From assembly GCF_000785105.2 (NCBI RefSeq), contig NZ_CP018906.1, forward strand, positions 868,001 to 932,000: a DNA stretch of 64,000 nucleotides. The letters are read 5' to 3'. Below, one piece after another: positions 1-64,000 of this stretch. The translations under genes were made by a program, and so were the position numbers. Numbering within the stretch: the stretch's first letter is position 1; each line of letters starts with the position of its first letter. Below the pieces are notes generated by a model that was given only the letters and a program-made list of their open reading frames with translations, did not search any database and had not been told where the DNA came from. Source of the DNA: Lentilactobacillus curieae. Lineage in GTDB: Bacteria > Bacillota > Bacilli > Lactobacillales > Lactobacillaceae.

Positions 1-1307
1 CGGATTCCAATACATAAATCAAGGTCACCGTTAAAACCAAGGTAGCCAATCCCACCGCCATAGATTCCCCGTTTGTTATTTTCTAGCTTGGCAATGATTT
101 GCATTGCGGAAACCTTTGGGGCTCCAGATAACGTACCTGCAGGAAGCACGGAGTCAACGATATCCATAGCAGTGATATCTTTAGCAGCTTGGCTTTCAAT
201 TACTGAACCTAGGTGCATCACACTCGAAAATTTAAGCAGATTTCTTGCAGAAATTACATTAACTGAGCCAAATTCGCTGACACGCCCAAGGTCATTTCTC
301 CCTAAATCGATCAGCATATTGTGTTCAGAAAGCTCTTTTTCACTGGTTTGAAGTTCCTTAGCGAGTTGTTGATCCTCGGCAGCGGTTTTTCCTCTGCGTC
401 TAGTACCAGCCAATGGATATGAAAATAGGCTTTCCTGACGTTTGGTGATCAAGGTTTCTGGGGATGCGCCAACCGATTCAAAATCATCGTGATGAAAATA
501 AAATTGGTATGGTGAAGGATTTTGGTTAAAGAACCTTCGAGCACTTCCTAACAATGAACCCTTAATTGTTGCCATGTGTGGATTAGATAAAATCAATTGA
601 AAGATATCGCCATCCACAATGTGCTGCTTAGTGGCAGCTACCTTTTTGCTAAACTCAGCTAATGAAAATTGAAGCTTCAGTGGTGACAATTCTGGAGCTT
701 TGATTGGTATTTGGGTTGTTGGTGACATAATTCTCTGCTTAAATTTATTAAGCTCAGCGGTTGTCTTTTCGAACAATTCTTCAACCCGACTTGCATTGAC
801 CAGCTTGATGATCGTTACCTGCTGTGAAGTATGGTTATACGCCACCACAGTTTTAACTAACATTAAGTCGGCATCGGCCAGTTCATGAGGATCTGTCACC
901 TGGGTAATTGATGCTGTGGTGGCATAACGCGAGTAATCATAGCCAAAGTAACCAACAACTCCACCAGTAAACGGTGGCAGTCCGGCTAACCTTGGTGTGC
1001 GATTTTGCTCAAGTAGATTCTCGACGAAGGGATGTAATGGAGTGGCGGTAGTCTTTAAGTCACCTGTAAAATTATCGATGGTGAGCTTACCATTTCGATA
1101 TGTATAACTAGCCTCTGGATCCACACAAATAAATGTATATCCATCTTCATTTTGTTTAGGCTTACCAGTCATCATAAGTGACGGCTTACCTGCAATCTGA
1201 AATTCTCTCATTATTGAAAGAGCGTCAAAGTTGGTATCCTTAAATTCAATTGTGATTGGTAGTAATGCGTAATCCTGCTTTAGGTTCAGTAAGTTTTCAA
1301 TGTTCAT
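1..1307 (-). CDS. trpE: Anthranilate synthase component I, C-terminus cut by window edge
   Basis: Makes anthranilate from chorismate, the first step of tryptophan synthesis, normally together with the TrpG glutaminase. About 435 codons are visible and the C-terminal end lies beyond base 1. The chorismate-binding domain motifs are present in order: GASPETL, LAGTRRRG, DLGRNDLGR, PAGTLSGAPK and GGGIGYLG. The ATG at 1307 follows a good ribosome site (GGAGGAA, about 1314-1320). PabB (aminodeoxychorismate synthase) is the main alternative; the Trp-type T-box and Trp-codon leader upstream favour TrpE. Further trp genes would be expected off the left edge, which I cannot see. Confidence 0.9.
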   Translation of the reverse strand, partial: MNIENLLNLKQDYALLPITIEFKDTNFDALSIMREFQIAGKPSLMMTGKPKQNEDGYTFICVDPEASYTYRNGKLTIDNFTGDLKTTATPLHPFVENLLEQNRTPRLAGLPPFTGGVVGYFGYDYSRYATTASITQVTDPHELADADLMLVKTVVAYNHTSQQVTIIKLVNASRVEELFEKTTAELNKFKQRIMSPTTQIPIKAPELSPLKLQFSLAEFSKKVAATKQHIVDGDIFQLILSNPHMATIKGSLLGSARRFFNQNPSPYQFYFHHDDFESVGASPETLITKRQESLFSYPLAGTRRRGKTAAEDQQLAKELQTSEKELSEHNMLIDLGRNDLGRVSEFGSVNVISARNLLKFSSVMHLGSVIESQAAKDITAMDIVDSVLPAGTLSGAPKVSAMQIIAKLENNKRGIYGGGIGYLGFNGDLDLCIGI

Positions 1308-1315
1308 AATGGGTT

Positions 1316-1353
1316 CCTCCGTTAAATTTAGTAGTTTATCAACTCAACGGAAG
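1316..1353 (-). promoter_or_regulatory. Hairpin that can mask the trpE ribosome site
   Basis: On the minus strand, CTTCCGTT (1353-1346) pairs with AACGGAGG (1323-1316), eight pairs with one G-U. The second arm is the trpE Shine-Dalgarno sequence. The first arm lies in the last codons of the leader peptide at 1339-1377, starting four bases after its only Trp codon. A ribosome waiting at that codon would cover the first arm and free the trpE ribosome site. The pairing is seen in the sequence; the mechanism is inference. Confidence 0.6.
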
Positions 1354-1377
1354 TTGCCATCGTCTTTCATAAATCAT
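1339..1377 (-). CDS. 12-residue Trp-codon leader peptide ahead of trpE
   Basis: Reads MIYERRWQLPLS then TGA. It has an excellent ribosome site (AGGAGG, seven bases before the ATG) and sits between the T-box terminator and trpE, 31 bases before the trpE start. The single Trp codon (1359-1357) is followed by codons whose RNA can pair with the trpE ribosome site. A T-box plus Trp-codon leader is known upstream of the anti-TRAP gene of Bacillus subtilis, so the architecture has a precedent. That it is translated is inferred from the ribosome site and placement. Confidence 0.65.
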   Translation of the reverse strand: MIYERRWQLPLS

Positions 1378-1393
1378 ATAAATTCCTCCTATC

Positions 1394-1690
1394 AAAAAAT
1401 CCGCCCTCACAAAAAAGAAATTGTTAAGGACGGAAATTCCGCGGTGCCACCTTAATTCAGCATTCACTTCAAAAAATAGGAAGATAAATACTGCCCTCAT
1501 GAGATACAATCATATCTCTGACAACTGACGTATGTCGAAACGTTTCCCCGTACTAAAATTTCGGAGGAACCCTCGGTGGTCCATTTAGCTAGCTGCGTTC
1601 GGTTACTTCTCAGCTCCAGTAACTCTCTGTGCGTGCACACTAACCTTGATCTCCACCTCATCGGTTTGATGGGCATGTAAATTTATATTG
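1394..1690 (-). promoter_or_regulatory. T-box leader, tryptophan type
   Basis: The conserved T-box sequence AAGGTGGCACCGCGGAA is at 1453-1437. It is followed by a terminator whose arms are at 1434-1427 and 1407-1400, with a six-T run. The stem I base is GGTGG/CCACC (1657-1653 with 1579-1575). The triplet just inside it on the 3' side is TGG followed by A (1583-1580), the position expected for a Trp specifier. Uncharged tRNA-Trp would stabilise the antiterminator and allow trpE transcription. Confidence 0.88.
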
Positions 1691-1695
1691 GGAAT

Positions 1696-1724
1696 AAGAT
1701 ACGAGTTTTATGAGAAAAAGTCAA
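1696..1724 (-). promoter_or_regulatory. Promoter of the trpE leader
   Basis: TTGACT (1724-1719), a 17-base spacer and TATCTT (1701-1696), just upstream of the T-box on the minus strand. It is divergent from the aro promoter, with only 28 bases between the two -35 boxes. Confidence 0.75.
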
Positions 1725-1752
1725 CCGATAATTAGAAAATTAATTTTAGATG

Positions 1753-1781
1753 TTGACAATTGTCCGTCACAGGACTAGACT
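1753..1781 (+). promoter_or_regulatory. Promoter of the aroF-aroB leader
   Basis: Consensus TTGACA (1753-1758), a 17-base spacer and TAGACT (1776-1781). Transcription would start about 1788, some 35 bases before the leader peptide. Confidence 0.8.
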
Positions 1782-1822
1782 TCAAAACAATTAAATTAAA
1801 ACTTTAACAGGAGATTCTCATT

Positions 1823-1876
1823 ATGCAAACTAAACCACTAGCATTTTCACAGTCTTATTATTTTTGGCCACGCTAG
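1823..1876 (+). CDS. Aromatic amino-acid leader peptide (Tyr-Tyr-Phe-Trp)
   Basis: Reads MQTKPLAFSQSYYFWPR then TAG, from an ATG with ribosome site AGGAGA at 1809-1814. It carries Tyr, Tyr, Phe and Trp consecutively, so it can sense all three end products of the pathway that the downstream genes open. It lies between a strong promoter and an attenuator, 186 bases before aroF. Bases 1862-1869, covering the Phe-Trp-Pro codons, can pair with GGCCAAGG at 1920-1927, tying ribosome position to downstream folding. Translation is inferred from signals and placement. Confidence 0.8.
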   Translation: MQTKPLAFSQSYYFWPR

Positions 1877-1887
1877 TGTCTACGACG

Positions 1888-2030
1888 TACAAGTTGCAGG
1901 CACTGTCTACAACTTGTGCGGCCAAGGTTTGTTAAGCTCAATTATTGGTCACACAGTATTGATTGAACACTGTGGGGCCTTATTTTTTACCCAAATTTCC
2001 CCGCAGTGAAAACTCTCACTGCGGGTTTTT
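1888..2030 (+). terminator. Attenuator with alternative antiterminator before aroF
   Basis: An intrinsic terminator has arms 2000-2009 and 2016-2025 and a five-T run, 32 bases before aroF. Its left arm can instead pair with CACTGTGGGG at 1968-1977 (ten pairs, one G-U with 1999-2008), an antiterminator. That strand is also used in an earlier hairpin, CACAGT 1952-1957 with ACTGTG 1969-1974. A further hairpin pairs 1888-1896 with 1910-1918. These mutually exclusive folds follow the ribosome-mediated attenuation design. The pairings are seen; which aminoacyl-tRNA dominates is not. Confidence 0.75.
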
Positions 2031-2062
2031 ATTTAACTAAATTTTAGAAATGAGGGATTATT

Positions 2063-3073
2063 ATGATTATCGTTATTAAACCAGGAAATGAAGCAATGGT
2101 GCATGAAATTAGTCAAAGGTTTGCTAATAAAGCAGACGTTTTTACTCACGGAAACCGGGTGGCAATTCAGGGTGCTGACCGTGATTGTTTAAGTGCAGAA
2201 GAATTGGCGGCCACTCAGGAAATTATTGAAAACCATCCAGCAGCAATTCAAGGCAGTCGGGTATTTCATCCTGAGGATACGGTAATCGAAACTGCCCATA
2301 GTCTAATTGGTGGCGATAACTTTACGATGATGGCGGGACCATGTTCAGTAGAGTCATTGGCCCATGTTCGGAAAATGGCTGCTGTCGCCAAACAAGGCGG
2401 CGCCACAGTTTTACGTGGTGGTGCATTCAAACCCAGAACCTCACCATACTCATTTCAAGGTTTAGGTGAACCGGGATTAAAGTTTTTACGCCAAGCAGCA
2501 GATGAATTTGGTATGGATGTTTTAACTGAAGTTATGGATGAAGATCACGTAGAAATGGTTGGCAAGTACACTGATATTTTTCAAATTGGCGCTAGAAACA
2601 TGCAAAACTTCTCGCTATTAAAAGCGGTTGGTAAGACTAATATTCCGGTGATGTTGAAGCGCGGGATGTCCGCAACCGTTGATGATATTTTGAATGCAGC
2701 AGAGTACATTGCGGCTGGTGGAAATGAACAGATTATGATTGCTGAAAGAGGAATTCGGACGTTTGATAACAAATATACTCGGAACACTCTAGACGTTGGT
2801 TCTGTGCCAGTCTTGCAGAAGTTATCACACTACCCAGTAATCGTAGACCCAAGTCACGCTGCCGGACATACAGAATTTGTTACCCGTGAGGCGTTAGCTG
2901 GGGTGGCGATTGGAGCTAGTGGACTAGTGGTTGAGATTCATGATGATCCAGCACACGCATTTTCTGATGGTGCTCAAGCCCTGAAACCTGATGAGTTCCA
3001 AGCAATGGCTGATAAAGCATTTGCTATTCGTTCGTTGGTCAAACCAAATCAGAAGGCTGAGGTGAATGCTTAA
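2063..3073 (+). CDS. aroF: 3-deoxy-7-phosphoheptulonate synthase (DAHP synthase)
   Basis: Condenses phosphoenolpyruvate with erythrose 4-phosphate to give DAHP, the entry to the shikimate pathway. 336 residues: an N-terminal ferredoxin-like regulatory domain (about 1-66) precedes the TIM barrel, as in the Thermotoga-type class. Family motifs seen are AGPCSVES, FKPRTSPYSFQG, KRGMSAT and DPSHAAGH. The start follows the ribosome site TGAGGGA. It overlaps aroB by one base, so the two are probably translated together. Expression is likely set by the aromatic leader and attenuator upstream; the N-terminal domain suggests feedback control of the enzyme as well. Confidence 0.93.
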   Translation: MIIVIKPGNEAMVHEISQRFANKADVFTHGNRVAIQGADRDCLSAEELAATQEIIENHPAAIQGSRVFHPEDTVIETAHSLIGGDNFTMMAGPCSVESLAHVRKMAAVAKQGGATVLRGGAFKPRTSPYSFQGLGEPGLKFLRQAADEFGMDVLTEVMDEDHVEMVGKYTDIFQIGARNMQNFSLLKAVGKTNIPVMLKRGMSATVDDILNAAEYIAAGGNEQIMIAERGIRTFDNKYTRNTLDVGSVPVLQKLSHYPVIVDPSHAAGHTEFVTREALAGVAIGASGLVVEIHDDPAHAFSDGAQALKPDEFQAMADKAFAIRSLVKPNQKAEVNA

Positions 3074-4158
3074 TGGAGATTCTAGATGTTAACATTCCGA
3101 GCCATCCATACCAAGTAAAAATTGGTAGAAATCTATTAGCAAGTACCGGTTCCTTGGTAGCTTCTGTGTGGCAACCACGCAAGGTAGCTTTGATTAGTGA
3201 TGACAACGTTGCCCCACTCTACCAAGAAAAGGTAGCAGAATCACTTACTAAATCAGGATTTACCGTTTGTGCTTACCGATTTCCTGCTGGCGAACAATCA
3301 AAATCACTTGATGTACTTGGTGAACTGGCGACGCAGATGACCGATGATGGATTTAACCGTGATGATGGAGTAATTGCTCTGGGCGGTGGTGTTACTGGGG
3401 ATCTAGCAGGATTTGTAGCTGCATCATACATGCGGGGATTGCCTTTAATCCAGATTCCAACATCATTTTTAGCCCAAGTAGATAGTTCTGTGGGTGGTAA
3501 GACTGCGGTTGATTTGGGAACGACTAAAAATATTTTAGGGGCTTTCTTACAGCCGGATTTAGTGATTGTTGATCCTGAAACGTTAAAGACGTTGGATCAG
3601 CGTGACTTGGTCGAGGGTTACGGAGAAGTAGTTAAGGTGGCCGGTCTTACCGATCATGACATTTGGAGTTTAGTAAAGATGATTAATTCACCTACCGATA
3701 TTTTAAAAAATTCTGAAAAACTCAGTGAGCTAGCAATTAAATATAAAGCTGAGGTAGTTGAAGCGGATGAAAAGGAGGGCGGCCTTCGGCAAGTTCTCAA
3801 TTTTGGCCATACAATTGGCCATGCCGTTGAAGCACTTAGTGATGGCAAGCTCCGCCACGGAGAAGCAGTAGCAATTGGGATGGTAGCAATCAGCCAGGTT
3901 TTTACTGACCATGGACTGACTCCAGCTACAGTTACTGAGCAGCTTAAGGAACGCTTGGCATCGGTTAACCTGCCAGTTGAAATGCCAAGTGTTTCTCCAA
4001 AACAAGTATTAGCTAAAGTTAAAAATGATAAGAAAAATCATGATGGTAAGCTTAATTTGGTATTTTTAAAGGAAATTGGCGGTCCTGCGATTAAATCAGT
4101 AGATCTTGAAGATGTCGCTGATTTTCTAGGCCTCACGAGTGATGCTTCGAGTCACTAG
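3073..4158 (+). CDS. aroB: 3-dehydroquinate synthase
   Basis: Converts DAHP to 3-dehydroquinate, the second shikimate step, using NAD and a divalent metal. 361 residues, normal length. Seen are the NAD-binding GGGVTGDLAGF, the loop VDSSVGGKTAVD, GYGEVVK, and the metal-ligand segments HTIGHAVE and HGEAVAIGM. The ATG overlaps the aroF stop by one base. It ends just before a new promoter, so the operon visible here is aroF-aroB only, with the later shikimate genes elsewhere. Confidence 0.95.
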   Translation: MEILDVNIPSHPYQVKIGRNLLASTGSLVASVWQPRKVALISDDNVAPLYQEKVAESLTKSGFTVCAYRFPAGEQSKSLDVLGELATQMTDDGFNRDDGVIALGGGVTGDLAGFVAASYMRGLPLIQIPTSFLAQVDSSVGGKTAVDLGTTKNILGAFLQPDLVIVDPETLKTLDQRDLVEGYGEVVKVAGLTDHDIWSLVKMINSPTDILKNSEKLSELAIKYKAEVVEADEKEGGLRQVLNFGHTIGHAVEALSDGKLRHGEAVAIGMVAISQVFTDHGLTPATVTEQLKERLASVNLPVEMPSVSPKQVLAKVKNDKKNHDGKLNLVFLKEIGGPAIKSVDLEDVADFLGLTSDASSH

Positions 4159-4180
4159 AAAAGTTTTTTGCAAAAAGTAT

Positions 4181-4209
4181 TTGACAAATTGATGTTTTCT
4201 GAATAGTAT
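4181..4209 (+). promoter_or_regulatory. Promoter of the brnQ T-box unit
   Basis: TTGACA (4181-4186), a 17-base spacer, TAGTAT (4204-4209), about 20 bases before the T-box stem I. Confidence 0.75.
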
Positions 4210-4230
4210 TTAATACAATTAGATTTTGAT

Positions 4231-4513
4231 TAATCGGCTGTGAAGAGAAAAGTAGCTGCTCTATTTCAGATTAGAGAGGTCCATCTTAGGTGAAATTGGA
4301 TCGCTGAACGGAGTAAGTGAAAGTAGTCTCTGAGCCGCAAACGCGAGAGTGATTTAGTGTTTGCTGGGTGCGCCCATTACAGCGCCAGTGTATCGCGGAA
4401 TTTCCGCCGTACATGATGAGACAATGGCTGTGAGGTCGTTGTGAAGCTGGGTGGTACCACGAATTCTAAATCAATTCGTCCCTTGAAGTTATTAACTTCA
4501 AGGGACTTTTTTT
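4231..4513 (+). promoter_or_regulatory. T-box leader before brnQ, possible valine specifier
   Basis: The T-box sequence TGGGTGGTACCACG is at 4448-4461. The terminator is GTCCCTTGAAGTT/AACTTCAAGGGAC (4478-4490 with 4494-4506) plus seven T. Stem I pairs AGAGA (4244-4248) with TCTCT (4327-4331). The triplet plus purine directly inside that helix is GTA-G (4323-4326), which would make the leader read tRNA-Val. This suits a branched-chain carrier, but I placed the specifier by eye. Confidence 0.85.
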
Positions 4514-4536
4514 ATGCATTGAAAGGAGAACTAAAA

Positions 4537-4629
4537 ATGAAATTTAAATCAGCTGGCGGGATTACCCGAGTGAAAATGATGACAATGTTGACTGGTAACT
4601 TACGAATTAAAGAGGAGAGATTTACATGA
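4537..4629 (+). CDS. 30-residue ORF coupled to brnQ
   Basis: Starts at an ATG after AAAGGAGAA and reads 30 codons to a TGA that overlaps the brnQ ATG (ATGA). It lies after the T-box terminator, so it is made only on antiterminated transcripts. The peptide is basic, is not rich in Val, Leu or Ile, and has no membrane segment. It could be a coupling leader that delivers ribosomes to brnQ or a small protein of its own. I do not recognise it. Confidence 0.45.
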   Translation: MKFKSAGGITRVKMMTMLTGNLRIKEERFT

Positions 4630-6005
4630 ATAATCAGGAAACTAAATTAGGGATGAAACACTATATTATTATTGGATCAATGTTGTTCGGGATGTTCTTT
4701 GGTGCCGGGAATCTAATTTTTCCAATTCATTTAGGACAACTCGCAGGATCAAACTGGTTAATTGCCGGAATTGGGTTCTTATTAACTGGAACACTCTTAC
4801 CATTATTAGCAATTATTGCAATCAGCGTTACTAGAAGTAGTGGAATTTATGATCTGGCAAAACCAATTGGTAGTAAATACGCAACATTTTTCATGTTGTT
4901 AGTTTGCGCAACATTGGGACCATTATTTGCCACTCCCAGAACCGCAACTGTACCATTTCAAATTGGATTTGCCAGTCATTTAAGTAAGGCCGATCAACCA
5001 TTGTGGCTGTTTATCTACTCACTTATTTTCTTCGGAATTACCTACTGGGCGTCAAGAAAGCCAACGAACATTATTAATACCATCGGAAAATTACTTAACC
5101 CTGCATTTTTAATCTTACTAGCAATTATTTTTGGGTTCGCATTTTCACAACCAATCCATGGTGGCAACAGCATGACCCCATCAACTGGTTATGGTAACGC
5201 AGCAATGCTTAATGGTTTTCTTCAAGGCTATAACACAATGGACTGTATTGCTGGATTACTCTTTGGGATTGCGATTGTTACTGCAATTAAAGGCCTAGGT
5301 GCTAAGAGTCCTCGTCAGATTTCAATGACAACATTAAAATCAGGACTACTTGGGATTGGTCTTGAAGCAATTATCTACATTGGGCTAATTTGGTTAGGCT
5401 CTACTAGTTTGAGCATGTTTAAAACCAGTATTGATGGTGGAATTGCATTCAACCAAATTGCCAATCATTACCTTGGTATGACCGGACAAATTATTTTAGC
5501 AATCATGGCTACCCTTACCTGCTTGACTACCGCAGTTGGGTTATCAGCATCATTCTCTGAAGCACTTCACAGAAAGTTCCCAAATATTTCATACAGAACG
5601 TTTAACATCATGGCAGTTGGTTTCTCATTTGCATTTGCTAACGTTGGCTTGGATACCATCATTGCTTGGTCAACTCCAATGTTGATGTTCCTTTATCCAC
5701 TTGCAATCACTCTGATCATCTTGTCGATTACTTCACCACTATTTAACAAGGATCGTAGAGTTTACATCTGGACCACCATTTTTACCATTATTCCAGCAAT
5801 TTTGGATGCAATTGCTTCAGCTCCAGCAATTATCTCTAAATCAGCAATTGCTCAAGGAATTCTTAAATTGGATAACTTCTTGCCAGGAGCAAGTCTTGGA
5901 ATGGACTGGTTACTACCTGCAGGAATCGGGCTAGCAATTGGTTTGATCATCCACTTTGCAACTTCATTCAGTGGTGAAAAGGCAACTGAAATCGAACACG
6001 AATAG
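4626..6005 (+). CDS. brnQ: Branched-chain amino-acid carrier, LIVCS family
   Basis: A 459-residue membrane protein with about 12 hydrophobic segments, of the BrnQ family that imports Leu, Ile and Val with a cation. The N-terminus has the family signature GMFFGAGNLIFP, and ATLGPLFATPRTATVPF follows near residue 100. The ATG at 4626 has ribosome site AGAGGAGAG and overlaps the stop of the 30-codon ORF. Control by the upstream T-box would raise uptake when a branched-chain tRNA is uncharged. It is followed after 22 bases by an antiporter gene. Confidence 0.92.
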   Translation: MNNQETKLGMKHYIIIGSMLFGMFFGAGNLIFPIHLGQLAGSNWLIAGIGFLLTGTLLPLLAIIAISVTRSSGIYDLAKPIGSKYATFFMLLVCATLGPLFATPRTATVPFQIGFASHLSKADQPLWLFIYSLIFFGITYWASRKPTNIINTIGKLLNPAFLILLAIIFGFAFSQPIHGGNSMTPSTGYGNAAMLNGFLQGYNTMDCIAGLLFGIAIVTAIKGLGAKSPRQISMTTLKSGLLGIGLEAIIYIGLIWLGSTSLSMFKTSIDGGIAFNQIANHYLGMTGQIILAIMATLTCLTTAVGLSASFSEALHRKFPNISYRTFNIMAVGFSFAFANVGLDTIIAWSTPMLMFLYPLAITLIILSITSPLFNKDRRVYIWTTIFTIIPAILDAIASAPAIISKSAIAQGILKLDNFLPGASLGMDWLLPAGIGLAIGLIIHFATSFSGEKATEIEHE

Positions 6006-6027
6006 TTAACTGTAAGGGGGAAACAAA

Positions 6028-7233
6028 ATGGACTTTATTGGTGCTTTATGTTTCTTGCTAATCGTGTCAACGTTGTGTGGTCACCTTGCGAATCGATTCA
6101 AGATTCCCGCTGTAATTGGGCAAATTGGTGCCGGAATTATTATTGGTCCAGCAGTGCTTAATCTGATTCAGCCCACCAGTGCAATTAATTTATTTTCAAA
6201 TATCGGCGTTATCGTGTTGATGTTTATTGGTGGAATCGGCAGTAATTTGGAACTCCTTAAAAAATACCTGCGACCGGCGATTATTGTTGCAGTTATTGGG
6301 GTAATTTTTCCAGTGATCATGATTGGAATTGCATTAATCTGGTTTAACTTTTCGATGTTTGAAGCAATATTTATCGGAGTTATCTTTAGTGCAACGTCTG
6401 TTTCAATTAGTGTTGAAGTGTTGAAGGACTACCATTCATTAAACACAAAGGAAGGCGCTACGATATTGGGTGCTGCGGTGGCGGATGACATCATCGGTGT
6501 TGTTCTACTGTCTATCATGGTCTCACTGATTGGAACTATTAAAGGTGGACAATCAGTAGATTTCAGTAAGTTTGGTGTTCTGTTTATTGGCCAAGTGATA
6601 TTTGTGGCTGTAACCTACTTCATGATGAAGTGGATTGTACCGTACCTAATGGGAATCTCTGAAAAACTGCTGATGTCATCAAGCCCCACAATTGTATGTA
6701 TTGTAATCTGCTTGTTCATGGCGTGGCTTGCTGAGAAAGTTGGTTTGAGTGGTGCTGTTGGTGCATTCTTTGGAGGAATTGCGGTTTCTAAGACTGCTGA
6801 AGCTAAACTGATTGAATCACACGTCGAATCGATTGGTTACGCAGTTTTTGTCCCAGTTTTCTTCATTAGTATTGGATTGAAGATGAGTTTTTCTGGGATC
6901 GGGCAATCGCTCGGTTTGGTAATTGTGCTTACTGCCCTCGCCTGTGCTAGCAAATTATTAGGCTGTGGATTAGGATCCGTAGTTAGTGGAAATTCGCTAC
7001 GCAGTAGTTATCTGATTGGTTCAGGAATGATTTCTCGTGGTGAAATGGGACTAATTACTGCCCAAATCGGGTTTTCACAACACATAATTTCTAGTCAGTA
7101 CTACTCAGCTGTTATCTTAGTTATTATTTTGACTACGTTGATTGCACCGTTGCTGATTAAGCATTCATTGCATGGACTTAAAAATCAGGATTCAGTGATT
7201 AGTGACTCAGAGTTGGCTGACGGAACAAAATAA
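6028..7233 (+). CDS. Cation:proton antiporter, CPA2/Kef type, no TrkA-N domain
   Basis: A 401-residue integral membrane protein with about 12 hydrophobic segments, related to Kef/NapA exchangers that swap K+ or Na+ for H+. Family features seen are GQIGAGIIIGPAVL near residue 31, GAAVADDIIGVVLL near 148 with the paired acids, and a C-terminal SRGEMGLITAQ. It stops at the membrane domain, so the nucleotide-sensing domain of full KefB/KefC is absent. The ribosome site is GGGGG, 22 bases after brnQ with no terminator between, so the two are probably one transcript. The ion is not determinable here. Confidence 0.85.
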   Translation: MDFIGALCFLLIVSTLCGHLANRFKIPAVIGQIGAGIIIGPAVLNLIQPTSAINLFSNIGVIVLMFIGGIGSNLELLKKYLRPAIIVAVIGVIFPVIMIGIALIWFNFSMFEAIFIGVIFSATSVSISVEVLKDYHSLNTKEGATILGAAVADDIIGVVLLSIMVSLIGTIKGGQSVDFSKFGVLFIGQVIFVAVTYFMMKWIVPYLMGISEKLLMSSSPTIVCIVICLFMAWLAEKVGLSGAVGAFFGGIAVSKTAEAKLIESHVESIGYAVFVPVFFISIGLKMSFSGIGQSLGLVIVLTALACASKLLGCGLGSVVSGNSLRSSYLIGSGMISRGEMGLITAQIGFSQHIISSQYYSAVILVIILTTLIAPLLIKHSLHGLKNQDSVISDSELADGTK

Positions 7234-7263
7234 AAAAGAATATATGGTTTGGCATATTTATTG

Positions 7264-7306
7264 AAGACTGGTTTGGTATCTAGTAGATATCTAACTGGTC
7301 TTTTTT
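7264..7306 (+). terminator. Terminator after the brnQ-antiporter unit
   Basis: AAGACTGGTT (7264-7273) pairs with AACTGGTCTT (7293-7302) and GGTATC with GATATC inside it, followed by a T run. Confidence 0.75.
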
Positions 7307-7555
7307 GGATAGAGAATTGTGTTAACCTAGTGCGCTGACTGATGATTGGAAGTTAATTTTTAGCAAGTTTTATAGACATGTATCATCAAAGTTTCTGGAT
7401 CTACGATATGGTTAAGAAACCTGTGAAAGAGAAGAAAAAAGAGCCAGTGAAATATTAAGAATCAATTATCATCCATAAGTAATCTATAAGGATTGATTCA
7501 TTTTCGTACATATTATACATAAAGTGTAATACTAATAGCGAAATGGGGGTCAATT
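7307..7555. other. Intergenic stretch with no supported gene
   Basis: Holds an inverted repeat GAATCAAT (7459-7466) / ATTGATTC (7492-7499) and the AT-rich promoter area of the next gene. A 26-codon frame at 7378-7458 has no ribosome site and is not called. Confidence 0.5.
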
Positions 7556-8386
7556 ATGAAGCATAAAAAATTTGCTATTTGGTCTGCTGGGATTGCAGTA
7601 GTTGCCATCTTTGGTTTTGTAGCTGTTAAGTCAACGCTCAGCCCTGATAGCATGCCAGCCGCGGTAACTCAGGTTAAGGGTGAAGTGGCACCAAATCATG
7701 TGTTTCAAACTTATAAATACCCTTATAAGTTACGGCTAAAAGCAAATAGTACCAAACTATTCTCGGCCCCAGCTGGAACACGTGGGGCAAAATATTTAGG
7801 GACGGTTAGCGATAACAAAGTTACTAAGAACATCATGGCAACAAGGCGCTCAGATTTAAATGGAAGTGCCAAAACAGGTTACATTAAGTTTAAGGATAAG
7901 GCACACACGTACTGGGTAAGCGCTCAGCAAGTTAGTTTCCGAGATTTGAACGCATTAGCCGGAAACAATGCTAAGGTTGAAACGGCCATCAAAGCTGGTT
8001 TGAAACTAGTAGGTCATTCAGGATATGATTATGGTGGTGGCAGAAATATAGCTGATGTGAAACACCATAAGTTTGATTGTTCTTCTTTTGTTAGGTATTG
8101 CTATAGTAAGGCCGGAATTACGTTGGGCGATTTAAGCAGCGTTACGACGTATACTTTGGTTGAAATGGGACAACCTGAAAAATTTAAAAACTTAAAGCGT
8201 GGAGATCTATTTTTCTTCACCAACTCTAAGGGTCAGGTCAACTCGCACGTGGCGATGTACCTCGGTAACAACCTATTTTTACATGACCACAGGCAGTCTG
8301 ATACGGGTGGCGTCGGCATTTCTACGCTAAACGCTCCAAGTTGGCGTAAAGAGACAAATGGAACGGTTAGAAGAATTGCTGTTTAA
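7556..8386 (+). CDS. Secreted NlpC/P60 peptidoglycan hydrolase
   Basis: 276 residues. An N-terminal hydrophobic segment (about 6-26) would export or anchor it. A middle SH3-like region (about 55-125) probably binds the wall. The C-terminal NlpC/P60 domain (about 140-276) has the catalytic cysteine in KFDCSSFVRY (Cys175), a histidine in NSHVAMYLG and a polar residue in FLHDHR. Such enzymes cut peptide stems of peptidoglycan, often at gamma-D-Glu-diamino acid bonds. The ribosome site is GGGGG. It stands alone between brnQ and hxlA. The exact bond is unknown. Confidence 0.85.
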   Translation: MKHKKFAIWSAGIAVVAIFGFVAVKSTLSPDSMPAAVTQVKGEVAPNHVFQTYKYPYKLRLKANSTKLFSAPAGTRGAKYLGTVSDNKVTKNIMATRRSDLNGSAKTGYIKFKDKAHTYWVSAQQVSFRDLNALAGNNAKVETAIKAGLKLVGHSGYDYGGGRNIADVKHHKFDCSSFVRYCYSKAGITLGDLSSVTTYTLVEMGQPEKFKNLKRGDLFFFTNSKGQVNSHVAMYLGNNLFLHDHRQSDTGGVGISTLNAPSWRKETNGTVRRIAV

Positions 8387-8499
8387 AAAATGCTTGTTAA
8401 ATGTAAGCAATGAGTTTAAAATGTCCCCTATCGCTCAAAAAATAATATATAATTTGGCTGGTACGGAGATAGGTAAGCTGTTTACTAGGAGGATTTACA

Positions 8500-9132
8500 A
8501 TGAAATTACAATTAGCAATCGACTTGGAAGATGTTGACGGTGCAATTAAGTTAATTGAAAAGACTAAAGATAGTGTTGATATCTTTGAATACGGAACACC
8601 ATTAGTAATTAACTTTGGTTTGGAAGGTCTCAAGAAAGTTCGCGAAGCATTCCCCGATATTACATTACTCGCTGATTTGAAAATCATGGACGTGGCTTCA
8701 TATGAAGTTGAACAAGCCTTCAAGTATGGCGCTGATATCACAACGATTCTAGCAGCTGCTGAAGACCAGTCCATCAAGGATGCAGTTAAAGCTGCCCACG
8801 ATGCTGGCAAAGAATTATTAGTCGATATGATTGGAATTCATGATTTAGCTAAACGTGCTAAAGAAGTTGACGCCATGGGCGCAGATTACATTGGTACTCA
8901 CACAGGATATGATTTACAAGCACTTGGTGAAACGCCATTTGAGGCATTTAATACGATTAAAGAAAACGTAATTACTACTAAAACTGCGGTTGCCGGTGGA
9001 ATCAAGGTTGATACTGCAGAAAAGATTATTGCGGCAGGCCCAGACCTATTAATCGTTGGTGGTGGAATATCTACTGTAGATGATCCAGCTGCTGCAGCTA
9101 AGCAAATCAAGGCAATGATGCCTAAGGATTAA
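8500..9132 (+). CDS. hxlA: 3-hexulose-6-phosphate synthase
   Basis: Joins formaldehyde and ribulose 5-phosphate to hexulose 6-phosphate, or runs in reverse to supply ribulose 5-phosphate. 210 residues, the usual length, in the orotidine-phosphate-decarboxylase superfamily barrel: LAIDLED at the start, LADLKIMDVASYE near residue 66 with the active-site Asp-x-Lys-x-x-Asp, and GGIKVDTA and IVGGGI in the phosphate-binding end. The ribosome site is AGGAGG. It is followed 14 bases later by its partner hxlB. In lactobacilli the role may be pentose-phosphate supply or formaldehyde removal; the sequence does not decide. Confidence 0.92.
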   Translation: MKLQLAIDLEDVDGAIKLIEKTKDSVDIFEYGTPLVINFGLEGLKKVREAFPDITLLADLKIMDVASYEVEQAFKYGADITTILAAAEDQSIKDAVKAAHDAGKELLVDMIGIHDLAKRAKEVDAMGADYIGTHTGYDLQALGETPFEAFNTIKENVITTKTAVAGGIKVDTAEKIIAAGPDLLIVGGGISTVDDPAAAAKQIKAMMPKD

Positions 9133-9146
9133 GAGGAGTTGTCTGA

Positions 9147-9680
9147 ATGGATAATTATTGGTCAAAAATAATTGGTGAGCTCAATCAGGTTGATGTCACT
9201 GTTGATGATAAGTTTGTTGACTTTATCCATGATGCCAACAGAATTTTTGTAATTGGAGCCGGTAGATCAGGATTAGCAATCAAAGCTTTTGCGATGCGGC
9301 TATCCCAATTAGGTAAGCAAGCGTTTGTGGTTGGCGAAACTACTAACCCGCCAATTACTGAGGGAGATGTTATAGTGGTTGCTTCTGGATCCGGAACCAC
9401 TGCACAGGCAGTCATGCTTGCTCAAAAAGCTCAAACGGTTGGCGCTAAAGTTGGACTAATTACAACTAGTCGCGATACGCCTTTAACGGAAATTGCTGAA
9501 CAGGTTGTTTTCCTAGGTGGTAAGGCGAAGTACGAAGAAAATTCAACAACTGTTCAGCCAATGGGTTCATTGTTTGAACAGTCGGTATTCCTTTATGGAG
9601 ATGCATTTGTGCTTGGTTATATGGAAAAATTCTCCATTACAGAATCAGAGATGCAACAACGACACGCAAATTTAGAATAG
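9147..9680 (+). CDS. hxlB: 6-phospho-3-hexuloisomerase
   Basis: Isomerises hexulose 6-phosphate to fructose 6-phosphate, completing the ribulose-monophosphate pair with hxlA. 177 residues forming one SIS domain: FVIGAGRSGLAIKAFAMRLSQ near residue 30, VASGSGTTAQ near 80, and the late MGSLFEQ segment that carries the catalytic glutamate. The ribosome site is AAGAGGAG, 14 bases after hxlA, and a strong terminator follows, so this is a two-gene operon. Length and motifs fit the family with nothing missing. Confidence 0.92.
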   Translation: MDNYWSKIIGELNQVDVTVDDKFVDFIHDANRIFVIGAGRSGLAIKAFAMRLSQLGKQAFVVGETTNPPITEGDVIVVASGSGTTAQAVMLAQKAQTVGAKVGLITTSRDTPLTEIAEQVVFLGGKAKYEENSTTVQPMGSLFEQSVFLYGDAFVLGYMEKFSITESEMQQRHANLE

Positions 9681-9700
9681 TGAATAGTTTTAAATGTAAA

Positions 9701-9739
9701 AGTCTGTACTATCAGCTAAACTGATGGTACAGACTTTTT
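9701..9739 (+). terminator. Terminator of hxlAB
   Basis: AGTCTGTACTATCAG (9701-9715) / CTGATGGTACAGACT (9721-9735), loop CTAAA, five T. Confidence 0.9.
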
Positions 9740-9814
9740 GGGTTTCTATCCTTAAAATAATAATTGTGGTATAACTAAAGGGATGTTAAGTTGCTTAAAC
9801 AAGGAGATGCATGT

Positions 9815-10027
9815 ATGTCAGTAAAAGTTCGTCATCTGTTTGGACTCGCGGCGATCATTTGTTTTTTAATTGCGGCCGCAATCTGGTTTGTCCATTTTCA
9901 AAGCCATACGGTAGAACAACTAATGCCAGTTATTGGGCATAATCGGCCAAATGGTGCGTTTGGCTGGTCATTAGTTATTGGAGTAATTCTACTAATTATC
10001 CCTAACTTCTTTTCGAAACAAAAGTAA
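9815..10027 (+). CDS. Small membrane protein, 70 residues, unknown
   Basis: The ATG at 9815 has ribosome site AAGGAG eight bases upstream; an in-frame TTG at 9791 lies before that site and is less likely. Two hydrophobic segments (about 9-27 and 50-66) flank a short polar loop, and the protein ends in FFSKQK, giving a two-pass membrane protein. I do not recognise a family. It sits alone between hxlAB and the convergent response regulator. Confidence 0.7.
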   Translation: MSVKVRHLFGLAAIICFLIAAAIWFVHFQSHTVEQLMPVIGHNRPNGAFGWSLVIGVILLIIPNFFSKQK

Positions 10028-10038
10028 GAATACATAAT

Positions 10039-10737
10039 TTAATTGCCAAACATATACCCGAACCCCCTGATTGTTCTTAACAATCGGGGGCTTTTTGGAT
10101 TGAGTTCGATTTTTTTCCTAAGGTTACTGATGTGAGTGTCAATAATTCTGAGCGTTGCCCCACTTGTATTTTCCCAGACCTCAGCTGCGATTTGTACTCG
10201 GTTCAAAACCACACCCTGGTGCTCCATAAAGAATAACAGAAGTTTATACTCAATGGGGCTGAGCTTAATTGGGTGATTGTCAACTAGCACAGTGAAGGTA
10301 TCCAGATTGATTTTGAGGTTTGCTGTGCTAATGATATTTTGAGATTCGTTCTGTTTGCGGTTAGCAAGCGGAACGTTTTTTTGGTATGCCCACATTTTTT
10401 GGACTAGCCGGTAGCCAATTTCGGAAATGGGCCGTTTATATAGGTAGTCATCAAAATGGTAGTCCATGAAGCACTGTTTGATAAATGAATTTGGGCGATT
10501 TTGTTTATCCAAAATGATGATTGGTCCCACTACTTGGTTTCTAATGAACGAAAGTAATGCTGGATCCGTTGGTAACGGTATGTTACCTAAATCCCAGATA
10601 ATGGCAAAACAGGTTTTGATCAGCTCAAATGAAAACGAGTTTGTTGTTTTCATAAGGATATGAAAACTATTAAGTTCGCTTTCAATCTGTTGCTGTAATT
10701 TTAAATCTGAACTTATTAATAAAACATCGGCTACCAT
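10039..10737 (-). CDS. OmpR/PhoB-type response regulator, orphan, next to pst
   Basis: 232 residues: receiver domain (about 1-118) and winged-helix DNA-binding domain (about 135-232, ending in TIRGFGYMF). The receiver keeps Asp49 in IIWDLG and a lysine in LYKRP, but the acidic pocket is reduced to SSD at residues 9-11. The ATG at 10737 follows GGAGGG; an upstream frame to 10818 lacks a ribosome site. It is divergent from pstS, with TTTACA repeats between them like Bacillus PhoP boxes, so I infer it controls phosphate uptake. No histidine kinase gene is in the window. Confidence 0.85.
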   Translation of the reverse strand: MVADVLLISSDLKLQQQIESELNSFHILMKTTNSFSFELIKTCFAIIWDLGNIPLPTDPALLSFIRNQVVGPIIILDKQNRPNSFIKQCFMDYHFDDYLYKRPISEIGYRLVQKMWAYQKNVPLANRKQNESQNIISTANLKINLDTFTVLVDNHPIKLSPIEYKLLLFFMEHQGVVLNRVQIAAEVWENTSGATLRIIDTHISNLRKKIELNPKSPRLLRTIRGFGYMFGN

Positions 10738-10806
10738 GGCTGTCCCTCCGCTAAATGTTTTTTCCTCACCATAGTTATCCCATATATAAAACAGAAATTG
10801 GGCGAA

Positions 10807-10860
10807 TTTACGATACATTTACAAAAACAAAACTTGATATTTACATTGCCTTGATATATT
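10807..10860 (+). promoter_or_regulatory. PhoP-like direct repeats and promoter of pstS
   Basis: TTTACG (10807-10812), TTTACA (10818-10823) and TTTACA (10840-10845) fall on an 11-base register (steps of 11 and 22), as in Bacillus PhoP boxes. A -10-like TATATT is at 10855-10860, nine bases after the last repeat. Another TTTACA off register is at 10897-10902. Confidence 0.6.
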
Positions 10861-10918
10861 AAAACCGTACTCAAGAGCAGTACACAAAACTTGGGATTTA
10901 CATTTAGGAGGAAATATC

Positions 10919-11809
10919 ATGAAAAAGAAGTCACTAGTTTCTGTCGCAATCGCATTTTCAGCACTTGGGGTAATTTTAGCTGGGTGTGGTTCTAGTGCAT
11001 CAAAGTCTTCTTCATCTCAATCTGCTAACGCCAAGGTAACGGCGGTTGGCTCGACTGCTTTGCAACCATTAGTTGAACAAGCAGCATCTAACTATCAAAA
11101 GGCAAACAAGGGTGCCAATATCACCGTTCAAGGTGGTGGTTCAGGAACAGGGCTTAGCCAGGTTGCAACCGGTGCTGTCGCAATCGGAAACTCAGATATC
11201 TTTGCTGAGCAACAAGCAGGAATCAAGGCCAATAAGCTAGTTGATCATCAAGTTGCCGTGGTTGGTATGGCACCAGTTGTAAATAAATCTGCTGGGGTTT
11301 CTAACTTATCAATGAGTCAACTTAAAGGAATTTTCACTGGTAAGTTCACAAACTGGAAACAAGTTGGCGGTAAAAACGAAAAGATTACCGTTGTGAACCG
11401 GGCACAAGGATCAGGAACTCGGGCAACATTTGAGGGCGCAGTCCTTGAAGGAGCTAAAGCAGTTAAATCTCAAGAACAAGATTCCAATGGTACTGTTCAA
11501 AAGATCGTTTCAAGCACCCCAGGAACCATTAGTTACCTTGCATTTTCATACATTAATAAGAAACTCGAACCAGTGTCGATTGATCATGTAAAACCAGTTG
11601 ATAAGAATGTAACTAATAACAAGTGGAAAATCTGGTCATATGAACACATGTACACACCAAAGGCTAAAACAAACAAGACAGCCAACAAGTTTATCAAGTA
11701 TGTTCTATCAGACAAGGTTCAAAAAGGATTGGTTCAAAAACTTGGTTACATTAGCATTCACGATATGAAGGTTCAAAAGAATGCTAAAAATGTAGTAACT
11801 GAGAAGTAA
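10919..11809 (+). CDS. pstS: Phosphate ABC transporter, substrate-binding lipoprotein
   Basis: Binds phosphate outside the cell and delivers it to PstCA. 296 residues with a lipoprotein signal ending ILAGCGSS (lipid cysteine about residue 23), then a Ser/Lys-rich linker and the binding domain. Phosphate-contact motifs seen are VGSTALQP near residue 42 and RAQGSGTRATFE near 161. The ribosome site is AGGAGG. First gene of a six-gene operon; a short hairpin in the 57-base gap to pstC may adjust the ratio of binding protein to channel. Confidence 0.95.
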   Translation: MKKKSLVSVAIAFSALGVILAGCGSSASKSSSSQSANAKVTAVGSTALQPLVEQAASNYQKANKGANITVQGGGSGTGLSQVATGAVAIGNSDIFAEQQAGIKANKLVDHQVAVVGMAPVVNKSAGVSNLSMSQLKGIFTGKFTNWKQVGGKNEKITVVNRAQGSGTRATFEGAVLEGAKAVKSQEQDSNGTVQKIVSSTPGTISYLAFSYINKKLEPVSIDHVKPVDKNVTNNKWKIWSYEHMYTPKAKTNKTANKFIKYVLSDKVQKGLVQKLGYISIHDMKVQKNAKNVVTEK

Positions 11810-11866
11810 TCAATAGAAGCTTTGGTCTGAATTGAGATCGAAGCTTTTTATTTCAGGAGGGTAAGC

Positions 11867-12790
11867 ATGGATGAAATCAAGGAAAAATTGACCCGTTCAT
11901 CTAAAGCGACAAGACAGGACTACTTTGGAAAAGCAATCAGCTACGTATGTATTGCACTAGTTGGCTTATTGGTAATTTCAATTTTGTACTTCATCGCAAC
12001 TAGAGGAATTGCAACGTTCACTGTTAATCACGCTAGTATTACTGATTTTTTAACGAAAACTAATTGGAATCCAGGAATGCTCGATAGTAAAGGGAAACCA
12101 GAAATTGGTGCACTACCGATGATCGTAACCTCATTTAGTGTCACGATTCTTGCAGCATTGGTGGCCACCCCCTTTGCATTAGCAGTCGCAATCTTTATGA
12201 CAGAAATTGCGCCGCAAAGAGGTTCGCGATTTTTACAACCAGTAATTGAATTACTGGTGGGGATTCCGTCGGTTGTTTATGGATTTATTGGATTAACGGT
12301 GGTCGTTCCGGCAATCCGCCACGTTGCTGGAGGTACTGGTTTCGGGATTTTAGCCGGGACCGTCGTCCTATTCGTTATGGTATTACCTACCATTACGTCG
12401 CTTTGTGTGGACAGCATCAAAGCGGTGCCCTTGTACTTTCGTTCAGCTTCATTAGCTCTGGGGGCAACTAGGTGGCAGACCACCTATAAGGTTGTTCTCC
12501 GGGCGGCAACTCCTGGAATTTTGACTGCAATTATTTTTGGAATGGCAAGAGCGTTTGGTGAGGCACTTGCAGTTCAAATGGTGATTGGTAATGCAGCAAT
12601 TATGCCAAAGGGTTTAATTTCACCAGCATCAACGCTGACTAGTCAGTTGACAAGTGAAATTGGTAACACAACTTTAGGAACGTTACCAAACAATGCCCTG
12701 TGGTCATTGGCGCTAGTCTTACTGTTTATGTCACTTGTTTTTAACATTATCGTTAGGTTTATCGGGAAGCGAGGTCAGATGAAAAAATGA
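11867..12790 (+). CDS. pstC: Phosphate ABC transporter permease
   Basis: One of two membrane subunits of the phosphate importer. 307 residues with about six membrane segments. The conserved coupling loop is SASLALGATRWQTTYKVVLRAATPGI near residue 190, followed by GMARAFGEALAVQMVIGN. The ribosome site is GGAGGG. Its end overlaps pstA by four bases (ATGA), so the two are coupled in translation. Confidence 0.95.
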   Translation: MDEIKEKLTRSSKATRQDYFGKAISYVCIALVGLLVISILYFIATRGIATFTVNHASITDFLTKTNWNPGMLDSKGKPEIGALPMIVTSFSVTILAALVATPFALAVAIFMTEIAPQRGSRFLQPVIELLVGIPSVVYGFIGLTVVVPAIRHVAGGTGFGILAGTVVLFVMVLPTITSLCVDSIKAVPLYFRSASLALGATRWQTTYKVVLRAATPGILTAIIFGMARAFGEALAVQMVIGNAAIMPKGLISPASTLTSQLTSEIGNTTLGTLPNNALWSLALVLLFMSLVFNIIVRFIGKRGQMKK

Positions 12791-13674
12791 ATCCTAAAAC
12801 TAGTAATAACGTAGCGACTGGAATCATTATGGCCTTGGTTGGGATTGTGGTGCTGATACTGGCCGGAATTCTTGGCTATATTCTATATGCAGGAATACCA
12901 CACATGTCATGGCACTTTTTGACCTCTGCCTCTCAGTCCTTTAAAGCTGGCGGTGGAATCCGTGATCAATTATTTAATTCACTTTACCTGTTGGTTCTCA
13001 CTTTGATAATTTCGTTTCCGATTGCTTTGGGATCGGGAATTTATCTTTCTGAATACGCAGCTGATAATTGGTTTACCGGAATTATTCGAACCGCAATTGA
13101 AGTTCTAAGCTCATTGCCTTCAGTAGTTGTTGGATTGTTTGGCTACCTGCTATTTGTTATTCAATTTAAAATGGGGTTTTCGATTTTAGCCGGGGCCATT
13201 GCCCTTACGTTTTTTAACCTACCGCTACTTACAAGAAATATTGAAGAATCCCTCTCTGACGTTTCCGATTTACAGCGTGAGGCTGGGTTATCGCTCGGGT
13301 TATCAAATTGGAAAACCATCACCGGAATTGTGCTACCTGCTGCATTGCCCGGTATTCTAACTGGAATCATTTTAAGTGCTGGACGGGTATTTGGGGAAGC
13401 GGCTGCTTTGATTTATACCGCGGGACAAAGTTCTCCCGTGGTCAACTATGGCGACTTCAATCCAATGTCAGCAGATAGTTTTCTGAATCCGTTCAGGCCA
13501 GCGGAAACTTTAGCGGTTCACATCTGGAAGGTTAATACAGAAGCAGTTACCCCTGACGCACTTTCCATTTCTGCAGGTTCTTCAGCGGTTTTAATCATCG
13601 TAATCCTGTTGTTTAACCTATTAGCTCGGTGGGCAGGTAAACGACTCTATAACAAAATGACGGCAACGAAGTAG
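12787..13674 (+). CDS. pstA: Phosphate ABC transporter permease
   Basis: Second membrane subunit. 295 residues, about six membrane segments; the coupling loop REAGLSLGLSNWKTITGIVLPAALPGI is near residue 165 and GRVFGEAAALIYTAG follows. It starts inside the end of pstC (ATGA overlap) and ends nine bases before the pstB1 start. Normal length for the family. Confidence 0.95.
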   Translation: MNPKTSNNVATGIIMALVGIVVLILAGILGYILYAGIPHMSWHFLTSASQSFKAGGGIRDQLFNSLYLLVLTLIISFPIALGSGIYLSEYAADNWFTGIIRTAIEVLSSLPSVVVGLFGYLLFVIQFKMGFSILAGAIALTFFNLPLLTRNIEESLSDVSDLQREAGLSLGLSNWKTITGIVLPAALPGILTGIILSAGRVFGEAAALIYTAGQSSPVVNYGDFNPMSADSFLNPFRPAETLAVHIWKVNTEAVTPDALSISAGSSAVLIIVILLFNLLARWAGKRLYNKMTATK

Positions 13675-13683
13675 GTGAAAAGT

Positions 13684-14478
13684 ATGAAACAGTATGACTT
13701 TGAAGATACTCACATTATTAAATTGAATCGCGAACTTGCAATGGAAACCGAAAACCTGCAAGTGTTCTACGGCAAAAATCACGCAATGCATGATGCCAGC
13801 TTGCAATTTGCAAGGCATCGAATCACAGCTTTGATTGGCGCATCTGGATCTGGAAAGTCCACTTATCTTCGTTGTTTAAACCGAATGAATGATCGGGTAG
13901 CCAACGTGGAAGGTGCAATAATGTACCGAGATACCGATATTAATAACAAGGGCGTGAATGTTTACGAAGTTCGTAAACATATTAGTATGGTATTTCAAAG
14001 ACCCAATCCCTTTGCTAAATCAATTCGTGATAACATTACCTTTGCCTTGAAAAAGAATGGGATCAAAGACAAACAAGTTCTTAACCAAAGAGTTGAGGAA
14101 AGTCTCCGAGCTGCTGCTCTGTGGGATGAAGTCAAAGATGACTTGGACAAGAGTGCGTTAGCTCTATCCGGTGGCCAGGCGCAAAGACTATGCATCGCTA
14201 GGTGCGTTGCAATGAAACCAGATGTCTTGCTTTTAGATGAACCTGCAAGTGCCTTAGACCCAATTTCAACAGCCAAGATTGAGGAAACGTTGCAAAAACT
14301 TCGTGAAGATTATTCGATTATCATTGTGACTCACAATATGCAGCAGGCTTCGAGAATTGCTGATTACACGGCGTTTTTCCACATGGGTCATGTGCTTGAA
14401 TTTGATAAAACTAGCACGCTATTCACAACGCCCCAAGTAAAGGCAACTGAAGACTATATTTCTGGAAACTTTGGCTAA
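13684..14478 (+). CDS. pstB1: Phosphate ABC transporter ATPase, first copy
   Basis: Drives phosphate import by ATP hydrolysis. 264 residues from the ATG at 13684 (ribosome site AGGTG); a GTG nine bases earlier overlaps that site. Walker [10 protein letters not shown], signature [14 protein letters not shown] and Walker [14 protein letters not shown] are intact. It carries about 20 extra N-terminal residues compared with the second copy. The signature (GGQAQ rather than GGQQQ) and the Pro-Ala-Ser after the Walker B differ from pstB2, so the pair is an old duplication, common in lactobacilli. Confidence 0.93.
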
Positions 14479-14489
14479 GGGGTGATCAT

Positions 14490-15245
14490 ATGGAAAACGT
14501 AATAACGAGTAGTGCCGTAAAAGTGTTTTACGGTGAAAAGGAAGCCCTTCATGGAATTGACTTAGATATTCCAAAACAGGGGATTACGGCGTTGATTGGT
14601 CCTTCTGGATGCGGTAAGTCGACCTATCTTAGATGTCTTAATCGCATGAATGATCTAGTGCCCAATACGCGAGTGGCGGGTGATATTAGGCTTGATGGGA
14701 CTGATATAAACGATGCTAAAACAGACGTAGTTGAACTTAGACGTCGGGTCGGAATGGTCTTTCAACAACCAAATCCGTTTCCGTTTAGCGTGTATGACAA
14801 CGTTACGTATGGTTTGCGAACCAATGGCAAGTTTAGCAAGGATGAACTAGATGAACGGGTTGAAACTAGTTTAAAACAAGCGGCAATTTGGGACGAAGTA
14901 AAGGATGATTTGAACAAGAATGCCTGGGAATTTTCCGGTGGTCAACAACAACGAATTTGCGTTGCTAGAGTACTGGCAGTTCACCCAGACGTAGTTCTTT
15001 TGGATGAACCAACGAGTGCGCTTGATCCAATTTCTAGCGCAAAAATCGAGGATACATTAATGAATATTCGTGATCAATACACAATCGTAATCGTCACACA
15101 TAATATGCAACAGGCCTCCAGAATATCTGACAAAACTGCGTTTCTACTAAACGGAAACTTAATTGAATATTCGCAAACCAAGAAAATGTTTATCAATCCT
15201 GATAAGCAGGAGACTAGTGACTACCTTAATGGAAAATTTGGTTAG
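14490..15245 (+). CDS. pstB2: Phosphate ABC transporter ATPase, second copy
   Basis: 251 residues with Walker [10 protein letters not shown], signature [14 protein letters not shown] and Walker [14 protein letters not shown], closer to the textbook PstB than the first copy. The two copies may form a heterodimer or serve different conditions; the sequence does not say. The ribosome site is AAGGGGTGA, 11 bases after pstB1. phoU follows eight bases after its stop. Confidence 0.94.
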
Positions 15246-15253
15246 GAGGCCAG

Positions 15254-15958
15254 ATGATGAGAGCATTATTTGAAGACGAACTAAAGAAACTACACGTTAG
15301 ATTTTCCGAAATGGGAATTAACGTTAGTGAACAAATTTATCGAGCAACTAAAGCATTTGTGGATCATGATAAGCAACTTGCTCAAGAAGTTATCGATTAC
15401 GACAATGAAACTAATGATGATGAGATGGGACTAGAAAAACAGGCACTTGAGTTGATTGCTTTGCAGCAGCCTGTGGCAACTGATTTTAGAGTGATTATTA
15501 GTATTTTAAAGGCATCCTCTGACTTGGAACGGGTTGGGGATCATGCAGTTGGGATTGCGCGAGAGACCATTAGGGAAAAAGGAAGTCAGCGAGTTCCCGA
15601 AATTGAAAACCAAATTAGTAAAATGTCTGACGAAATCCGCGAAATGCTCTCAGGAGTTCTGGATGCGTATGCTGCTAATGACGATGCCAAGGCCACTGCA
15701 GTGGCAAAAAAGGACATCGAAGTTGATAAGCATTACATTGAAATCCGTGATGCAATTACGAAAGCCGTGGCGGGAGACTCTACAACAGCCGCTGCGACAT
15801 CCAGTTACTTACTTGTTATCAAGTTGCTCGAACGAATTGGTGATCATTTGGTCAATATTTCTGAATGGATTGTATATAGTTCAGCGGGTAAAATTGTGGA
15901 GCTCAATCCTGGTAAGTCTGATCCGGAATTGTTAAGTCGAATAATGGGCGGGAAGTAA
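15254..15958 (+). CDS. phoU: Phosphate uptake regulator
   Basis: A helical-bundle protein that restrains Pst transport and usually passes the phosphate signal to a PhoR-type kinase. 234 residues with the two PhoU repeats, each bearing a metal-binding segment: LERVGDHAVGIAR near residue 95 and LERIGDHLVNISEW near residue 194. The ribosome site is AGGAGG; either of two adjacent ATG codons (15254, 15257) could start it. Last gene of the pst operon. No terminator is obvious directly after it; the repeats of the next promoter begin ten bases on. Confidence 0.94.
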   Translation: MMRALFEDELKKLHVRFSEMGINVSEQIYRATKAFVDHDKQLAQEVIDYDNETNDDEMGLEKQALELIALQQPVATDFRVIISILKASSDLERVGDHAVGIARETIREKGSQRVPEIENQISKMSDEIREMLSGVLDAYAANDDAKATAVAKKDIEVDKHYIEIRDAITKAVAGDSTTAAATSSYLLVIKLLERIGDHLVNISEWIVYSSAGKIVELNPGKSDPELLSRIMGGK

Positions 15959-15967
15959 CCGAAAATA

Positions 15968-16027
15968 TTTACTGTCGTTTTACAATTGATTAGCTAGTTT
16001 TTTACATCTATTTGTTACTCTTACATT
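15968..16027 (+). promoter_or_regulatory. Second set of PhoP-like repeats
   Basis: TTTACT (15968-15973), TTTACA (15979-15984) and TTTACA (16001-16006), again with steps of 11 and 22 bases, the same geometry as before pstS. The missing third site reads TTAGCT (15990-15995). Possible -10 boxes are TACTCT (16016-16021) or TACATT (16022-16027). They lie 43 bases before the start of a 33-residue peptide gene. Confidence 0.55.
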
Positions 16028-16048
16028 GTAAGAAAGGGTGTGATTGAA

Positions 16049-16150
16049 ATGGTTGCCGTTATCAGTGAAATTAAACAGACTTCCCCTATTGGTTGGATTA
16101 TTTCAGTAATTGGTTTTTTAACGATTTTGATCTCAATGCTAGTTTATTAA
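16049..16150 (+). CDS. 33-residue membrane peptide, predicted phosphate-responsive
   Basis: ATG at 16049, stop at 16148-16150, ribosome site GAAAGGGTG. A polar start (MVAVISEIKQTSPIGW) leads into one hydrophobic helix of about 18 residues and ends in MLVY. No family is recognised. It has its own PhoP-like repeats and a strong terminator, so it is a free-standing transcription unit rather than phoU read-through. I infer that phosphate starvation switches it on and that it may act on a membrane partner such as Pst or a kinase. Confidence 0.65.
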   Translation: MVAVISEIKQTSPIGWIISVIGFLTILISMLVY

Positions 16151-16174
16151 GTTAGTAAATATGAAAATAAAAAG

Positions 16175-16206
16175 GGCCACTTTCATTAAAATGAAAGTGG
16201 CCTTTT
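16175..16206. terminator. Bidirectional terminator
   Basis: GGCCACTTTCAT (16175-16186) / ATGAAAGTGGCC (16191-16202) with T on the right and A on the left. Serves the 33-residue gene and the convergent deoxyribosyltransferase gene. Confidence 0.9.
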
Positions 16207-16234
16207 CGTTTTCAAAGCAACGCTAATATTTAGT

Positions 16235-16717
16235 TTAAAATACTTCCATTGTGGAGTACTTTTGTTCCAAATTATTGAAGTCGTACTTCTTCAAATTTTG
16301 GATATCATCTTTGCCGTTAAAGAAGGCAGTGTAGCTTCTAGCTAGCATTAGGTTTAACTTGTGAGCAGTTTCAAACTGTACCATGATAACGGGGGTATTG
16401 TGTTCAAAAGCTGCACCGATTTCAAAGATGGTGCCAGAATCTGGTTCTGGATTACCCTCTTCAGTTTGGTAATCTAAAATGGCAACCACTACGTCTGCTT
16501 TGTGAACTTGACGCATATCTGAAGCAAATACGGCATCCTGCCATTTAAATGTTCCGAAGGGTTCTGCTTCAAACTGGTGGTCCTCAGGAATGAAGATTCC
16601 TTCGCTATCAATGGTTGGGTTTTGCTTTAATAGCTCAACAACCTCCTTGATACGGTTCTTTTGCCCTTCTGAAAAGAATGGTGAGGCGAGGTAGACTTTG
16701 TTCTGATAGTTTGCCAT
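16235..16717 (-). CDS. Nucleoside 2-deoxyribosyltransferase
   Basis: Moves the deoxyribose of a deoxynucleoside to another base, a purine and pyrimidine salvage reaction typical of lactobacilli. 160 residues, the family length. Seen are the N-terminal KVYLASPFFSEGQ, a DVVVAILDY strand, PDSGTIFEIGAAFEHNTPVI with the catalytic-type glutamate, and the late NLMLARS. The motifs differ from the best-known Lactobacillus leichmannii enzyme, so this is a divergent branch and substrate range is open. Ribosome site AGGAAG. Monocistronic between two terminators. Confidence 0.82.
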   Translation of the reverse strand: MANYQNKVYLASPFFSEGQKNRIKEVVELLKQNPTIDSEGIFIPEDHQFEAEPFGTFKWQDAVFASDMRQVHKADVVVAILDYQTEEGNPEPDSGTIFEIGAAFEHNTPVIMVQFETAHKLNLMLARSYTAFFNGKDDIQNLKKYDFNNLEQKYSTMEVF

Positions 16718-16787
16718 TATTCTGACTTCCTTTGCTTAAATTTATACTCTTATTGTACCAACCTAGAACAATTTTCCCAATGATTTT

Positions 16788-17804
16788 TTAATCGTTCGTG
16801 ATTACTACTTTGCCAATCATTTTGTTAGCTTCTACCAATGCATGACCTTTACGTAGGTTTTGGGCATTGATCGGTGCCAACTGCTCTGTAAGTGTGCTTT
16901 TGATAATCCCACTATCTAGCATTTGGGAGATTTGGTTCAAAATATCGTGTTGGCTAATCATATCTGCAGTTTGATATTTAGACTTTGTGTACATCCACTC
17001 CCAAGCAAATGTTGCCCGTTTTTGTTTTAAGATGGTTAAATCAAGTGGCTGTCTGCTTCCAGTAATTGAAACTATCTTCCCGCTTGGCACAATCAGTTCA
17101 GCAAACTCATTCCAATGCTGGTCAAGCCCTTTCAGATCTAGAATATAGTCTACATAATGAAAACCTAGTTCGCGAACCTGGTCCACAAAGTTTTTGTGGT
17201 GATCCACTACATAGTCAGCCTCATGCTCTTTGACCCATTCAATGGTTTCGGGTCGTGATGCTGAGGCAATCACTGTTAACCCTGCTAGATGTGCGAGTTG
17301 GGTTGCAATTGAGCCAACGCCACCAGCACCATTATTGATTAGCAAAGTTTTTCCCTGGTTTGCGTTTTTATCGGTCGGGTTAATGTTCATCTGTTCAAAT
17401 AAAGCTTCCCAGGCGGTTAACGAAGTTAGTGGCATTGCTGCCGCATGTGCATCATCCAACTTTTTAGGAGCAATGCCAACGATTCGCTCATCAACTAGTT
17501 GAAATTCACTATTACTGCCGGGCCTAATAAATGAACCCGCATAAAATACTCGGTCACCAACTTTAAATAGCGAAACATCGTTTCCAATTTCAGAAACGAT
17601 ACCCACGGCATCCCAGCCGATTACTTTTGGAGACGTTAGCTTCTCGTTGTTAGTCCGCACTGCAATGTCGACAGGATTAACTGAAACGGCGTTGATTTTA
17701 ACTAGTAAATCATGCCCCTGTGGGGTTGGTTTAGGAACCTCTATATCAATTAAGCTATTTGAGTTCTGGATAGGTAAATGTTCTGTATAACCGATGGCTT
17801 TCAT
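16788..17804 (-). CDS. Zinc-type alcohol dehydrogenase-like / quinone reductase-like oxidoreductase
   Basis: 338-residue medium-chain dehydrogenase/reductase. The GroES-like N-terminal half has GWDAVGIVSEIG near residue 62 and GDRVFYAG; the NAD(P)-binding half has NNGAGGVGSIATQLAHLAG near 155. No cysteine-rich zinc loop is seen despite the family name, so it is closer to the NADPH:quinone reductase branch. The ATG at 17804 follows TTGGAG; a longer frame to 17837 lacks a ribosome site. It stands alone; substrate unknown. Confidence 0.85.
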   Translation of the reverse strand: MKAIGYTEHLPIQNSNSLIDIEVPKPTPQGHDLLVKINAVSVNPVDIAVRTNNEKLTSPKVIGWDAVGIVSEIGNDVSLFKVGDRVFYAGSFIRPGSNSEFQLVDERIVGIAPKKLDDAHAAAMPLTSLTAWEALFEQMNINPTDKNANQGKTLLINNGAGGVGSIATQLAHLAGLTVIASASRPETIEWVKEHEADYVVDHHKNFVDQVRELGFHYVDYILDLKGLDQHWNEFAELIVPSGKIVSITGSRQPLDLTILKQKRATFAWEWMYTKSKYQTADMISQHDILNQISQMLDSGIIKSTLTEQLAPINAQNLRKGHALVEANKMIGKVVITND

Positions 17805-17835
17805 GGCTTTTAACTCCAATCTTTTTTTAAAATAC

Positions 17836-17866
17836 AAACCACCCGTTCACTTTGAACGGGTGGTTT
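17836..17866 (-). terminator. Terminator after the epimerase gene
   Basis: AAACCACCCGTTCA (17836-17849) / TGAACGGGTGGTTT (17853-17866), 14 perfect pairs just after the stop of the aminotransferase-fold gene. Confidence 0.8.
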
Positions 17867-17881
17867 ATGTTTGCTATTTAA

Positions 17882-19234
17882 TTACCAGCCGATCTTTCCT
17901 GCATCAGCTGGGATTTCAACTTCATTGTTTTCAGCGGCGGTAAACGCATCATCGAGAACCGCAAACGCCTTATCAAGCTGTTCGCGAGTGATTACCAACG
18001 GTGGTTGGAATCTAAGAATGTTTCCGCAAAGGGTAATGATAACCACTCCATGTTGGAATGCATAGTAGATAACTTTCGTAGCAAAGTCAGGATCAGCTTC
18101 TTTGGTTTCTCGATCCTTAACCAGTTCGATTCCACCGTTTAGTCCCCACATTCTTACATCGCCAATATTTGGATGGCGCTTTTGCATGTCGAGGAATTGT
18201 TGCTTTGCGTATTCGCCATCGACCTTTGATTTGTTGACCAAGTCCTCCTCCTCAAGAATATCGAGGGTAGCGAGCGATGCGGCACAACAAACTGGGTTTG
18301 CGGCTGTGGTAAACACGTTTGCGGGAGCCTCAAGACTCTGCATAACTTCTTTCTTACCAACAACAGCGCTTAGAGGCATTCCAGCAGCAATCGACTTGCC
18401 GACCGACATTAAATCCGGTTCAATGTTGTCATATTGCTGGATTCCCCACATCTTACCAGTTCTACCGAGTCCTTGGTTGACTTCATCGACTGCAAACAAG
18501 ATACCATTTTCGTGGCAGAACTTGTAAACGAGTTGCATGAATTCTTCTGGGGCCTTCACGATTCCACCGTCACCTTGGATTGGTTCAATCAATACGCAGG
18601 CAACTTCATCAGCTGGAAGGAACGATTCAAATGGCTTTTTAAATGAATCAAAGTATCTCATTGCCACATCATGTTCACTTTCTCCGGGAAGACGTCTGTA
18701 TAGGTCAGGGTATGGCACGTGAACGACGCCAGGCAACATTGGACCCATTTTCCTTGTCATGTTTAGACTGGTCCCAGACAGGCTCATAGAGCCATATGTG
18801 GAGCCATGATAGGAGCCCATGAAAGATACGATGTATTGGCGGCCTGTATATGCTCTTGAAAATTTGATGATGGCATCATTAGCGTCAGATCCAGTTAACC
18901 CAAAACTAACCATTTTTTCTGAATCGCCAGGAGCAAGTTTTGTGAGTCTTTCAGCTAACTCAATTTGTGGAGTGTGATGAAAATAAGCGGGAGTGTAGTG
19001 AATGAGCTTTTTGGCCTGTTCAGTGATGGCATCGACGACCTTATCGGGTGTGTGCCCAACGTTGATGGCGGATGCACTGGCTAATAAGTCAATGTACTCA
19101 TTACCGTCAACGTCAACAAGCGTTGCCCCGTGGGCATGATCGATTACTAAATTGTAGTAATCAATCCGCGTACAGTCGGCGTTATAGTGACTTTCATCAT
19201 TGATTAAAGCAGTAGCTTTTTCCAATTTGTTCAT
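17882..19234 (-). CDS. Isoleucine 2-epimerase-like fold-type I PLP enzyme
   Basis: 450 residues, class III aminotransferase fold. PLP lysine in LMSVGKSIAAGMPL, with DEVNQGLGRTGKMW before it. From memory the protein matches isoleucine 2-epimerase of Lactobacillus buchneri nearly end to end (YYNLVIDHAHGATLVDVDGN, LASASAINVGHT, C-terminal GKIGW), an enzyme that racemises Ile, Val and similar residues to D-forms. A GABA or ornithine aminotransferase is the generic alternative. The ATG at 19234 is set by AAGGAG; the GTG at 19243 is too close to it. It follows an amino-acid permease by 39 bases. Confidence 0.75.
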   Translation of the reverse strand: MNKLEKATALINDESHYNADCTRIDYYNLVIDHAHGATLVDVDGNEYIDLLASASAINVGHTPDKVVDAITEQAKKLIHYTPAYFHHTPQIELAERLTKLAPGDSEKMVSFGLTGSDANDAIIKFSRAYTGRQYIVSFMGSYHGSTYGSMSLSGTSLNMTRKMGPMLPGVVHVPYPDLYRRLPGESEHDVAMRYFDSFKKPFESFLPADEVACVLIEPIQGDGGIVKAPEEFMQLVYKFCHENGILFAVDEVNQGLGRTGKMWGIQQYDNIEPDLMSVGKSIAAGMPLSAVVGKKEVMQSLEAPANVFTTAANPVCCAASLATLDILEEEDLVNKSKVDGEYAKQQFLDMQKRHPNIGDVRMWGLNGGIELVKDRETKEADPDFATKVIYYAFQHGVVIITLCGNILRFQPPLVITREQLDKAFAVLDDAFTAAENNEVEIPADAGKIGW

Positions 19235-19273
19235 ACAATCCACTCCTTATTAAGTTGTTAAATTAAAACGTGA

Positions 19274-20710
19274 TTACTTTTCCTCACGCCCCGCGTTTGA
19301 ATGACGGATTCCGTAAAGGAAGTAAATGATGATCCCGAATACAAACCAACCAAATGCGTAAGTTTTTGCCTGAATATCAAGTCCCCAGAAAACACCAAGT
19401 GATCCTAAGAAACCTAAGGCAGGAAGAACTGGGTAAAGAGGCATTTTAAAACTAGGCATTGGAATGTCCTTTCCTTCACGTGGACGAAGGGCGTAAACAC
19501 CGACAGAAACGAACATGAAGGCAATAAGGGTACCTGCGGAAATTAATTGTGCTAAGAATGCGAATGGGAAAACTGATCCCAAAAGAACACCAATAATAGT
19601 AAGGACGATTAATGCACGGTCAGGTAAGTTGTTAGTTAATTTTCCGAGCCATTTTGGTAGCAAACCATCACGACCGAATGAGTAAAGTAAACGTGAACCG
19701 GCAAGCATCATTCCAATTAGGGCTGTAAACATACCAACAACGGCAATTGCTTGGACAACCGCTGCAACGGTTCCGTGACCACTTTGACGTAGTGCCCAAC
19801 CAACAGGTTCAGCATTGTTAGCATATTTTGAGTAGTGGAACATACCAACAAGGACAAGTGATACGGTGATGAAAAGGGCAACGGCAATCAACAGTGAACC
19901 GAGAATTCCACGAGGCATTGTCTTTTGTGGGTTCTTGGCTTCAGCTGAGTTAGCAGCGATTGAATCAAAACCGATATATGCAAGGAAGATTTCTGAAACC
20001 CCTGCATAAATACCTTGCCAACCACCGAATGCTGAACCATCAGCGTTAACATGGTATTTAGGAATGAATGGCACATAATTTTGCACATGAATTGCGGTTA
20101 AACCAACAATAATAAATACGATAATTGCTAAAACTTTAAGGACAACCAATGTGTTTTCAACGCGGGCAGTTTGTGATGCACCACGAGAAAGCAACAAGGC
20201 AACTAAAACAACTACAACAACGGCAATAATATCAACTAGACCACCGTTAGAACCAGTTGAAGCAGCTGATAGTGATGCGGGAAGTTTGATTCCGAGTGGT
20301 CCGATTAATCCTTGGAAGTTAGCAGATAGACCAGATGCAACAAACGCCACGGCGATAAAGTACTCGGCAAGTAACGCCCAACCAGCAATCCAACCCCAGA
20401 ATTCGCCAAAGACAACGTGAATCCAAGAATATGCTGAGCCGGCGAAAGGCATTGCAGCAGACATTTCTGCATATGCAAAGGCGACCAAGGCGGCAACTAC
20501 ACCAGCGACAACGAAAGAAAGGGCAACAGCTGGACCAGCGTGTTGAGCCGCAACAACACCAGGAAGGGTGAAGATTGAGGTAGAAACAATCGTCCCGACA
20601 CCCAGTGCCAAGAAATCTTTTGTGGTCAAACTTCTGATCAGATGGGAATCCTTATCTTGATAGACCGCAGGGTCCTCTTTACGAAACATGCGCTCAGTTA
20701 ATTTGCTCAT
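19274..20710 (-). CDS. APC-family amino-acid permease
   Basis: 478 residues, about 12 membrane segments, of the cationic amino-acid transporter/YfnA branch: KDFLALGVGTIVSTSIFTLPG near residue 34 and GFDSIAANSAEAKNPQKTMPRGI near residue 245. The ATG at 20710 has GGAG seven bases upstream; the frame to 20755 is not needed. First gene of a two-gene unit with the isoleucine-epimerase-like enzyme, so its cargo may be a branched-chain or other neutral amino acid despite the family name. That is inference. Confidence 0.85.
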   Translation of the reverse strand: MSKLTERMFRKEDPAVYQDKDSHLIRSLTTKDFLALGVGTIVSTSIFTLPGVVAAQHAGPAVALSFVVAGVVAALVAFAYAEMSAAMPFAGSAYSWIHVVFGEFWGWIAGWALLAEYFIAVAFVASGLSANFQGLIGPLGIKLPASLSAASTGSNGGLVDIIAVVVVVLVALLLSRGASQTARVENTLVVLKVLAIIVFIIVGLTAIHVQNYVPFIPKYHVNADGSAFGGWQGIYAGVSEIFLAYIGFDSIAANSAEAKNPQKTMPRGILGSLLIAVALFITVSLVLVGMFHYSKYANNAEPVGWALRQSGHGTVAAVVQAIAVVGMFTALIGMMLAGSRLLYSFGRDGLLPKWLGKLTNNLPDRALIVLTIIGVLLGSVFPFAFLAQLISAGTLIAFMFVSVGVYALRPREGKDIPMPSFKMPLYPVLPALGFLGSLGVFWGLDIQAKTYAFGWFVFGIIIYFLYGIRHSNAGREEK

Positions 20711-20908
20711 AGAAACACTCCATTTCAGTGATTGATTAAATTTGGTAGTAAACAAAAAATGCCTATTTCTAATTGTTTAGAAGAATTATCCTCCGACTAA
20801 AAATAGGTAGTTCTGAAAACTCCGACATTAATTATTATTCGCACTATTTTACCGTAAGTTTCATGAGATTGTCAATAATTTTCTAATCATTTTCTAATTT
20901 AAAACAAT

Positions 20909-20937
20909 TTGCTCTATTATAAATAAACCAATATAAT
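20909..20937 (+). promoter_or_regulatory. Promoter of the DUF536-type gene
   Basis: TTGCTC (20909-20914), 17-base spacer, TATAAT (20932-20937). An ATG at 20936 lies inside the -10 box and cannot be the start, which supports the ATG at 20987. Confidence 0.75.
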
Positions 20938-20986
20938 GGAATCTGGAAATTGCAAACTTAAAAAAGAAATCGCGGGGGCGAAGTCA

Positions 20987-21574
20987 ATGAGTTTAACTAT
21001 CAAGGAAATTGCGGATCAACTGAACGTTTCAAAAACGGCAGTTCGCAAACACATGGACGATAAGTTCAGAGATACATATACCGAGAAAAATGGTAACAAG
21101 ATTTTGATCACTGATTCAGGGGTTGAGGAACTAAAGAAACAGTTCGCAAACTCTAAGTCAGCCGAAAGTGACAATAGCGAGAACACCAAGTCAGAAAAGA
21201 AAACAGCTGCTGCAAGTAGCTCATCAAAGTCAACTTCAAAACAAGCTGAGAAGCAAAGTAGCGTACCAGCTGTGAATGCAGAGGAGTATGAATTACTTTC
21301 AGAACAACTTGATGAACAAACTAAGCAATTAAAAGCTAAGGATAAGCAAATTGCTGAGTTGCATCAATTGCTAGATCAATCACAACGACTCCAATTAGAT
21401 GTCCAAAACAAGTTAAAGCAATTGGAAAGTAAAACTGACCAATCAAAGTCAATTGAAGGAAGCAGCGATGACAATATTCCAAATGGTTACCGTCCTGCTG
21501 GAAGTCAAAGCAGAAGTACTGCTTACAATGCAGCTGGCGAGGAAAAACGTCACTGGTGGCAACTTTGGAAGTAA
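20987..21574 (+). CDS. DUF536-like helix-turn-helix and coiled-coil protein
   Basis: 195 residues. An N-terminal helix-turn-helix (LTIKEIADQLNVSKTAVRKHM, 2-22) is followed by a Ser/Lys-rich linker (about 50-95), a coiled coil (about 98-150, heptads in LLSEQLDEQTKQLKAK) and a tail ending HWWQLWK. This layout is that of DUF536 proteins, mostly met on lactobacillus plasmids near replication genes; here it is chromosomal with no plasmid genes around. Probably a DNA-binding oligomer; function unknown. Own promoter and terminator. Confidence 0.75.
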   Translation: MSLTIKEIADQLNVSKTAVRKHMDDKFRDTYTEKNGNKILITDSGVEELKKQFANSKSAESDNSENTKSEKKTAAASSSSKSTSKQAEKQSSVPAVNAEEYELLSEQLDEQTKQLKAKDKQIAELHQLLDQSQRLQLDVQNKLKQLESKTDQSKSIEGSSDDNIPNGYRPAGSQSRSTAYNAAGEEKRHWWQLWK

Positions 21575-21596
21575 TTAAATAAAATGAGCATTTAAA

Positions 21597-21631
21597 AAGG
21601 GATTTCCTACTCAGGAAATCCCTTTTTTTAT
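21597..21631. terminator. Terminator, usable in both directions
   Basis: AAGGGATTTCCT (21597-21608) / AGGAAATCCCTT (21613-21624) with T after and A before. Sits between the DUF536-like gene and the convergent ACT-domain gene. Confidence 0.9.
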
Positions 21632-22066
21632 TTAGTCAATTGAAATTAACGAAACATTACTTGCTCCATCAATTTCTCGAATGTTATTCAATAGATCATC
21701 AATCGTTCCTTGCAAATGCGTTAAATCGATTGATAGTACTAATGTGGCAATACTGTGAATGGGGATGTTTTGGTTAATCGTCAGAATACTTGCCTGACAG
21801 TCTGAGATTGCCATCAATACCTTTGAAAGCACTCCTTGCTTGTCCTCGAGTAATAGTGAAATTACCGCTTTTCTATCCATCATGTTTTCTTCCGGCAAAA
21901 AAACAAGGTCCTTGTACTTGTAGTAAGTTCCTCTACTGATTCCGACATGTTTCGCGGCTTCACTAACTTGGTGAAACTTACCAGATTCTAGTAGCTGGCG
22001 GGCTTCAATCACCTTTCCAAATGATTCCGGCAATATTGAACTATCAACGATGTAATACTTTTCCAC
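21632..22066 (-). CDS. ACT-domain HTH protein of the PheB/UPF0735 family, likely threonine regulator
   Basis: 144 residues from a GTG at 22066 with GAGGT nine bases upstream. A helix-turn-helix-like part (SEAAKHVGISRGTYYKYKD, about 35-53) precedes an ACT domain (about 70-140, VISLLLEDKQGVLSKVLMAIS), the usual layout for amino-acid-sensing regulators. Length and layout match Bacillus PheB, and I recall a Bacillus ACT-domain repressor of threonine genes called ThrR, possibly this family. Its start overlaps the end of thrB, so it is the third gene of a thrC-thrB operon. Regulation of that locus is inference. Confidence 0.75.
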   Translation of the reverse strand: MEKYYIVDSSILPESFGKVIEARQLLESGKFHQVSEAAKHVGISRGTYYKYKDLVFLPEENMMDRKAVISLLLEDKQGVLSKVLMAISDCQASILTINQNIPIHSIATLVLSIDLTHLQGTIDDLLNNIREIDGASNVSLISID

Positions 22067-22949
22067 GATTGGATACCTCACTTGTTACGCCGGCGTTATC
22101 TATCATTACTGATTCAACTCGCCAGTTTGGGAATTTTCTTTTAGCGGCGCCAATTAGTTGATTCGAATCTTCAGAATTAGAAAGAACCGCCATCATTGTT
22201 GAGCCACTACCACTAATGTAGAGTGCACCGTTAAAATTCTTGACCAATTCTTGAACCGTTGAGTAGTCAGGGATTAATTTAGCACGATATGGTTCGTGCA
22301 TTCGGTCATCCATACCCATCCTTAATTCATTTAAGTTTCCGTTTTCGATTCCATGGATTAACATTCCAAAATGGCTGACTTGGTGGACAGTATCTTGGTA
22401 GCTGAGTGAAGTTGGTAAAGCCTCGCGTGCTTCATCAGTGCTTACTTGATAATCAGGAATCAGAGTTACAAAGTTTAGGTTATCGGAAACCTGGTAGGAA
22501 ACGAGTTGGGGATGGTTATTGTCATCTAGAAACGATAATTGTAACCCACCTAAAATAGCTGGCACCACGTTGTCTGGGTGACCTTCCATTTTGGTAGCGA
22601 GAACTACTAGTTCGTCATCGCTGAGTTTGCCACCAAACCACTCACTAGCTGCTTTAAGTCCAGCAACAATACATACAGCGGAACTACCAAGCCCTCTAGA
22701 AACGGGAACGTCACTATCAATTTCGATTTTTACGTTAGGAACTGGTTGTTCTAAGTATTCGCAACCACGAACAAAGGCCTTATACACCAGATTGTTTGCG
22801 TTTTGAAATTTGGAATCAGTTCCGGTGATTTCTAACTTTGAACTACTCTCTGAAAAAATAAACGTTGAGTAAATCGCCACCGCTAAGCCAAGGGTATCGA
22901 ACCCAACAGAAACGTTAGCGCTGGTTGCTGGTACTTTAATCTTTATCAT
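22044..22949 (-). CDS. thrB: Homoserine kinase
   Basis: Phosphorylates homoserine, the fourth of five steps from aspartate to threonine. 301 residues of the GHMP kinase family: PATSANVSVGFDTLG at the start, the ATP loop PVSRGLGSSAVCIVAGL near residue 84, and the C-terminal ALYISGSGSTMMAV. It overlaps thrC by 14 bases upstream and the ACT-domain gene downstream, so the three genes are tightly packed. Normal length. Confidence 0.94.
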   Translation of the reverse strand: MIKIKVPATSANVSVGFDTLGLAVAIYSTFIFSESSSKLEITGTDSKFQNANNLVYKAFVRGCEYLEQPVPNVKIEIDSDVPVSRGLGSSAVCIVAGLKAASEWFGGKLSDDELVVLATKMEGHPDNVVPAILGGLQLSFLDDNNHPQLVSYQVSDNLNFVTLIPDYQVSTDEAREALPTSLSYQDTVHQVSHFGMLIHGIENGNLNELRMGMDDRMHEPYRAKLIPDYSTVQELVKNFNGALYISGSGSTMMAVLSNSEDSNQLIGAAKRKFPNWRVESVMIDNAGVTSEVSNRGKVLHR

Positions 22950-24426
22950 CGAATACCTCCTTAACTTTGGCTAACACATAATTTTCCATATCTGCTTTTT
23001 CAATTACATCTTTGTGCTTGATTGGTAAACTCCATACTGATTTGAGGTTTTCTGGGATGGCTACTTTCGTCTTTTGGTTGATGTCAGCCATCATCTGCTG
23101 AGGATCATCGCTATTTGATACGTGAATCGCATCGTTAACGGCGCCGACAAACTTGTATGGACTTGCGGTACTTAACAAGACCATTGGAGTTTCACTATCG
23201 ATTTGTTGATAGTCACGCATCACTTTATATCCGGCTGCAGTGTGCGGATCCATTAGGTAGTTATGCTCTGAATAGGTATCTTGGATAGATGCCTCAATAT
23301 CATCATTAATGCTGTAACCAAAGTAAAAGTCTTCCTTGATTGAATCGAGAACTGCTTGAGAAACCTGATATTTGCCTTCAGTTTCTAATTGGCTCATCAA
23401 ATTAGCTACATATTTAGAATCTTGGCCACTCTTATAGTAGAGCAAGCGTTCAAAGTTACTTGAAATTTGGATATCCATACTTGGGGCAACGGTTTTGAAA
23501 AATGGTCGGTTGCGGTCGTATGTTCCATTGGTAAAGAAATCTGCCAGAACCTTATTTTCGTTTGCAGCAACAACAAACTTATCAACGGGCAATCCCATCA
23601 TTTTTGCATAATATCCAGCCAGGACATCGCCAAAGTTTCCAGTAGGAACAGTAAAGTTAACTGGATCACCTAGCTTGACTGCACCTTGGTTTACAAGTTG
23701 TTTATATGAATCGAAGTAGTATACAACCTGTGGAATCAGGCGACCAATGTTGATTGAATTGGCACTTGATAAGCTAACGTTTTCGCCAATTGCTTGTTTA
23801 AGTTTTTTATCATTAAACAGTTGTTTGACGTTGGTCTGAGCATCATCGAAGTTACCCTCAATGGCTACAACTTTTGTGTTTTTTCCACCAGTAGTTGCCA
23901 TTTGTAACTGTTGAACTTTGCTGACACCGCCATGGGGATAAAAAACGGTAATTCCCATATTTGGTTGGTCTTTAAAGCCTTCAAGGGCAGCTTTACCAGT
24001 ATCACCACTAGTTGCTGTAAGGATCATTACCTGATTACCAGCGTCCAAAACGTGAGTCATTAGTTGCGGAAGGAGTTGTAAGCCAACATCCTTAAAGGCA
24101 GCTGTTGGACCGTGAAACAACTCTAAAACGTGAAAGTTGCCTACTGAAACGACTGGGGTGATTTTATCATCATCAAAGCTATTTGAGTACGCATTACTGA
24201 TACTGCTTGAAATTTCTTTAGCATTAAAATCAGGTAATAAGTTTTTAAGTACTAAAGCAGCAATATCTTGGTAGCTTAATTCGGTTAGGTTTTTAATATC
24301 AATATTAATGTCTTCTATATTAGGAAGAACAAAAAGACCTTTGTCGTCAGCAAAGCCCTTTTTGATTGCAGCCTTTGCTGAGAGTTCAATTGTGTTATTG
24401 CGAGTGCTAGTATAAAGATTTTTCAT
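22936..24426 (-). CDS. thrC: Threonine synthase
   Basis: Converts O-phosphohomoserine to threonine with PLP. 496 residues, the long form found in enterobacteria and yeast rather than the short Bacillus form. Seen are the N-terminal YTSTRN, the PLP-lysine segment FHGPTAAFKDVGLQLLPQL near residue 110, TATSGDTGKAALEG near 138, and VPTGNFGDVLAGYYAK near 255. Ribosome site AAGGAG. First gene of the operon, divergent from hom. Confidence 0.94.
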   Translation of the reverse strand: MKNLYTSTRNNTIELSAKAAIKKGFADDKGLFVLPNIEDINIDIKNLTELSYQDIAALVLKNLLPDFNAKEISSSISNAYSNSFDDDKITPVVSVGNFHVLELFHGPTAAFKDVGLQLLPQLMTHVLDAGNQVMILTATSGDTGKAALEGFKDQPNMGITVFYPHGGVSKVQQLQMATTGGKNTKVVAIEGNFDDAQTNVKQLFNDKKLKQAIGENVSLSSANSINIGRLIPQVVYYFDSYKQLVNQGAVKLGDPVNFTVPTGNFGDVLAGYYAKMMGLPVDKFVVAANENKVLADFFTNGTYDRNRPFFKTVAPSMDIQISSNFERLLYYKSGQDSKYVANLMSQLETEGKYQVSQAVLDSIKEDFYFGYSINDDIEASIQDTYSEHNYLMDPHTAAGYKVMRDYQQIDSETPMVLLSTASPYKFVGAVNDAIHVSNSDDPQQMMADINQKTKVAIPENLKSVWSLPIKHKDVIEKADMENYVLAKVKEVFDDKD

Positions 24427-24480
24427 TTAGTAAACTCCTTGCATTTCTGTGATTCTTATGATAATCTGTTTTCAATTAAA

Positions 24481-24492
24481 AAACAAGTGTTT
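24481..24492. promoter_or_regulatory. Possible operator between thrC and hom
   Basis: AAACAAGTGTTT is an inverted repeat (AAACA, two bases, TGTTT) in the 102-base gap between the divergent thrC and hom starts, where a shared threonine regulator would be expected to bind. Short inverted repeats arise by chance in AT-rich DNA. Confidence 0.3.
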
Positions 24493-24528
24493 ATTATTAA
24501 TGAACATAAAAAAACGGAGGTTGGAACT

Positions 24529-25704
24529 GTGAATATTGCAATTTTAGGTTTTGGAACGGTTGGCACAGGAGTATATGAAATAATTAAGAAGGCCAGTCGC
24601 CAAACCACCAACCTTTCAGTTAAGAAGATTTTGATCAGAAAGAATAAAAAAGCTGAATTACCAGAAATGACTGACAGCATTGAAGAAATTTTAAACGATG
24701 ATGATATTGATGTAGTTGTTGAAGTAATTGGTGGAATTGAACCCGCTCATCAATACATCTTGGATGCTTTGAAGCACAAAAAGCACGTAATTACTGCTAA
24801 CAAAGCTGTCATTGCCCGCCATATGGATGAATTTTCTTCAGTAGCGGCTGAAAATGACGTTAAGTTTTACTTCGAATCAAGTGTTGGTGGTGGAATTCCC
24901 TGGATTCAAGGTTTGGAAAGAGCTTTGAGAATCGATGACGTTGATTCAATTACAGGAATTTTTAACGGAACTAGTAATTTCATTCTCGATCAAATGAAGA
25001 AGACTGGTCGTTCATTCAGCGATGTCCTCCTAAATGCTCAGCAATTAGGCTACGCTGAAGCAGATCCAAGTGCTGACATTGATGGATTAGATGTTGCTAA
25101 CAAATTGTGCATCAGTGCTGATATTGCGTACGATATTTTTGTAACTCCTAATGATAATTTACCAATTTTTGGAATTAGAAATATTAGTGAGGAAGACATT
25201 GCTCACTTCACAAGTAAGAATTTAACAGTGAAATTAATGGGTAAAAGTCACCAATTGGGTAACGAGTTTGACTATGTGGTTGAGCCTACGCTCTGCAAGG
25301 CAGAAGCCATTGAAGCAAACGTTCCCGATAATTATAATGTAATTTCCCTTCACGGAAATACCATCGGAACTTTGAAGTTCATGGGCCAAGGTGCTGGGCA
25401 ATTTCCAACTGCTAATGCAGTTATTCAAGACATCTTGGACATATACCAAGAAAAAGAACATTTACGTCGCGAATTTCATAGTAACTTGAAGTTCAACGCT
25501 AATTTGACTAAGAGCGACTACGTTGTGAGATCAGAAATTGATGTTGCAGATATCTTTGCTGACTACCAACCAGAAACGAGAAATGATTACTTGATGGTTC
25601 ACGATGTTCCTGTTGGAACGATGCACAACTTGATGAAGGATGTACTAAAGAAAGACGAGCTAGCATTTATGGCTAGCGTGCCAGCGGAAGGAGGAGTCCT
25701 GTAA
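24529..25704 (+). CDS. hom: Homoserine dehydrogenase lacking the C-terminal ACT domain
   Basis: Reduces aspartate semialdehyde to homoserine. 391 residues from a GTG with GGAGG ten bases upstream: the Rossmann start IAILGFGTVGTGVYE, ITANKAVIARH near residue 98, and the catalytic region SSVGGGIPWIQ, GIFNGTSNFIL, GYAEADPSADIDG. Bacillus Hom is about 430 residues with an ACT domain at the end; here the protein stops at EGGVL without one. Either feedback is lost or sensing lies with the ACT-domain protein across the promoter. Overlaps the aspartokinase start by one base. Confidence 0.93.
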   Translation: MNIAILGFGTVGTGVYEIIKKASRQTTNLSVKKILIRKNKKAELPEMTDSIEEILNDDDIDVVVEVIGGIEPAHQYILDALKHKKHVITANKAVIARHMDEFSSVAAENDVKFYFESSVGGGIPWIQGLERALRIDDVDSITGIFNGTSNFILDQMKKTGRSFSDVLLNAQQLGYAEADPSADIDGLDVANKLCISADIAYDIFVTPNDNLPIFGIRNISEEDIAHFTSKNLTVKLMGKSHQLGNEFDYVVEPTLCKAEAIEANVPDNYNVISLHGNTIGTLKFMGQGAGQFPTANAVIQDILDIYQEKEHLRREFHSNLKFNANLTKSDYVVRSEIDVADIFADYQPETRNDYLMVHDVPVGTMHNLMKDVLKKDELAFMASVPAEGGVL

Positions 25705-27038
25705 TGAAAGTAGCAAAGTTTGGCGGTAGTTCGGTTGCCGATGCCGGCCAGTTCAAAAAGGTCGCAAAAATTGTGAAGTCTGATCCTACTAGACGGATAG
25801 TTGTTGTAAGTGCAGCTGGTAAGTGGCAAGCACAAAAAATTAAGGTTACTGATTTACTGATTGACTCTTTTAACGCAAATGCAAAGCAAGAAGATTTTCA
25901 CCAACCATTTGCGATTGTTCGTCATCGCTTAGTCAAAATTCAAAGCGAATTAGGTTTAACTACAAAAATCGAAGCTGATTTGGATGAAATTGAGGCCAAG
26001 ATTCCATCTGCTACATACGATTATGTTGTGTCGCGGGGGGAATACTTAACTGCTAAACTAATGGCTAACTACATTGGTTATTCATTTATTGATGCAGCTA
26101 AATTCATCACTTTTAGGGATGGTGACGTTGATTTAGGCGCATCAAAACGCAAACTTGAAAACGAAATGTTAGGTTCTCGGTTTGCACTTGTTCCTGGATT
26201 CTACGGTGCCGACGAGGCGGGCAACATTAAACTTATGCCTCGCGGTGGCAGCGATATTACTGGGGCAATCATTGCCAACCTAGTTGACGCTGACTTATAT
26301 GAAAACTGGACTGATGTGTCCGGAGTTAAGGTTGCGGATCCAAGAATCATTGACCACTCAAAGAAAATTGATGAGTTAACATACAGTGAGTTACAAGAGC
26401 TGTCATACATGGGAATCAGTGTTTTTCAAGAGGAAGCTGTTGAACCAGTTAGAGAAAAACACATTCCCATTGCAATTTTAAATACCAATGCACCTTCAGA
26501 AGGTGGAACAATTGTTGCTAGTTCAGTGATTAGTGACAAGCAACAACTTGTTACTGGAATTGCCGGTAAGAAAAACTATGTGGTAATTTCAATTAAGAAA
26601 CACCAACTTAGCCGCCGAATGGATATTCTCCAGTCAGCGATTGAAGTCCTGTCAAAATTTAACGTGATGCCGAATTTCCTACCATCTGGAAATGATGCAG
26701 TCAGCTTTCTAATTGACTTTAACCAGGTGGAAATCGACCTTGATAAAATTGTTAGTGAACTAAAATCTAAGATTGATGTTGATTCAGTTGATTTAAGAAA
26801 GAATATTGCTTTGGTGGCGGCTGTCTCTGCTAAGTTTAGCAAGCATCCAGCAATTGCCGGTAAGATTCTTGAAAAGCTTGATAAGAGTGATATCGATGTT
26901 CATATGGTTGTTCAAGAAGGTTCTGATATTAAGCTTGTAGTCGGAGTGGACAATGATGATTACGAGAGAACAATTCGTGAACTCTACCTGAATAGTAGTG
27001 AAGTAGCGACCAGTAGAATAAGTGCGGTTATTGCGTAA
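25704..27038 (+). CDS. Aspartate kinase
   Basis: Phosphorylates aspartate, the first step toward threonine, lysine and methionine. 444 residues: kinase part with KFGGSSVADAGQF at the start and the phosphate loop MPRGGSDITGAIIA near residue 178; then two ACT-type regions (about 300-365 and 375-440, the second with HPAIAGKILEKLDKSDIDVHMV). This single-chain length matches the threonine-sensitive type rather than the Bacillus alpha/beta lysC arrangement. Being in an operon with hom, it most likely serves threonine synthesis. Confidence 0.93.
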   Translation: MKVAKFGGSSVADAGQFKKVAKIVKSDPTRRIVVVSAAGKWQAQKIKVTDLLIDSFNANAKQEDFHQPFAIVRHRLVKIQSELGLTTKIEADLDEIEAKIPSATYDYVVSRGEYLTAKLMANYIGYSFIDAAKFITFRDGDVDLGASKRKLENEMLGSRFALVPGFYGADEAGNIKLMPRGGSDITGAIIANLVDADLYENWTDVSGVKVADPRIIDHSKKIDELTYSELQELSYMGISVFQEEAVEPVREKHIPIAILNTNAPSEGGTIVASSVISDKQQLVTGIAGKKNYVVISIKKHQLSRRMDILQSAIEVLSKFNVMPNFLPSGNDAVSFLIDFNQVEIDLDKIVSELKSKIDVDSVDLRKNIALVAAVSAKFSKHPAIAGKILEKLDKSDIDVHMVVQEGSDIKLVVGVDNDDYERTIRELYLNSSEVATSRISAVIA

Positions 27039-27044
27039 AGTAAA

Positions 27045-27085
27045 AAGGAGCCATGATGTTTCAACATCATGGCTCCTTTTTTTCA
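27045..27085. terminator. Bidirectional terminator after aspartokinase
   Basis: A 17-pair stem, 27045-27061 with 27064-27080, with a T run after and A run before. Shared with the convergent cation-efflux gene. Confidence 0.92.
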
Positions 27086-27093
27086 TTAACAAT

Positions 27094-27702
27094 CTATTTT
27101 AAACCATCTGAAATCGATTCCCATCCTTCGCTAGCAATGAAGTAAACTAATACCAGGGCGAAAACTGAGTCTGCCCACCACCAACCCAGAAATGTAGTGA
27201 GTACGGCGCCAACAAGAACCGTTCCTGCCATATAGGCACAGGTGATGTTGCACATGCCATCTTCGACTAAGGCGTCAGAACCTAACAGCTGACCGTAATT
27301 TCTCTTTTTTAATGTCAAAATCGGCATCAATAGGACTGACAGAATGGCAATTGTAATTCCCGACGGACTGCTTTCTGCTGGAGTATGCGTTGCTAAATTG
27401 TAGATTGATACGATAACCACATAAACTGAAAGCAACAACAGAATCGAACCAACGATTAATGATGACCGTTTTTCCGCAGTCTCAATTTGTTCTGCCGATG
27501 CTTCGGCAAGCTCTTTTTTTAATCGCCAAATCAAAGCAAAACCTGCGACGATTTCAAGGAGACTATCTAGGCCGAACGCAACCAATAAAATAGAATGAGC
27601 GGTTATCCCAGAGATAACTCCAACCAAAAATTCGAACGCCATCCATGAATTGGAAAAGTATTCGGTTCGCAAGGCTTTTGTTGCGATTGCACTATTCCCC
27701 AT
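27094..27702 (-). CDS. Cation-diffusion-facilitator-like membrane protein
   Basis: 202 residues, five or six membrane segments. [23 protein letters not shown] near residue 50 and the late [20 protein letters not shown] (about 175-195) resemble the metal-binding membrane helices of cation diffusion facilitators. It lacks the cytoplasmic C-terminal domain of full-length members (about 290 residues), so it is a short form. The ATG at 27702 follows AGGGGG inside the end of the ArsR gene. The pair suggests metal-controlled efflux; the metal is unknown. Confidence 0.75.
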
Positions 27703-28018
27703 GTTTTTTCCCCCTAGACACGTGGTCAGCATGTTCAAGCATTTCGTTAATAATGTCTAAAATATGCGGATCATCTAATTTGTAGTACATTTGTTTTCCT
27801 TCCCGACGAGTGGAAACTAATTGATGCTTTCTAAGTAAAGCCAACTGATGGGAAATTACCGATTGTTCAATGTTCAGTGCTTCCTGTAATTCGGAAACAT
27901 TAAGTTCCCGTTGCTCTAAAATGTAGAGCAATTGCAATCTGGTTGGGTTTGAAAGAATTTTAAATATTCGCTCGGACTCTATCAGTTCGCGCTGATTGAT
28001 GTTTTTAATGTTATTCAT
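27692..28018 (-). CDS. ArsR/SmtB-family repressor
   Basis: 108 residues with one winged helix-turn-helix: [28 protein letters not shown], then [28 protein letters not shown] as recognition helix and wing. Proteins of this family leave DNA when they bind metal. Candidate ligands here are Asp and His residues of the C-terminal helix ([18 protein letters not shown]); no cysteines are present, which argues against arsenic or cadmium sensing. A 16-base palindrome abuts its start. It heads an operon with the efflux-like gene. Confidence 0.9.
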
Positions 28019-28034
28019 ATGTTAAATTTAACAT
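28019..28034. promoter_or_regulatory. Palindromic operator for the ArsR-type repressor
   Basis: ATGTTAAATTTAACAT, a perfect 16-base palindrome next to the ArsR start codon (28018) and 62 bases before the divergent acetyltransferase start. Its position suggests autoregulation and possible control of both directions. Confidence 0.65.
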
Positions 28035-28095
28035 GTGTAAAAGGTTTGCTCAAGTGGTATATTCAAAAACAACAAAATTAAAGGAGTTGATATTA

Positions 28096-28578
28096 GTGAA
28101 AATTAGGCATATTCAACCTAAAGATGACCCACAATTAGCTACAATCATTCGTCATTTACTGAAGTCGTTTGGACTTGATAAACCAGGAACTGCTTATTTT
28201 GACCCTGAACTGGAACATCTTAGTGATTACTACGCCCAGTCGAAAAAACGTGAATATTTTGTTTTGGTGGACGATAATGATCGCGTACTCGGTGGTAATG
28301 GAATTGCAGAATATGATCCGCAAAATGGAGTTGCTGAACTTCAAAAACTATACATATCTGAATCTGCCCAGGGTAATCATATGAGTTTTAAGTTAATTGA
28401 TGCTGCCCTGGAGTTTGCAAAGCAAGCTGGGTATCGTGAGGTATACTTAGAAACGCACCATGACTTAGCAGCTGCGGTCCATCTATATCAGCGTTATGGT
28501 TTCCGGAAACTTGATGGTCCACTAGGTGGTGGTGAACACTCTGAAATGGATATTTTCTTCGCGTATCCGTTGGTATAA
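28096..28578 (+). CDS. GNAT-family N-acetyltransferase
   Basis: 160 residues from a GTG at 28096 with AAGGAG nine bases upstream; the frame before it runs through the operator. The acetyl-CoA fold is visible: AELQKLYISESAQGNHMSFKLIDAAL (about 83-108) in place of the usual Q/RxxGxG loop, and a C-terminal AVHLYQRYGFRKLDG. The loop reads SAQGNH, weaker than the consensus. Substrate unknown. Its neighbours give no clear clue beyond the shared operator with the ArsR gene. Confidence 0.85.
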   Translation: MKIRHIQPKDDPQLATIIRHLLKSFGLDKPGTAYFDPELEHLSDYYAQSKKREYFVLVDDNDRVLGGNGIAEYDPQNGVAELQKLYISESAQGNHMSFKLIDAALEFAKQAGYREVYLETHHDLAAAVHLYQRYGFRKLDGPLGGGEHSEMDIFFAYPLV

Positions 28579-28650
28579 CTAGAGGCAAAGATTCTTTGCT
28601 AGTCAAGGAGATAAAATGCCAGTATTCTCAAAGTGAAAGAAGGGATAAAC

Positions 28651-29259
28651 GTGGAATTTGGTAATCGAATTAAGCAGGGACGCATTAATAAGGGACTGAC
28701 TCAGCAGGAAGTTGCCGATGAACTAAGCGTGTCACGGCAGACGATTTCAAGTTGGGAAAATGAGAAGAGCTACCCTGATATTAATAGTCTGATTGATTTA
28801 AGTAATAAATATCAAATTTCACTAGACGTCCTTCTTAAGGAGGATACTGGGATGAAAGAATATTTAGAAAAGCAAATGGTGTTGAAGAGAATTAAGCCAA
28901 TTGGTCGGGCATTAATTGCTCTGGATTTATTGTTAGTACTAATTATGACGCTAAATATTTTTGAGATTGTTAAGGTACGTGGCATAGAGATGTTGGTTAT
29001 GTTAGTTGTGCTATTAATCACACTATATGCTCTAACTAGTTTCAATGATTTCGAACTAGAATTGACTGGCAAACACCGGTTTCCCAAGCTGGTAGCATTT
29101 ATATCTGGTAATTATATGTGGTATTTGATTTTAGCCACCGGATTAATTTCTATCGGTTCGTACTTTGTATTTGGTTTAAGTCAATTGTCTGGATTTTTTA
29201 CGGGTACTGTTTGCGCTTTGATCGTTTTTAAGTTGGCGGTTAAATATAGAAAAAGATGA
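28651..29259 (+). CDS. XRE-type HTH protein with membrane domain
   Basis: 202 residues from a GTG at 28651 (AAGGGA upstream). N-terminal helix-turn-helix GLTQQEVADELSVSRQTISSWENEKSYPD (about 14-42), then a linker, then about four hydrophobic segments (about 88-108, 113-130, 152-172, 178-195). A DNA-binding domain tethered to the membrane occurs in many Firmicutes; targets are unknown. A related protein lies on the other strand at 29712-30341. A strong terminator follows. Confidence 0.82.
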   Translation: MEFGNRIKQGRINKGLTQQEVADELSVSRQTISSWENEKSYPDINSLIDLSNKYQISLDVLLKEDTGMKEYLEKQMVLKRIKPIGRALIALDLLLVLIMTLNIFEIVKVRGIEMLVMLVVLLITLYALTSFNDFELELTGKHRFPKLVAFISGNYMWYLILATGLISIGSYFVFGLSQLSGFFTGTVCALIVFKLAVKYRKR

Positions 29260-29267
29260 GTATAAAG

Positions 29268-29301
29268 AAGATGGTGTGCGGTAATCGCACACCATCTTTT
29301 T
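29268..29301 (+). terminator. Terminator
   Basis: AAGATGGTGTGCG (29268-29280) / CGCACACCATCTT (29286-29298) and T run. Confidence 0.92.
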
Positions 29302-29484
29302 TAGATAAGAAATATTTCCACGTTGAAATAGCTTTAAACATTTTTGGTTATTCGTAAGCTATTAATGTTGGTATAACAGTAATGCTTTAAAATAAAGCCT
29401 ATGTATTTTAAAAATTATATTGATTAATAAATTATGTAGTTGTGTAATTTGGTTATAAATATTTTTTTGAATGGAGAGATAATT

Positions 29485-29682
29485 ATGGAAAAGCATAGAC
29501 AATTTTACAAGTCGTTTGATTTTTGGATTGGGTTCGTGTTAATAGTTGCTAATTTATACAGTTGTATAACTGTTGAAAAATTTCATGGTTGGTCAGCGGT
29601 ATTTGATGCAATCGGATTAATTTTGGGATTGGTTTTAGTGATTGGGTCTATTGTGACACAGATAAAGTTGAATAAAAAATAA
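29485..29682 (+). CDS. Small membrane protein, 65 residues, unknown
   Basis: ATG at 29485 with GGAGAG upstream; the in-frame TTG at 29440 has no ribosome site. Two hydrophobic segments (about 12-28 and 38-58) and a basic tail QIKLNKK. No family recognised. It lies between two XRE-type membrane regulators and could be the partner of one of them, but nothing in the sequence proves it. Confidence 0.65.
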   Translation: MEKHRQFYKSFDFWIGFVLIVANLYSCITVEKFHGWSAVFDAIGLILGLVLVIGSIVTQIKLNKK

Positions 29683-29711
29683 GCATCAACTACCTCACTA
29701 TAAGTATGGCA

Positions 29712-30341
29712 TTAATTATGAATATTGTTTTTTAATTTAGGACGCAAAAAAATAAGGACGCTGAGGCTTACTGAAATTGTAAAGATAAGCAGGAATTCGC
29801 CTGTAAATGAACCTAGAATTCCAGCAAAGTCACTTGGAAGATTTCTTTGAAAGTTGGAATTTAATCCAATTGTTAAACCATTAATGAATAGAATTAGAAA
29901 GAAAAATCCAGTTGCAGAGGCAATTTTTCTAGGTTTTAAGTCATTCCAGTAGGGATAATAGGAAATAAGTACTACTAAACAAATTGTTAGTAAGATTGGA
30001 ACTATTGATAAATGAAAATTGTTGATACCAAACATATGAATATAACTAAAAATTAAAAGGATAATGCATAGACAATAAGAAATGTTAAAAAACCGTTGTT
30101 TTTGTTTTAGCTGTTTTTCCTGTTCAAGTACAGCGGGAAGTCCCTTAGTATCAATTAGAAGATCATCCATTGAAATTCCGAATAATTCGCTCATCTTGAT
30201 TAAACTGTTCATGTCCGGGGAATTTCTATCTGTTTCCCAACCTGATATGGTCTTTCTTGAAACGTGAAGTTGCTTTGATAAGTCTAGCTGAGTCATATTT
30301 TTTTGTTTTCTGCACATCTTTATTTTTTCCGATACATTCAT
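29712..30341 (-). CDS. XRE-type HTH protein with membrane domain
   Basis: 209 residues from the ATG at 30341. N-terminal helix-turn-helix NMTQLDLSKQLHVSRKTISGWETDRNSPDMNSL (about 15-47), then five hydrophobic segments up to residue 200. Same architecture as the gene at 28651-29259 on the other strand, though the membrane parts are not obviously similar. The ribosome site is weak (AAGGT). Targets unknown. It borders the accessory region that begins near 30.4 kb. Confidence 0.8.
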   Translation of the reverse strand: MNVSEKIKMCRKQKNMTQLDLSKQLHVSRKTISGWETDRNSPDMNSLIKMSELFGISMDDLLIDTKGLPAVLEQEKQLKQKQRFFNISYCLCIILLIFSYIHMFGINNFHLSIVPILLTICLVVLISYYPYWNDLKPRKIASATGFFFLILFINGLTIGLNSNFQRNLPSDFAGILGSFTGEFLLIFTISVSLSVLIFLRPKLKNNIHN

Positions 30342-30428
30342 GACCAATCTACCTTAGTAATATATGTTTTCTCAATAGCAAGGAACTACTTTAAATGGAG
30401 TCCAAGTATTTATATCTAAAAGTATATC

Positions 30429-30460
30429 ATTAAATAATTCGTAAAGACTGATTATTTAGG
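30429..30460 (+). repeat. 32-base direct repeat, left copy
   Basis: Matches 35473-35504 at 30 of 32 positions, including 21 identical bases from CGTAAAGACTGA onward. Together the copies bracket the 5-kb block of secreted-protein genes. No integrase or transposase lies between them. Confidence 0.8.
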
Positions 30461-31084
30461 ACTCAGAGCGATTACATTTAAAATAAATAACATTAGTGTT
30501 TTTCTTTTTGTTGGAGGTCGTTGCTGACAAATAACCTCTTGCAAATGTGGTTAAAATAGCCCCTAATATCCATACTGGATGAGGTGTACCCCAAAAGTTA
30601 AAGTAAATATTTGCTTGTCTTTCTTTCCTAGGCGGCACAGACTCGATAGTGTATCGACAATGTGCCGCCTAGTTTCATTTGTATTCGTTTACTATTTGTA
30701 ATAGATTTTTTAAGCAATTCACGATCTAAGCGCGTGATGATACGTAGACTTTGCTGGAGTTATTTGCCTGAAAGTGGCGTGAGAGTGCGTCTATGTAACA
30801 TTGAAAATAATGACTACCGATACTAGGAGCATTTGACGTTGGTTTTATTAGATAACCGAGTTAATGCATAAAATCTTTGTTGATTTTCGAAAAGCACGTC
30901 GAAATTAAATTGGCCATTATAACTTTTATGGTTATGATTTAACGCTAACTTACTTGGGTAATAAATACGATCAATCCTTCAACGACGGCGTTTATGCACT
31001 TATAAGAAATAACTATTGTATTTAGATGATGTTGAGCTATACTTAATTTGTGAAAACAATAATATGTATTAGGGGAGAAGAAAT
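30461..31084. other. Geneless, AT-rich stretch with one large hairpin
   Basis: Apart from the inverted repeat at 30628-30672 and the promoter area before 31085, I see no gene here. A minus-strand frame (30456-30638) begins inside the hairpin and has no ribosome site. The stretch may hold decayed sequence from earlier rearrangement. Confidence 0.5.
30628..30672. repeat. Long perfect inverted repeat
   Basis: CTAGGCGGCACA (30628-30639) / TGTGCCGCCTAG (30661-30672), with a nested TCGATA/TATCGA in the loop. GC-rich in an AT-rich stretch. It has a weak T run after it, so it may be a terminator or the remains of a small palindromic element. Confidence 0.7.
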
Positions 31085-31924
31085 ATGAAAATTTATAATT
31101 TATGTTTACAAGCGGGGTTAATTAGCGCCGTAGCCATGGGTATGGTGTTGACAAGTACCGACATTGAGACCCAAGCAAGCACCGGCATTGACGTAACGAC
31201 TGCTAAGGCAGTGGTTAAACCAACAGCTACCAAGGCTAAATCAATACATAAACCAACGACTATAGTTAAGCCAAGTAGACCGGCTAATAAAAAAGTGAAA
31301 CCAGTCAGAGCCACTAAGGCAACTACGTTAAAACACCAAGTCAAGCCAGCCAAAACGACTAAGCAAAAAAATTCTAAAAACGCAACTAAACGGACTGCTA
31401 AGCACGTAGTGATGAAGAATCAAGCAGCTAACGCGACTAGAAAATCGACTAAATCAGTTAAAAACTCAACTGAGTATCGGGAAGTAAAGACGCGCTACAC
31501 AACCAAGAAAAATAAGCGGGGCAAGACATCAACCAAACAACAAATTATTAGGCGGAAAGTTGTCGCTGACAAGCCGGCGGCTAAACCGGTCACAGTTACC
31601 CCAGCTCCAAGCGAGGAACCCGCTAACAATCAAAATACGACTACCCCAGCTGACAACGCAACTACTCAACCAACGACAGACAATCAAAACAGTAGTTCAG
31701 CTACCACAACGGTCTTAAGTGCCGAGGATGCTAAAAAGAACCAAGACGCCACTAAAGAAAATATTCGCTTACAACCAGCTTTAACCCAATCGCAGATTGG
31801 TGCTAATCAGGGGCAACTTGCTTATGACATTACTGGATCCGTTTCCAATGTCGTTGGTCAAGGGACAGCAATTGTTAATTCAATTTGCCAAGTAGTTTCA
31901 ACAATTCGGAATCTATTTAGATAA
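31085..31924 (+). CDS. Secreted Lys/Thr-rich protein, unknown
   Basis: 279 residues. A signal peptide (about 1-30) is followed by a long low-complexity basic region (about 35-160, repeats of Lys, Thr, Ala, Val with TTKQKNSKNATKRTAK), then a Pro/Thr/Asn-rich part and a short C-terminal domain (about 225-279) with hydrophobic positions. No LPxTG anchor. The charge suggests it sticks to acidic wall or envelope polymers, or to DNA. Ribosome site GGGGAG. First gene of the accessory block; the next gene starts 27 bases after its stop. Confidence 0.7.
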   Translation: MKIYNLCLQAGLISAVAMGMVLTSTDIETQASTGIDVTTAKAVVKPTATKAKSIHKPTTIVKPSRPANKKVKPVRATKATTLKHQVKPAKTTKQKNSKNATKRTAKHVVMKNQAANATRKSTKSVKNSTEYREVKTRYTTKKNKRGKTSTKQQIIRRKVVADKPAAKPVTVTPAPSEEPANNQNTTTPADNATTQPTTDNQNSSSATTTVLSAEDAKKNQDATKENIRLQPALTQSQIGANQGQLAYDITGSVSNVVGQGTAIVNSICQVVSTIRNLFR

Positions 31925-31951
31925 CCAGCACATTGAAAGTGGGGGACAGAG

Positions 31952-33174
31952 TTGAGGATTAAACAATTAATCGCTGTATTTATTGGGGCAACGGCGATTG
32001 GAACAGTTACTATGTATAGCAATTCTAAACCAGTGATGGCATATGCGGATGCTACTGCAGCTTAAATAATAACAACGATAATAATAATGACAATGATGAC
32101 AATACTAATGGTCAAGGAGATCGTGAACCAGGTGTCATTGGGGGAAATGATCAAGGTGGCGCTATTGGTGGCGATGCAGGTGCTGGTGGAGCAACGACTG
32201 GCGGTACAACAGCTGGGGCAACAGCGATTGGAACAGTTACTATTTATAGCACTTCTAAACCAGTGATGGCGTATGCGGATACTACTGCATCTTCAAATAA
32301 CAACAACGATAATAATGATGACAATGATGACAATACTAATGGTCAAGGAGATCGTGAACCAGGTGTCATTGGGGGAAATGATCAAGGTGGAGCTATTGGT
32401 GGCGATGCAGGTGCTGGTGGAGCAACGACTGGCGGTACAACAGCTGGGGCAACCGTAACCAGTGGAGTTGGGGCTGGTACAACGACAACAAATCCACAGA
32501 ATCCTACAAATTATGGCTCGGTAAATAAACAACCTTCTGCTTCTACCAGTGATAATGAAGAAAAAAATAATAATTTGGACGCTTATCAGCGTTCTAGAGG
32601 AAATTTGAACCAAACAGCAAGTAACACTAATCAATCTTCTCAAACTAGTGAACGGTTAAATAAAAAAAGTGAATCAGCGTTCAGAAAGAAATCTTCTATG
32701 AATAGAAATCAGTATGTCAAAAAGACTAATGTAGGGAAAACAAATACTTTTAAAAACGCATCATCGAAATACGTTTACCCTGGTTCTGGTTCAAACTTTA
32801 AGTGGAAGAAGATGTATTCAAAGACAGGCCGTAGTGCTGGGCACATTGAGGTTGACTCGACGGTTTATGCTGTTACGGAGTTCGAAAAACATTTCGACAT
32901 TCAGATAAATGTAAAAAAAATAACAATACATTTGACTCCTCATTTTGAAAAGAACATCAATAAGATCAAACGCTATTTAACCGGTATGAAACATTTGAAT
33001 TATAAATTAACCAGATATTATGATGTAGATAGTGGTGCAGTTTACTATAAGGATGTAATCACTTGGTATACTAATAGAAAACATAATAAGGTTTTGGGAA
33101 AATCAGCTTACTTTAGTTCACGACTTATTAATAACAGTCACCATAGGGCAATTTATATTTTGGAGGTAATTTAA
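31952..33174 (+). pseudogene. Secreted Asn/Asp/Gly-rich surface protein gene, broken by a one-base deletion
   Basis: A TTG at 31952 with GGGGGA upstream begins a signal peptide (LRIKQLIAVFIGATAIG...VMAYADATAA) that meets TAA at 32063-32065. The other frame then stays open to 33174 through an Asn/Asp/Gly-rich region and a C-terminal domain of about 130 residues of unknown fold. Adding one base near 32063, as in the second copy of the internal duplication (TCA for TA), would join both parts. The GTG at 32263 that opens the second part has no good ribosome site. Either a pseudogene, a slippage-dependent gene or a read error. Confidence 0.7.
31985..32445 (+). repeat. Tandem duplication of 230/231 bases
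   Basis: Copy 1 is 31985-32214 and copy 2 is 32215-32445, highly similar, each starting at GGGGCAAC, which occurs a third time at 32446-32453. The repeat unit includes half of the signal peptide, so copy 2 places a signal-like segment inside the mature protein. The unequal lengths come from the deletion that breaks the frame in copy 1. Confidence 0.9.
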
Positions 33175-33608
33175 TGAAAAGGTATATAAATATAGTGCTT
33201 TTTATCAGTTGCTTATTATTAACGATATCATTTGGTCATGGCAGCACCGCCAGCGCAAATTACACAAGCTGGCGTGAGTATAATACTAAGTTATTTGGAT
33301 TAGCTAAGAAACAGCAGATTTTAAATTATGACGGGAGTAATATGGGAATGTATTTGGAATTTTATCAGAATAAATATTTCAAGGAGACAAAAGGTACAAA
33401 ATATAAATATAATCCGAAAACGAGAACAGTCATATTAAGATATGTTAATAATCATAAAACGCCTAAAACAAAATACAATTATCGAAAATTGATAATTTCC
33501 AACGGACATAAAAGGCCAATAATCAAATATTATTACAAGCTAGGAAAAGGTAAATTTTTATTTACTAATAAAGTTAAATACTGGATGGTAAAAAACATTT
33601 ACTTTTAA
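33174..33608 (+). CDS. Small secreted protein, unknown
   Basis: 144 residues with a clear signal peptide (MKRYINIVLFISCLLLTISF, cut near STASA about residue 28). The mature part is basic, rich in Tyr, Lys and Asn, without cysteines. Its ATG overlaps the stop of the preceding frame by one base (TAATG), so it depends on translation or read-through from upstream, and a GGAGG lies 9 bases before it. No family recognised. Confidence 0.65.
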   Translation: MKRYINIVLFISCLLLTISFGHGSTASANYTSWREYNTKLFGLAKKQQILNYDGSNMGMYLEFYQNKYFKETKGTKYKYNPKTRTVILRYVNNHKTPKTKYNYRKLIISNGHKRPIIKYYYKLGKGKFLFTNKVKYWMVKNIYF

Positions 33609-33626
33609 GAAATGGAGATATAGTTG

Positions 33627-34076
33627 ATGAAAAAAAGTTATTTTTCCTTTTTACTCTTTCTATTTTTTTCCTTTTTTAGTGTGATAACAGTTTCTGCAAA
33701 CTCTACAAAACAATATAACGGTGTGCCTGATAAATTAGTTAATAAATACTGGAAAGTGAAGAACGGTTTTAATGACCATACAGAATTTTTTTATGGCAAC
33801 CGTGATAGCTATTTTGGCAAACACACAAGGATGGGAAATTTTAAATCAAAATGGATTTCTTATACAAAGGTGCAAGGCTCATATGTTATGACTGGAACTG
33901 ATCCATTTGATGAAGACCAAGTAATCTGGTGGTTTATTAAACCGGTTAATAATTGGAAACAAATAAAAATTGGATATACCATTGTATCTTTTAATAAAAT
34001 TCCACAGTATTCACCGAGCCATTATACTAAAAAATTAGCAACAAGAGTTACAAAAGTCACAGCAATGCTCTATTAA
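33627..34076 (+). CDS. Small secreted protein, paralogue of the 34521 gene
   Basis: 149 residues from the ATG at 33627 (GGAGAT upstream). Signal peptide about 1-25 ending VSAN. The mature part shares with the protein at 34521-34973 the segments VNKYWKVKN, KHT, WWFIKP, IGYT, P-x-Y-x-P and a terminal RVTKVTAMLY. No cysteines. I know no named family; a small secreted beta-rich domain is likely. A terminator follows directly. Confidence 0.7.
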   Translation: MKKSYFSFLLFLFFSFFSVITVSANSTKQYNGVPDKLVNKYWKVKNGFNDHTEFFYGNRDSYFGKHTRMGNFKSKWISYTKVQGSYVMTGTDPFDEDQVIWWFIKPVNNWKQIKIGYTIVSFNKIPQYSPSHYTKKLATRVTKVTAMLY

Positions 34077-34084
34077 TGGGAAAA

Positions 34085-34114
34085 GCCAGGGAATTAAGTT
34101 CCCTAGCTTTTTTT
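34085..34114 (+). terminator. Terminator
   Basis: GCCAGGGAA (34085-34093) / TTCCCTAGC (34099-34107) and seven T. Confidence 0.85.
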
Positions 34115-34166
34115 CTAAATATGTAGCTCCAAAACCCCTTTTTTGATTTGGAGATGTAGTCATACA

Positions 34167-34490
34167 ATGAAAAGAAAAGCAAATATCAAAAGGATAATCT
34201 TAGGAATTGCGGTACTACTGTTTTTGGTAAGCACCTTATTTCCTAAAAATTCTGTTAGGACTACGATGCTATTAACGGGTGCCTCTCCGGTAAGCGTTAT
34301 AAAATGTAATCCAGAATATCTTGGACCAGAGTCCAAATACTATAAAACCCCTGTTTACATGATTCCGATGAAATATGGATATACGCCATTATTCTCAAAT
34401 GCACTGGAACCAATGTACACTTTCAAAATTCAAAGAATTCTGTTTATTTTTAATTTTGCAATTCCAACATTTTTGGATACCCCATTGTAA
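34167..34490 (+). CDS. Small membrane-anchored protein, unknown
   Basis: 107 residues from the ATG at 34167; the ribosome site is imperfect (GGAG about 13 bases upstream), so the start is uncertain. Basic start MKRKANIKR, one hydrophobic helix (about 9-25), then a polar stretch with one cysteine, and a hydrophobic end. It could be a secreted or anchored protein. Nothing recognisable. It lies between the two paralogous secreted proteins. Confidence 0.5.
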   Translation: MKRKANIKRIILGIAVLLFLVSTLFPKNSVRTTMLLTGASPVSVIKCNPEYLGPESKYYKTPVYMIPMKYGYTPLFSNALEPMYTFKIQRILFIFNFAIPTFLDTPL

Positions 34491-34520
34491 TAAAAATTTT
34501 TAATTTTAGGAGAGCAACTA

Positions 34521-34973
34521 ATTAATTTAAAAATATTTTTACTGGCCATCACTACAATCTTTGTACTTTTAATCAGTGTTAGTGACGTTTCAGCAAATTC
34601 TAATATCACGGTTCATAAGGGCTTTCCCTCAGGATTGATTAATAAGTATTGGCAAATTCAAAACAGGCATAAAAACAAGCAATACTTCTATTTCAAGAAA
34701 AATCATATGGTTGCTAAGCATACAGAGCTAGGATCTTACTCTGCTAGTGACGGTTTATGGATGAAAAAGGATAATGTTTTTGTAGTATCATCCTGGAATG
34801 CTAATGATATTTACAATAGCATTTGGTGGTTTATTAAGCCTAACAAAAATATGACTGAGTCAAGAGTGGGTTATACGAGGATACCAATTAACAAATATCC
34901 AACACATCAACCGGCATACTACCTTAAAATGCACGCAAAGCGCGTTTCAGCAGTAACAGCACAATTAGGCTAA
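34521..34973 (+). CDS. Small secreted protein with apparent ATT start, paralogue of the 33627 gene
   Basis: Read from ATT at 34521 it is 150 residues with a signal peptide (LKIFLLAITTIFVLLISVSDVSAN) and matches the length (149) of its paralogue at 33627. AGGAG (34508-34512) lies eight bases before the ATT. The first ordinary start, TTG at 34635, is past the signal peptide and has no ribosome site. Shared segments are NKYWQIQN, KHTELG, WWFIKP, GYTR and RVSAVTAQLG. Either a true ATT start or a start codon lost by mutation. Confidence 0.65.
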   Translation: MNLKIFLLAITTIFVLLISVSDVSANSNITVHKGFPSGLINKYWQIQNRHKNKQYFYFKKNHMVAKHTELGSYSASDGLWMKKDNVFVVSSWNANDIYNSIWWFIKPNKNMTESRVGYTRIPINKYPTHQPAYYLKMHAKRVSAVTAQLG

Positions 34974-35275
34974 CAATAGATACAAGTGCGATGCTTAGTA
35001 TTTTTTAACATAAGACTTTTGATATGTGAAATGCACATGAGAACGTATAGGTTTACATTGATTGGAGTATATAAACCTATACGTTCTTTTAGTTTCTTCT
35101 TAAAAGGATAAAGTTTAAATTGTTATAGTAATCTAGTGTAGTGAACACACATATATAAGTTGGGGAATTAAATAATTGGACTATAGTCAACACGTGAGAC
35201 ATATTTTATGAGAGATTGGATACGGCAAAATGGATTATTACGCTATTTTACCGTTTTAGAAGAGGATGACTGTTA
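34974..35275. other. Intergenic, one terminator and no gene seen
   Basis: Contains the terminator at 35041-35090 and about 180 AT-rich bases before the next small gene. No other feature is supported. Confidence 0.5.
35041..35090 (+). terminator. Terminator
   Basis: GAACGTATAGGTTTA (35041-35055) / TAAACCTATACGTTC (35072-35086), 15 perfect pairs, then TTTT. Confidence 0.85.
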
Positions 35276-35473
35276 ATGCAAAGATTGAAGTCTGTCTATC
35301 AAGAAATAAAAAGCAACCCATGGGAAACGTTAATCATGGTTATAGTAATTGTTGCTATGATATGGCTTGTGACAAATGTTAGGCTTTTCTCATTTTTAAG
35401 TATTGTGGTAGTGGCTTTAATTCTGCTAATTCCAGTAATGTACTTATGGAAATCGTCTAAAAATGGTGAGTGA
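35276..35473 (+). CDS. Small membrane protein, 65 residues, unknown
   Basis: ATG at 35276 with GAGGATG upstream. Two hydrophobic segments (about 17-33 and 36-55) and polar ends (MQRLKSVYQEIKSNPWE; WKSSKNGE). No family recognised. The 32-base direct repeat begins at the last base of its stop codon, so the repeat may mark an old duplication or exchange involving this gene end. Confidence 0.6.
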   Translation: MQRLKSVYQEIKSNPWETLIMVIVIVAMIWLVTNVRLFSFLSIVVVALILLIPVMYLWKSSKNGE

Positions 35474-35504
35474 TTAAACAATCCGTAAAGACTGATTATT
35501 TAGG
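35473..35504 (+). repeat. 32-base direct repeat, right copy
   Basis: Matches 30429-30460 at 30 of 32 positions. Starts at the end of the 65-residue membrane protein gene and ends about 50 bases before the promoter of the next T-box unit. Confidence 0.8.
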
Positions 35505-35554
35505 CATCTAAAGAAGCTGGATTAAATTAATTTTAATTTAATTACAAAAAAGTG

Positions 35555-35584
35555 TTGACACCTCTCATCTGTTTATTCTATACT
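35555..35584 (+). promoter_or_regulatory. Promoter of the T-box-controlled reductase
   Basis: TTGACA (35555-35560), 18-base spacer, TATACT (35579-35584). Confidence 0.75.
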
Positions 35585-35589
35585 TCATT

Positions 35590-35868
35590 CAACAATTTAA
35601 TCCGAATAAGTTATTTGGCTGATGGAGTAGTCACTTAGCCCTACAAAGAGAGTACCGTTACGGTGTGAAGGTATTAGGACTTCTTGATTAAAGATTATCC
35701 AAGTTAATGTTCACTTTACGAGGTGAACTGGGTGCACCCAATACAGTGCAGCGTATCGCAAACTCGAGTGCCGTACGTGAAGAGTGATTAGCAGTGATGT
35801 TGATCAGAATTTTGGGTGGTAACACGTTATCTAACGTCCCTTGGTCTTTGACCAAGGGGCGTTTTTTT
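35590..35868 (+). promoter_or_regulatory. T-box leader before the ketopantoate-reductase-like gene
   Basis: The T-box sequence TGGGTGGTAACACG is at 35813-35826. The terminator is CGTCCCTTGGTC/GACCAAGGGGCG (35835-35846 with 35850-35861) plus seven T. Upstream, AGTA and AGAGAG motifs of stem I are visible. I could not place the specifier triplet with confidence, so the sensed amino acid is open. Confidence 0.85.
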
Positions 35869-35904
35869 CGGATTAAATTAAAAAATCAAAGGAGTGTGGT
35901 TTTC

Positions 35905-36912
35905 ATGAAGTATGGAATTATTGGTGCAGGCGCAATGGGATACAGGTACGGAGTAATGTTACAAGAAAATGCTGGCGTGGAAGTTGATTTCATCGATACA
36001 TGGGAACCAAACGTTGAAAAGGTTCGCGAACAAGGTGGAGTTTCTGTTGCCAGAGATCATCAGAACCGCAGAATCGTTCCAATCAACATTTACTACCCAG
36101 AAGAATATAGTGGTCATCCTGATGTCTGGATTATTTTTAAGAAGCAAATGCAATTAGCTGAAGAAATGGAACGTGACCAAGCTGCTGGGATTTTTCACGA
36201 AGATCAGTATGTATTCTCAGCAATGAACGGTATGGGTCACTTTGAAAAAATCGCCAAGTATTTCCCAGCAGATCACATCATTTGTGGTACTGCAATGATT
36301 GCTACCAGATTAGATGGCCCCGCTAATGTTGATTTCATGGGTGCTGAAGGAACTGAGGAAATGCACATGGCACGTTACACTAACGAAAAGCCTAATGACG
36401 TGATGGAAGCAGTTGTCGCCGATTTTAAACAAGCTAAGATGAACCCAATTTTCGCCGATGATTATATGGGAATGTGTATGTCAAAAGTGGTTTTCAACGC
36501 GGTAACCAATACATTATGTACAATGTTTGAAATGCAGATGGGTCAATTTATCGAGTATGAGGGTGTTCGCGAGATGGCACGGCAATTATTCGATGAGGCT
36601 TATGATGCATGTGAGAGAGCGGGAATTTACCTAATTGCTACTCGTCAGGAACAGGTTGATTCGGTGATCACGGTCAGTCAAGAATATAAGTACCACTATC
36701 CATCAATGTACCAAGACTTTTCAAAGGGTCGACCAACCGAAGTTGATTACATCAACGGCTACATCGCAAAAATTGGTCGTCAACACGACTACGTTTGCAG
36801 AACCCATGAGTTTGTAACCCATGAAGTCCACATGGCTGAAATGATGCGCAAATATCACAAGAACGTTGAAAATGTTGCAGATGTACAAGTTGAACCAGCC
36901 AAAGCAATTTAA
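35905..36912 (+). CDS. Ketopantoate reductase-family (PanE/ApbA) oxidoreductase
   Basis: 335 residues from the ATG at 35905 (AAAGGAG upstream). N-terminal NAD(P)-binding fold GIIGAGAMGYRYG; central GMGHFEKI and CGTAMIATRLDGPANV; the C-terminal helical domain has the family lysine region (MCMSKVVFNAVTNTLC near residue 192). PanE makes pantoate, but lactococcal members reduce branched-chain 2-oxo acids to D-hydroxy acids. Control by a T-box points to amino-acid metabolism rather than vitamin synthesis. Exact substrate is inference. Monocistronic, ends at a terminator. Confidence 0.85.
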   Translation: MKYGIIGAGAMGYRYGVMLQENAGVEVDFIDTWEPNVEKVREQGGVSVARDHQNRRIVPINIYYPEEYSGHPDVWIIFKKQMQLAEEMERDQAAGIFHEDQYVFSAMNGMGHFEKIAKYFPADHIICGTAMIATRLDGPANVDFMGAEGTEEMHMARYTNEKPNDVMEAVVADFKQAKMNPIFADDYMGMCMSKVVFNAVTNTLCTMFEMQMGQFIEYEGVREMARQLFDEAYDACERAGIYLIATRQEQVDSVITVSQEYKYHYPSMYQDFSKGRPTEVDYINGYIAKIGRQHDYVCRTHEFVTHEVHMAEMMRKYHKNVENVADVQVEPAKAI

Positions 36913-36972
36913 TGTAGTTATTTCACAATAAAAGTTTAATCACATAGAGCCAAAGAATAGTACACATAAACG

Positions 36973-37006
36973 AGAACGCAAACTTGTAGAAGTTTGCGTT
37001 CTTTTT
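36973..37006 (+). terminator. Terminator
   Basis: AGAACGCAAACTT (36973-36985) / AAGTTTGCGTTCT (36990-37002), then T run. Confidence 0.92.
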
Positions 37007-37012
37007 AGTTGA

Positions 37013-37033
37013 TGTAAACTAATGGTTGCTTTT
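37013..37033 (+). repeat. 21-base upstream motif, copy 1
   Basis: TGTAAACTAATGGTTGCTTT and one more T; the second copy at 43563-43583 differs at one position. Both lie just after a terminator and 55-76 bases before a small membrane protein start. Confidence 0.7.
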
Positions 37034-37088
37034 TAACCCCTTATAAACGTGCTATTGTGGTATTAAACCCGTAAGGAGGTCCACTGTT

Positions 37089-37562
37089 ATTAAAGATAAA
37101 TTTTTAGCCCTTATAGCAATTGTTCTTTTAGTAATTGGGGCGTCATTCTTTTTATTTGTGATCCTAGTTGCGGGTTGGGGTTTTCTAGCACTGTTATTTT
37201 TATGGTTAACTCGGACATTTTTAGTAATTCCCGGTTTAGGGAATATAAATCTATTAATATTCTATTTATACATAGTTATTCTTTCTTCAATCTGGGGTAG
37301 CGTAATCAAGCGAAAAATAGTGAAGCGTGAACTTCGTAGATTAACCGATATCGGTGTTCATTTAGTATGGCAGTTTCCGTTTATCCTAATCACCATGTTT
37401 GGATATTTTGAAATTGCCGGATGGGATTACACAATGGAATCATTCTCCGTTATGGCCATGATTGTAATGCTGATTTGGACGGTTAACCTTGGGTTAGAAT
37501 ACATAGTAGAAAATTTTGGTAGGTTTAAGGCCTGGATTCAAGGATCTGATAGTGCGGAGTAG
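37089..37562 (+). CDS. Membrane protein with apparent ATT start, unknown
   Basis: 157 residues if read from ATT at 37089, which has a perfect AAGGAGGT (37073-37080) eight bases upstream. The first ordinary start, GTG at 37158, falls inside a hydrophobic segment with no ribosome site. About four or five membrane segments, with a basic loop (KRKIVKRELRRL, about 76-87). No family recognised. Probably an operon with the next two small membrane protein genes, which follow within 40 bases and by overlap. Confidence 0.65.
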   Translation: MKDKFLALIAIVLLVIGASFFLFVILVAGWGFLALLFLWLTRTFLVIPGLGNINLLIFYLYIVILSSIWGSVIKRKIVKRELRRLTDIGVHLVWQFPFILITMFGYFEIAGWDYTMESFSVMAMIVMLIWTVNLGLEYIVENFGRFKAWIQGSDSAE

Positions 37563-37602
37563 GTTTACTAGTTTATGAAATTATCCAGTAGGAGGTTTTT
37601 TA

Positions 37603-38025
37603 ATGAAGGTTAAGCCATTATGGAAATATGCATTGGTGAATTCTGTACCAATTGTTTTTACTTTGTGTACGTTAGGGATAGTAGAAATCTCAGTATCTAG
37701 CAATAAATTTACAGTATTTTTGATTACAGTCGGGATTTTGATTCTGGTATTTGGATTGCTGCAAATATTTGTATATGAACGCTGGCTTTTTAAAGTTCAT
37801 CCAGAGTACGACTATAGAAATTATGATATTTCTACTTTAGGAAAAATTGTTACCTGGATCTTAATAATTATTTGGATAGTTTGTATATTTACTATCCCTG
37901 ATAGGTATAACCAATTGTATTTTATTGGTTTCATAATAGCGAACAACTTTTTGCAGTACCTACTGTCTGTTCCTAAGAATCAGAAAGAGAAACAACCAAA
38001 CAAGTCAGGCAAGATTGATGAGTAG
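37603..38025 (+). CDS. Membrane protein, 140 residues, unknown
   Basis: ATG at 37603 with AGGAGG nine bases upstream. Four hydrophobic segments (about 10-26, 34-52, 80-98, 103-120) and a charged tail (KNQKEKQPNKSGKIDE). No family recognised. It overlaps the next small gene by eight bases, so the two are probably translated together. Confidence 0.65.
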   Translation: MKVKPLWKYALVNSVPIVFTLCTLGIVEISVSSNKFTVFLITVGILILVFGLLQIFVYERWLFKVHPEYDYRNYDISTLGKIVTWILIIIWIVCIFTIPDRYNQLYFIGFIIANNFLQYLLSVPKNQKEKQPNKSGKIDE

Positions 38026-38194
38026 TTTATATTTAGCAGTTTTAGCAACGATCATCGGTGGAGTGATTGGGACACTTGCTGATGCTGGGTGGAGTCTAAG
38101 AGCTTTAAATCCACGGCTGTTTCTCCCCTACTTTCTGTTTGCAGGGCTGATATGTTCCGTACTATATTATGCATTTAACTACCCATTTGAATAA
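38018..38194 (+). CDS. Small membrane protein, 58 residues, unknown
   Basis: ATG at 38018 overlaps the end of the previous gene by eight bases in another frame. Reads MSSLYLAVLATIIGGVIGTL as a first membrane helix with small residues, then ADAGWSLRALNPRLFLPYF and a second helix (about 38-54). The coding frame is open over its full length and ends at TAA 38192-38194. Translational coupling replaces a clear ribosome site. Function unknown. Confidence 0.5.
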   Translation: MSSLYLAVLATIIGGVIGTLADAGWSLRALNPRLFLPYFLFAGLICSVLYYAFNYPFE

Positions 38195-38362
38195 ACAAGT
38201 ACATAAACTCGATTTAAATTGTGCACTATTGACACTCAATGCCAGATGTTGTACGCTTTTCACATTGACTTATCGATTCAAAATAACAGCGTCGGCTTGA
38301 CGAATAGAGTATGATATTTGTTGGATTGGTTTACCATAAAGTGTATGCCAGTGCTCTAATCG

Positions 38363-38418
38363 GGTTGGTTATACGGCGAGTCCGTTCCAGCGCACCAACT
38401 GCGCAGGGCGGACTTTTT
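38363..38418 (+). promoter_or_regulatory. Possible attenuator or riboswitch before the amino-acid ABC operon
   Basis: A terminator hairpin (AGTCCGTTC 38379-38387 with GGGCGGACT 38406-38414, nested GCGC/GCGC, then T run) sits 34 bases before the permease start. Its loop sequence ACCAAC (38394-38399) can pair instead with GTTGGT (38364-38369) upstream. The preceding 130 bases hold further possible helices. It fits no riboswitch class I can recall and is not a T-box. A plain terminator of the upstream membrane genes is the simple alternative. Confidence 0.5.
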
Positions 38419-38451
38419 ATTTTGTGAAAATATTATGGGAGCGAAGAATAT

Positions 38452-39150
38452 ATGTGGAAAATAGTTACTGATGCAACTCCGCAATTGCTAAGTGCGGGAT
38501 TTAAATACACGATTCCAATTGCAATTATTTCCTTTATTATTGGTCTGATTTTAGCATTGATCACAGCACTAGTTAGGCTTTCCAGTAAAAAGGGCTTCTT
38601 TATCATTATAAAGGGGATTTTTAGATTCTATGTCTGGCTATTTAGAAGTACGCCACTGTTGGTTCAATTATTTATCGTGTATTTTGGATTACCCTATTTA
38701 ACAATTAAAGGAGTTTTCCCTCACGGAATCAAACTCAGTCCATGGACGGCCGGAATTATTACGTTCTCACTGAATACCGGCGCTTACTGTTCTGAAACAA
38801 TTCGGGCCGCCATTTTATCAATTCCAAACGGTCAGTGGGAAGCTGCTTATTCAATTGGAATGACGCGGTCACAAATTCTTAAGCGGATTATCTTGCCACA
38901 AGCATTGCGAGTATCACTACCACCACTTTCTAATAGTTTTATTGGGTTGGTCAAAGATACGTCGTTGGCAGCCTCAATTACAATAGTAGAAATGTTTGAA
39001 GTTAGTCAGCAAATTACCGCTGAAAACTATCAACCACTATTGATGTACAGCTTAGTTGCCTTGTACTATGCACTGTTCTGTACAGTGCTCACTTGGGTCC
39101 AAGGATACTTGGAAAAGTCAACGTCCAAATACATCACTCCAGCAAGGTAG
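38452..39150 (+). CDS. Polar amino-acid ABC transporter permease
   Basis: 232 residues, about five membrane segments, of the HisM/GlnP family. Family signatures are FRSTPLLVQLFIVYFGLP near residue 64 and the EAA loop GQWEAAYSIGMTRSQILKRIILPQALRV near 127. Ribosome site GGGAGCGA. First of three genes (permease, ATPase, binding protein), 10 bases before the ATPase. Substrate could be cystine, glutamine or a basic amino acid; the sequence does not decide. Confidence 0.92.
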   Translation: MWKIVTDATPQLLSAGFKYTIPIAIISFIIGLILALITALVRLSSKKGFFIIIKGIFRFYVWLFRSTPLLVQLFIVYFGLPYLTIKGVFPHGIKLSPWTAGIITFSLNTGAYCSETIRAAILSIPNGQWEAAYSIGMTRSQILKRIILPQALRVSLPPLSNSFIGLVKDTSLAASITIVEMFEVSQQITAENYQPLLMYSLVALYYALFCTVLTWVQGYLEKSTSKYITPAR

Positions 39151-39159
39151 GAGGTTACC

Positions 39160-39906
39160 ATGTTAAAATTAACAAAGTTAAATAAAACTTTTGATGGAAC
39201 TCATGTTTTGAAGGAGATTACCACCGAGTTTCCGGAAAATAAAACAACGGTCATCGTCGGCCCGTCTGGATCGGGGAAGTCAACGTTGTTGCGGTCGTTA
39301 AACTTTTTGGAACGTCCAGAGTCAGGGATTTATGATTTTGAGGGGATGCAAATTGATTTTAGCAAACCGCTAACCAACAAAACTATTTTAGATATTCGTA
39401 AGCGAACTGAAATGGTGTTTCAAAGCTATAATTTATTTCCGCATCTCACTGTAGTTAAAAATGTTATGGAAGGTCCAACCCAAGTGTTAGGATTATCTAA
39501 GGCTGATGCAAAGGCGGAAGCACTGGAGTTACTTGATAAAGTGGGTCTTAAGGAAAAAGCCGATGTTTACCCAGCTCAGTTATCAGGTGGGCAAGCCCAA
39601 AGAGTAGCAATTGCTCGTTCATTGGCTATGCATCCGGAATATATATTTTTAGATGAGCCAACTAGTGCACTCGATCCAGAACTTGAACTCGAAGTTTTGA
39701 AGGTATTGATGAAGATTGCTGAAGAACAACAGTCGATGATTATTGTGACTCACAACCTAGCGTTTGCTAGAAAAGTTGCTGACAAGATCATCTTTGTGGA
39801 AGACGGAAACATACTATATGACGGGGACGTCAACCAGTTCTTTAATTCGGATAATGAACGGATTCAAAGTTTTGTTAATGCGATGACGTTTAATGATATT
39901 TCGTAA
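39160..39906 (+). CDS. Polar amino-acid ABC transporter ATPase
   Basis: 248 residues: Walker A GPSGSGKST, Q-loop VFQSYNLFPHLTV, signature [16 protein letters not shown], Walker [15 protein letters not shown] and the switch histidine in IIVTHNLAF. Ribosome site AGGAGG, nine bases after the permease stop. It energises the permease encoded upstream together with the binding protein downstream. Normal length, nothing missing. Confidence 0.94.
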   Translation: MLKLTKLNKTFDGTHVLKEITTEFPENKTTVIVGPSGSGKSTLLRSLNFLERPESGIYDFEGMQIDFSKPLTNKTILDIRKRTEMVFQSYNLFPHLTVVKNVMEGPTQVLGLSKADAKAEALELLDKVGLKEKADVYPAQLSGGQAQRVAIARSLAMHPEYIFLDEPTSALDPELELEVLKVLMKIAEEQQSMIIVTHNLAFARKVADKIIFVEDGNILYDGDVNQFFNSDNERIQSFVNAMTFNDIS

Positions 39907-39922
39907 TTTTGGAGGAGAAATC

Positions 39923-40747
39923 ATGAAGAAAAAAGGAATCATTACTAAGCTACTGCTAGTTGCTGCTGTATTAGGGGTTGCAGGCGTTTTAACTGCTTGC
40001 GGTTCTAATAGTAGCGATAAAGGCGGTTCATCATACAAATCTGAGCTTACTGAAAGCGGTAAGTTAACTATCGGTTTGGAAGGAACTTATGCTCCATACT
40101 CATACCGTAAAGACGGTAAGTTAACCGGATTTGAAGTTGACCTTGGCAAGGCAATTGCCAAAAAATTAGATGTTAAGGCTAATTTTGTTCCTACTAAATG
40201 GGATAGTTTGATTGCTGGACTTGGTAGCAACAAGTTTGATGTGGTGTTGAATAACGTAACGGTTACTAATGAACGGAAAAAGAGTTATGCATTTGCTAGT
40301 CCATACATCTTCACTCAGTATGTTTTGGTAACTAAATCAAGCGATAAGAATATTAAAAACCTTAAGGACATTAAGGGTAAGAAATTCGCTGAGGGAACTG
40401 GTACCAACAATGAAGATGTTGCTAAAAAGTATGGTGCCAAAACTATTCCATCAGACCAGTTTGTTAATAGTGTTAATATGATTCGCCAAGGAAGAGTTCA
40501 AGGAACCGTAAATGCCCTCGATGCATGGAATTCATATGCTAAGTCACAATCAACAAAGGGACTTAAAGCACGGGCAATTCCTGCTTCCGAAGAACCATTT
40601 GCACAAGTTTCGCCAATGCTTAACAAGGACTCAACTAAACTTAAGGCCAAAGTTAGCGATGCAATTAAAGATTTAAGAAAAGACGGTACATTGGCTAAGA
40701 TTTCTAAGAAATACTTTGGTAAAGATGTAACCATGGAAAACAATTAA
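39923..40747 (+). CDS. Amino-acid-binding lipoprotein of the ABC transporter
   Basis: 274 residues from the ATG at 39923 (GGAGGAG upstream). Lipoprotein signal ending GVLTACGSNSS. Family-3 solute-binding features: GTYAPYSYRKDGKLTGFEVDLGKAIAKKL near residue 58, then KWDSLIAGLGSNKFDVVLNNVTVT. The motif FEVDLGKAIAKKL and the length are typical of cystine/glutamine-type binding proteins. A terminator follows, so it closes the three-gene operon. Confidence 0.92.
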   Translation: MKKKGIITKLLLVAAVLGVAGVLTACGSNSSDKGGSSYKSELTESGKLTIGLEGTYAPYSYRKDGKLTGFEVDLGKAIAKKLDVKANFVPTKWDSLIAGLGSNKFDVVLNNVTVTNERKKSYAFASPYIFTQYVLVTKSSDKNIKNLKDIKGKKFAEGTGTNNEDVAKKYGAKTIPSDQFVNSVNMIRQGRVQGTVNALDAWNSYAKSQSTKGLKARAIPASEEPFAQVSPMLNKDSTKLKAKVSDAIKDLRKDGTLAKISKKYFGKDVTMENN

Positions 40748-40752
40748 GACAA

Positions 40753-40786
40753 AAAACGCAAACCATTACTGGTTTGCGTTTTTATT
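40753..40786. terminator. Bidirectional terminator
   Basis: AAAACGCAAACC (40753-40764) / GGTTTGCGTTTT (40771-40782). The loop contains the stop codon of the convergent MerR gene. Confidence 0.9.
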
Positions 40787-41215
40787 ATTCTGATCATTTT
40801 TTTCTAAATATAGCTTAACATCATTATCTTTTATTCTGGCCACAACATCAGCGTCCGGTACGTTTTCTGCCGGACCAAAACTTAGGGTGGAAACGTCACC
40901 GTCTTTTTCAATTGATTCTAATCGTTGACTGATTAATAGTTGTAGAGCATCGGCATCTTTTAGATACTGTTGTAAATCTTCTGCCGCTTTGGTTAAGGTA
41001 TAACCTTCATCAATTTTCGATTTGATAAATAAAATTCCAGCAATGTTTTTAAGTGTGTATCTCTTATTAGTTCCATCTCCACGACGAACGGACTGAATCA
41101 GACCCTTCTTTTCCCAATAACGAATCTGGGTAGTGGTGGCACCAGTTATTCTGCTGGTCTCGCCGATTCCAATGGTGATGTATAGACTGCGTAATCTTTT
41201 TGTGAAATTATCCAT
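40766..41215 (-). CDS. MerR-family transcriptional regulator
   Basis: 149 residues. N-terminal MerR DNA-binding domain (IGETSRITGATTTQIRYWEKKGLI, about 17-40; RYTLKNIAGILFIKSKIDEGYTL) and a short helical effector part ending in a polar tail. No cysteine, so not a metal sensor. Divergent from a drug-efflux-type transporter across a gap holding a palindrome, so it probably regulates that gene and itself. Confidence 0.87.
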   Translation of the reverse strand: MDNFTKRLRSLYITIGIGETSRITGATTTQIRYWEKKGLIQSVRRGDGTNKRYTLKNIAGILFIKSKIDEGYTLTKAAEDLQQYLKDADALQLLISQRLESIEKDGDVSTLSFGPAENVPDADVVARIKDNDVKLYLEKNDQNNKNANQ

Positions 41216-41277
41216 GTTTGCCCTCCACTTACTATTGACACATTATAAACAAAGTTATAACATAGTGCAATGTAAAT

Positions 41278-41292
41278 ATCACATAATGTGAT
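41278..41292. promoter_or_regulatory. Palindrome in the MerR/efflux intergenic region
   Basis: ATCACATAATGTGAT, seven-base arms around one central base, 38 bases before the transporter start. A TTGACA is at 41235-41240 upstream. A likely operator; which protein binds is inference. Confidence 0.6.
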
Positions 41293-41329
41293 AAAGATAT
41301 TTCAAAATATTTTAAGGCAGGCGTAATTA

Positions 41330-42796
41330 ATGGAACGAAAAGATATTAATGGCAAGCCAATAAATATCCCAATGATGGTTTCTACACTGATTGTTGGGGT
41401 ATTTATTACGGTTTTGAACCAAACAATTCTAGCAACGGCATTTCCAACGTTGATGGATGAATTTAATATTTCGACTGCCACGGTGCAATGGTTAACAACC
41501 GGATTTATGATGGTTAACGGGATTATGATTCCGGTTTCCGCATTTTTAAGCGCCAAGGTGCCGACAAAGTGGTTATACATTACCGCTATGAGTACATTTT
41601 TGGTGGGGACGATTGTAGCGTTCGTAGCTGACAATTTTGCTCTACTTCTTGCAGGACGTCTGATTCAGGCCCTTGGTGTGGGTGTTACCATGCCATTGTT
41701 GCAGAACATCATGCTGACAATTTTTCCACCAGAAAAACGTGGTGCAGCGATGGGATACACTGGAATCGCTGTTGGGGTTGCACCAGCAATTGGCCCAACT
41801 CTTTCTGGATACATTATTGATAACTTTGGTTGGCGGATGCTATTTGGAATGTTGATTCCAATTATTATTATCGTTTTGATTCTCTCACTAGGATTTGTGA
41901 AAAACGTGTTACCGCTAAGCTCTCCTAAGCTAGACGTATTGTCTCTGATTGAATCTACAATCGGTTTCGGATCATTACTTTACGGTTTCTCCGAAGTTGG
42001 AAATAAGGGTTGGGGTAGCCCAGTTGTTCTTGGAACAATCTTAATTGGAATGATTTTTATTGTTATCTTTGGGATGCGTCAATTACACCTTGAACATCCA
42101 TTTGTTGAAATCAGAGTGTTTAAAAATAAGATTTTTTCACTTTCTACTGCCTTAGCCTCAATCGCTAACATGGCAATGGTTGGTGCCGGAATGATCATTC
42201 CATTGTACTTGCAAATTATTCATGGTAAGTCTGCATTTGAATCTGGACTGACACTGCTTCCAGGTGCATTGTTGATTGGAATCATGAGTCCGATTACTGG
42301 GGTTGTATTTGACCGAATTGGTGCCAAACGCCTCGCAATGCTTGGACTATTTATCATGATGGTGGCTACGGTACCATTTGCAACTATTACTCCAAATATG
42401 CCATCAATATTCATTACGGTGGTCTACGCAGCTCGGATGTTTGGAATTGCGATCGTGATGATGCCATTGACTACTAATGGTATGAATGCATTGAGACCGG
42501 AAATGATTCCGCACGGAACAGCAGCGAATAATACTGTTCGCCAGATTGCGTCATCCGTTACAACTGCCATCATGGTTTCCGTTCTAACAAACGTAACCAA
42601 TGCTTCAAAGCCTGGTAACGGTTTGATGAAAACAGATCCGTTGGCATTTAAACACGGATTTATTAATGCGACACTTAATGGTTATCACGCCGCCTTTTGG
42701 ATTGCCGTTGGTTTTAGTTTAGTTGGATGGGTCCTATCATTCATGCTAAACAAGAAACCAGTTCAAAGTCGCAAACTTGAAAAGAAGGGGGCGTAA
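41330..42796 (+). CDS. Drug:H+ antiporter, MFS DHA2 (14-segment) type
   Basis: 488 residues of the EmrB/QacA type. LNQTILATAFPTLMDEFN near residue 21 carries the DHA2 motif D1-like segment; GRLIQALGVGVTMPLLQNIML near 110 and GYTGIAVGVAPAIGPTLSGYI near 140 (motif C, GPxxGG-like) mark a proton antiporter. Ribosome site is weak (GGCAGG). Followed two bases later by a DUF4811 gene, a pairing I recall in other lactobacilli. Substrate unknown; drug efflux is the family expectation. Confidence 0.87.
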   Translation: MERKDINGKPINIPMMVSTLIVGVFITVLNQTILATAFPTLMDEFNISTATVQWLTTGFMMVNGIMIPVSAFLSAKVPTKWLYITAMSTFLVGTIVAFVADNFALLLAGRLIQALGVGVTMPLLQNIMLTIFPPEKRGAAMGYTGIAVGVAPAIGPTLSGYIIDNFGWRMLFGMLIPIIIIVLILSLGFVKNVLPLSSPKLDVLSLIESTIGFGSLLYGFSEVGNKGWGSPVVLGTILIGMIFIVIFGMRQLHLEHPFVEIRVFKNKIFSLSTALASIANMAMVGAGMIIPLYLQIIHGKSAFESGLTLLPGALLIGIMSPITGVVFDRIGAKRLAMLGLFIMMVATVPFATITPNMPSIFITVVYAARMFGIAIVMMPLTTNGMNALRPEMIPHGTAANNTVRQIASSVTTAIMVSVLTNVTNASKPGNGLMKTDPLAFKHGFINATLNGYHAAFWIAVGFSLVGWVLSFMLNKKPVQSRKLEKKGA

Positions 42797-42798
42797 AA

Positions 42799-43518
42799 AT
42801 GATTCTTTGGATATTAGGAATTAGTACTGTTTGCTTGTATTTATGTTTTGTTTTGATGTCTTCTTCCCTCATGCGATCGGCACTTGTGCTAGTTACGGGA
42901 TTTGTAATGCTTGGTTCACTTGTGGTAATTATCGATAACGATAATAATCACTTGGGTATGCGAAAAGTGGAAACCACCACTGAAAGACAGGTTTACACTG
43001 CTTCGCCAAGCAAACAATTGCCACTCATGCTTTATAAAAACATTGGTACTAGTGGGAAGCACAAGGTTTATATTTATAAATCAAACCCCAAAGCAAAAGC
43101 TACCCATACGAAAGCTGATTTTGCGGTAAATAACCAGATTAAGCAGGTTAGCGGTACCACAGCAAGTGTTCAAAAGCAGGTAACCACATGGCGTTACCGA
43201 AATTCATTCTATAAATTACTCTTTTCAAATAAAAACCAGGGAAAATTTGAAAAGGAAACTAATGTAATCAAGGTTCCCAAAACCTGGTATGTACTATCAA
43301 CGACCCAAGCTCAAAAATTAGCTAAGAGGGCAAAGGCACTGACAAAGATGTCCCCAGCCGATAAAGCTAAACAAAAAATGGTTGTTGAAAAACAAGTAAT
43401 GGCGGCTCGCAAAAAGAATCCGAAAATGAGCGCCCAGGAACAAGCTTCGTTGGTTCAAAAGATTACTGATCAAATGAAACAGCAAGCGGTTAAAAAACTA
43501 ATTGATGAAGTAAAATAA
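42799..43518 (+). CDS. DUF4811-type membrane-anchored protein
   Basis: 239 residues. Two hydrophobic helices at the start (about 1-20 and 24-48), then an extracellular or cytosolic domain (about 60-170) and a basic helical tail rich in Lys, Gln and Met (about 175-239). The layout and the position directly after an EmrB-type transporter (AAGGGGG, two-base gap) match DUF4811 as I remember it. Probably an accessory subunit or folding partner of the transporter; no activity is known to me. Confidence 0.65.
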   Translation: MILWILGISTVCLYLCFVLMSSSLMRSALVLVTGFVMLGSLVVIIDNDNNHLGMRKVETTTERQVYTASPSKQLPLMLYKNIGTSGKHKVYIYKSNPKAKATHTKADFAVNNQIKQVSGTTASVQKQVTTWRYRNSFYKLLFSNKNQGKFEKETNVIKVPKTWYVLSTTQAQKLAKRAKALTKMSPADKAKQKMVVEKQVMAARKKNPKMSAQEQASLVQKITDQMKQQAVKKLIDEVK

Positions 43519-43530
43519 ATTGTTTATAAA

Positions 43531-43563
43531 AAGCGCGTCAGTCTTGAGACTGATGCGCTTTTT
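43531..43563 (+). terminator. Terminator
   Basis: AAGCGCGTCAGTC (43531-43543) / GACTGATGCGCTT (43548-43560), then T. Confidence 0.88.
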
Positions 43564-43583
43564 GTAAACCAATGGTTGCTTTT
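43563..43583 (+). repeat. 21-base upstream motif, copy 2
   Basis: Differs from 37013-37033 at one position (C for T in TGTAAACC). Lies 51 bases before the TTG start of a 56-residue membrane protein. Confidence 0.7.
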
Positions 43584-43633
43584 CAAGCAGCAATTCATGT
43601 GGTATTTTAAAAATAAAACGGAGGTAATTCATC

Positions 43634-43804
43634 TTGAAACGACTTTATAGTTTTGGAATTATACTATACGTGCTAATTTTATTGGTATATTTAACTACAA
43701 ATTTCGATAATTTATCAGTTACGATTATCGGTGTTGGGTCAGCTATTTTTGGATTTTTGGTTTGCGCTTTAAAGCTACACACGATTAAAAGTAAAAAAAT
43801 CTAA
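43634..43804 (+). CDS. Small membrane protein, 56 residues, TTG start
   Basis: TTG at 43634 with CGGAGGT nine bases upstream; stop 43802-43804. Two hydrophobic helices (about 5-21 and 30-47) with a short polar turn and the basic tail KLHTIKSKKI. No family recognised. It shares the 21-base upstream motif with the membrane protein gene at 37089. Confidence 0.6.
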   Translation: MKRLYSFGIILYVLILLVYLTTNFDNLSVTIIGVGSAIFGFLVCALKLHTIKSKKI

Positions 43805-43964
43805 GGGATCTGATTGTGTGTTTGAAGAATCTAATAAAAGCTAGGCTTGTTAGTCTTAATTGCGCAATTGTATTTAATCTTTTACTCGTTCAATTCAATA
43901 ATGGGTGTAGTCTTATAGATAACAAGATTATAACTTCGTTGAATTTCAAAGGTGGGAGTATTAA

Positions 43965-44297
43965 ATGGACAATAAATTTAGTTCGCAATTAAATTTGCTT
44001 AGGAGACAGGCACACTTATCGCAAACCGATTTAGCCAACAAAGTTTTCGTTACCCGCCAATCAGTTTCAAAATGGGAGCGAGGAGATTCCGTTCCGGATT
44101 TAGACTCGTTAATTAAGCTGTCTGAGGTATTTAACGTAGATTTGAATGAATTGGTGTTCGGGATAAGTAACGTTCTGGGAGACGATACTGAAAAACTGAG
44201 TAATATTGAATTAATTCAGAGAGCCAAGGAATGGCTATCTGAATATTTGATAGTAATTGTTGTTTCTATAATTGTACTGGCTATTTTTTTCTTTTAA
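43965..44297 (+). CDS. XRE-type HTH protein with single membrane helix
   Basis: 110 residues. Helix-turn-helix HLSQTDLANKVFVTRQSVSKWERGDSVPDLDSL (about 17-49) like that of the two larger XRE-membrane proteins at 28.6 and 30.3 kb, and a C-terminal hydrophobic helix (about 93-110, LIVIVVSIIVLAIFFF). Ribosome site GGTGGGAG. A DNA-binding domain held at the membrane; target unknown. Confidence 0.8.
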   Translation: MDNKFSSQLNLLRRQAHLSQTDLANKVFVTRQSVSKWERGDSVPDLDSLIKLSEVFNVDLNELVFGISNVLGDDTEKLSNIELIQRAKEWLSEYLIVIVVSIIVLAIFFF

Positions 44298-44355
44298 AAA
44301 TTAATCGAAAACCTTTGGGGCGCTGCCACGGAATCTTTAATTCCTGCAGTGCTCC

Positions 44356-45252
44356 TTATTCTTTTAAAACGCCATCTGGATAGTGACCTTGGATAAATTC
44401 ATTAATTGTTTTGATCATTCTTTGAGTCGAAGGTGCCTTTGACTGGGTGGGAGTAGTTACCATCCCAATTGATCGGTAGAACTGTTCATCAAAGGGATAT
44501 ACTGCTACATTACCGCTAATTTTTTGCAGGGCGAGCTCGGGCAAAATCCCCCAGCCTAAACCAGCTTCGACCATCGCAATAATGGATTGGTCATCAATTG
44601 AAAATTGGATTGAATTTGGCTGGATATTATAGTGGTCAAGCGTTGCTTTAGTATCCAGGTCATAATCTCCTGGTTGGAGAATGAAAGTTCGGTCCTGCAT
44701 ATCGGCCTTAGTGACTGTTTGCTTATTTTTAGGAACAAATCCCTGTGGAGCAATGCAGTAGATTTCATCTTTGATTAGGTCATCAACAATCAGGTTTTCG
44801 GTGACTGGCAGTGCCGTAAACCCGATATCTAGAGTTCCGTTTTTAACTTCCTGCACGATTTGGTTAAACCCGTTTTGGTAAACCGAAATCTCAATCTCAG
44901 GATATTGGTGCTTAAATGATTGAATGATTGGTGGTAGCCAATTGATACAAACGGAGGAGAAGGCACCGATTCGAATCGAGCCTGAATTTAGTCCGTTAAT
45001 GTTGTCCGCTTCTTGTTCAAGCCGTTTTTGGCTATTTAAAATGTCTTGGATAATTGGTAAAATCTGTCTACCATTCTCGGTTAACTCCACTCCAGTTCGT
45101 GAACGATTGAACACAGGGAAGCCAAGCTCCGTTTCCAATTGATTGATGGAATGGCTAACTGCGGATGGGGTAACGTTTAATTTTAGAGATGCTTTGTAGA
45201 AAGTTCCTTCTGTGATAACAGTACTAAACACAAGGTAAGCGAATGGAAGCAT
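44356..45252 (-). CDS. LysR-family transcriptional regulator
   Basis: 298 residues. DNA-binding domain in the first 60 (TFYKASLKLNVTPSAVSHSINQLETELG), then an effector domain with IRIGAFSSV and a late AMVEAGLGWGILPE. The ATG at 45252 has AGAGGGA upstream. Divergent from an aminotransferase gene 111 bases away, so it most likely controls that gene; the effector is unknown, perhaps an amino or keto acid. Confidence 0.9.
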   Translation of the reverse strand: MLPFAYLVFSTVITEGTFYKASLKLNVTPSAVSHSINQLETELGFPVFNRSRTGVELTENGRQILPIIQDILNSQKRLEQEADNINGLNSGSIRIGAFSSVCINWLPPIIQSFKHQYPEIEISVYQNGFNQIVQEVKNGTLDIGFTALPVTENLIVDDLIKDEIYCIAPQGFVPKNKQTVTKADMQDRTFILQPGDYDLDTKATLDHYNIQPNSIQFSIDDQSIIAMVEAGLGWGILPELALQKISGNVAVYPFDEQFYRSIGMVTTPTQSKAPSTQRMIKTINEFIQGHYPDGVLKE

Positions 45253-45363
45253 AATGATCCCTCTAACATGAATTATTTTCAACTAAAAATGAGTACTTTG
45301 AATTTTACTAATCTTTGAGATAAGTATATCATAGTTTAAAATATCACAAACGAGGTGTAGGTT

Positions 45364-46587
45364 ATGAGAGAAGAACTATTTGCAGATCGAGTTCAACCAG
45401 ATACCCCTTCCAGATTGGAAGGATTGTTTCCACAGATGGATTTTGATGACGCGATTACGTTCACCGCGGGATCGCCAGCTGAAGATTTGTTTCCTAAGGA
45501 AGCAATGCAACAAGCGTACTTAGATGCAATCGCTGCGGAAGGCGCCCACACCTTCCAATACCACACGATTTCTGGGCCAGAAGAATTGCGTTCAAGGTTA
45601 GCGGTTCGGGCTCAACAAAAAATGGCCATTGAAGGCGTTGATGCAGATAACGTTATGTTAACAGCGGGTGGTCAACAAGGAATTGATCTAATTGCTAAAC
45701 TGATGCTTAATAAGGGTGACGGTTTAGTTGTTGAAGCCCCAACGTATGTTGGCGCTTTGTCATCATTTGATATGTACGAACCAACCTATTATGAAGTTCA
45801 GCTTGAATCCGACGGAATGGATGTTGACCAGCTGGAAGAAACTTTGAAGGCTCACAACAACATCAAGCTAGTTTATACAGTTGCTGATTTCCATAATCCT
45901 GGTGGCGTGACTATGTCAGTTGAAAAGCGGAAACGTTTAGTTGAATTGGCAAACGAATATGACTTTATGATTTTAGAAGATACTCCGTACCGTGATTTAC
46001 GCTATGTTGGTGAATCATTACCATCTATCAAACATTTTGATACTGAAGACCGAGTAATTTTCTTATCAAGTTTTTCAAAGATTTTGATGCCAACCCTTCG
46101 TTTAGGTTGGATGGTTGCTCCAAAAGCAGTAATTAAGCAACTTTATAAGCTTAAAGAAGCTGCTGACTTGGAAGTCCCAAACATTACGGCCTCAGCAGTT
46201 AACCAGTTTTTGGCTAAGAATGATTTGGACAAACACATTGAGGGATTAATCAAAGCCTATTCTGGCAAACGCCAAGCAATGTTTGATGCATTAGCCAAAG
46301 AAATGCCAGAGGGTGTGGAAGCAACTTGCCCAGAAGGTGGCTTCTTTACTTGGGTAACGGTTCCTGATTTTATTAACACAACGGATCTGTTGTACGACGT
46401 GGTTACACCTAAAGCTCACATTGCGTATGTTCCTTCTAAGAACTTCTATGCATTTAAAGACCATACAAATGGGATGAGAATTAATTTCACTGGTTTGACT
46501 CCTGATCAAATCGCTGATGGGATGCACAGACTTGGTGGCGTTTTAAAAGAAGAAATGAGTAAAGCATCACTGAAAACTGCACAATAA
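45364..46587 (+). CDS. Class I/II PLP aminotransferase
   Basis: 407 residues, aminotransferase fold I like 2-aminoadipate and aromatic/branched-chain aminotransferases and the catalytic part of MocR regulators, without a regulator domain. Seen are [11 protein letters not shown] near residue 60, [10 protein letters not shown] near 96, [11 protein letters not shown] near 177, the PLP lysine in [17 protein letters not shown] near 237. Ribosome site GAGGTG. Divergent LysR next to it. Amino donor unknown; aromatic or branched-chain residues are plausible. Confidence 0.85.
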
Positions 46588-46667
46588 ATAATCGAGAGAC
46601 ACGACTTGCGAGCGTGTCTTTTTTGTTTGAAAATAAGGACATAGAATTGCTTGAGGAGGGATTTGGC

Positions 46668-47168
46668 ATGGCAAGTTTATCCGTTATTCAGGGTGATATT
46701 ACTAAACTATCAGTTGATGCAATTGTAAATGCTGCAAACACCTCGCTTATGGGTGGGGGCGGAGTTGATGGGGCAATTCATCGTGCAGCAGGACCTCAAC
46801 TTGATGAGGCATGTAGGAAACTCAATGGGTGTCCGACCGGAGAAGCGAAGGTCACACCTGCATTTAACCTTGATGCAAAGATAATTATTCATACTCCGGG
46901 ACCAATCTGGCGAGGAGGCCAAAATAATGAACCCGAGCTACTAAAAGATTGTTACGTTAATAGTTTGAGACGGGCAGTTGAGAATGACTGTCAGACGGTG
47001 GCATTTCCATCCATTAGCACTGGTGTTTATGGGTATCCGCTCAGAGATGCTGCTAAAATTGCTACAGCGACGATTCAAGAATTTCCAAAGCAATTACGAG
47101 TTCAGATGGTTTGCTTTGATACGGTGACTTATAAGCAGTACCTTGAAGCCGTTACAAAACAGTCTTAA
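46668..47168 (+). CDS. Macrodomain protein, O-acetyl-ADP-ribose deacetylase type
   Basis: 166 residues, a single macrodomain of the YmdB type: [33 protein letters not shown] at the start, the ADP-ribose loop, GEAKVTPAF near residue 60, and [17 protein letters not shown] near 112. Hydrolyses O-acetyl-ADP-ribose or removes ADP-ribose from targets. Ribosome site GAGGAGGG. It lies 80 bases after the aminotransferase stop; no visible link to that gene. Confidence 0.9.
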
Positions 47169-47270
47169 AAGCGAGATCACGCAACTTGGTAGTGATTCCA
47201 ACCACGGTTGATATTTACCATTTACCGTTTCATAATGGGATTAGAATCATAAGTTAAGGAGATGGCTGGT

Positions 47271-47396
47271 ATGTGGTGTGGTGGCATGTACGGTTTCGGC
47301 GGTGGCGGATTTTTGTTTATGTTGCTTCAGTCGATAATTCCAATTGCGATTATCGCTGGTCTATTTTATGTAGGATATAAAGTGCTTTCTAAATAG
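47271..47396 (+). CDS. 41-residue Gly-rich membrane peptide
   Basis: ATG at 47271 with AAGGAG nine bases upstream. Reads MWCGGMYGFGGGGFLFMLLQ, then a hydrophobic helix (about 21-38) and VLSK. The Met/Cys/Gly-rich start resembles small membrane proteins linked to metals or stress, but I cannot name a family. Own terminator right after it. No other gene in the unit. Confidence 0.6.
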   Translation: MWCGGMYGFGGGGFLFMLLQSIIPIAIIAGLFYVGYKVLSK

Positions 47397-47414
47397 AAAA
47401 TGTGAATCTTATCA

Positions 47415-47455
47415 AAAACAAGCTACGATGTTTTTAACATCGTAGCTTGTTTTTT
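47415..47455. terminator. Terminator
   Basis: 18 perfect pairs (47415-47432 with 47436-47453) with T after and A before; shared with the convergent acetyltransferase gene. Confidence 0.9.
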
Positions 47456-47482
47456 AATGACGCCATTTTATGGCCATCACAA

Positions 47483-47890
47483 TTATTGCAACATAACAAA
47501 CGCAACGGTTTCCCCTTGATCTGCTGAAATAAATCCACACTTCTCGTAGAAGTGGCGAACATCGGGGGCTTCTTCGGTGAGCAATACCCGTTGACGGACA
47601 TTTGGATATGCACCAAGCATTCGCTTGATGAGCGCGGTCCCAATTCCCTGATTTTGGTAGTCAGGGGAGATTAAAATATCTTGGATGTAAAGTATCGAAA
47701 TCCCATCACCGACTGCACGTATCTGACCAACCAATTTGTCCTTATCCCAGGCTTGGAATACAGATAAAGAGTTCTGAACAGCAACGTACAGGTTCTGGGG
47801 GTTTTGAGTGTAGGCATACCATTCAACGCTGTCATATAGCTGTTTAAGTTCTGACACCATAGCAGTGTTTCCACGGCGAAATTGAATCAC
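47483..47890 (-). CDS. GNAT-family N-acetyltransferase
   Basis: 135 residues from a GTG at 47890 with TAGGAAG about nine bases upstream; a GTG at 47899 is too close to it. Acetyl-CoA-binding loop QNQGIGTALIKRML near residue 83, and the C-terminal HFYEKCGFISAD. VGQIRAVGD and IQDILISPDY form the central strands. Substrate unknown. It sits 23 bases downstream of the methionine-synthase-like gene and could be cotranscribed. Confidence 0.87.
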   Translation of the reverse strand: MIQFRRGNTAMVSELKQLYDSVEWYAYTQNPQNLYVAVQNSLSVFQAWDKDKLVGQIRAVGDGISILYIQDILISPDYQNQGIGTALIKRMLGAYPNVRQRVLLTEEAPDVRHFYEKCGFISADQGETVAFVMLQ

Positions 47891-47913
47891 AATTTTCACT
47901 TCCTAATCAGCTG

Positions 47914-49092
47914 TTACTTACCCCAAACATCTTCGGCAATTTCTTTAACTAAACTAAGCTTTGCCCATTGTTGTTCTTCAGTCAATTTGTTACCTTCCTC
48001 AGTGGATGCAAACCCGCACTGTGTTGATAGTGCCAGGTTTTCAAGTGGAACATGTCCAGCTGCTTCGTTGATTCGGTTGATAATTACTTGCTTATCTTCA
48101 AGTTCAGGAGATTTTGAGGTGATTAAACCTAGGACAATCCGTTTATTTTGGTTCCCGTTCCAGATGGTGTCTAGGGGTGAAAAGTCGCCGGCACGGTCGC
48201 TGTCATATTCTAGGAAGAGGCCATCGTAATTTAGCTGGCCGAGGTATCCAGCAACGTCATCATATCCGCCAGAGAAAAGGTAAGTTGATTTAAAGTTTCC
48301 TCGGCAAATGTGAGTAGTTACGGTTAAGTCATCTGGTAATCCTTCTAGAAGTTGATTGATAACGCGAACTGAATCTTCGGCAATTTTTACATAGTTTTCG
48401 TGTTCAGTTGGGTTATCCTCGGTTTCGTTTAATTTACTGATTAAAAATGCCCAGGTGGTATCGTCTAGTTGGATATATCGACAACCAAGTTCATAAAAAT
48501 GCTGAATTGTTTCATGATAGGCAGTTGCCAGATCGTCCAGATATTCATCCCAACTATCATAAAATTGGCTCCAGTTATCACTTCGATTATCACGGAAAAT
48601 CATTGTTGGTGATGGGATTGTTTGTTTTGGAGTAACGGCGCTAGCCAAGCTTTGGAGTTTGGAATCGGTGCCGTTCCCAGAAGCTTCTTGATCCACGACT
48701 TCTTTAACGAACTGGAAGTCTTTGAAGAAGGGATGGTCTGGGTTGAACCCAATTTTGCCGACAAGTTCGGCGTTGTCTGTTCGAGTTTTTGATCCGTGGA
48801 ACTTGTAGCTCTTGTGATAATCATAATGACCAACTCCTTTCAATCCCCATAAAAAGTCAAGATGCCACCAACTGCGGTTGTATTCGCCGTCAGTCACGTC
48901 TTTGAATCCTAATTCAATTTGTTTGTTGACGATGCGACGAGTTTCTTCGTGTTTAATGTTAATAAAGTCATTTTCATTGATGTCGTGGTTGCGATATTGT
49001 TCGACTGCCCGTTTTAATCTATCAAATCGTAGTAAACTACCAACAATGTCATAGCGGTTCGGAAACTTAGTTTGTGTACTGATTTCTGTCAT
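47914..49092 (-). CDS. Cobalamin-independent methionine synthase-like protein (YxjG/YxjH type)
   Basis: 392 residues, the MetE C-terminal catalytic barrel without the N-terminal half. Zinc and substrate segments seen are CRYIQLDDTTWAF near residue 187, VTTHICRGN near 247 and the late LSTQCGFAS with His-x-Cys...Cys. Bacillus YxjG/YxjH are thought to use small methyl donors for homocysteine. The ATG at 49092 has TGGAGGA upstream. A Met T-box leader on the same strand supports a methionine role. Confidence 0.88.
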   Translation of the reverse strand: MTEISTQTKFPNRYDIVGSLLRFDRLKRAVEQYRNHDINENDFINIKHEETRRIVNKQIELGFKDVTDGEYNRSWWHLDFLWGLKGVGHYDYHKSYKFHGSKTRTDNAELVGKIGFNPDHPFFKDFQFVKEVVDQEASGNGTDSKLQSLASAVTPKQTIPSPTMIFRDNRSDNWSQFYDSWDEYLDDLATAYHETIQHFYELGCRYIQLDDTTWAFLISKLNETEDNPTEHENYVKIAEDSVRVINQLLEGLPDDLTVTTHICRGNFKSTYLFSGGYDDVAGYLGQLNYDGLFLEYDSDRAGDFSPLDTIWNGNQNKRIVLGLITSKSPELEDKQVIINRINEAAGHVPLENLALSTQCGFASTEEGNKLTEEQQWAKLSLVKEIAEDVWGK

Positions 49093-49132
49093 AAAAAATT
49101 CCTCCATTTTTGATAATTTGCTAACGAAATAA

Positions 49133-49413
49133 AAAAAGCACTCGTCCCCAATAAGCGTACTTATACGCTTAAGGGACGAATGCTTCGTGTTACCACCCTA
49201 GTTCACACCACTTTCACAAGTGGTGCCTCATCGGTACCTGTTGATACCCGGGAAAGTAACGGTTCCTACCGATTATTCTGCGTGAACAGGATAATTACTT
49301 TAAGAGCTCATCTTCACCGGCGTCTCAATACCTGTTCTCAGCAATCAGGCTTTCTGTAAAAGATTGTGACGGCTACTCTTCTCTTTAGTCGTTAGCAAAT
49401 TAAATTTTAATTA
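49133..49413 (-). promoter_or_regulatory. T-box leader, methionine type
   Basis: T-box sequence TAGGGTGGTAACACGAAGC at 49200-49182, then a terminator formed by TCGTCCC and GGGGACGA with an inner AAGCGTA/TACGCTT, and seven T. In stem I the triplet inside the basal helix on the 3' side is ATG followed by A (49311-49308), the place of a Met specifier. Confidence 0.87.
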
Positions 49414-49442
49414 AAGATAGTCTCATTTAAAACGAATGTCAA
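49414..49442 (-). promoter_or_regulatory. Promoter of the Met T-box unit
   Basis: TTGACA (49442-49437), 17-base spacer, TATCTT (49419-49414). Confidence 0.8.
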
Positions 49443-49547
49443 CCCTATTTATTAAAAATATTTACGCTTTCATTCGTTGTAATTGTCAGAAGAGCTGATT
49501 TGATAGGGTTTGTTTAAAAAAAGCAAGGCTGCTGTTGCAAACCTTGC

Positions 49548-49904
49548 CTATACTCGTCTACCGACGATAATGAATTTTATAAACATTGATAGTATGGTAA
49601 TCACCGCAAACACTGTTACCCAAATGTCTAAGTTTACGGCGAGCGTCAAGTCGTATGTTATCAGGTTTAAAATGGCAATCAATCCCAGTGCAACTGCAAT
49701 CCATCTAACACCGTTCAGTAGCATCATTAACCCCATCACAATTTCAGCAACTCCAGAAACTATCCATGAATATAGTTGGTATTCGCTGGCATTATCAATA
49801 ATTGTGGGATTTTGGTTCATGTAGCCCTCTAGTAAAACTACGATACCCAATGCAATTAGAACAATGCAGGTACCATATTTTAAAGTAACCTTCGTCTTCT
49901 CCAT
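49548..49904 (-). CDS. Four-helix membrane protein, unknown
   Basis: 118 residues from the ATG at 49904 (GGGAGATG upstream). Four hydrophobic segments (about 8-27, 44-63, 66-84, 92-112). No charged motif or catalytic signature. The even spacing suggests a small channel-like or DoxX-like fold, but I do not recognise the family. It stands alone between a T-box unit and the acetoin reductase gene. Confidence 0.7.
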   Translation of the reverse strand: MEKTKVTLKYGTCIVLIALGIVVLLEGYMNQNPTIIDNASEYQLYSWIVSGVAEIVMGLMMLLNGVRWIAVALGLIAILNLITYDLTLAVNLDIWVTVFAVITILSMFIKFIIVGRRV

Positions 49905-50036
49905 GAATCCATCTCCCAACTTTGATTAAATCAGTCCTTACATAATATTCTGACATGGCTAGAAAATAAATCAATGGCAAATTTCAAATTAAAAAAGCCG
50001 GCAAATAGCCGACTTCTTAGGAAAAACATTGTATTT

Positions 50037-50810
50037 TTATACGTACTTGATCCCGCCATCTACCATGATAGCTTGTCCTGTGATGTAGTCAGCTTTGTCA
50101 CTAGCTAAGAATGATACTAGGTTAGCAACGTCTGAAGGCTCTTCACCACGTCCTAAAGCGATTCCGGCGAGGTATTGCTTGAGAGATTCACCCTTTGGTA
50201 CGTTATGGATTTGTCCCATTTCTTCATCGATTTGATCCCACATTGGAGTAAGAACGATTCCTGGACAGTAGGCATTAACAGTAATTTTATCTTTAGCTAA
50301 TTCCTTAGCGGCTGCTTGGGTTAAACCACGAATAGCAAACTTAGTTGCTGAGTATACTCCAAGCAATTCGAAACCTTCGTGACCAGCAATTGAAGAAGCG
50401 TTGATGATCTTACCAGGAGTGCCTTGCTTTTTAAACTGTTCTGCAGCAGCTTGGATACCGTAAATGGTTCCCTTAACGTTAATATCCATAAGAGAATCAA
50501 TGTGTGCTTGGTCTGTATTACATAGTTGAGCAACGTGGGCAATTCCTGCGTTGTTTACGTAAACATCAAGGTGACCAAGTTTGTCTGCAACTTCCTTAAC
50601 TCCAGCAAAAACTTCATCGCGAACTGAAACGTCAGTCTTTAAGGCAATAGCTTTGCCACCATTTTCGTTGATGCTATCGGCAACTTTTTGAACTTTATCC
50701 AAATGACGACCTGAGAGGGCGACTTGGAAACCGTCGTTAGCAAGCTGACGGGCAATTCCTTCACCGATTCCTTGACCGGCACCAGTAATAAGAGCAACTT
50801 TTTCTGTCAT
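50037..50810 (-). CDS. butA: Acetoin/diacetyl reductase, short-chain dehydrogenase
   Basis: Reduces diacetyl to acetoin and possibly acetoin to 2,3-butanediol with NADH. 257 residues: [20 protein letters not shown] (4-23), NNAGIA near residue 87, the catalytic Ser in [23 protein letters not shown] with Tyr-x-x-x-Lys, and the family-specific [17 protein letters not shown] near 185. That last segment marks the butA branch. The ATG at 50810 has GGAGGAA upstream. A cre site lies between its -10 box and start, so glucose repression is expected. Confidence 0.9.
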
Positions 50811-50831
50811 GATATGTTTCCTCCATTTATG

Positions 50832-50845
50832 TGAAATCGTTAACA
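50832..50845. promoter_or_regulatory. cre site in the butA leader
   Basis: TGAAATCGTTAACA fits the consensus TGWAANCGNTNWCA fully. It lies 12 bases downstream of the butA -10 box, where CcpA would block transcription. Confidence 0.75.
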
Positions 50846-50857
50846 ATCTATGTAAAC

Positions 50858-50886
50858 ATTGTAACGCTGATTTAAATTGGGCACAA
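50858..50886 (-). promoter_or_regulatory. Promoter of butA
   Basis: TTGTGC (50886-50881), 17-base spacer, TACAAT (50863-50858) on the minus strand. Confidence 0.65.
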
Positions 50887-51000
50887 CGATTTTTGTAAAA
50901 TATTTTCAACAAATAGTTTTAAAAGTGCTTTTTTAGTAAAACCTTTCTATTGCTAACAGAACTTCTTTGACGAAAAGGGTAGCAAATATTCGGGTAACCA

Positions 51001-51028
51001 TTGCCATATAATGCAGAGCTGTTATAAT
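51001..51028 (+). promoter_or_regulatory. Promoter of the pyridoxal-kinase operon
   Basis: TTGCCA (51001-51006), 16-base spacer, TATAAT (51023-51028), 55 bases before the TTG start. Confidence 0.65.
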
Positions 51029-51083
51029 TTTGACATGAAACATTAAAAAATGATGTGAAAAAGTTTAGATTGAGGTTTAGCAT

Positions 51084-51914
51084 TTGTATAAAGATAAGCT
51101 AATTTTTATTTCTGAAGATTATTCTGCGGTCGGGAGAATGTCGTTAACTGCTGCCGAAGCAGTCATGTCAGCCTTCGACTTTCCGGTTGTGGGACTGCCA
51201 ACCCAAATATTTTCGACCCAAACGGAAGGCTTTGGTGAGCCAGTTGCGTTGACCATTGATGAGTGGCAGCAGCAAGCTTTTGAACACTGGGAAAAGGCAA
51301 AAATTACTGATTTCTCATCTGGACTGATTGGTTATATTGGGAAGGCGGAGATCGCTGAAAATCTGGTGAACTTCATAAATCATCACACCTTAGATCGGTT
51401 GGTTGTTGACCCGGTAATGGGAGATCAAGGTTCGTTTTATCCAGGAATTTTTCCGGAATACGCATCAGCAATTAAGAGGTTAGTAAAAAATGCCGATGTA
51501 ATTACACCGAATTTATTTGAACTTGGAACCCTGATTGGCCATGAAGTAGAAGATGTCGATGGCGCAATTAACGAGTTGACTGCCAGTACAAATCCAAATC
51601 TTCGGGTCGTTGTTACTGGAATTGTCCGCGATAACCAGATCGGTGTTTTATACCGAGATGATTCGGTGTTGAGGTGGGTGGGTAGCCCAAGGGTTGCTGG
51701 TCACTTTTATGGAACTGGGGATTTGTTTGCAGCATTATTAACTGGCTATTTAACAGCCGGGTTACCATTTAACCGGTCTGTAGAGTTGAGCCAACGTGGT
51801 ACTTATCTGGCAGTAGTCAAAACAGCAAACCTATCGGAAAGTTTGCGAAAATTTGGAATGAGTTTATCGGCCACTTTAGCTGATATTATTAACAATATGC
51901 AAAGAGAGAAGTGA
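51084..51914 (+). CDS. Pyridoxal kinase-like protein (ribokinase fold)
   Basis: 276 residues from a TTG at 51084 with TGAGGT upstream. Phosphorylates pyridoxal or a related vitamer. DPVMGDQGSFYPG near residue 112, ITPNLFELGTLIG near 140 and the anion-hole GTGDLFAALLTGYLTAG near 212 match the PdxY/PdxK branch; the catalytic aspartate is in GTGD. A phosphomethylpyrimidine kinase is less likely from the PdxY-like start. First gene of a three-gene unit with DUF436 and an ECF S-component. Confidence 0.87.
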   Translation: MYKDKLIFISEDYSAVGRMSLTAAEAVMSAFDFPVVGLPTQIFSTQTEGFGEPVALTIDEWQQQAFEHWEKAKITDFSSGLIGYIGKAEIAENLVNFINHHTLDRLVVDPVMGDQGSFYPGIFPEYASAIKRLVKNADVITPNLFELGTLIGHEVEDVDGAINELTASTNPNLRVVVTGIVRDNQIGVLYRDDSVLRWVGSPRVAGHFYGTGDLFAALLTGYLTAGLPFNRSVELSQRGTYLAVVKTANLSESLRKFGMSLSATLADIINNMQREK

Positions 51915-51919
51915 TTGGT

Positions 51920-52486
51920 ATGAGCCTTGAAAATGTTAAAGCGGATTTAGATGCAGTCCTATCAGAGTATTTTGAAGAAGTGAAATACCCTAAAAACAGT
52001 TTATTTGTAGTCGGGTGTAGCACTAGTGAAATCCGCGGTGCGTGGAAGGGAACTAGTTCAAGTTTGGATGTTGGCAAGGTAGTTTATGAAACAGTTATGG
52101 ACTTTTTAATTCCTCGTAAAATTGAAGTCGCAATTCAGGGTTGTGAGCATATTAACCGGTCATTATTAATGGAAAGAGCAACTGCGGACAGATTTGGCTA
52201 TGAAGAAGTCGCGGTTGTCCCTGCAATGCATGCTGGTGGAGGAACCCAAGTTGCTGCATACCAAGCCATGAATGACCCCGTGGAAGTTGAACACATTCAA
52301 GCGTTCGGTGGAATTGATATTGGTGGAACCGAAATTGGAATGCACGTCAAATTTGTTCAGATTCCTATGCGGACCCAGCAAAGAAAAGTTGGCGAAGCTA
52401 ACGTAACCTGTTTAAAATCACGTCCAAAACTGGTTGGCGGAATTCGCGCCCAGTATGAATTTACTGATAACAATTTAGTGGAGTAG
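51920..52486 (+). CDS. TIGR01440/DUF436 (YwlG) family protein
   Basis: 188 residues. VVGCSTSEIRG near residue 31, AIQGCEHINRSLLMERATADRFGYEEVAVVPAMHAGGG near 75, and FGGIDIGGTEIGMHVKFVQIP near 134 are the family signature. Function not established to my knowledge. The gene sits between a pyridoxal kinase and an ECF-type transporter subunit, five bases after the first, so it may act in vitamin B6 salvage, or be carried along. The conserved Cys and His residues would suit a metal or catalytic site. Confidence 0.87.
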   Translation: MSLENVKADLDAVLSEYFEEVKYPKNSLFVVGCSTSEIRGAWKGTSSSLDVGKVVYETVMDFLIPRKIEVAIQGCEHINRSLLMERATADRFGYEEVAVVPAMHAGGGTQVAAYQAMNDPVEVEHIQAFGGIDIGGTEIGMHVKFVQIPMRTQQRKVGEANVTCLKSRPKLVGGIRAQYEFTDNNLVE

Positions 52487-52494
52487 GTGGAAAA

Positions 52495-52998
52495 ATGGAA
52501 AATCGAGTATCAAATCATGAACAAATAAAGAAGATGGTGATTGCTGCAGTCTTGATTGCTTTTACAGTGGTGATTAGCCGGGTGTTTATTATTCCGGTGC
52601 CAATGACACACGGGTACATTAATCTATGTGACGCGGGGATATTTATTGCTGCATTTCTATTGGGGCCAAAGCTAGGTGGTCTGGTTGGAGGAGCAACTGG
52701 TTTCTTGCTAGATTTACTGGCAGGTTATGGGCAATACATGATTTTTTCCCTGATAGTCCATGGTTTAGAAGGATTTTTAGTTGGATTAATCGCAAACCAG
52801 AACGCAAACCACCGTTACATTAAAACGATTGCGATGGTGATTGGAGTGGTCGTAATGGTAGTTGGTTACCTAATCACAGATTCACTTCTTTATACTCCTG
52901 CTACAGGGTTTGTAGGAGTACCAATGAATATTGTTCAGGGCATCGTTGGTGCAGGGTTTGCAGCAGGGATTTACCCAATCTTGAAGCGAAGAGTATAA
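52495..52998 (+). CDS. ECF transporter S component, probable vitamin B6 type
   Basis: 167 residues with five or six membrane segments. The N-terminal MVIAAVLIAFTVVISR and the GPKLGGLVGGATGFLLDLLAG loop (about 59-80) are typical of ECF S components, which bind a vitamin and use a shared energising module encoded elsewhere. Position after a pyridoxal kinase suggests pyridoxal or pyridoxine. Eight bases after DUF436, 18 before pepC. Confidence 0.82.
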   Translation: MENRVSNHEQIKKMVIAAVLIAFTVVISRVFIIPVPMTHGYINLCDAGIFIAAFLLGPKLGGLVGGATGFLLDLLAGYGQYMIFSLIVHGLEGFLVGLIANQNANHRYIKTIAMVIGVVVMVVGYLITDSLLYTPATGFVGVPMNIVQGIVGAGFAAGIYPILKRRV

Positions 52999-53016
52999 AT
53001 ACTGGAGGTTAGATGT

Positions 53017-54345
53017 ATGAGCGTCAATAGTAAAGAATTAAGCGAAGCGGATTTTAAGGAATTAAGAGCGGACGCTGCTAGTCAACCAAGAGCTGATGTG
53101 TTAGCTCGAGTAATTACAGCAAATGGGATTAACCAAGCTGCCAAGGATCCTGAGGCAACCGTAAGACTTGATCCAGTGTTTTCGGTGGACCTACAAACCG
53201 GTTCGGTTTCTAATCAAAAACAGAGTGGTCGTTGTTGGCTGTTTTCACTATTGAACACATTAAGACACGGTTTTGCTAAGGAATATAAAGTTAAGGATTT
53301 TGAATTATCAGAGAAGTACTTATTTTTCTGGGATAAGATTGAACGAGCAAACATTTTTTATGATCGAATGATTGCGACTGCAGGTCGGCCAGTAAATGAT
53401 CGTGAGGTTACATATTACTTAGATGCCCCCGGTGATGATGGTGGGCAGTGGGGAATGGCTGCTGCGTTAGTCCAGAAGTATGGAGTAGTTCCTGCATCAC
53501 TTTATCCAGAAACTAATAACGTTGAGAATACTGGGGCACTTAACACGATTTTAAATCGCAAACTTCGTAAGGATGGGATGATTCTTAGAAGTCTTGTTCA
53601 GGATGGTCATACCGATGAAGAAATTATTTCAGCAAGGGGCAAAATGTTGAAAGAAATTTACAGAATAGTGGTTTATTCTTTGGGAGTACCACCGACCGCT
53701 GTTGAATTTGCTTATCGAGATGATGATAAGAAATATCACAAAGTTTCTGGTTTGACCCCTAAAGAATTTTTTGACCAATATTTTAAGGTTGATCTGGATA
53801 ACTACGTTGTTTTAACAAATTCTCCAGAAAAGCCATTTGATAAGCTATATTCACTACCATCTTCACAAAACGTTGTCGGTGGAAAACAAGTTGAATTTTT
53901 AAATGTTCCGATGGACTACCTAAAGCGGGCAGCAATTGCTCAATTAAAAGCTGGCGAAACTGTTTGGTTTGGAAATGATGTTTTAGAACAGATGGATAGA
54001 AAGAGTGGCTTTTTAGACAGCAATCTATACCGTTATTCTGAGCTGTTTGATGTCGATTTAGAAATGTCTAAGGCTGAGAGGCTCGAGTATCACCAAGCAG
54101 AGGTATCTCATGCGATGACGCTAACAGGAGTTGACCTTGATGAAGAAGGCAACCCTACAAAGTGGAAAGTTGAAAATTCATGGGGTGAAAAGAACGGTGT
54201 GAAGGGTTACTTCACGATGGCCGATAACTGGATGGAAGATTATGTTTATGAAGTCGTTGTTCGCAAAGAATTCTTGACTTCTAGCCAAGAGAAATTGTTG
54301 AATACGGCACCAGTTGAACTTCCAGCTTGGGATTCTCTAGCATAG
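53017..54345 (+). CDS. pepC: Aminopeptidase C (bleomycin hydrolase family)
   Basis: A cytoplasmic cysteine aminopeptidase that releases N-terminal residues from peptides. 442 residues, the family length. Catalytic Cys73 in NQKQSGRCWLFS with the oxyanion glutamine just before, His in SHAMTLTGVD and Asn in WKVENSWGEKNG. Ribosome site TGGAGG, 18 bases after the ECF gene, so it may share that transcript. A strong terminator follows. Confidence 0.95.
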   Translation: MSVNSKELSEADFKELRADAASQPRADVLARVITANGINQAAKDPEATVRLDPVFSVDLQTGSVSNQKQSGRCWLFSLLNTLRHGFAKEYKVKDFELSEKYLFFWDKIERANIFYDRMIATAGRPVNDREVTYYLDAPGDDGGQWGMAAALVQKYGVVPASLYPETNNVENTGALNTILNRKLRKDGMILRSLVQDGHTDEEIISARGKMLKEIYRIVVYSLGVPPTAVEFAYRDDDKKYHKVSGLTPKEFFDQYFKVDLDNYVVLTNSPEKPFDKLYSLPSSQNVVGGKQVEFLNVPMDYLKRAAIAQLKAGETVWFGNDVLEQMDRKSGFLDSNLYRYSELFDVDLEMSKAERLEYHQAEVSHAMTLTGVDLDEEGNPTKWKVENSWGEKNGVKGYFTMADNWMEDYVYEVVVRKEFLTSSQEKLLNTAPVELPAWDSLA

Positions 54346-54380
54346 TCAATAAGATGATTGGATAATCAGTCACGTAGAAT

Positions 54381-54427
54381 AACAAAGAGCCTTACAGAAA
54401 TCCATGATTTCTGTAAGGCTCTTTGTT
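54381..54427. terminator. Bidirectional terminator after pepC
   Basis: A 22-pair perfect stem, 54381-54402 with 54406-54427, loop CAT. Confidence 0.9.
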
Positions 54428-54432
54428 AACTA

Positions 54433-54984
54433 TTATCTTGGTGTTACTAATACTTGGTTAGTCTGATCTTCGTCCAGATCACGAACGACTTTATAGCCAG
54501 CTACATGAAGGTTGGCCTTCTTGTATTTACCGGTAACTTTAGACTTGAATGAAACTGTTTGTTCCATTGGGATTCCAGAAAGTTTGCCCTTCATGTGGAT
54601 AACGGGGTTACTTGAAGAATTATTCGTGAATGAATATTTCAAAGTACCCTGTTTGTTCAAATCATTAGCACGTTTTGCCTGATTAAAACTCTTGTAGATT
54701 TTTGATACACTATAAATTGTAACTGTGTTGTTCTTTTTGTTGAAATGGTAAGCGTCGATTCCGGATTTACTGTTGTAATTGATTTTACCATTCATGTACC
54801 AAAGATTATTGCCAGATGTCAAAGCTTGTTTGACAGTTTTTCCAGCAGTGGGATTTTGCATACTTGCTTTGCTGCTATCATTATTGTTGGAAGAACTATT
54901 ATTTGATTTTTGGCAACCCGCAAGAATCAGTGCGAATGCGGCAAATACAGATAAAAATGCAACCAATGATTTGCTTCTTTTCAT
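54433..54984 (-). CDS. Small lipoprotein, unknown
   Basis: 183 residues from the ATG at 54984 (AGGTGA upstream). Lipoprotein signal ending FALILAGCQKS, then an Asn/Ser-rich linker (about 26-45) and a domain (about 55-183) with many Lys, Tyr and Asn residues. No recognisable family; many lactobacilli have lipoproteins of this size and layout. Monocistronic between a terminator and the divergent LacI-type gene. Confidence 0.75.
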   Translation of the reverse strand: MKRSKSLVAFLSVFAAFALILAGCQKSNNSSSNNNDSSKASMQNPTAGKTVKQALTSGNNLWYMNGKINYNSKSGIDAYHFNKKNNTVTIYSVSKIYKSFNQAKRANDLNKQGTLKYSFTNNSSSNPVIHMKGKLSGIPMEQTVSFKSKVTGKYKKANLHVAGYKVVRDLDEDQTNQVLVTPR

Positions 54985-55113
54985 AATTATTATCACCTCA
55001 TGTGTTGAAATTATCACATAAACGGCGCAAAATCTAGTGGAATGACTATTTGTTAAGTAACGACACGAATTTTTAATATTTTCGAAAAAAAATTAATTTT
55101 GGAGGACAATAGT

Positions 55114-56079
55114 TTGGTAACGATTCGAGACATCGCGAACAAATTGGGACTATCTGTATCAACGGTGTCCCGAGCGCTAAATAACAACCCCAGAATCAGC
55201 GTTAAAACAAGACGGCTGGTTAGAGAATACGCGGATAAAGTGGGGTATGAGCCAAACTACAACGCCCGAAATTTGACTCTCCAAGAGGCAAATGCAGTTG
55301 GGGTGGTATTTCCTGTTAATGAGCGAGTAATTGATAACATTTTTTATGTGGAGTTATTGCGCGGAATCAATAAGCAACTTAATAAGAATAACTTTGTCCT
55401 TTCAATCGCCATTGGAGATACTGCAGAGTCCGTAATGGATAGTGTTAGTTCAATGATCAGCCGTGGCAAAATCAAACGGTTCATTATTTTCTACTCACAT
55501 GCAGGCGATCCTGTTATCAAGCTGATTGATGATGCCCCCGTTGATTATGTCACGATTGGAAAACCAACCCATGGAAACAACTGGCTTTATGTGGATAACG
55601 ATAACCGAAAAGCGGGAGCGGATGCCAGTCAATTTTTAATTGATAACTTCAACATCAAGCACCCAGTGTTCATTGAATCAACATTTGGTTGGCCATATGA
55701 GGAGGATCGGCGGACGGGTTACCTTGAACTGTTGGATAAATTAGGAATCAAGCCGTTAGTGTTTTCAATTCCTGAAGACCAAACGGATAGTGTGGATGAG
55801 TTCATTAAAGAGCACCCAGAAATCGATGGGGTTGTGGCTACCGACGATTATACGGGAATGAAATTTTATAAACGGTTTAGAGTGATGAATGACGGCCGCT
55901 CAGTTGAAGTTGTCGGCTTTAACGCTTCATTACCTAAAGAGTTAGTTGATGAACACTTCCACTCTGTTAATCTATTCCCTAAAGAAATGGGGAAGGCCGC
56001 TGTTGATTTGTTAGTTAAAAATGATCAAGAACAATTATTTGGTGATCAAAGGTTTAGAATTGTTGATCATGAAATCTAA
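55114..56079 (+). CDS. LacI-family regulator, probable maltose regulator
   Basis: 321 residues from a TTG at 55114, placed by GGAGGA; the earlier TTG at 55099 overlaps that site. Helix-turn-helix VTIRDIANKLGLSVSTVSRALNNNPRIS at the start and a periplasmic-binding-like effector domain (VGVVFPVNE, late GVVATDDYTG). It directly precedes a maltose transporter and maltose phosphorylase, with a TGCAAGCGGTTGCA operator between, so MalR-type control is likely. Confidence 0.85.
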   Translation: MVTIRDIANKLGLSVSTVSRALNNNPRISVKTRRLVREYADKVGYEPNYNARNLTLQEANAVGVVFPVNERVIDNIFYVELLRGINKQLNKNNFVLSIAIGDTAESVMDSVSSMISRGKIKRFIIFYSHAGDPVIKLIDDAPVDYVTIGKPTHGNNWLYVDNDNRKAGADASQFLIDNFNIKHPVFIESTFGWPYEEDRRTGYLELLDKLGIKPLVFSIPEDQTDSVDEFIKEHPEIDGVVATDDYTGMKFYKRFRVMNDGRSVEVVGFNASLPKELVDEHFHSVNLFPKEMGKAAVDLLVKNDQEQLFGDQRFRIVDHEI

Positions 56080-56097
56080 ATAAAAATGATGATAAAG

Positions 56098-56139
56098 ACC
56101 GGGTAACCGCAGTTAAACTACTGTGATAACCCGGTTTTT
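56098..56139 (+). terminator. Terminator after the LacI-type gene
   Basis: ACCGGGT (56098-56104) / ACCCGGT (56129-56135) with further internal pairing, then T run. Confidence 0.75.
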
Positions 56140-56251
56140 ATTTTGATATAGAATAATTAGACAACAACAAGACCTTAAAAAAATATTTTATGTAACCGCT
56201 ACCATTGTTGTAGCAACGGTTCAAACGACTGGTTTAGACCAAAAAAAGTAA

Positions 56252-56265
56252 TGCAAGCGGTTGCA
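56252..56265. promoter_or_regulatory. LacI/CcpA-type operator before the maltose genes
   Basis: TGCAAGCGGTTGCA, a near-perfect palindrome that fits both a MalR operator and a cre site. A weaker cre-like TGTAACCGCTACCA is at 56191-56204. The operator lies 66 bases before the transporter start. Confidence 0.7.
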
Positions 56266-56330
56266 AAAAAATCTAGTCAATGCAATAATGTGTTTGTGTA
56301 AAAGTAATGATTAAAATGGAGGGAATTTTA

Positions 56331-57689
56331 ATGGATGAAAAAAGTACGGTAACAGAGCCTAAAACTCATGGATTACCGAAGCTTCCTGCTAGTACGATTT
56401 GGATGATCAACTTTGGTTTTCTAGGGGTCCAAATGGCATTCACGTTGCAAAGTTCGCAAATGAGCCGGATTTTCCAAACAATTGGTGCAGATCCAAACAA
56501 CTTAGGTTGGTTCTTTATTTTGCCACCACTTGCAGGACTAATTGTTCAACCAATTATTGGGTATTATTCAGATAGAACCTGGGCACCTAAATTAGGTGGT
56601 CGGCGGCTACCTTACCTAGCTTTAGGTACGTTAATTGCAATTATTGTTATGTGTTTACTTCCTAACTCAGGAAGTTTTGGATTTGGGTTTGCATCAGTTA
56701 CAGCATTGGTATTTGGTGCCGTAACGGTTGCCCTTTTGGATGTTTCATCAAACATTGCCATGCAGCCATTTAAGATGATGGTCGGGGATATGGTTAACGA
56801 TGACCAGAAGAGTTATGCATACGGAATTCAAAGCTTCCTATCAAACGGTGGTGCCGTATTGGCTGCCATCTTCCCATTCCTATTTACTGCAACGGGAATT
56901 GCTAACACTGCTAAAAAGGGTGTTGTTCCCCAATCAGTTGTTATTTCATTCTATGTTGGGGCTGCACTGTTACTAATTACTAGTTTATTTACAATTCTCC
57001 GGGTTCATGAATATGATCCACAAACGTATGCTAAGTACCATGGTATTTCAGAAGATGCTAACTCAACTGGTGGTAACTGGTTTAGCTTATTGAAAAAAGC
57101 ACCAAAGGTATTCTGGACAGTTTCTTTAGTTCAATTTTTCTGTTGGGTTGCATTCCAATACTTATGGACTTACTCAGCTGGTGCCATTGCTGATAACGTT
57201 TGGAACACTACTAACGCTGCTTCATCAGGATATCAAGCCGCAGGTAACTGGTATGGTGTCTTATCAGCTGTTCAGTCAATTGCAGCCGTTGTTTGGTCAT
57301 ACGTATTAGCAAAGGTTCCAAATAACCATCACAAACTAGGTTACTCACTTAGTTTAGGAATTGGTGCACTTGGATTCTTGTCAATCTTCTTCGTTCATTC
57401 ACAAAGCTTATTGATTGTTTCATATGTTTTCGTCGGAATGGCATGGGCTGCAATGAACACTTACCCACTAACAATGGTTACCAACGCCCTTAACGGTGAA
57501 CATATGGGAACTTACCTTGGTCTATTCAACGGATCAATTTGTTTACCACAAATCGTTGCCTCACTTGCCAGCTTTGCATTGTTTCCACTTCTTGGTGGTT
57601 TACAAGCAAACATGTTCATTTTAGCCGGTATCGTTATGGCACTAGGTGCATTATCAGTTGGATTGATTAAGGAAACCTACAAGGAATAG
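56331..57689 (+). CDS. Maltose-type MFS transporter (SLC45/GPH-like)
   Basis: 452 residues, about 12 membrane segments. WMINFGFLGVQMAFTLQSSQMSRIF near residue 24 and GLIVQPIIGYYSDRTWAPKLGGRR near 62 match the sugar:proton symporters paired with maltose phosphorylase in lactobacilli (MalT). Ribosome site GGAGGG. It is 14 bases before the phosphorylase gene and downstream of the LacI-type operator, so uptake and cleavage are coregulated. Confidence 0.87.
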   Translation: MDEKSTVTEPKTHGLPKLPASTIWMINFGFLGVQMAFTLQSSQMSRIFQTIGADPNNLGWFFILPPLAGLIVQPIIGYYSDRTWAPKLGGRRLPYLALGTLIAIIVMCLLPNSGSFGFGFASVTALVFGAVTVALLDVSSNIAMQPFKMMVGDMVNDDQKSYAYGIQSFLSNGGAVLAAIFPFLFTATGIANTAKKGVVPQSVVISFYVGAALLLITSLFTILRVHEYDPQTYAKYHGISEDANSTGGNWFSLLKKAPKVFWTVSLVQFFCWVAFQYLWTYSAGAIADNVWNTTNAASSGYQAAGNWYGVLSAVQSIAAVVWSYVLAKVPNNHHKLGYSLSLGIGALGFLSIFFVHSQSLLIVSYVFVGMAWAAMNTYPLTMVTNALNGEHMGTYLGLFNGSICLPQIVASLASFALFPLLGGLQANMFILAGIVMALGALSVGLIKETYKE

Positions 57690-57703
57690 AAAGGATGCTC
57701 ACG

Positions 57704-59968
57704 ATGAAAAGAACTTTTGATGTTGAACCATGGAACGTTGTGACTCACACATTCAAAAATGACTCAGAAAATAAGCGACTTCAAGAATCCATGACTAGTC
57801 TAGGAAATGGCTACATGGGGATGCGTGGTTTCTTTGAAGAAGATTATTCTGGCGACACACTACCCGGAATTTACCTTGGTGGTGTTTGGTATCCAGATAA
57901 AACTCGGGTTGGTTGGTGGAAAAATGGCTATCCTGAATATTTTGGTAAGGTAGTTAACGCAGCCAACTTTATTAAAATGCACGTTAAAATCAATGACGAG
58001 AGCGTTGATTTAGCAAAGGATCAGATTTCTGATTTTACTTTGAATCTTGATATGAAGCAGTCACTATTGACTCGTTCATTTGTCGTTACCAAAGGCAATT
58101 CAAAAGTCCAATTGACCTTTGAACGTTTCTTAAGTGTTGCTCAACAAGAACTTTCAGTTCAAAGAGTTACTGCCAAGAACCTTGGTTCAAGCGATGTTGC
58201 ATTGACAATTGATTCAGCAATCGATGCAGACGTTGAAAATGAAGATGCTAATTATGATGAACGTTTCTGGGATGTTTTAGGAACTGAACAAGGAACTGAT
58301 TCTGGTTACGTCATTTCTAAGACCATTGAAAATCCTTTTGGAACTCCAAGATTTACAGTGGGCATGGAAATGCGTCACGTAACTGACATGACTGCTAAAA
58401 AAGTTGCCCAACCAGGGGAAAAAGAAGTAGTTAACGAATTCAGCACTACTTTAGCTGCGGATGCGGTTGCCCAACTTGAAAAACGGGTAATTGTGGTTAC
58501 GTCACGTGATTACGATTCAGAGGATAAACTATCGGCTGCCATGCATGAACTAAGTGATAAGGTTGCCGGAAAGACTTATCCTGAATTGTTCACTGAACAT
58601 GCTGATATCTGGGCAGATCGCTGGGAAAAATCAGATATTCAAATTGGTGGCGATGACGAAGCGCAACAAGGAATTCGCTTTAATCTGTTTGAACTGTTCT
58701 CAACGTACTATGGTGAGGATGCTCGTTTGAATATCGGTCCTAAAGGGTTTACCGGCGAGAAGTACGGTGGAGCAACGTATTGGGATACTGAGGCGTTTGC
58801 GGTTCCCGTTTACTTGGGAATCACGGATCCAGAGGTTACCAAAAACTTGTTGATGTATCGCTTTAAACAACTTGATGGTGCTTACCACAACGCTAAGCAA
58901 CAAGGATTAAAGGGTGCACTATTCCCAATGGTTACTTTTGATGGAATTGAATGTCACAACGAGTGGGAAATTACATTTGAAGAAATTCACCGTAACGGTG
59001 ACATTGCATTTGCGATTTATAACTACACTCGTTATACAGGCGACAAGTCCTATGTTCAAAATGAAGGTGCTAAGGTACTAGCAGAAATTTCAAAATTCTG
59101 GGCAGACCGGGTTCACTTTAGTGAGCGCAACCAAAAGTACATGATCCATGGGGTTACAGGACCTGATGAATATGAAAACAACGTTGATAACAACTGGTAC
59201 ACCAACATTCTTGCTCAATGGACATTGAAGTACACGCTTGAAATTTTGGACGATGTTTCTCCTGAATGGAAAGCTAAGCTGGATGTCACTGATGCTGATA
59301 AGCAAAAGTGGCAGGACATCGTTGATCGGATGTACTTACCATATGATAAAGATTTAAATATCTTTGTTCAGCATGATGGCTTCTTAGACAAGGATCTAAA
59401 GCCCGTTAGTTCATTAGGCAAGAATGATTTACCATTAAATCAAAACTGGTCATGGGATAAAATCCTTCGTTCACCATACATCAAACAAGGTGACGTTCTT
59501 CAAGGAATTTGGGACTTTATTGATGACTTTACTCCTGAACAAAAGAAAGCTAACTTTGATTTTTATGAACCTTTAACTGTTCATGAATCAAGCTTGTCGG
59601 CTTCAATCCACTCAGTATTAGCTGCTGACCTTCACTATGAAGACAAAGCGGTTGAGCTGTATGAAAGAACTGCTCGTCTTGATCTTGATAACTATAACAA
59701 TGATACGGTTGATGGTTTGCATGTTACCGCTATGACTGGTGGTTGGATTGCTGTTGTGCAAGGCTTTGCTGGCATGCGTGTCCGTGATGATAAATTACAC
59801 TTTGCACCATTCCTACCAAAGAAATGGGATCACTATGCATTCCGCCAAGTATTTAGAGGGCGTGTGATTGAAGTTACAGTTGATGGTTCTGGCGCATCAT
59901 TCAAATTGTTGGATGGTGACCCAATTACTATCGATGTTGATGGTAAGGATGTAGAACTTACTAAATAA
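57704..59968 (+). CDS. Maltose phosphorylase, GH65
   Basis: Splits maltose with phosphate to glucose and beta-glucose 1-phosphate. 754 residues, the family length. N-terminal beta-sandwich (about 1-270), linker, (alpha/alpha)6 barrel (about 320-690) with KYGGATYWDTEAFAVP, the catalytic glutamate in CHNEWEITFEEIHRNGD, and VTGPDEYENNVDNNWYTN, then a C-terminal sheet. The ATG at 57704 follows AAAGGA; the ATG at 57695 overlaps that site. No beta-phosphoglucomutase gene follows in this window. Confidence 0.93.
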   Translation: MKRTFDVEPWNVVTHTFKNDSENKRLQESMTSLGNGYMGMRGFFEEDYSGDTLPGIYLGGVWYPDKTRVGWWKNGYPEYFGKVVNAANFIKMHVKINDESVDLAKDQISDFTLNLDMKQSLLTRSFVVTKGNSKVQLTFERFLSVAQQELSVQRVTAKNLGSSDVALTIDSAIDADVENEDANYDERFWDVLGTEQGTDSGYVISKTIENPFGTPRFTVGMEMRHVTDMTAKKVAQPGEKEVVNEFSTTLAADAVAQLEKRVIVVTSRDYDSEDKLSAAMHELSDKVAGKTYPELFTEHADIWADRWEKSDIQIGGDDEAQQGIRFNLFELFSTYYGEDARLNIGPKGFTGEKYGGATYWDTEAFAVPVYLGITDPEVTKNLLMYRFKQLDGAYHNAKQQGLKGALFPMVTFDGIECHNEWEITFEEIHRNGDIAFAIYNYTRYTGDKSYVQNEGAKVLAEISKFWADRVHFSERNQKYMIHGVTGPDEYENNVDNNWYTNILAQWTLKYTLEILDDVSPEWKAKLDVTDADKQKWQDIVDRMYLPYDKDLNIFVQHDGFLDKDLKPVSSLGKNDLPLNQNWSWDKILRSPYIKQGDVLQGIWDFIDDFTPEQKKANFDFYEPLTVHESSLSASIHSVLAADLHYEDKAVELYERTARLDLDNYNNDTVDGLHVTAMTGGWIAVVQGFAGMRVRDDKLHFAPFLPKKWDHYAFRQVFRGRVIEVTVDGSGASFKLLDGDPITIDVDGKDVELTK

Positions 59969-59976
59969 TTTGTTTT

Positions 59977-60012
59977 AAAAACCGGCTTAGTTTACAAACT
60001 AGGCCGGTTTTA
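59977..60012 (+). terminator. Terminator after maltose phosphorylase
   Basis: AAAACCGGCTTAGTTT and AAACTAGGCCGGTTTT pair around a two-base loop with one bulge. Confidence 0.85.
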
Positions 60013-60152
60013 TATGTCCACAATATAACTATCCGTTATTAAAACACAACGGAATGTTACACATGAAACAATTTAAATTAAGACTGACATTATCGGTTTT
60101 AGCGACTACAATGAAGATGAATTTGCATTGAAATTTGGCGGAGATGATTTAA

Positions 60153-61190
60153 ATGAAGTATCAAATTCCAGAAACGATGAGGGCATGGCAAATTACCACG
60201 CCTGGAAAGATCGATGGTAGTAAATCACCGTTGGAACTTGTAACTAAGCCGGTTCCTCAACCTCAACGTGGCGAGGTTTTGGTTCGAGTGTTAACGTGTG
60301 GAGTCTGCCATACTGACTTACACGTAACGGAAGGCGATTTACCTGTGCACAAAGATCATTTGACCCCAGGTCATGAGATAGTCGGGGAAGTGGTTAAGCA
60401 AGGTCCAGAATCTAGTCGATTTAAGCTTGGAGATAGGATTGGAATTCCTTGGTTGCGTTGGACGTGTGGAGTTTGTCAATATTGTCGTTCAGGAAAGGAA
60501 AACCTGTGTCCGAACTCTTTGTATACTGGCTGGGATCATGATGGTGGGTATGCGGAGTATGCTACAGTTCCGGAAGGATTTGCTTACCGAATTCCAGATA
60601 GATTTGATTCCCAGACGGCTGCACCATTACTGTGTGCTGGAATTATTGGCTATCGGGCCTTTTTAAGGGCTAATATTCCAGCTGGTGGTAAACTTGGACT
60701 TTATGGATTCGGTGGCTCTGCTCACATCACGGCTCAATTGGCGATTGATCAAGGAATGGAGGTCCATGTATTAACTCGTGGTGAGGATGCTAAGAAATTC
60801 GCACTTAAGCTGGGAGCTAAATCGGTAAATGGAGCGTATGACTTACCGCCAGTTAAACTGGATTCTTCAATTATTTTTGCCCCAGTTGGTGATATTGTTC
60901 CTAAAGCCCTTGAAGGGTTGAAACCAGGAGGCACATTAGCGTTAGCTGGAATTCACATGACTGATGTTCCTCAAATAAGTTACCAAGAACATATTTTCCA
61001 TGAGAAGAACCTGACTAGTGTTGAGAGTAACACTCGTAGCGATGGTGAGCATTTCTTAACGTTAGCTGACCGTTTAGGGATTGAACCTAAAACTACCCCA
61101 TATCCGTTTGAAAAGGCTGATGAGGCTTTAAGATATGTTTCTAAGGGGGATATTAAGGGTGCTTGTGTGCTAAAAATTGGCGAAAAATAA
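60153..61190 (+). CDS. Zinc-dependent alcohol dehydrogenase
   Basis: 345-residue medium-chain dehydrogenase. Catalytic zinc ligands CGVCHTDLH and PGHEIVGEVV (about 50-82); structural-zinc cysteines in CGVCQYCRSGKENLC (about 107-121); cofactor fold GLYGFGGSAHITAQLAIDQG near 186. The spacing matches the propanol-preferring/AdhA branch. Ribosome site GGAGATGA. Substrate in vivo unknown. Monocistronic with its own terminator. Confidence 0.9.
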   Translation: MKYQIPETMRAWQITTPGKIDGSKSPLELVTKPVPQPQRGEVLVRVLTCGVCHTDLHVTEGDLPVHKDHLTPGHEIVGEVVKQGPESSRFKLGDRIGIPWLRWTCGVCQYCRSGKENLCPNSLYTGWDHDGGYAEYATVPEGFAYRIPDRFDSQTAAPLLCAGIIGYRAFLRANIPAGGKLGLYGFGGSAHITAQLAIDQGMEVHVLTRGEDAKKFALKLGAKSVNGAYDLPPVKLDSSIIFAPVGDIVPKALEGLKPGGTLALAGIHMTDVPQISYQEHIFHEKNLTSVESNTRSDGEHFLTLADRLGIEPKTTPYPFEKADEALRYVSKGDIKGACVLKIGEK

Positions 61191-61201
61191 AAGTTTAAAC
61201 A

Positions 61202-61235
61202 AAAAGAGCTATCAACATATGTTGATAGCTCTTTT
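61202..61235. terminator. Bidirectional terminator
   Basis: AAAAGAGCTATCAACAT mirrored to ATGTTGATAGCTCTTTT, perfect over its whole length. Shared with the convergent nitroreductase gene. Confidence 0.9.
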
Positions 61236-61242
61236 AAACTAA

Positions 61243-61845
61243 TTATTTAAGAACGCGGAAACGATCTGCATCGTCCATGAAGTCCTTATCACCGGCACCG
61301 GCTTCGATTGAACCAAAGTCCAATTGTGCGCGTAGCTTCCAGTTATCAGGAACATTGAATGCATCCTTTACAAGATCATCAATGATTGGGTTGTAATGTT
61401 GTAAGTTAGCACCAATTCCGTTTTCAGCTAATGAAGTCCAAACAGCATATTGAGCATTACCTTGAGCTTGTTCTGACCAGTCTGAGAAGTTGTCAGCGTA
61501 TAGTGGGAATGCATCTTCGTTTGCCTTAACAACGTCAACATCAGTAAAGAACATTACTGTACCAAAGGCTGCCTTGAAAGCGTTGATCTTTTGTAAAGTC
61601 TTTTGGTAAGCTTCTTCACTAGGAACTTCTGACTTAAGACGGTCAGCAACGATGTCCCAAAGCTTTTCATGGTTTTCGCCAAACAAGATGATGGCACGAG
61701 TAGTTTGGTTGTTGAATGGTGTTGGTGCCCACTTGATGTTTTCTTGAATCAAGTTAGCGATTTCGTCTGGGCTTTGGCTTACGTTACGACCAAGAGCGTA
61801 AATTGAGCGACGGTTCTTTGATAAGTCTAAGAATTGTTCCTTCAT
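61243..61845 (-). CDS. Nitroreductase-family oxidoreductase
   Basis: 200 residues of the FMN-binding nitroreductase fold: NRRSIYALGRNV near residue 11, WAPTPFNNQTTRAIILFG near 40 and a late AENGIGANLQHYNP near 139. It belongs to the short branch seen in many lactobacilli, which reduces nitro compounds or quinones with NAD(P)H. Ribosome site GTGAGG. An AT-rich region with TATAAT-like -10 sequences lies upstream; no operator is assigned. Confidence 0.88.
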   Translation of the reverse strand: MKEQFLDLSKNRRSIYALGRNVSQSPDEIANLIQENIKWAPTPFNNQTTRAIILFGENHEKLWDIVADRLKSEVPSEEAYQKTLQKINAFKAAFGTVMFFTDVDVVKANEDAFPLYADNFSDWSEQAQGNAQYAVWTSLAENGIGANLQHYNPIIDDLVKDAFNVPDNWKLRAQLDFGSIEAGAGDKDFMDDADRFRVLK

Positions 61846-61967
61846 GTGATGAATACCTCACTTTTTATATTTTAAAGTTTATTACTTTTATTTTATCAAT
61901 AACTATTATTATACTGATTACTTTTAGTAAGTAAAGGGGTATGCAGAAAAAAGTTGATTAAAATAAA

Positions 61968-61993
61968 AAGTACGCCATTAAAGTGGCGCACTT
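61968..61993 (-). terminator. Terminator after the sugar porter
   Basis: AAGTACGCCA (61968-61977) / TGGCGCACTT (61984-61993), with a T run on the minus strand after it. Confidence 0.8.
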
Positions 61994-62002
61994 ATAGGGG
62001 TT

Positions 62003-63385
62003 CTAGCCCTCAGTTTTTTCCTTGTGTTCACGACGCATTTCCATTTCGATGTCTTCAAGAGACTTTCCACGAGTTTCTGGAACCACGTGTTGAACGAAGA
62101 AGTATGATAATACAGCGAATACAGTAAATACGGCAAATGGACCACCGATATTATTGTGGAAGAAGGCTAGCATGCTAAGGAAGAATTGAGAAACAATAAA
62201 GTTTCCAATCCAGTTAGCTGCTGAACCGATTGAAGCACCAATTCCCCGGACACTGAGTGGGAAGATTTCACCAATCATAACCCAGGCAATTGGACCCCAG
62301 GAAACGGCAAATCCAAAGATGTAGATAGCGATTAGAATAACTGTTGGAATAGCAGCACTCTTCACGTCAATAGTGAAGTTAATGACTGATAAAATACCAA
62401 TTGATAGAGCCATCACGATCGAACCGAACTTCAAAATCTTCTTACGGTCAAATTTATCCATGATTTTGTATGCGATAACTGTACATAAGAAGTTAACAAC
62501 ACCAATAAATACTGAGATCCAGATAGCATTACTTTCTGGGAAGCTAAATGCTTTGATAAATACTTGTGGTAAGAAGTAAATCACTGAGTTGATACCAACT
62601 AATTGTTGTAAGAACATCAACCCAACAGCAACGATAACTGCAGGGCGAGCAAAGGTGAATAATTCTTTAATTCCACCCTTTGGCTGGTTAGCAACCGCCT
62701 GAATTTCAGATAACTCTTTTTCAGGATCATCATCAGGATTGTTTTTCCGCAAATTTTGTAACGTGTCTCTAGCATCGTCAATATCACCTTTTTCAACCAA
62801 GAAACGTGGTGATTCGGGAAGCAAGATAGCACCGATGAATAAGATTACGGCAGGAATTAAGGCTGAACCTAACATCCACCGCCAGTCACGAACACCTAGT
62901 AAGTTGTGGTGTAGAAAACCTAAGTTAGAAACGTAAGCCATCAAGATACCAAATGTCAGCATCAACTGGAACATGGTTCCTAGTGAACCACGATGTTCAG
63001 CATCTGCCAATTCTGCAAGGTATGCTGGAGTTAATGCTGAAGCAGAACCAACGGCAAGACCTAAGATGATTCTGGCAATAACCATTGAGGTGAATCCTCC
63101 GGCAACCATTGATAATCCAGAACCAACTAAGAACAAAATTGAAGCAACAATTAGTAACTTCTTTCGACCAAACTTATCTGAAAGTGGACCAATTGAAAGG
63201 GCACCAATTGATGATCCAATCAAAACAGATGAGGTAATAAATCCAGTTTGAGCAACACTCAAACTAAAGTTTGTTTCAATAAGTGGTGACGCACCGGAAA
63301 TGATACCTGTATCAAATCCAAATAGCAGTCCACCAAGTGCACCGAAGAAAAAGATTGCTCCGGTACTTAAATGACGCTTTTGCAT
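62003..63385 (-). CDS. Sugar porter MFS transporter (sugar:H+ symporter)
   Basis: 460 residues, 12 membrane segments. Family signatures are GFDTGIISGA near residue 23, PLSDKFGRKKLL near 64, GRIILGLAVGSASALTPAYLAELA about 105-128, PESPRFLVEKG near 190 and the C-terminal VPETRGKSLEDIE. Relatives carry arabinose, xylose or galactose; the sequence does not fix the sugar. The ATG at 63385 has GGGAGG upstream. A perfect cre palindrome lies about 190 bases upstream. Confidence 0.9.
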   Translation of the reverse strand: MQKRHLSTGAIFFFGALGGLLFGFDTGIISGASPLIETNFSLSVAQTGFITSSVLIGSSIGALSIGPLSDKFGRKKLLIVASILFLVGSGLSMVAGGFTSMVIARIILGLAVGSASALTPAYLAELADAEHRGSLGTMFQLMLTFGILMAYVSNLGFLHHNLLGVRDWRWMLGSALIPAVILFIGAILLPESPRFLVEKGDIDDARDTLQNLRKNNPDDDPEKELSEIQAVANQPKGGIKELFTFARPAVIVAVGLMFLQQLVGINSVIYFLPQVFIKAFSFPESNAIWISVFIGVVNFLCTVIAYKIMDKFDRKKILKFGSIVMALSIGILSVINFTIDVKSAAIPTVILIAIYIFGFAVSWGPIAWVMIGEIFPLSVRGIGASIGSAANWIGNFIVSQFFLSMLAFFHNNIGGPFAVFTVFAVLSYFFVQHVVPETRGKSLEDIEMEMRREHKEKTEG

Positions 63386-63723
63386 AAGAAAATCCTCCCC
63401 TAAATAACTTAGTGTAAAAGATTACTTAGCTTTATAACCTTATGTTTCCATAATTTGCAGCAAAAAATTGTAAATTATTAAAAATAATGGCTGTTAGTAA
63501 TGAAACGTTTGAAACACAGGGGAAATAAATGTAAGCAACTTATTTACGGTACTTACAATAAACGACATCATTTAAAAATGCAAGCGCTTGCAATAAAAAA
63601 GACTAACTTTTTGTAATTACTTAAAAATGGTGATTAATTTAACTCTAAAGGCTATTTTATTGACTATTTGGTTCTAATCTAAAATACTTTAGCTGTAGAA
63701 AATAAATTGTGGAGGCGAAGAAT
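63386..63723. other. Intergenic region between the sugar porter and the last gene
   Basis: Holds the cre palindrome at 63579-63592 and a promoter toward the right (TTGACT 63660-63665, 17 bases, AATACT 63683-63688). The left promoter is not clear. No gene seen. Confidence 0.6.
63579..63592. promoter_or_regulatory. cre site, perfect palindrome
   Basis: TGCAAGCGCTTGCA, fully self-complementary. It could serve either neighbouring gene; the sugar porter is the more natural target of carbon catabolite control. Confidence 0.7.
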
Positions 63724-64000
63724 ATGGCAATTAAAATTGGTGTTATCGGAGCAACGGGGATGGCCGGAAGTGCAATTACGGAGAACGCCATTGATCGTGG
63801 GTTTGAAGTTACGGCAATCGTTAGGCATGTGACGAAAGCACAAGATAAATTTGGTGAAAAAATCAATTATCTTGAAAAGGATGCCTTTGATTTAAGTTAT
63901 GAAGATATTCAAGAATTTGATGCTTTAATTGATGCATTTGCACCTGGTGACCAAAAGTTGGCAAATAAGCATATTGAACTGGCAGAAAAATTAGTCAGTT
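63724..64000 (+). CDS. NAD(P)-binding (NmrA-like) protein, cut by window edge
   Basis: The first 92 codons are visible. GVIGATGMAGSAITENAIDRGFEVTAIVR (about 6-34) is the Rossmann dinucleotide loop of atypical short-chain dehydrogenases of the NAD(P)H-binding/NmrA group. Ribosome site GTGGAGGCG. Promoter TTGACT/AATACT upstream. The rest lies past base 64000, so catalytic residues and length cannot be judged. Confidence 0.8.
   Translation, partial: MAIKIGVIGATGMAGSAITENAIDRGFEVTAIVRHVTKAQDKFGEKINYLEKDAFDLSYEDIQEFDALIDAFAPGDQKLANKHIELAEKLVS

Follow-up and report, generated by a model that had tools for sequence, protein, structure and literature searches.

The upstream region of trpE

The window, i.e. 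the whole stretch of 64,000 nucleotides of Lentilactobacillus curieae DNA that was analysed (contig NZ_CP018906.1, positions 868,001 to 932,000), carries the gene trpE on the minus strand, preceded by a T-box and a short ORF. The following features were located in this region:

1423..1670, minus strand: Trp T-box leader (RF00230, 99.7 bits, gathering threshold 93, full model 1-219)
1581..1583, minus strand: specifier codon TGG (Trp), read by eye on the RF00230 alignment (AAATGGACC)
1394..1433, minus strand: T-box terminator hairpin and U-run, by eye (CCGTCC/GGGCGG, then ATTTTTT)
1385..1390, minus strand: ribosome-binding site AGGAGG of the leader, from sequence reading
1339..1377, minus strand: leader ORF MIYERRWQLPLS with stop codon, from sequence reading and conservation in relatives
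1357..1362, minus strand: CGA-TGG, an Arg codon and the sensed Trp codon (CGA-Trp order in 50/50 trpE leaders)
1341..1353, minus strand: putative 5' arm of the SD-masking stem, directly past the Trp codon (folding and cognate/re-dealt duplex test)
1316..1328, minus strand: putative 3' arm of this stem, holding the trpE SD GGAGG at 1320-1316 (folding and duplex test)
1308..1312, minus strand: predicted 3' arm of an outer stem, partner of 1361-1357 (fold prediction)
3..1307, minus strand: trpE, anthranilate synthase component I, ATG at 1307-1305, running off the window (profile search)

In the profile search, PF00425 and PF04715 scored above their cut-offs in trpE; the best NCBIfam model was TIGR00564 with 356.8 bits, which is below the cut-off of 517.7, and the gene piece is truncated by the window edge.

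The initial annotation had described an ORF of 12 codons with a ribosome site and one Trp codon below a Trp T-box, and both elements were recovered. The ORF (M I Y E R R W Q L P L S; ATG 1377-1375, stop codon TGA 1341-1339) is separated from AGGAGG by seven bases and has its sole Trp codon at 1359-1357; a run of several sensed codons was not found in this leader. The eight pairs proposed between CTTCCGTT (1353-1346) and AACGGAGG (1323-1316) form as described, one of them being G-U, and belong to a longer predicted stem of 13 pairs (1353-1341 with 1328-1316, three G-U). In the predicted fold, an outer stem of five pairs additionally joins GATGG at the Trp codon (1361-1357) to CCATT (1312-1308) ahead of the trpE start. 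Behind the SD-masking hairpin comes AACCCATTATG, which has no U-run, and no terminator was recognised by eye between the leader ORF and trpE.

The predicted fold of this leader is unusually stable (-21.4 kcal/mol; shuffle mean -11.75; z -3.59), and none of 200 shuffles was as good. The duplex of the 21 bases past TGG with the trpE SD region reached -16.7, with shuffles averaging -6.9 (p 0.002, 500 shuffles). Placing a ribosome at the Trp codon raised the predicted chance of an open SD from 0.00 to 0.55 and lowered the modelled cost of opening it from 11.1 to 1.5 kcal/mol, which agrees with the proposal of the initial annotation that a ribosome stalled at this codon would unmask the SD of trpE.

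On the plus strand, a DAHP synthase gene was detected at 2063-3073 (PRK08673 above cut-off). It is preceded by a leader ORF with its own SD (MQTKPLAFSQSYYFWPR with stop codon, 1823-1876); behind this ORF come strong hairpins and, at 2000-2031, a hairpin with a T-run that resembles a terminator (fold z -5.19). This leader region (1823-2031) looks like an aromatic transcription attenuator. Peptides resembling it were found in relatives (MQNKSLTIAQAYYFWSR in L082, MQTNSLTIAQSYYFWPR in L031 and L100, MQTNFCNLVQYYYWSR in L015 and L088), and none was found in L004.

Conservation of the leader among Lactobacillaceae

TrpE-like matches were present in 109 of 397 Lactobacillaceae genomes. The 18 weakest matches (E 9.8e-76 to 2.8e-65, 34-38% identity), which are probably PabB, were excluded, and the upstream regions of 91 were read. 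A T-box core was identified in 88 of these regions, and in 50 of the 91, belonging to eight genera, an ORF that contains a Trp codon and is preceded by an SD lies between the core and trpE. By genus tag, the ORF occurs in 18/20 regions of g1 (Lentilactobacillus, the genus of the window), 11/12 of g20, 7/7 of g38, 3/4 each of g4 and g33, 3/3 of g13, 3/6 of g3 and 2/4 of g12; it was found in none of the other eight genera among the 91 regions. Typical peptides are MKTKRWQFPLN, MFKRWQLGC, MKRWQC and MFNRW. The conservation of ORF, start and Trp codon, by which the initial annotation proposed to judge the leader, thus holds for a part of the family and fails in 41 of the 91 regions, so the leader is dispensable.

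The codon before Trp is CGA in all 50 trpE leaders, even though the scan did not require it. As a background, CGA makes up 14% of the Arg codons of the window (n = 507) and 19% of those in the loci of nine named relatives (n = 658).

Among the 38 regions with a T-box core and without the leader ORF, the gap between core and gene is shorter than 105 nt in 32; in the regions carrying the ORF it is at least 119 nt in 47 of 50, and for the three leaders at less than 105 nt the start was estimated from the query. Because the gap is short in most regions without the ORF, its absence looks like the loss of the entire piece. The distance from the Trp codon to the trpE start is narrowly kept (median 55 nt, IQR 52-58.75, range 48-91, SD 8.5), whereas the distance from the leader stop to the trpE start varies more (SD 18.3). 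We infer that the narrow distance leaves space for an initiating ribosome.

Outside the family, no Trp leader ORF was found at 53 non-Lactobacillaceae trpE loci, 35 of which have a T-box core. The strict KRW pattern occurred in 7 of 322 Lactobacillales genomes that do not belong to the Lactobacillaceae, and by eye none of the seven showed a T-box or a trp gene (about 200 nt upstream).

Predicted pairing of the leader with the SD of trpE

For the stem tests, 48 distinct leaders from the 50 were used, and the 21 bases past the Trp codon were paired with the SD region and compared to dinucleotide shuffles and to re-dealt partners. The cognate duplexes had a mean of -10.26 kcal/mol, in comparison to -7.09 for non-cognate partners within a genus and -6.07 between genera; the re-dealt mean was -6.37 (SD 0.32), which gives a z of -12.3 for the cognate arms. 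When each genus was represented by a single leader, none of 2000 shuffles was as good as the cognate pairing. The compensatory changes looked for in this stem are apparent at the level of the family: re-dealt arms pair less well than cognate ones, so that the lineages hide the SD with sequences that differ between them but match within each. Individually, 26 of the 48 leaders were at p<0.05 versus dinucleotide shuffles. A stem beyond chance was not found in three g3 leaders (L142, p 0.50; L143, 0.29; L146, 0.86), one of which is from Paucilactobacillus kaifaensis, and p was >0.4 also in L083, L086, L090, L091, L104, L111, L113 and L172.

In a further analysis, a model ribosome with an assumed footprint (+12 nt) was slid along the leaders. 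Opening the SD cost 5.74 kcal/mol on average without a ribosome, and between 6.4 and 5.2 kcal/mol as long as the ribosome was two or more codons short of Trp; with the A site two codons before Trp the cost was 5.15, one codon before it 3.35, at Trp 2.88, and it fell little further beyond. The drop near Trp indicates that this codon is about where a stall would first free the SD. The gain at Trp was 2.87 versus 0.20 with the 21 nt shuffled and was positive in 46 of 48 leaders, where the relatives are not independent and the binomial values of the test are indicative only. Since the SD stays cheap to open past Trp, frequent passage of ribosomes over the leader could be enough to open trpE.

Leaders below other Trp T-boxes

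A second copy of the arrangement, consisting of a Trp T-box, MKQNPGKRWQANHL with stop codon and trpD, is located 4.9 kb past the window in the same genome. A search of the 397 genomes with the KRW pattern yielded 33 matches at trpE and 86 others that were frame-checked (69 in frame, 17 not); 22 further matches were excluded by eye as repeats or as seemingly gene-internal. A T-box core accompanies 50 of the 69 in-frame places, and 49 were kept after L235 had been set aside, where the KRW match is the N-terminal end of the NhaC protein. These 49 leaders precede 37 trpD-type genes (that of L216 truncated), two trpB genes, five OppA-like genes and two short TrpB-like fragments, and in three cases no recognised start follows within 260 nt; the genes were named by profile only for L237, L210, L228 and L254 and otherwise by N-terminal likeness. 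In L212 and L246, a KRW leader stands before trpD without a matching T-box core nearby. The set was found with a pattern that contains CGA, and the codon is therefore not independent evidence here; in the T-box surveys described below, which did not select for it, CGA was present in 3/3 trpD leaders.

The stems of the trpD, trpB and OppA leaders are weaker (7/40 at p<0.05, z -4.1), and the trpD leader of the L. curieae genome itself has a p of 0.545. The modelled gain at Trp was 1.40 versus 0.21 for shuffled sequences and exceeded the latter in 29 of 38 leaders.

Some of these loci have particular arrangements. In five genomes of genus tag g15 (L254-L258), a Trp T-box and a KRW leader precede a gene that resembles the one for the OppA-type peptide-binding protein in L254, and the leader extends about 95 nt into this gene in a different frame. 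The position of an OppA-type gene under a Trp T-box suggests peptide uptake as a source of Trp. In G339 and G331 (L211, L212, L215, L216), tandem KRW leaders lie about 300 nt apart with a short TrpB-like fragment between them and a short TrpD-like ORF after them, perhaps a decayed or rearranged trp locus. Genomes of genus tag g26 (L218, L219, L221-L223) have a trpD-type gene with T-box and KRW leader, and their trpE has a T-box and no leader. Past the KRW leaders of L238, L240 and L250, a repeated sequence (AGGACAGCT...) was detected, possibly an insertion, and a trpD start is missing from the next 260 nt.

Leaders below Val, Tyr and Ile T-boxes

The window contains a second T-box with a leader ORF behind it:

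4231..4486, plus strand: Val-type T-box before brnQ (RF00230, 93.7 bits, gathering threshold 93; specifier GTA by eye)
4537..4629, plus strand: Val leader ORF MKFKSAGGITRVKMMTMLTGNLRIKEERFT with stop codon, overlapping the brnQ start (sequence reading; relatives)
4567..4572, plus strand: CGA-GTG, an Arg codon and the sensed Val codon past GGIT (sequence reading; relatives)
4626..6005, plus strand: brnQ, branched-chain amino acid carrier (TIGR00796, 354.4 bits, cut-off 243.4)

T-boxes were surveyed, without selection for CGA, in three genomes (30 of 36 examined in the L. curieae genome, 30 of 37 in G209 and 28 of 28 in G385). Among 29 surveyed T-boxes of the L. curieae genome for which a gene was found, eight are more than 100 nt away from it, and six of these eight are followed by an SD-preceded ORF with codons of the amino acid of the T-box. 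The six are the leaders of trpE and trpD (both CGA-TGG), brnQ (Val; beginning with MKFKSAGGITRVKMM, CGA-GTG), nhaC (Tyr; MLDMEFTSNGGIVRY with stop codon, CGA-TAC) and two Ile-rich ORFs without CGA. Leaders with matched codons were also identified in G209 (Trp, Trp, Val, Tyr) and G385 (Trp, Trp and one Ile-rich). The surveys yielded ORFs without a matched codon as well (L284, MEELLC; L398; L400; L411).

The Ile T-boxes (L283 and L294 in the L. curieae genome, L413 in G385) stand before an LIVCS carrier and a gene weakly resembling 2-oxopent-4-enoate hydratase. The Ile-rich ORFs behind them begin with MESQIDISQIS, MKSEIIIPENDPGQIQI and MESNISGIKNDSQIQI and do not follow the CGA rule.

For nhaC and brnQ, the best 30 matches each were inspected, which are no random draw. 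Among these, nhaC leaders show GG[LIM]xR-Y in 24 of 30 loci, with CGA as the Arg codon in 20 of the 24, and brnQ leaders show GG[LI]xR-V in 25 of 30, with CGA in all 25; L312 and L357 also show the motif, lie outside the start rules and were not counted. Short string matches pointed to Tyr-type specifiers upstream of 28/30 nhaC loci and to Val-type specifiers upstream of 27/30 brnQ loci. Gly-Gly and the following [LIM] are kept as amino acids, since their third bases vary, and Arg is kept mostly as CGA.

The nhaC leaders form a stem beyond chance (z -5.8; 13/24 at p<0.05), and their modelled gain at Tyr was 2.64 versus 0.28 in shuffled sequences, being above the shuffled value in 23 of 24; the cost of opening the SD begins to fall about three codons before Tyr. 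In the brnQ leaders the stem is weak (z -2.7; 3/25 at p<0.05; p 0.32 for the leader in the window), and the gain at Val was 1.22 versus 0.07 (above shuffled in 17 of 25).

The CGA codon

Six tRNA-Arg genes are present in the L. curieae genome (acg twice, tcg, ccg, cct and tct). The tRNA-Arg with the anticodon TCG is encoded by a single copy (L458, 144-215, plus strand) alongside the two ACG copies. Poor reading of CGA by tRNA-Arg(ICG) through inosine wobble was considered as the reason for this codon; the explanation is weakened, since CGA has its own reader in the TCG tRNA-Arg and inosine wobble need not apply. An ORF starting out of frame from the ATG inside CGATGG was rejected by eye, as neither its length nor its frame is kept. 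Possible roles of CGA are the low copy number of its reader, an effect of its tRNA in the P site, or assistance by the nascent peptide (GG[LIM]xR).

Proposed mechanism and alternative explanations

Region 1377-1316 is very probably a translational attenuator that senses the charging of Trp-tRNA below a T-box sensing the same, and one member of a device found across the Lactobacillaceae; the evidence throughout is comparative or modelled. If charged Trp-tRNA is ample, the ribosome would cross the 12-codon leader and depart, and the bases past the Trp codon would pair with the SD of trpE and hide it. If charged tRNA-Trp is short and the T-box has allowed read-through, the ribosome would halt with CGA in the P site and TGG in the A site; the 5' arm would then lie under the ribosome, which would allow translation of trpE. 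The T-box would thus read uncharged tRNA by binding at transcription, and the leader would read the same tRNA via the ribosome. We infer that the leader is translated, that the ribosome stalls and that control has this direction. A single sensed codon is few for an attenuator and counts against this explanation.

In its general form, the device would consist of a T-box and a short leader, in which a sensed codon matching the T-box (Trp, Tyr or Val) directly follows an Arg codon, nearly always CGA, and usually lies 50 to 70 nt upstream of the gene start. Comparison of the sequences supports the ORF, the matched codon, CGA, the spacing, a co-varying masking stem at trpE and nhaC, and the reuse at other genes. 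The initial annotation, which had read the trpE leader as a second sensor of Trp, is supported by these comparisons and by the modelling, and beyond it lie the invariant CGA before TGG, the reuse at trpD, trpB and OppA-like genes, and the leaders at Val and Tyr T-boxes. The Lactobacillaceae leaders look like a family-wide second sensor that matches the amino acid of the T-box. As a tentative extension, to which we give somewhat less than an even chance, Arg(CGA)-X, in many cases preceded by GG[LIM]x, may be a programmable cassette: CGA and the nascent residues would hold the ribosome so that the single codon X senses the charging of X-tRNA, and evolution would retarget the cassette by exchanging X along with the specifier of the T-box (Trp, Tyr, Val).

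Conservation of Gly-Gly-[LIM]-x-Arg as residues with varying third bases in the nhaC and brnQ leaders would also be expected if the KRW or GG[LIM]xR-Y/V peptide itself stalled the ribosome, with the amino acid or tRNA modulating its release. However, some Trp leaders start with M-K-R-W (L113, L172), which is too short to extend down the exit tunnel, and it is CGA that is retained, not merely Arg; arrest by the nascent peptide is therefore unlikely.

Plain translational coupling, in which the ORF is translated to open the SD stem of trpE and the Trp codon is incidental, appears improbable. It would fit the low cost of opening the SD once the ribosome is past Trp, and some leaders extend into the gene (L082, L109, L129 and the brnQ leader of the window). 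The sensed codon, however, follows the identity of the T-box (Trp, Tyr, Val), for which neither simple coupling nor chance offers an explanation; moreover, it keeps a more constant distance to the gene than the stop codon does, and the opening cost drops within one to three codons of it.

CGATGG could further be conserved as RNA, i.e. as part of a structure or as a protein site, instead of as codons. The hexamer is invariant in 50/50 trpE leaders while its neighbours vary, and in the window GATGG pairs with CCATT ahead of the trpE start. Yet the Tyr and Val leaders mostly retain CGA and continue with TAY or GTN, the outer stem is absent by eye from L082, L098, L115 and L119, and SD and frame are conserved in all 50 leaders, which makes this explanation very doubtful. 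A chance ORF with a chance pairing can practically be dismissed: short ORFs and matches of eight pairs are generally common, but the z of the stem, CGA-Trp in 50/50 leaders and the positive modelled gain in 46/48 argue strongly against it.

Comparison with known attenuators

The initial annotation named anti-TRAP of Bacillus as a precedent, which we consider the right one. In B. subtilis, rtpA (anti-TRAP) is reportedly preceded by a T-box and the Trp leader peptide rtpLP (work attributed to Chen and Yanofsky, 2003 and 2004); the leader is said to have three consecutive Trp codons, and the target is said to be an antagonist protein. Both arrangements share a Trp T-box and, behind it, a short leader with Trp codon, which in the lactobacilli would likewise govern translation of the next gene, so that uncharged tRNA-Trp would be sensed at two levels. 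The principle of tandem sensing is therefore known. Unlike rtpA, the leader in the window has a single Trp codon behind CGA, the lactobacilli belong to a different bacterial family and also use Tyr and Val, and their targets are trpE, trpD, trpB, OppA-like genes, nhaC and brnQ.

In translational attenuators of the erm/cat type, a masked SD becomes accessible when a ribosome stalls on the leader ORF, as proposed here; the trigger there is an antibiotic, whereas at trpE it would be a hungry codon. The trp operon of E. coli has a ribosome-mediated attenuator whose leader peptide contains codons of the regulated amino acid. The trpE leader of the window differs from this type in that no terminator was seen by eye between leader ORF and gene; termination would be handled by the upstream T-box. 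Ribosome-mediated attenuators are also described, in the accessible parts of the respective articles, for the ilv-leu leader of S. aureus, with codons of the regulated amino acid (PMC5794164), and for his leaders in Firmicutes (PMC2965389, PMC9413887), and some of them mask the ribosome site instead of terminating transcription (PMC9413887).

The titles of Chen and Yanofsky (2003, 2004) appear among the references in the accessible part of PMC11255114. T-boxes located 300 to 480 nt from the starts are discussed in the accessible part of PMC2494555, where leader peptides are not named. Among the matches listed, titles and abstract openings of the open-licence PMC literature contained no leader peptides under T-boxes of lactobacilli; the surveys of Vitreschak 2008 and Gutierrez-Preciado 2009 could contain such. 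As far as this open-licence literature was searched, what appears to be new is the occurrence of tandem control at genes for biosynthesis and transport in Lactobacillaceae, the inclusion of Tyr and Val alongside Trp, the use of one Trp codon preceded by CGA, and a shared GG[LIM]xR motif.

T-boxes are usually treated as complete switches. In many genera of lactobacilli, such a switch seems to be joined by a second, ribosome-based sensor for the same amino acid at genes that serve the synthesis and import of Trp, Tyr and Val, and if the cassette reading is true, the same aminoacylation would be read twice per message by two unrelated machines. A second sensor would alter predictions of when a gene is on, add a set of short genes and make it testable why a single codon after CGA can suffice as a sensor of starvation.
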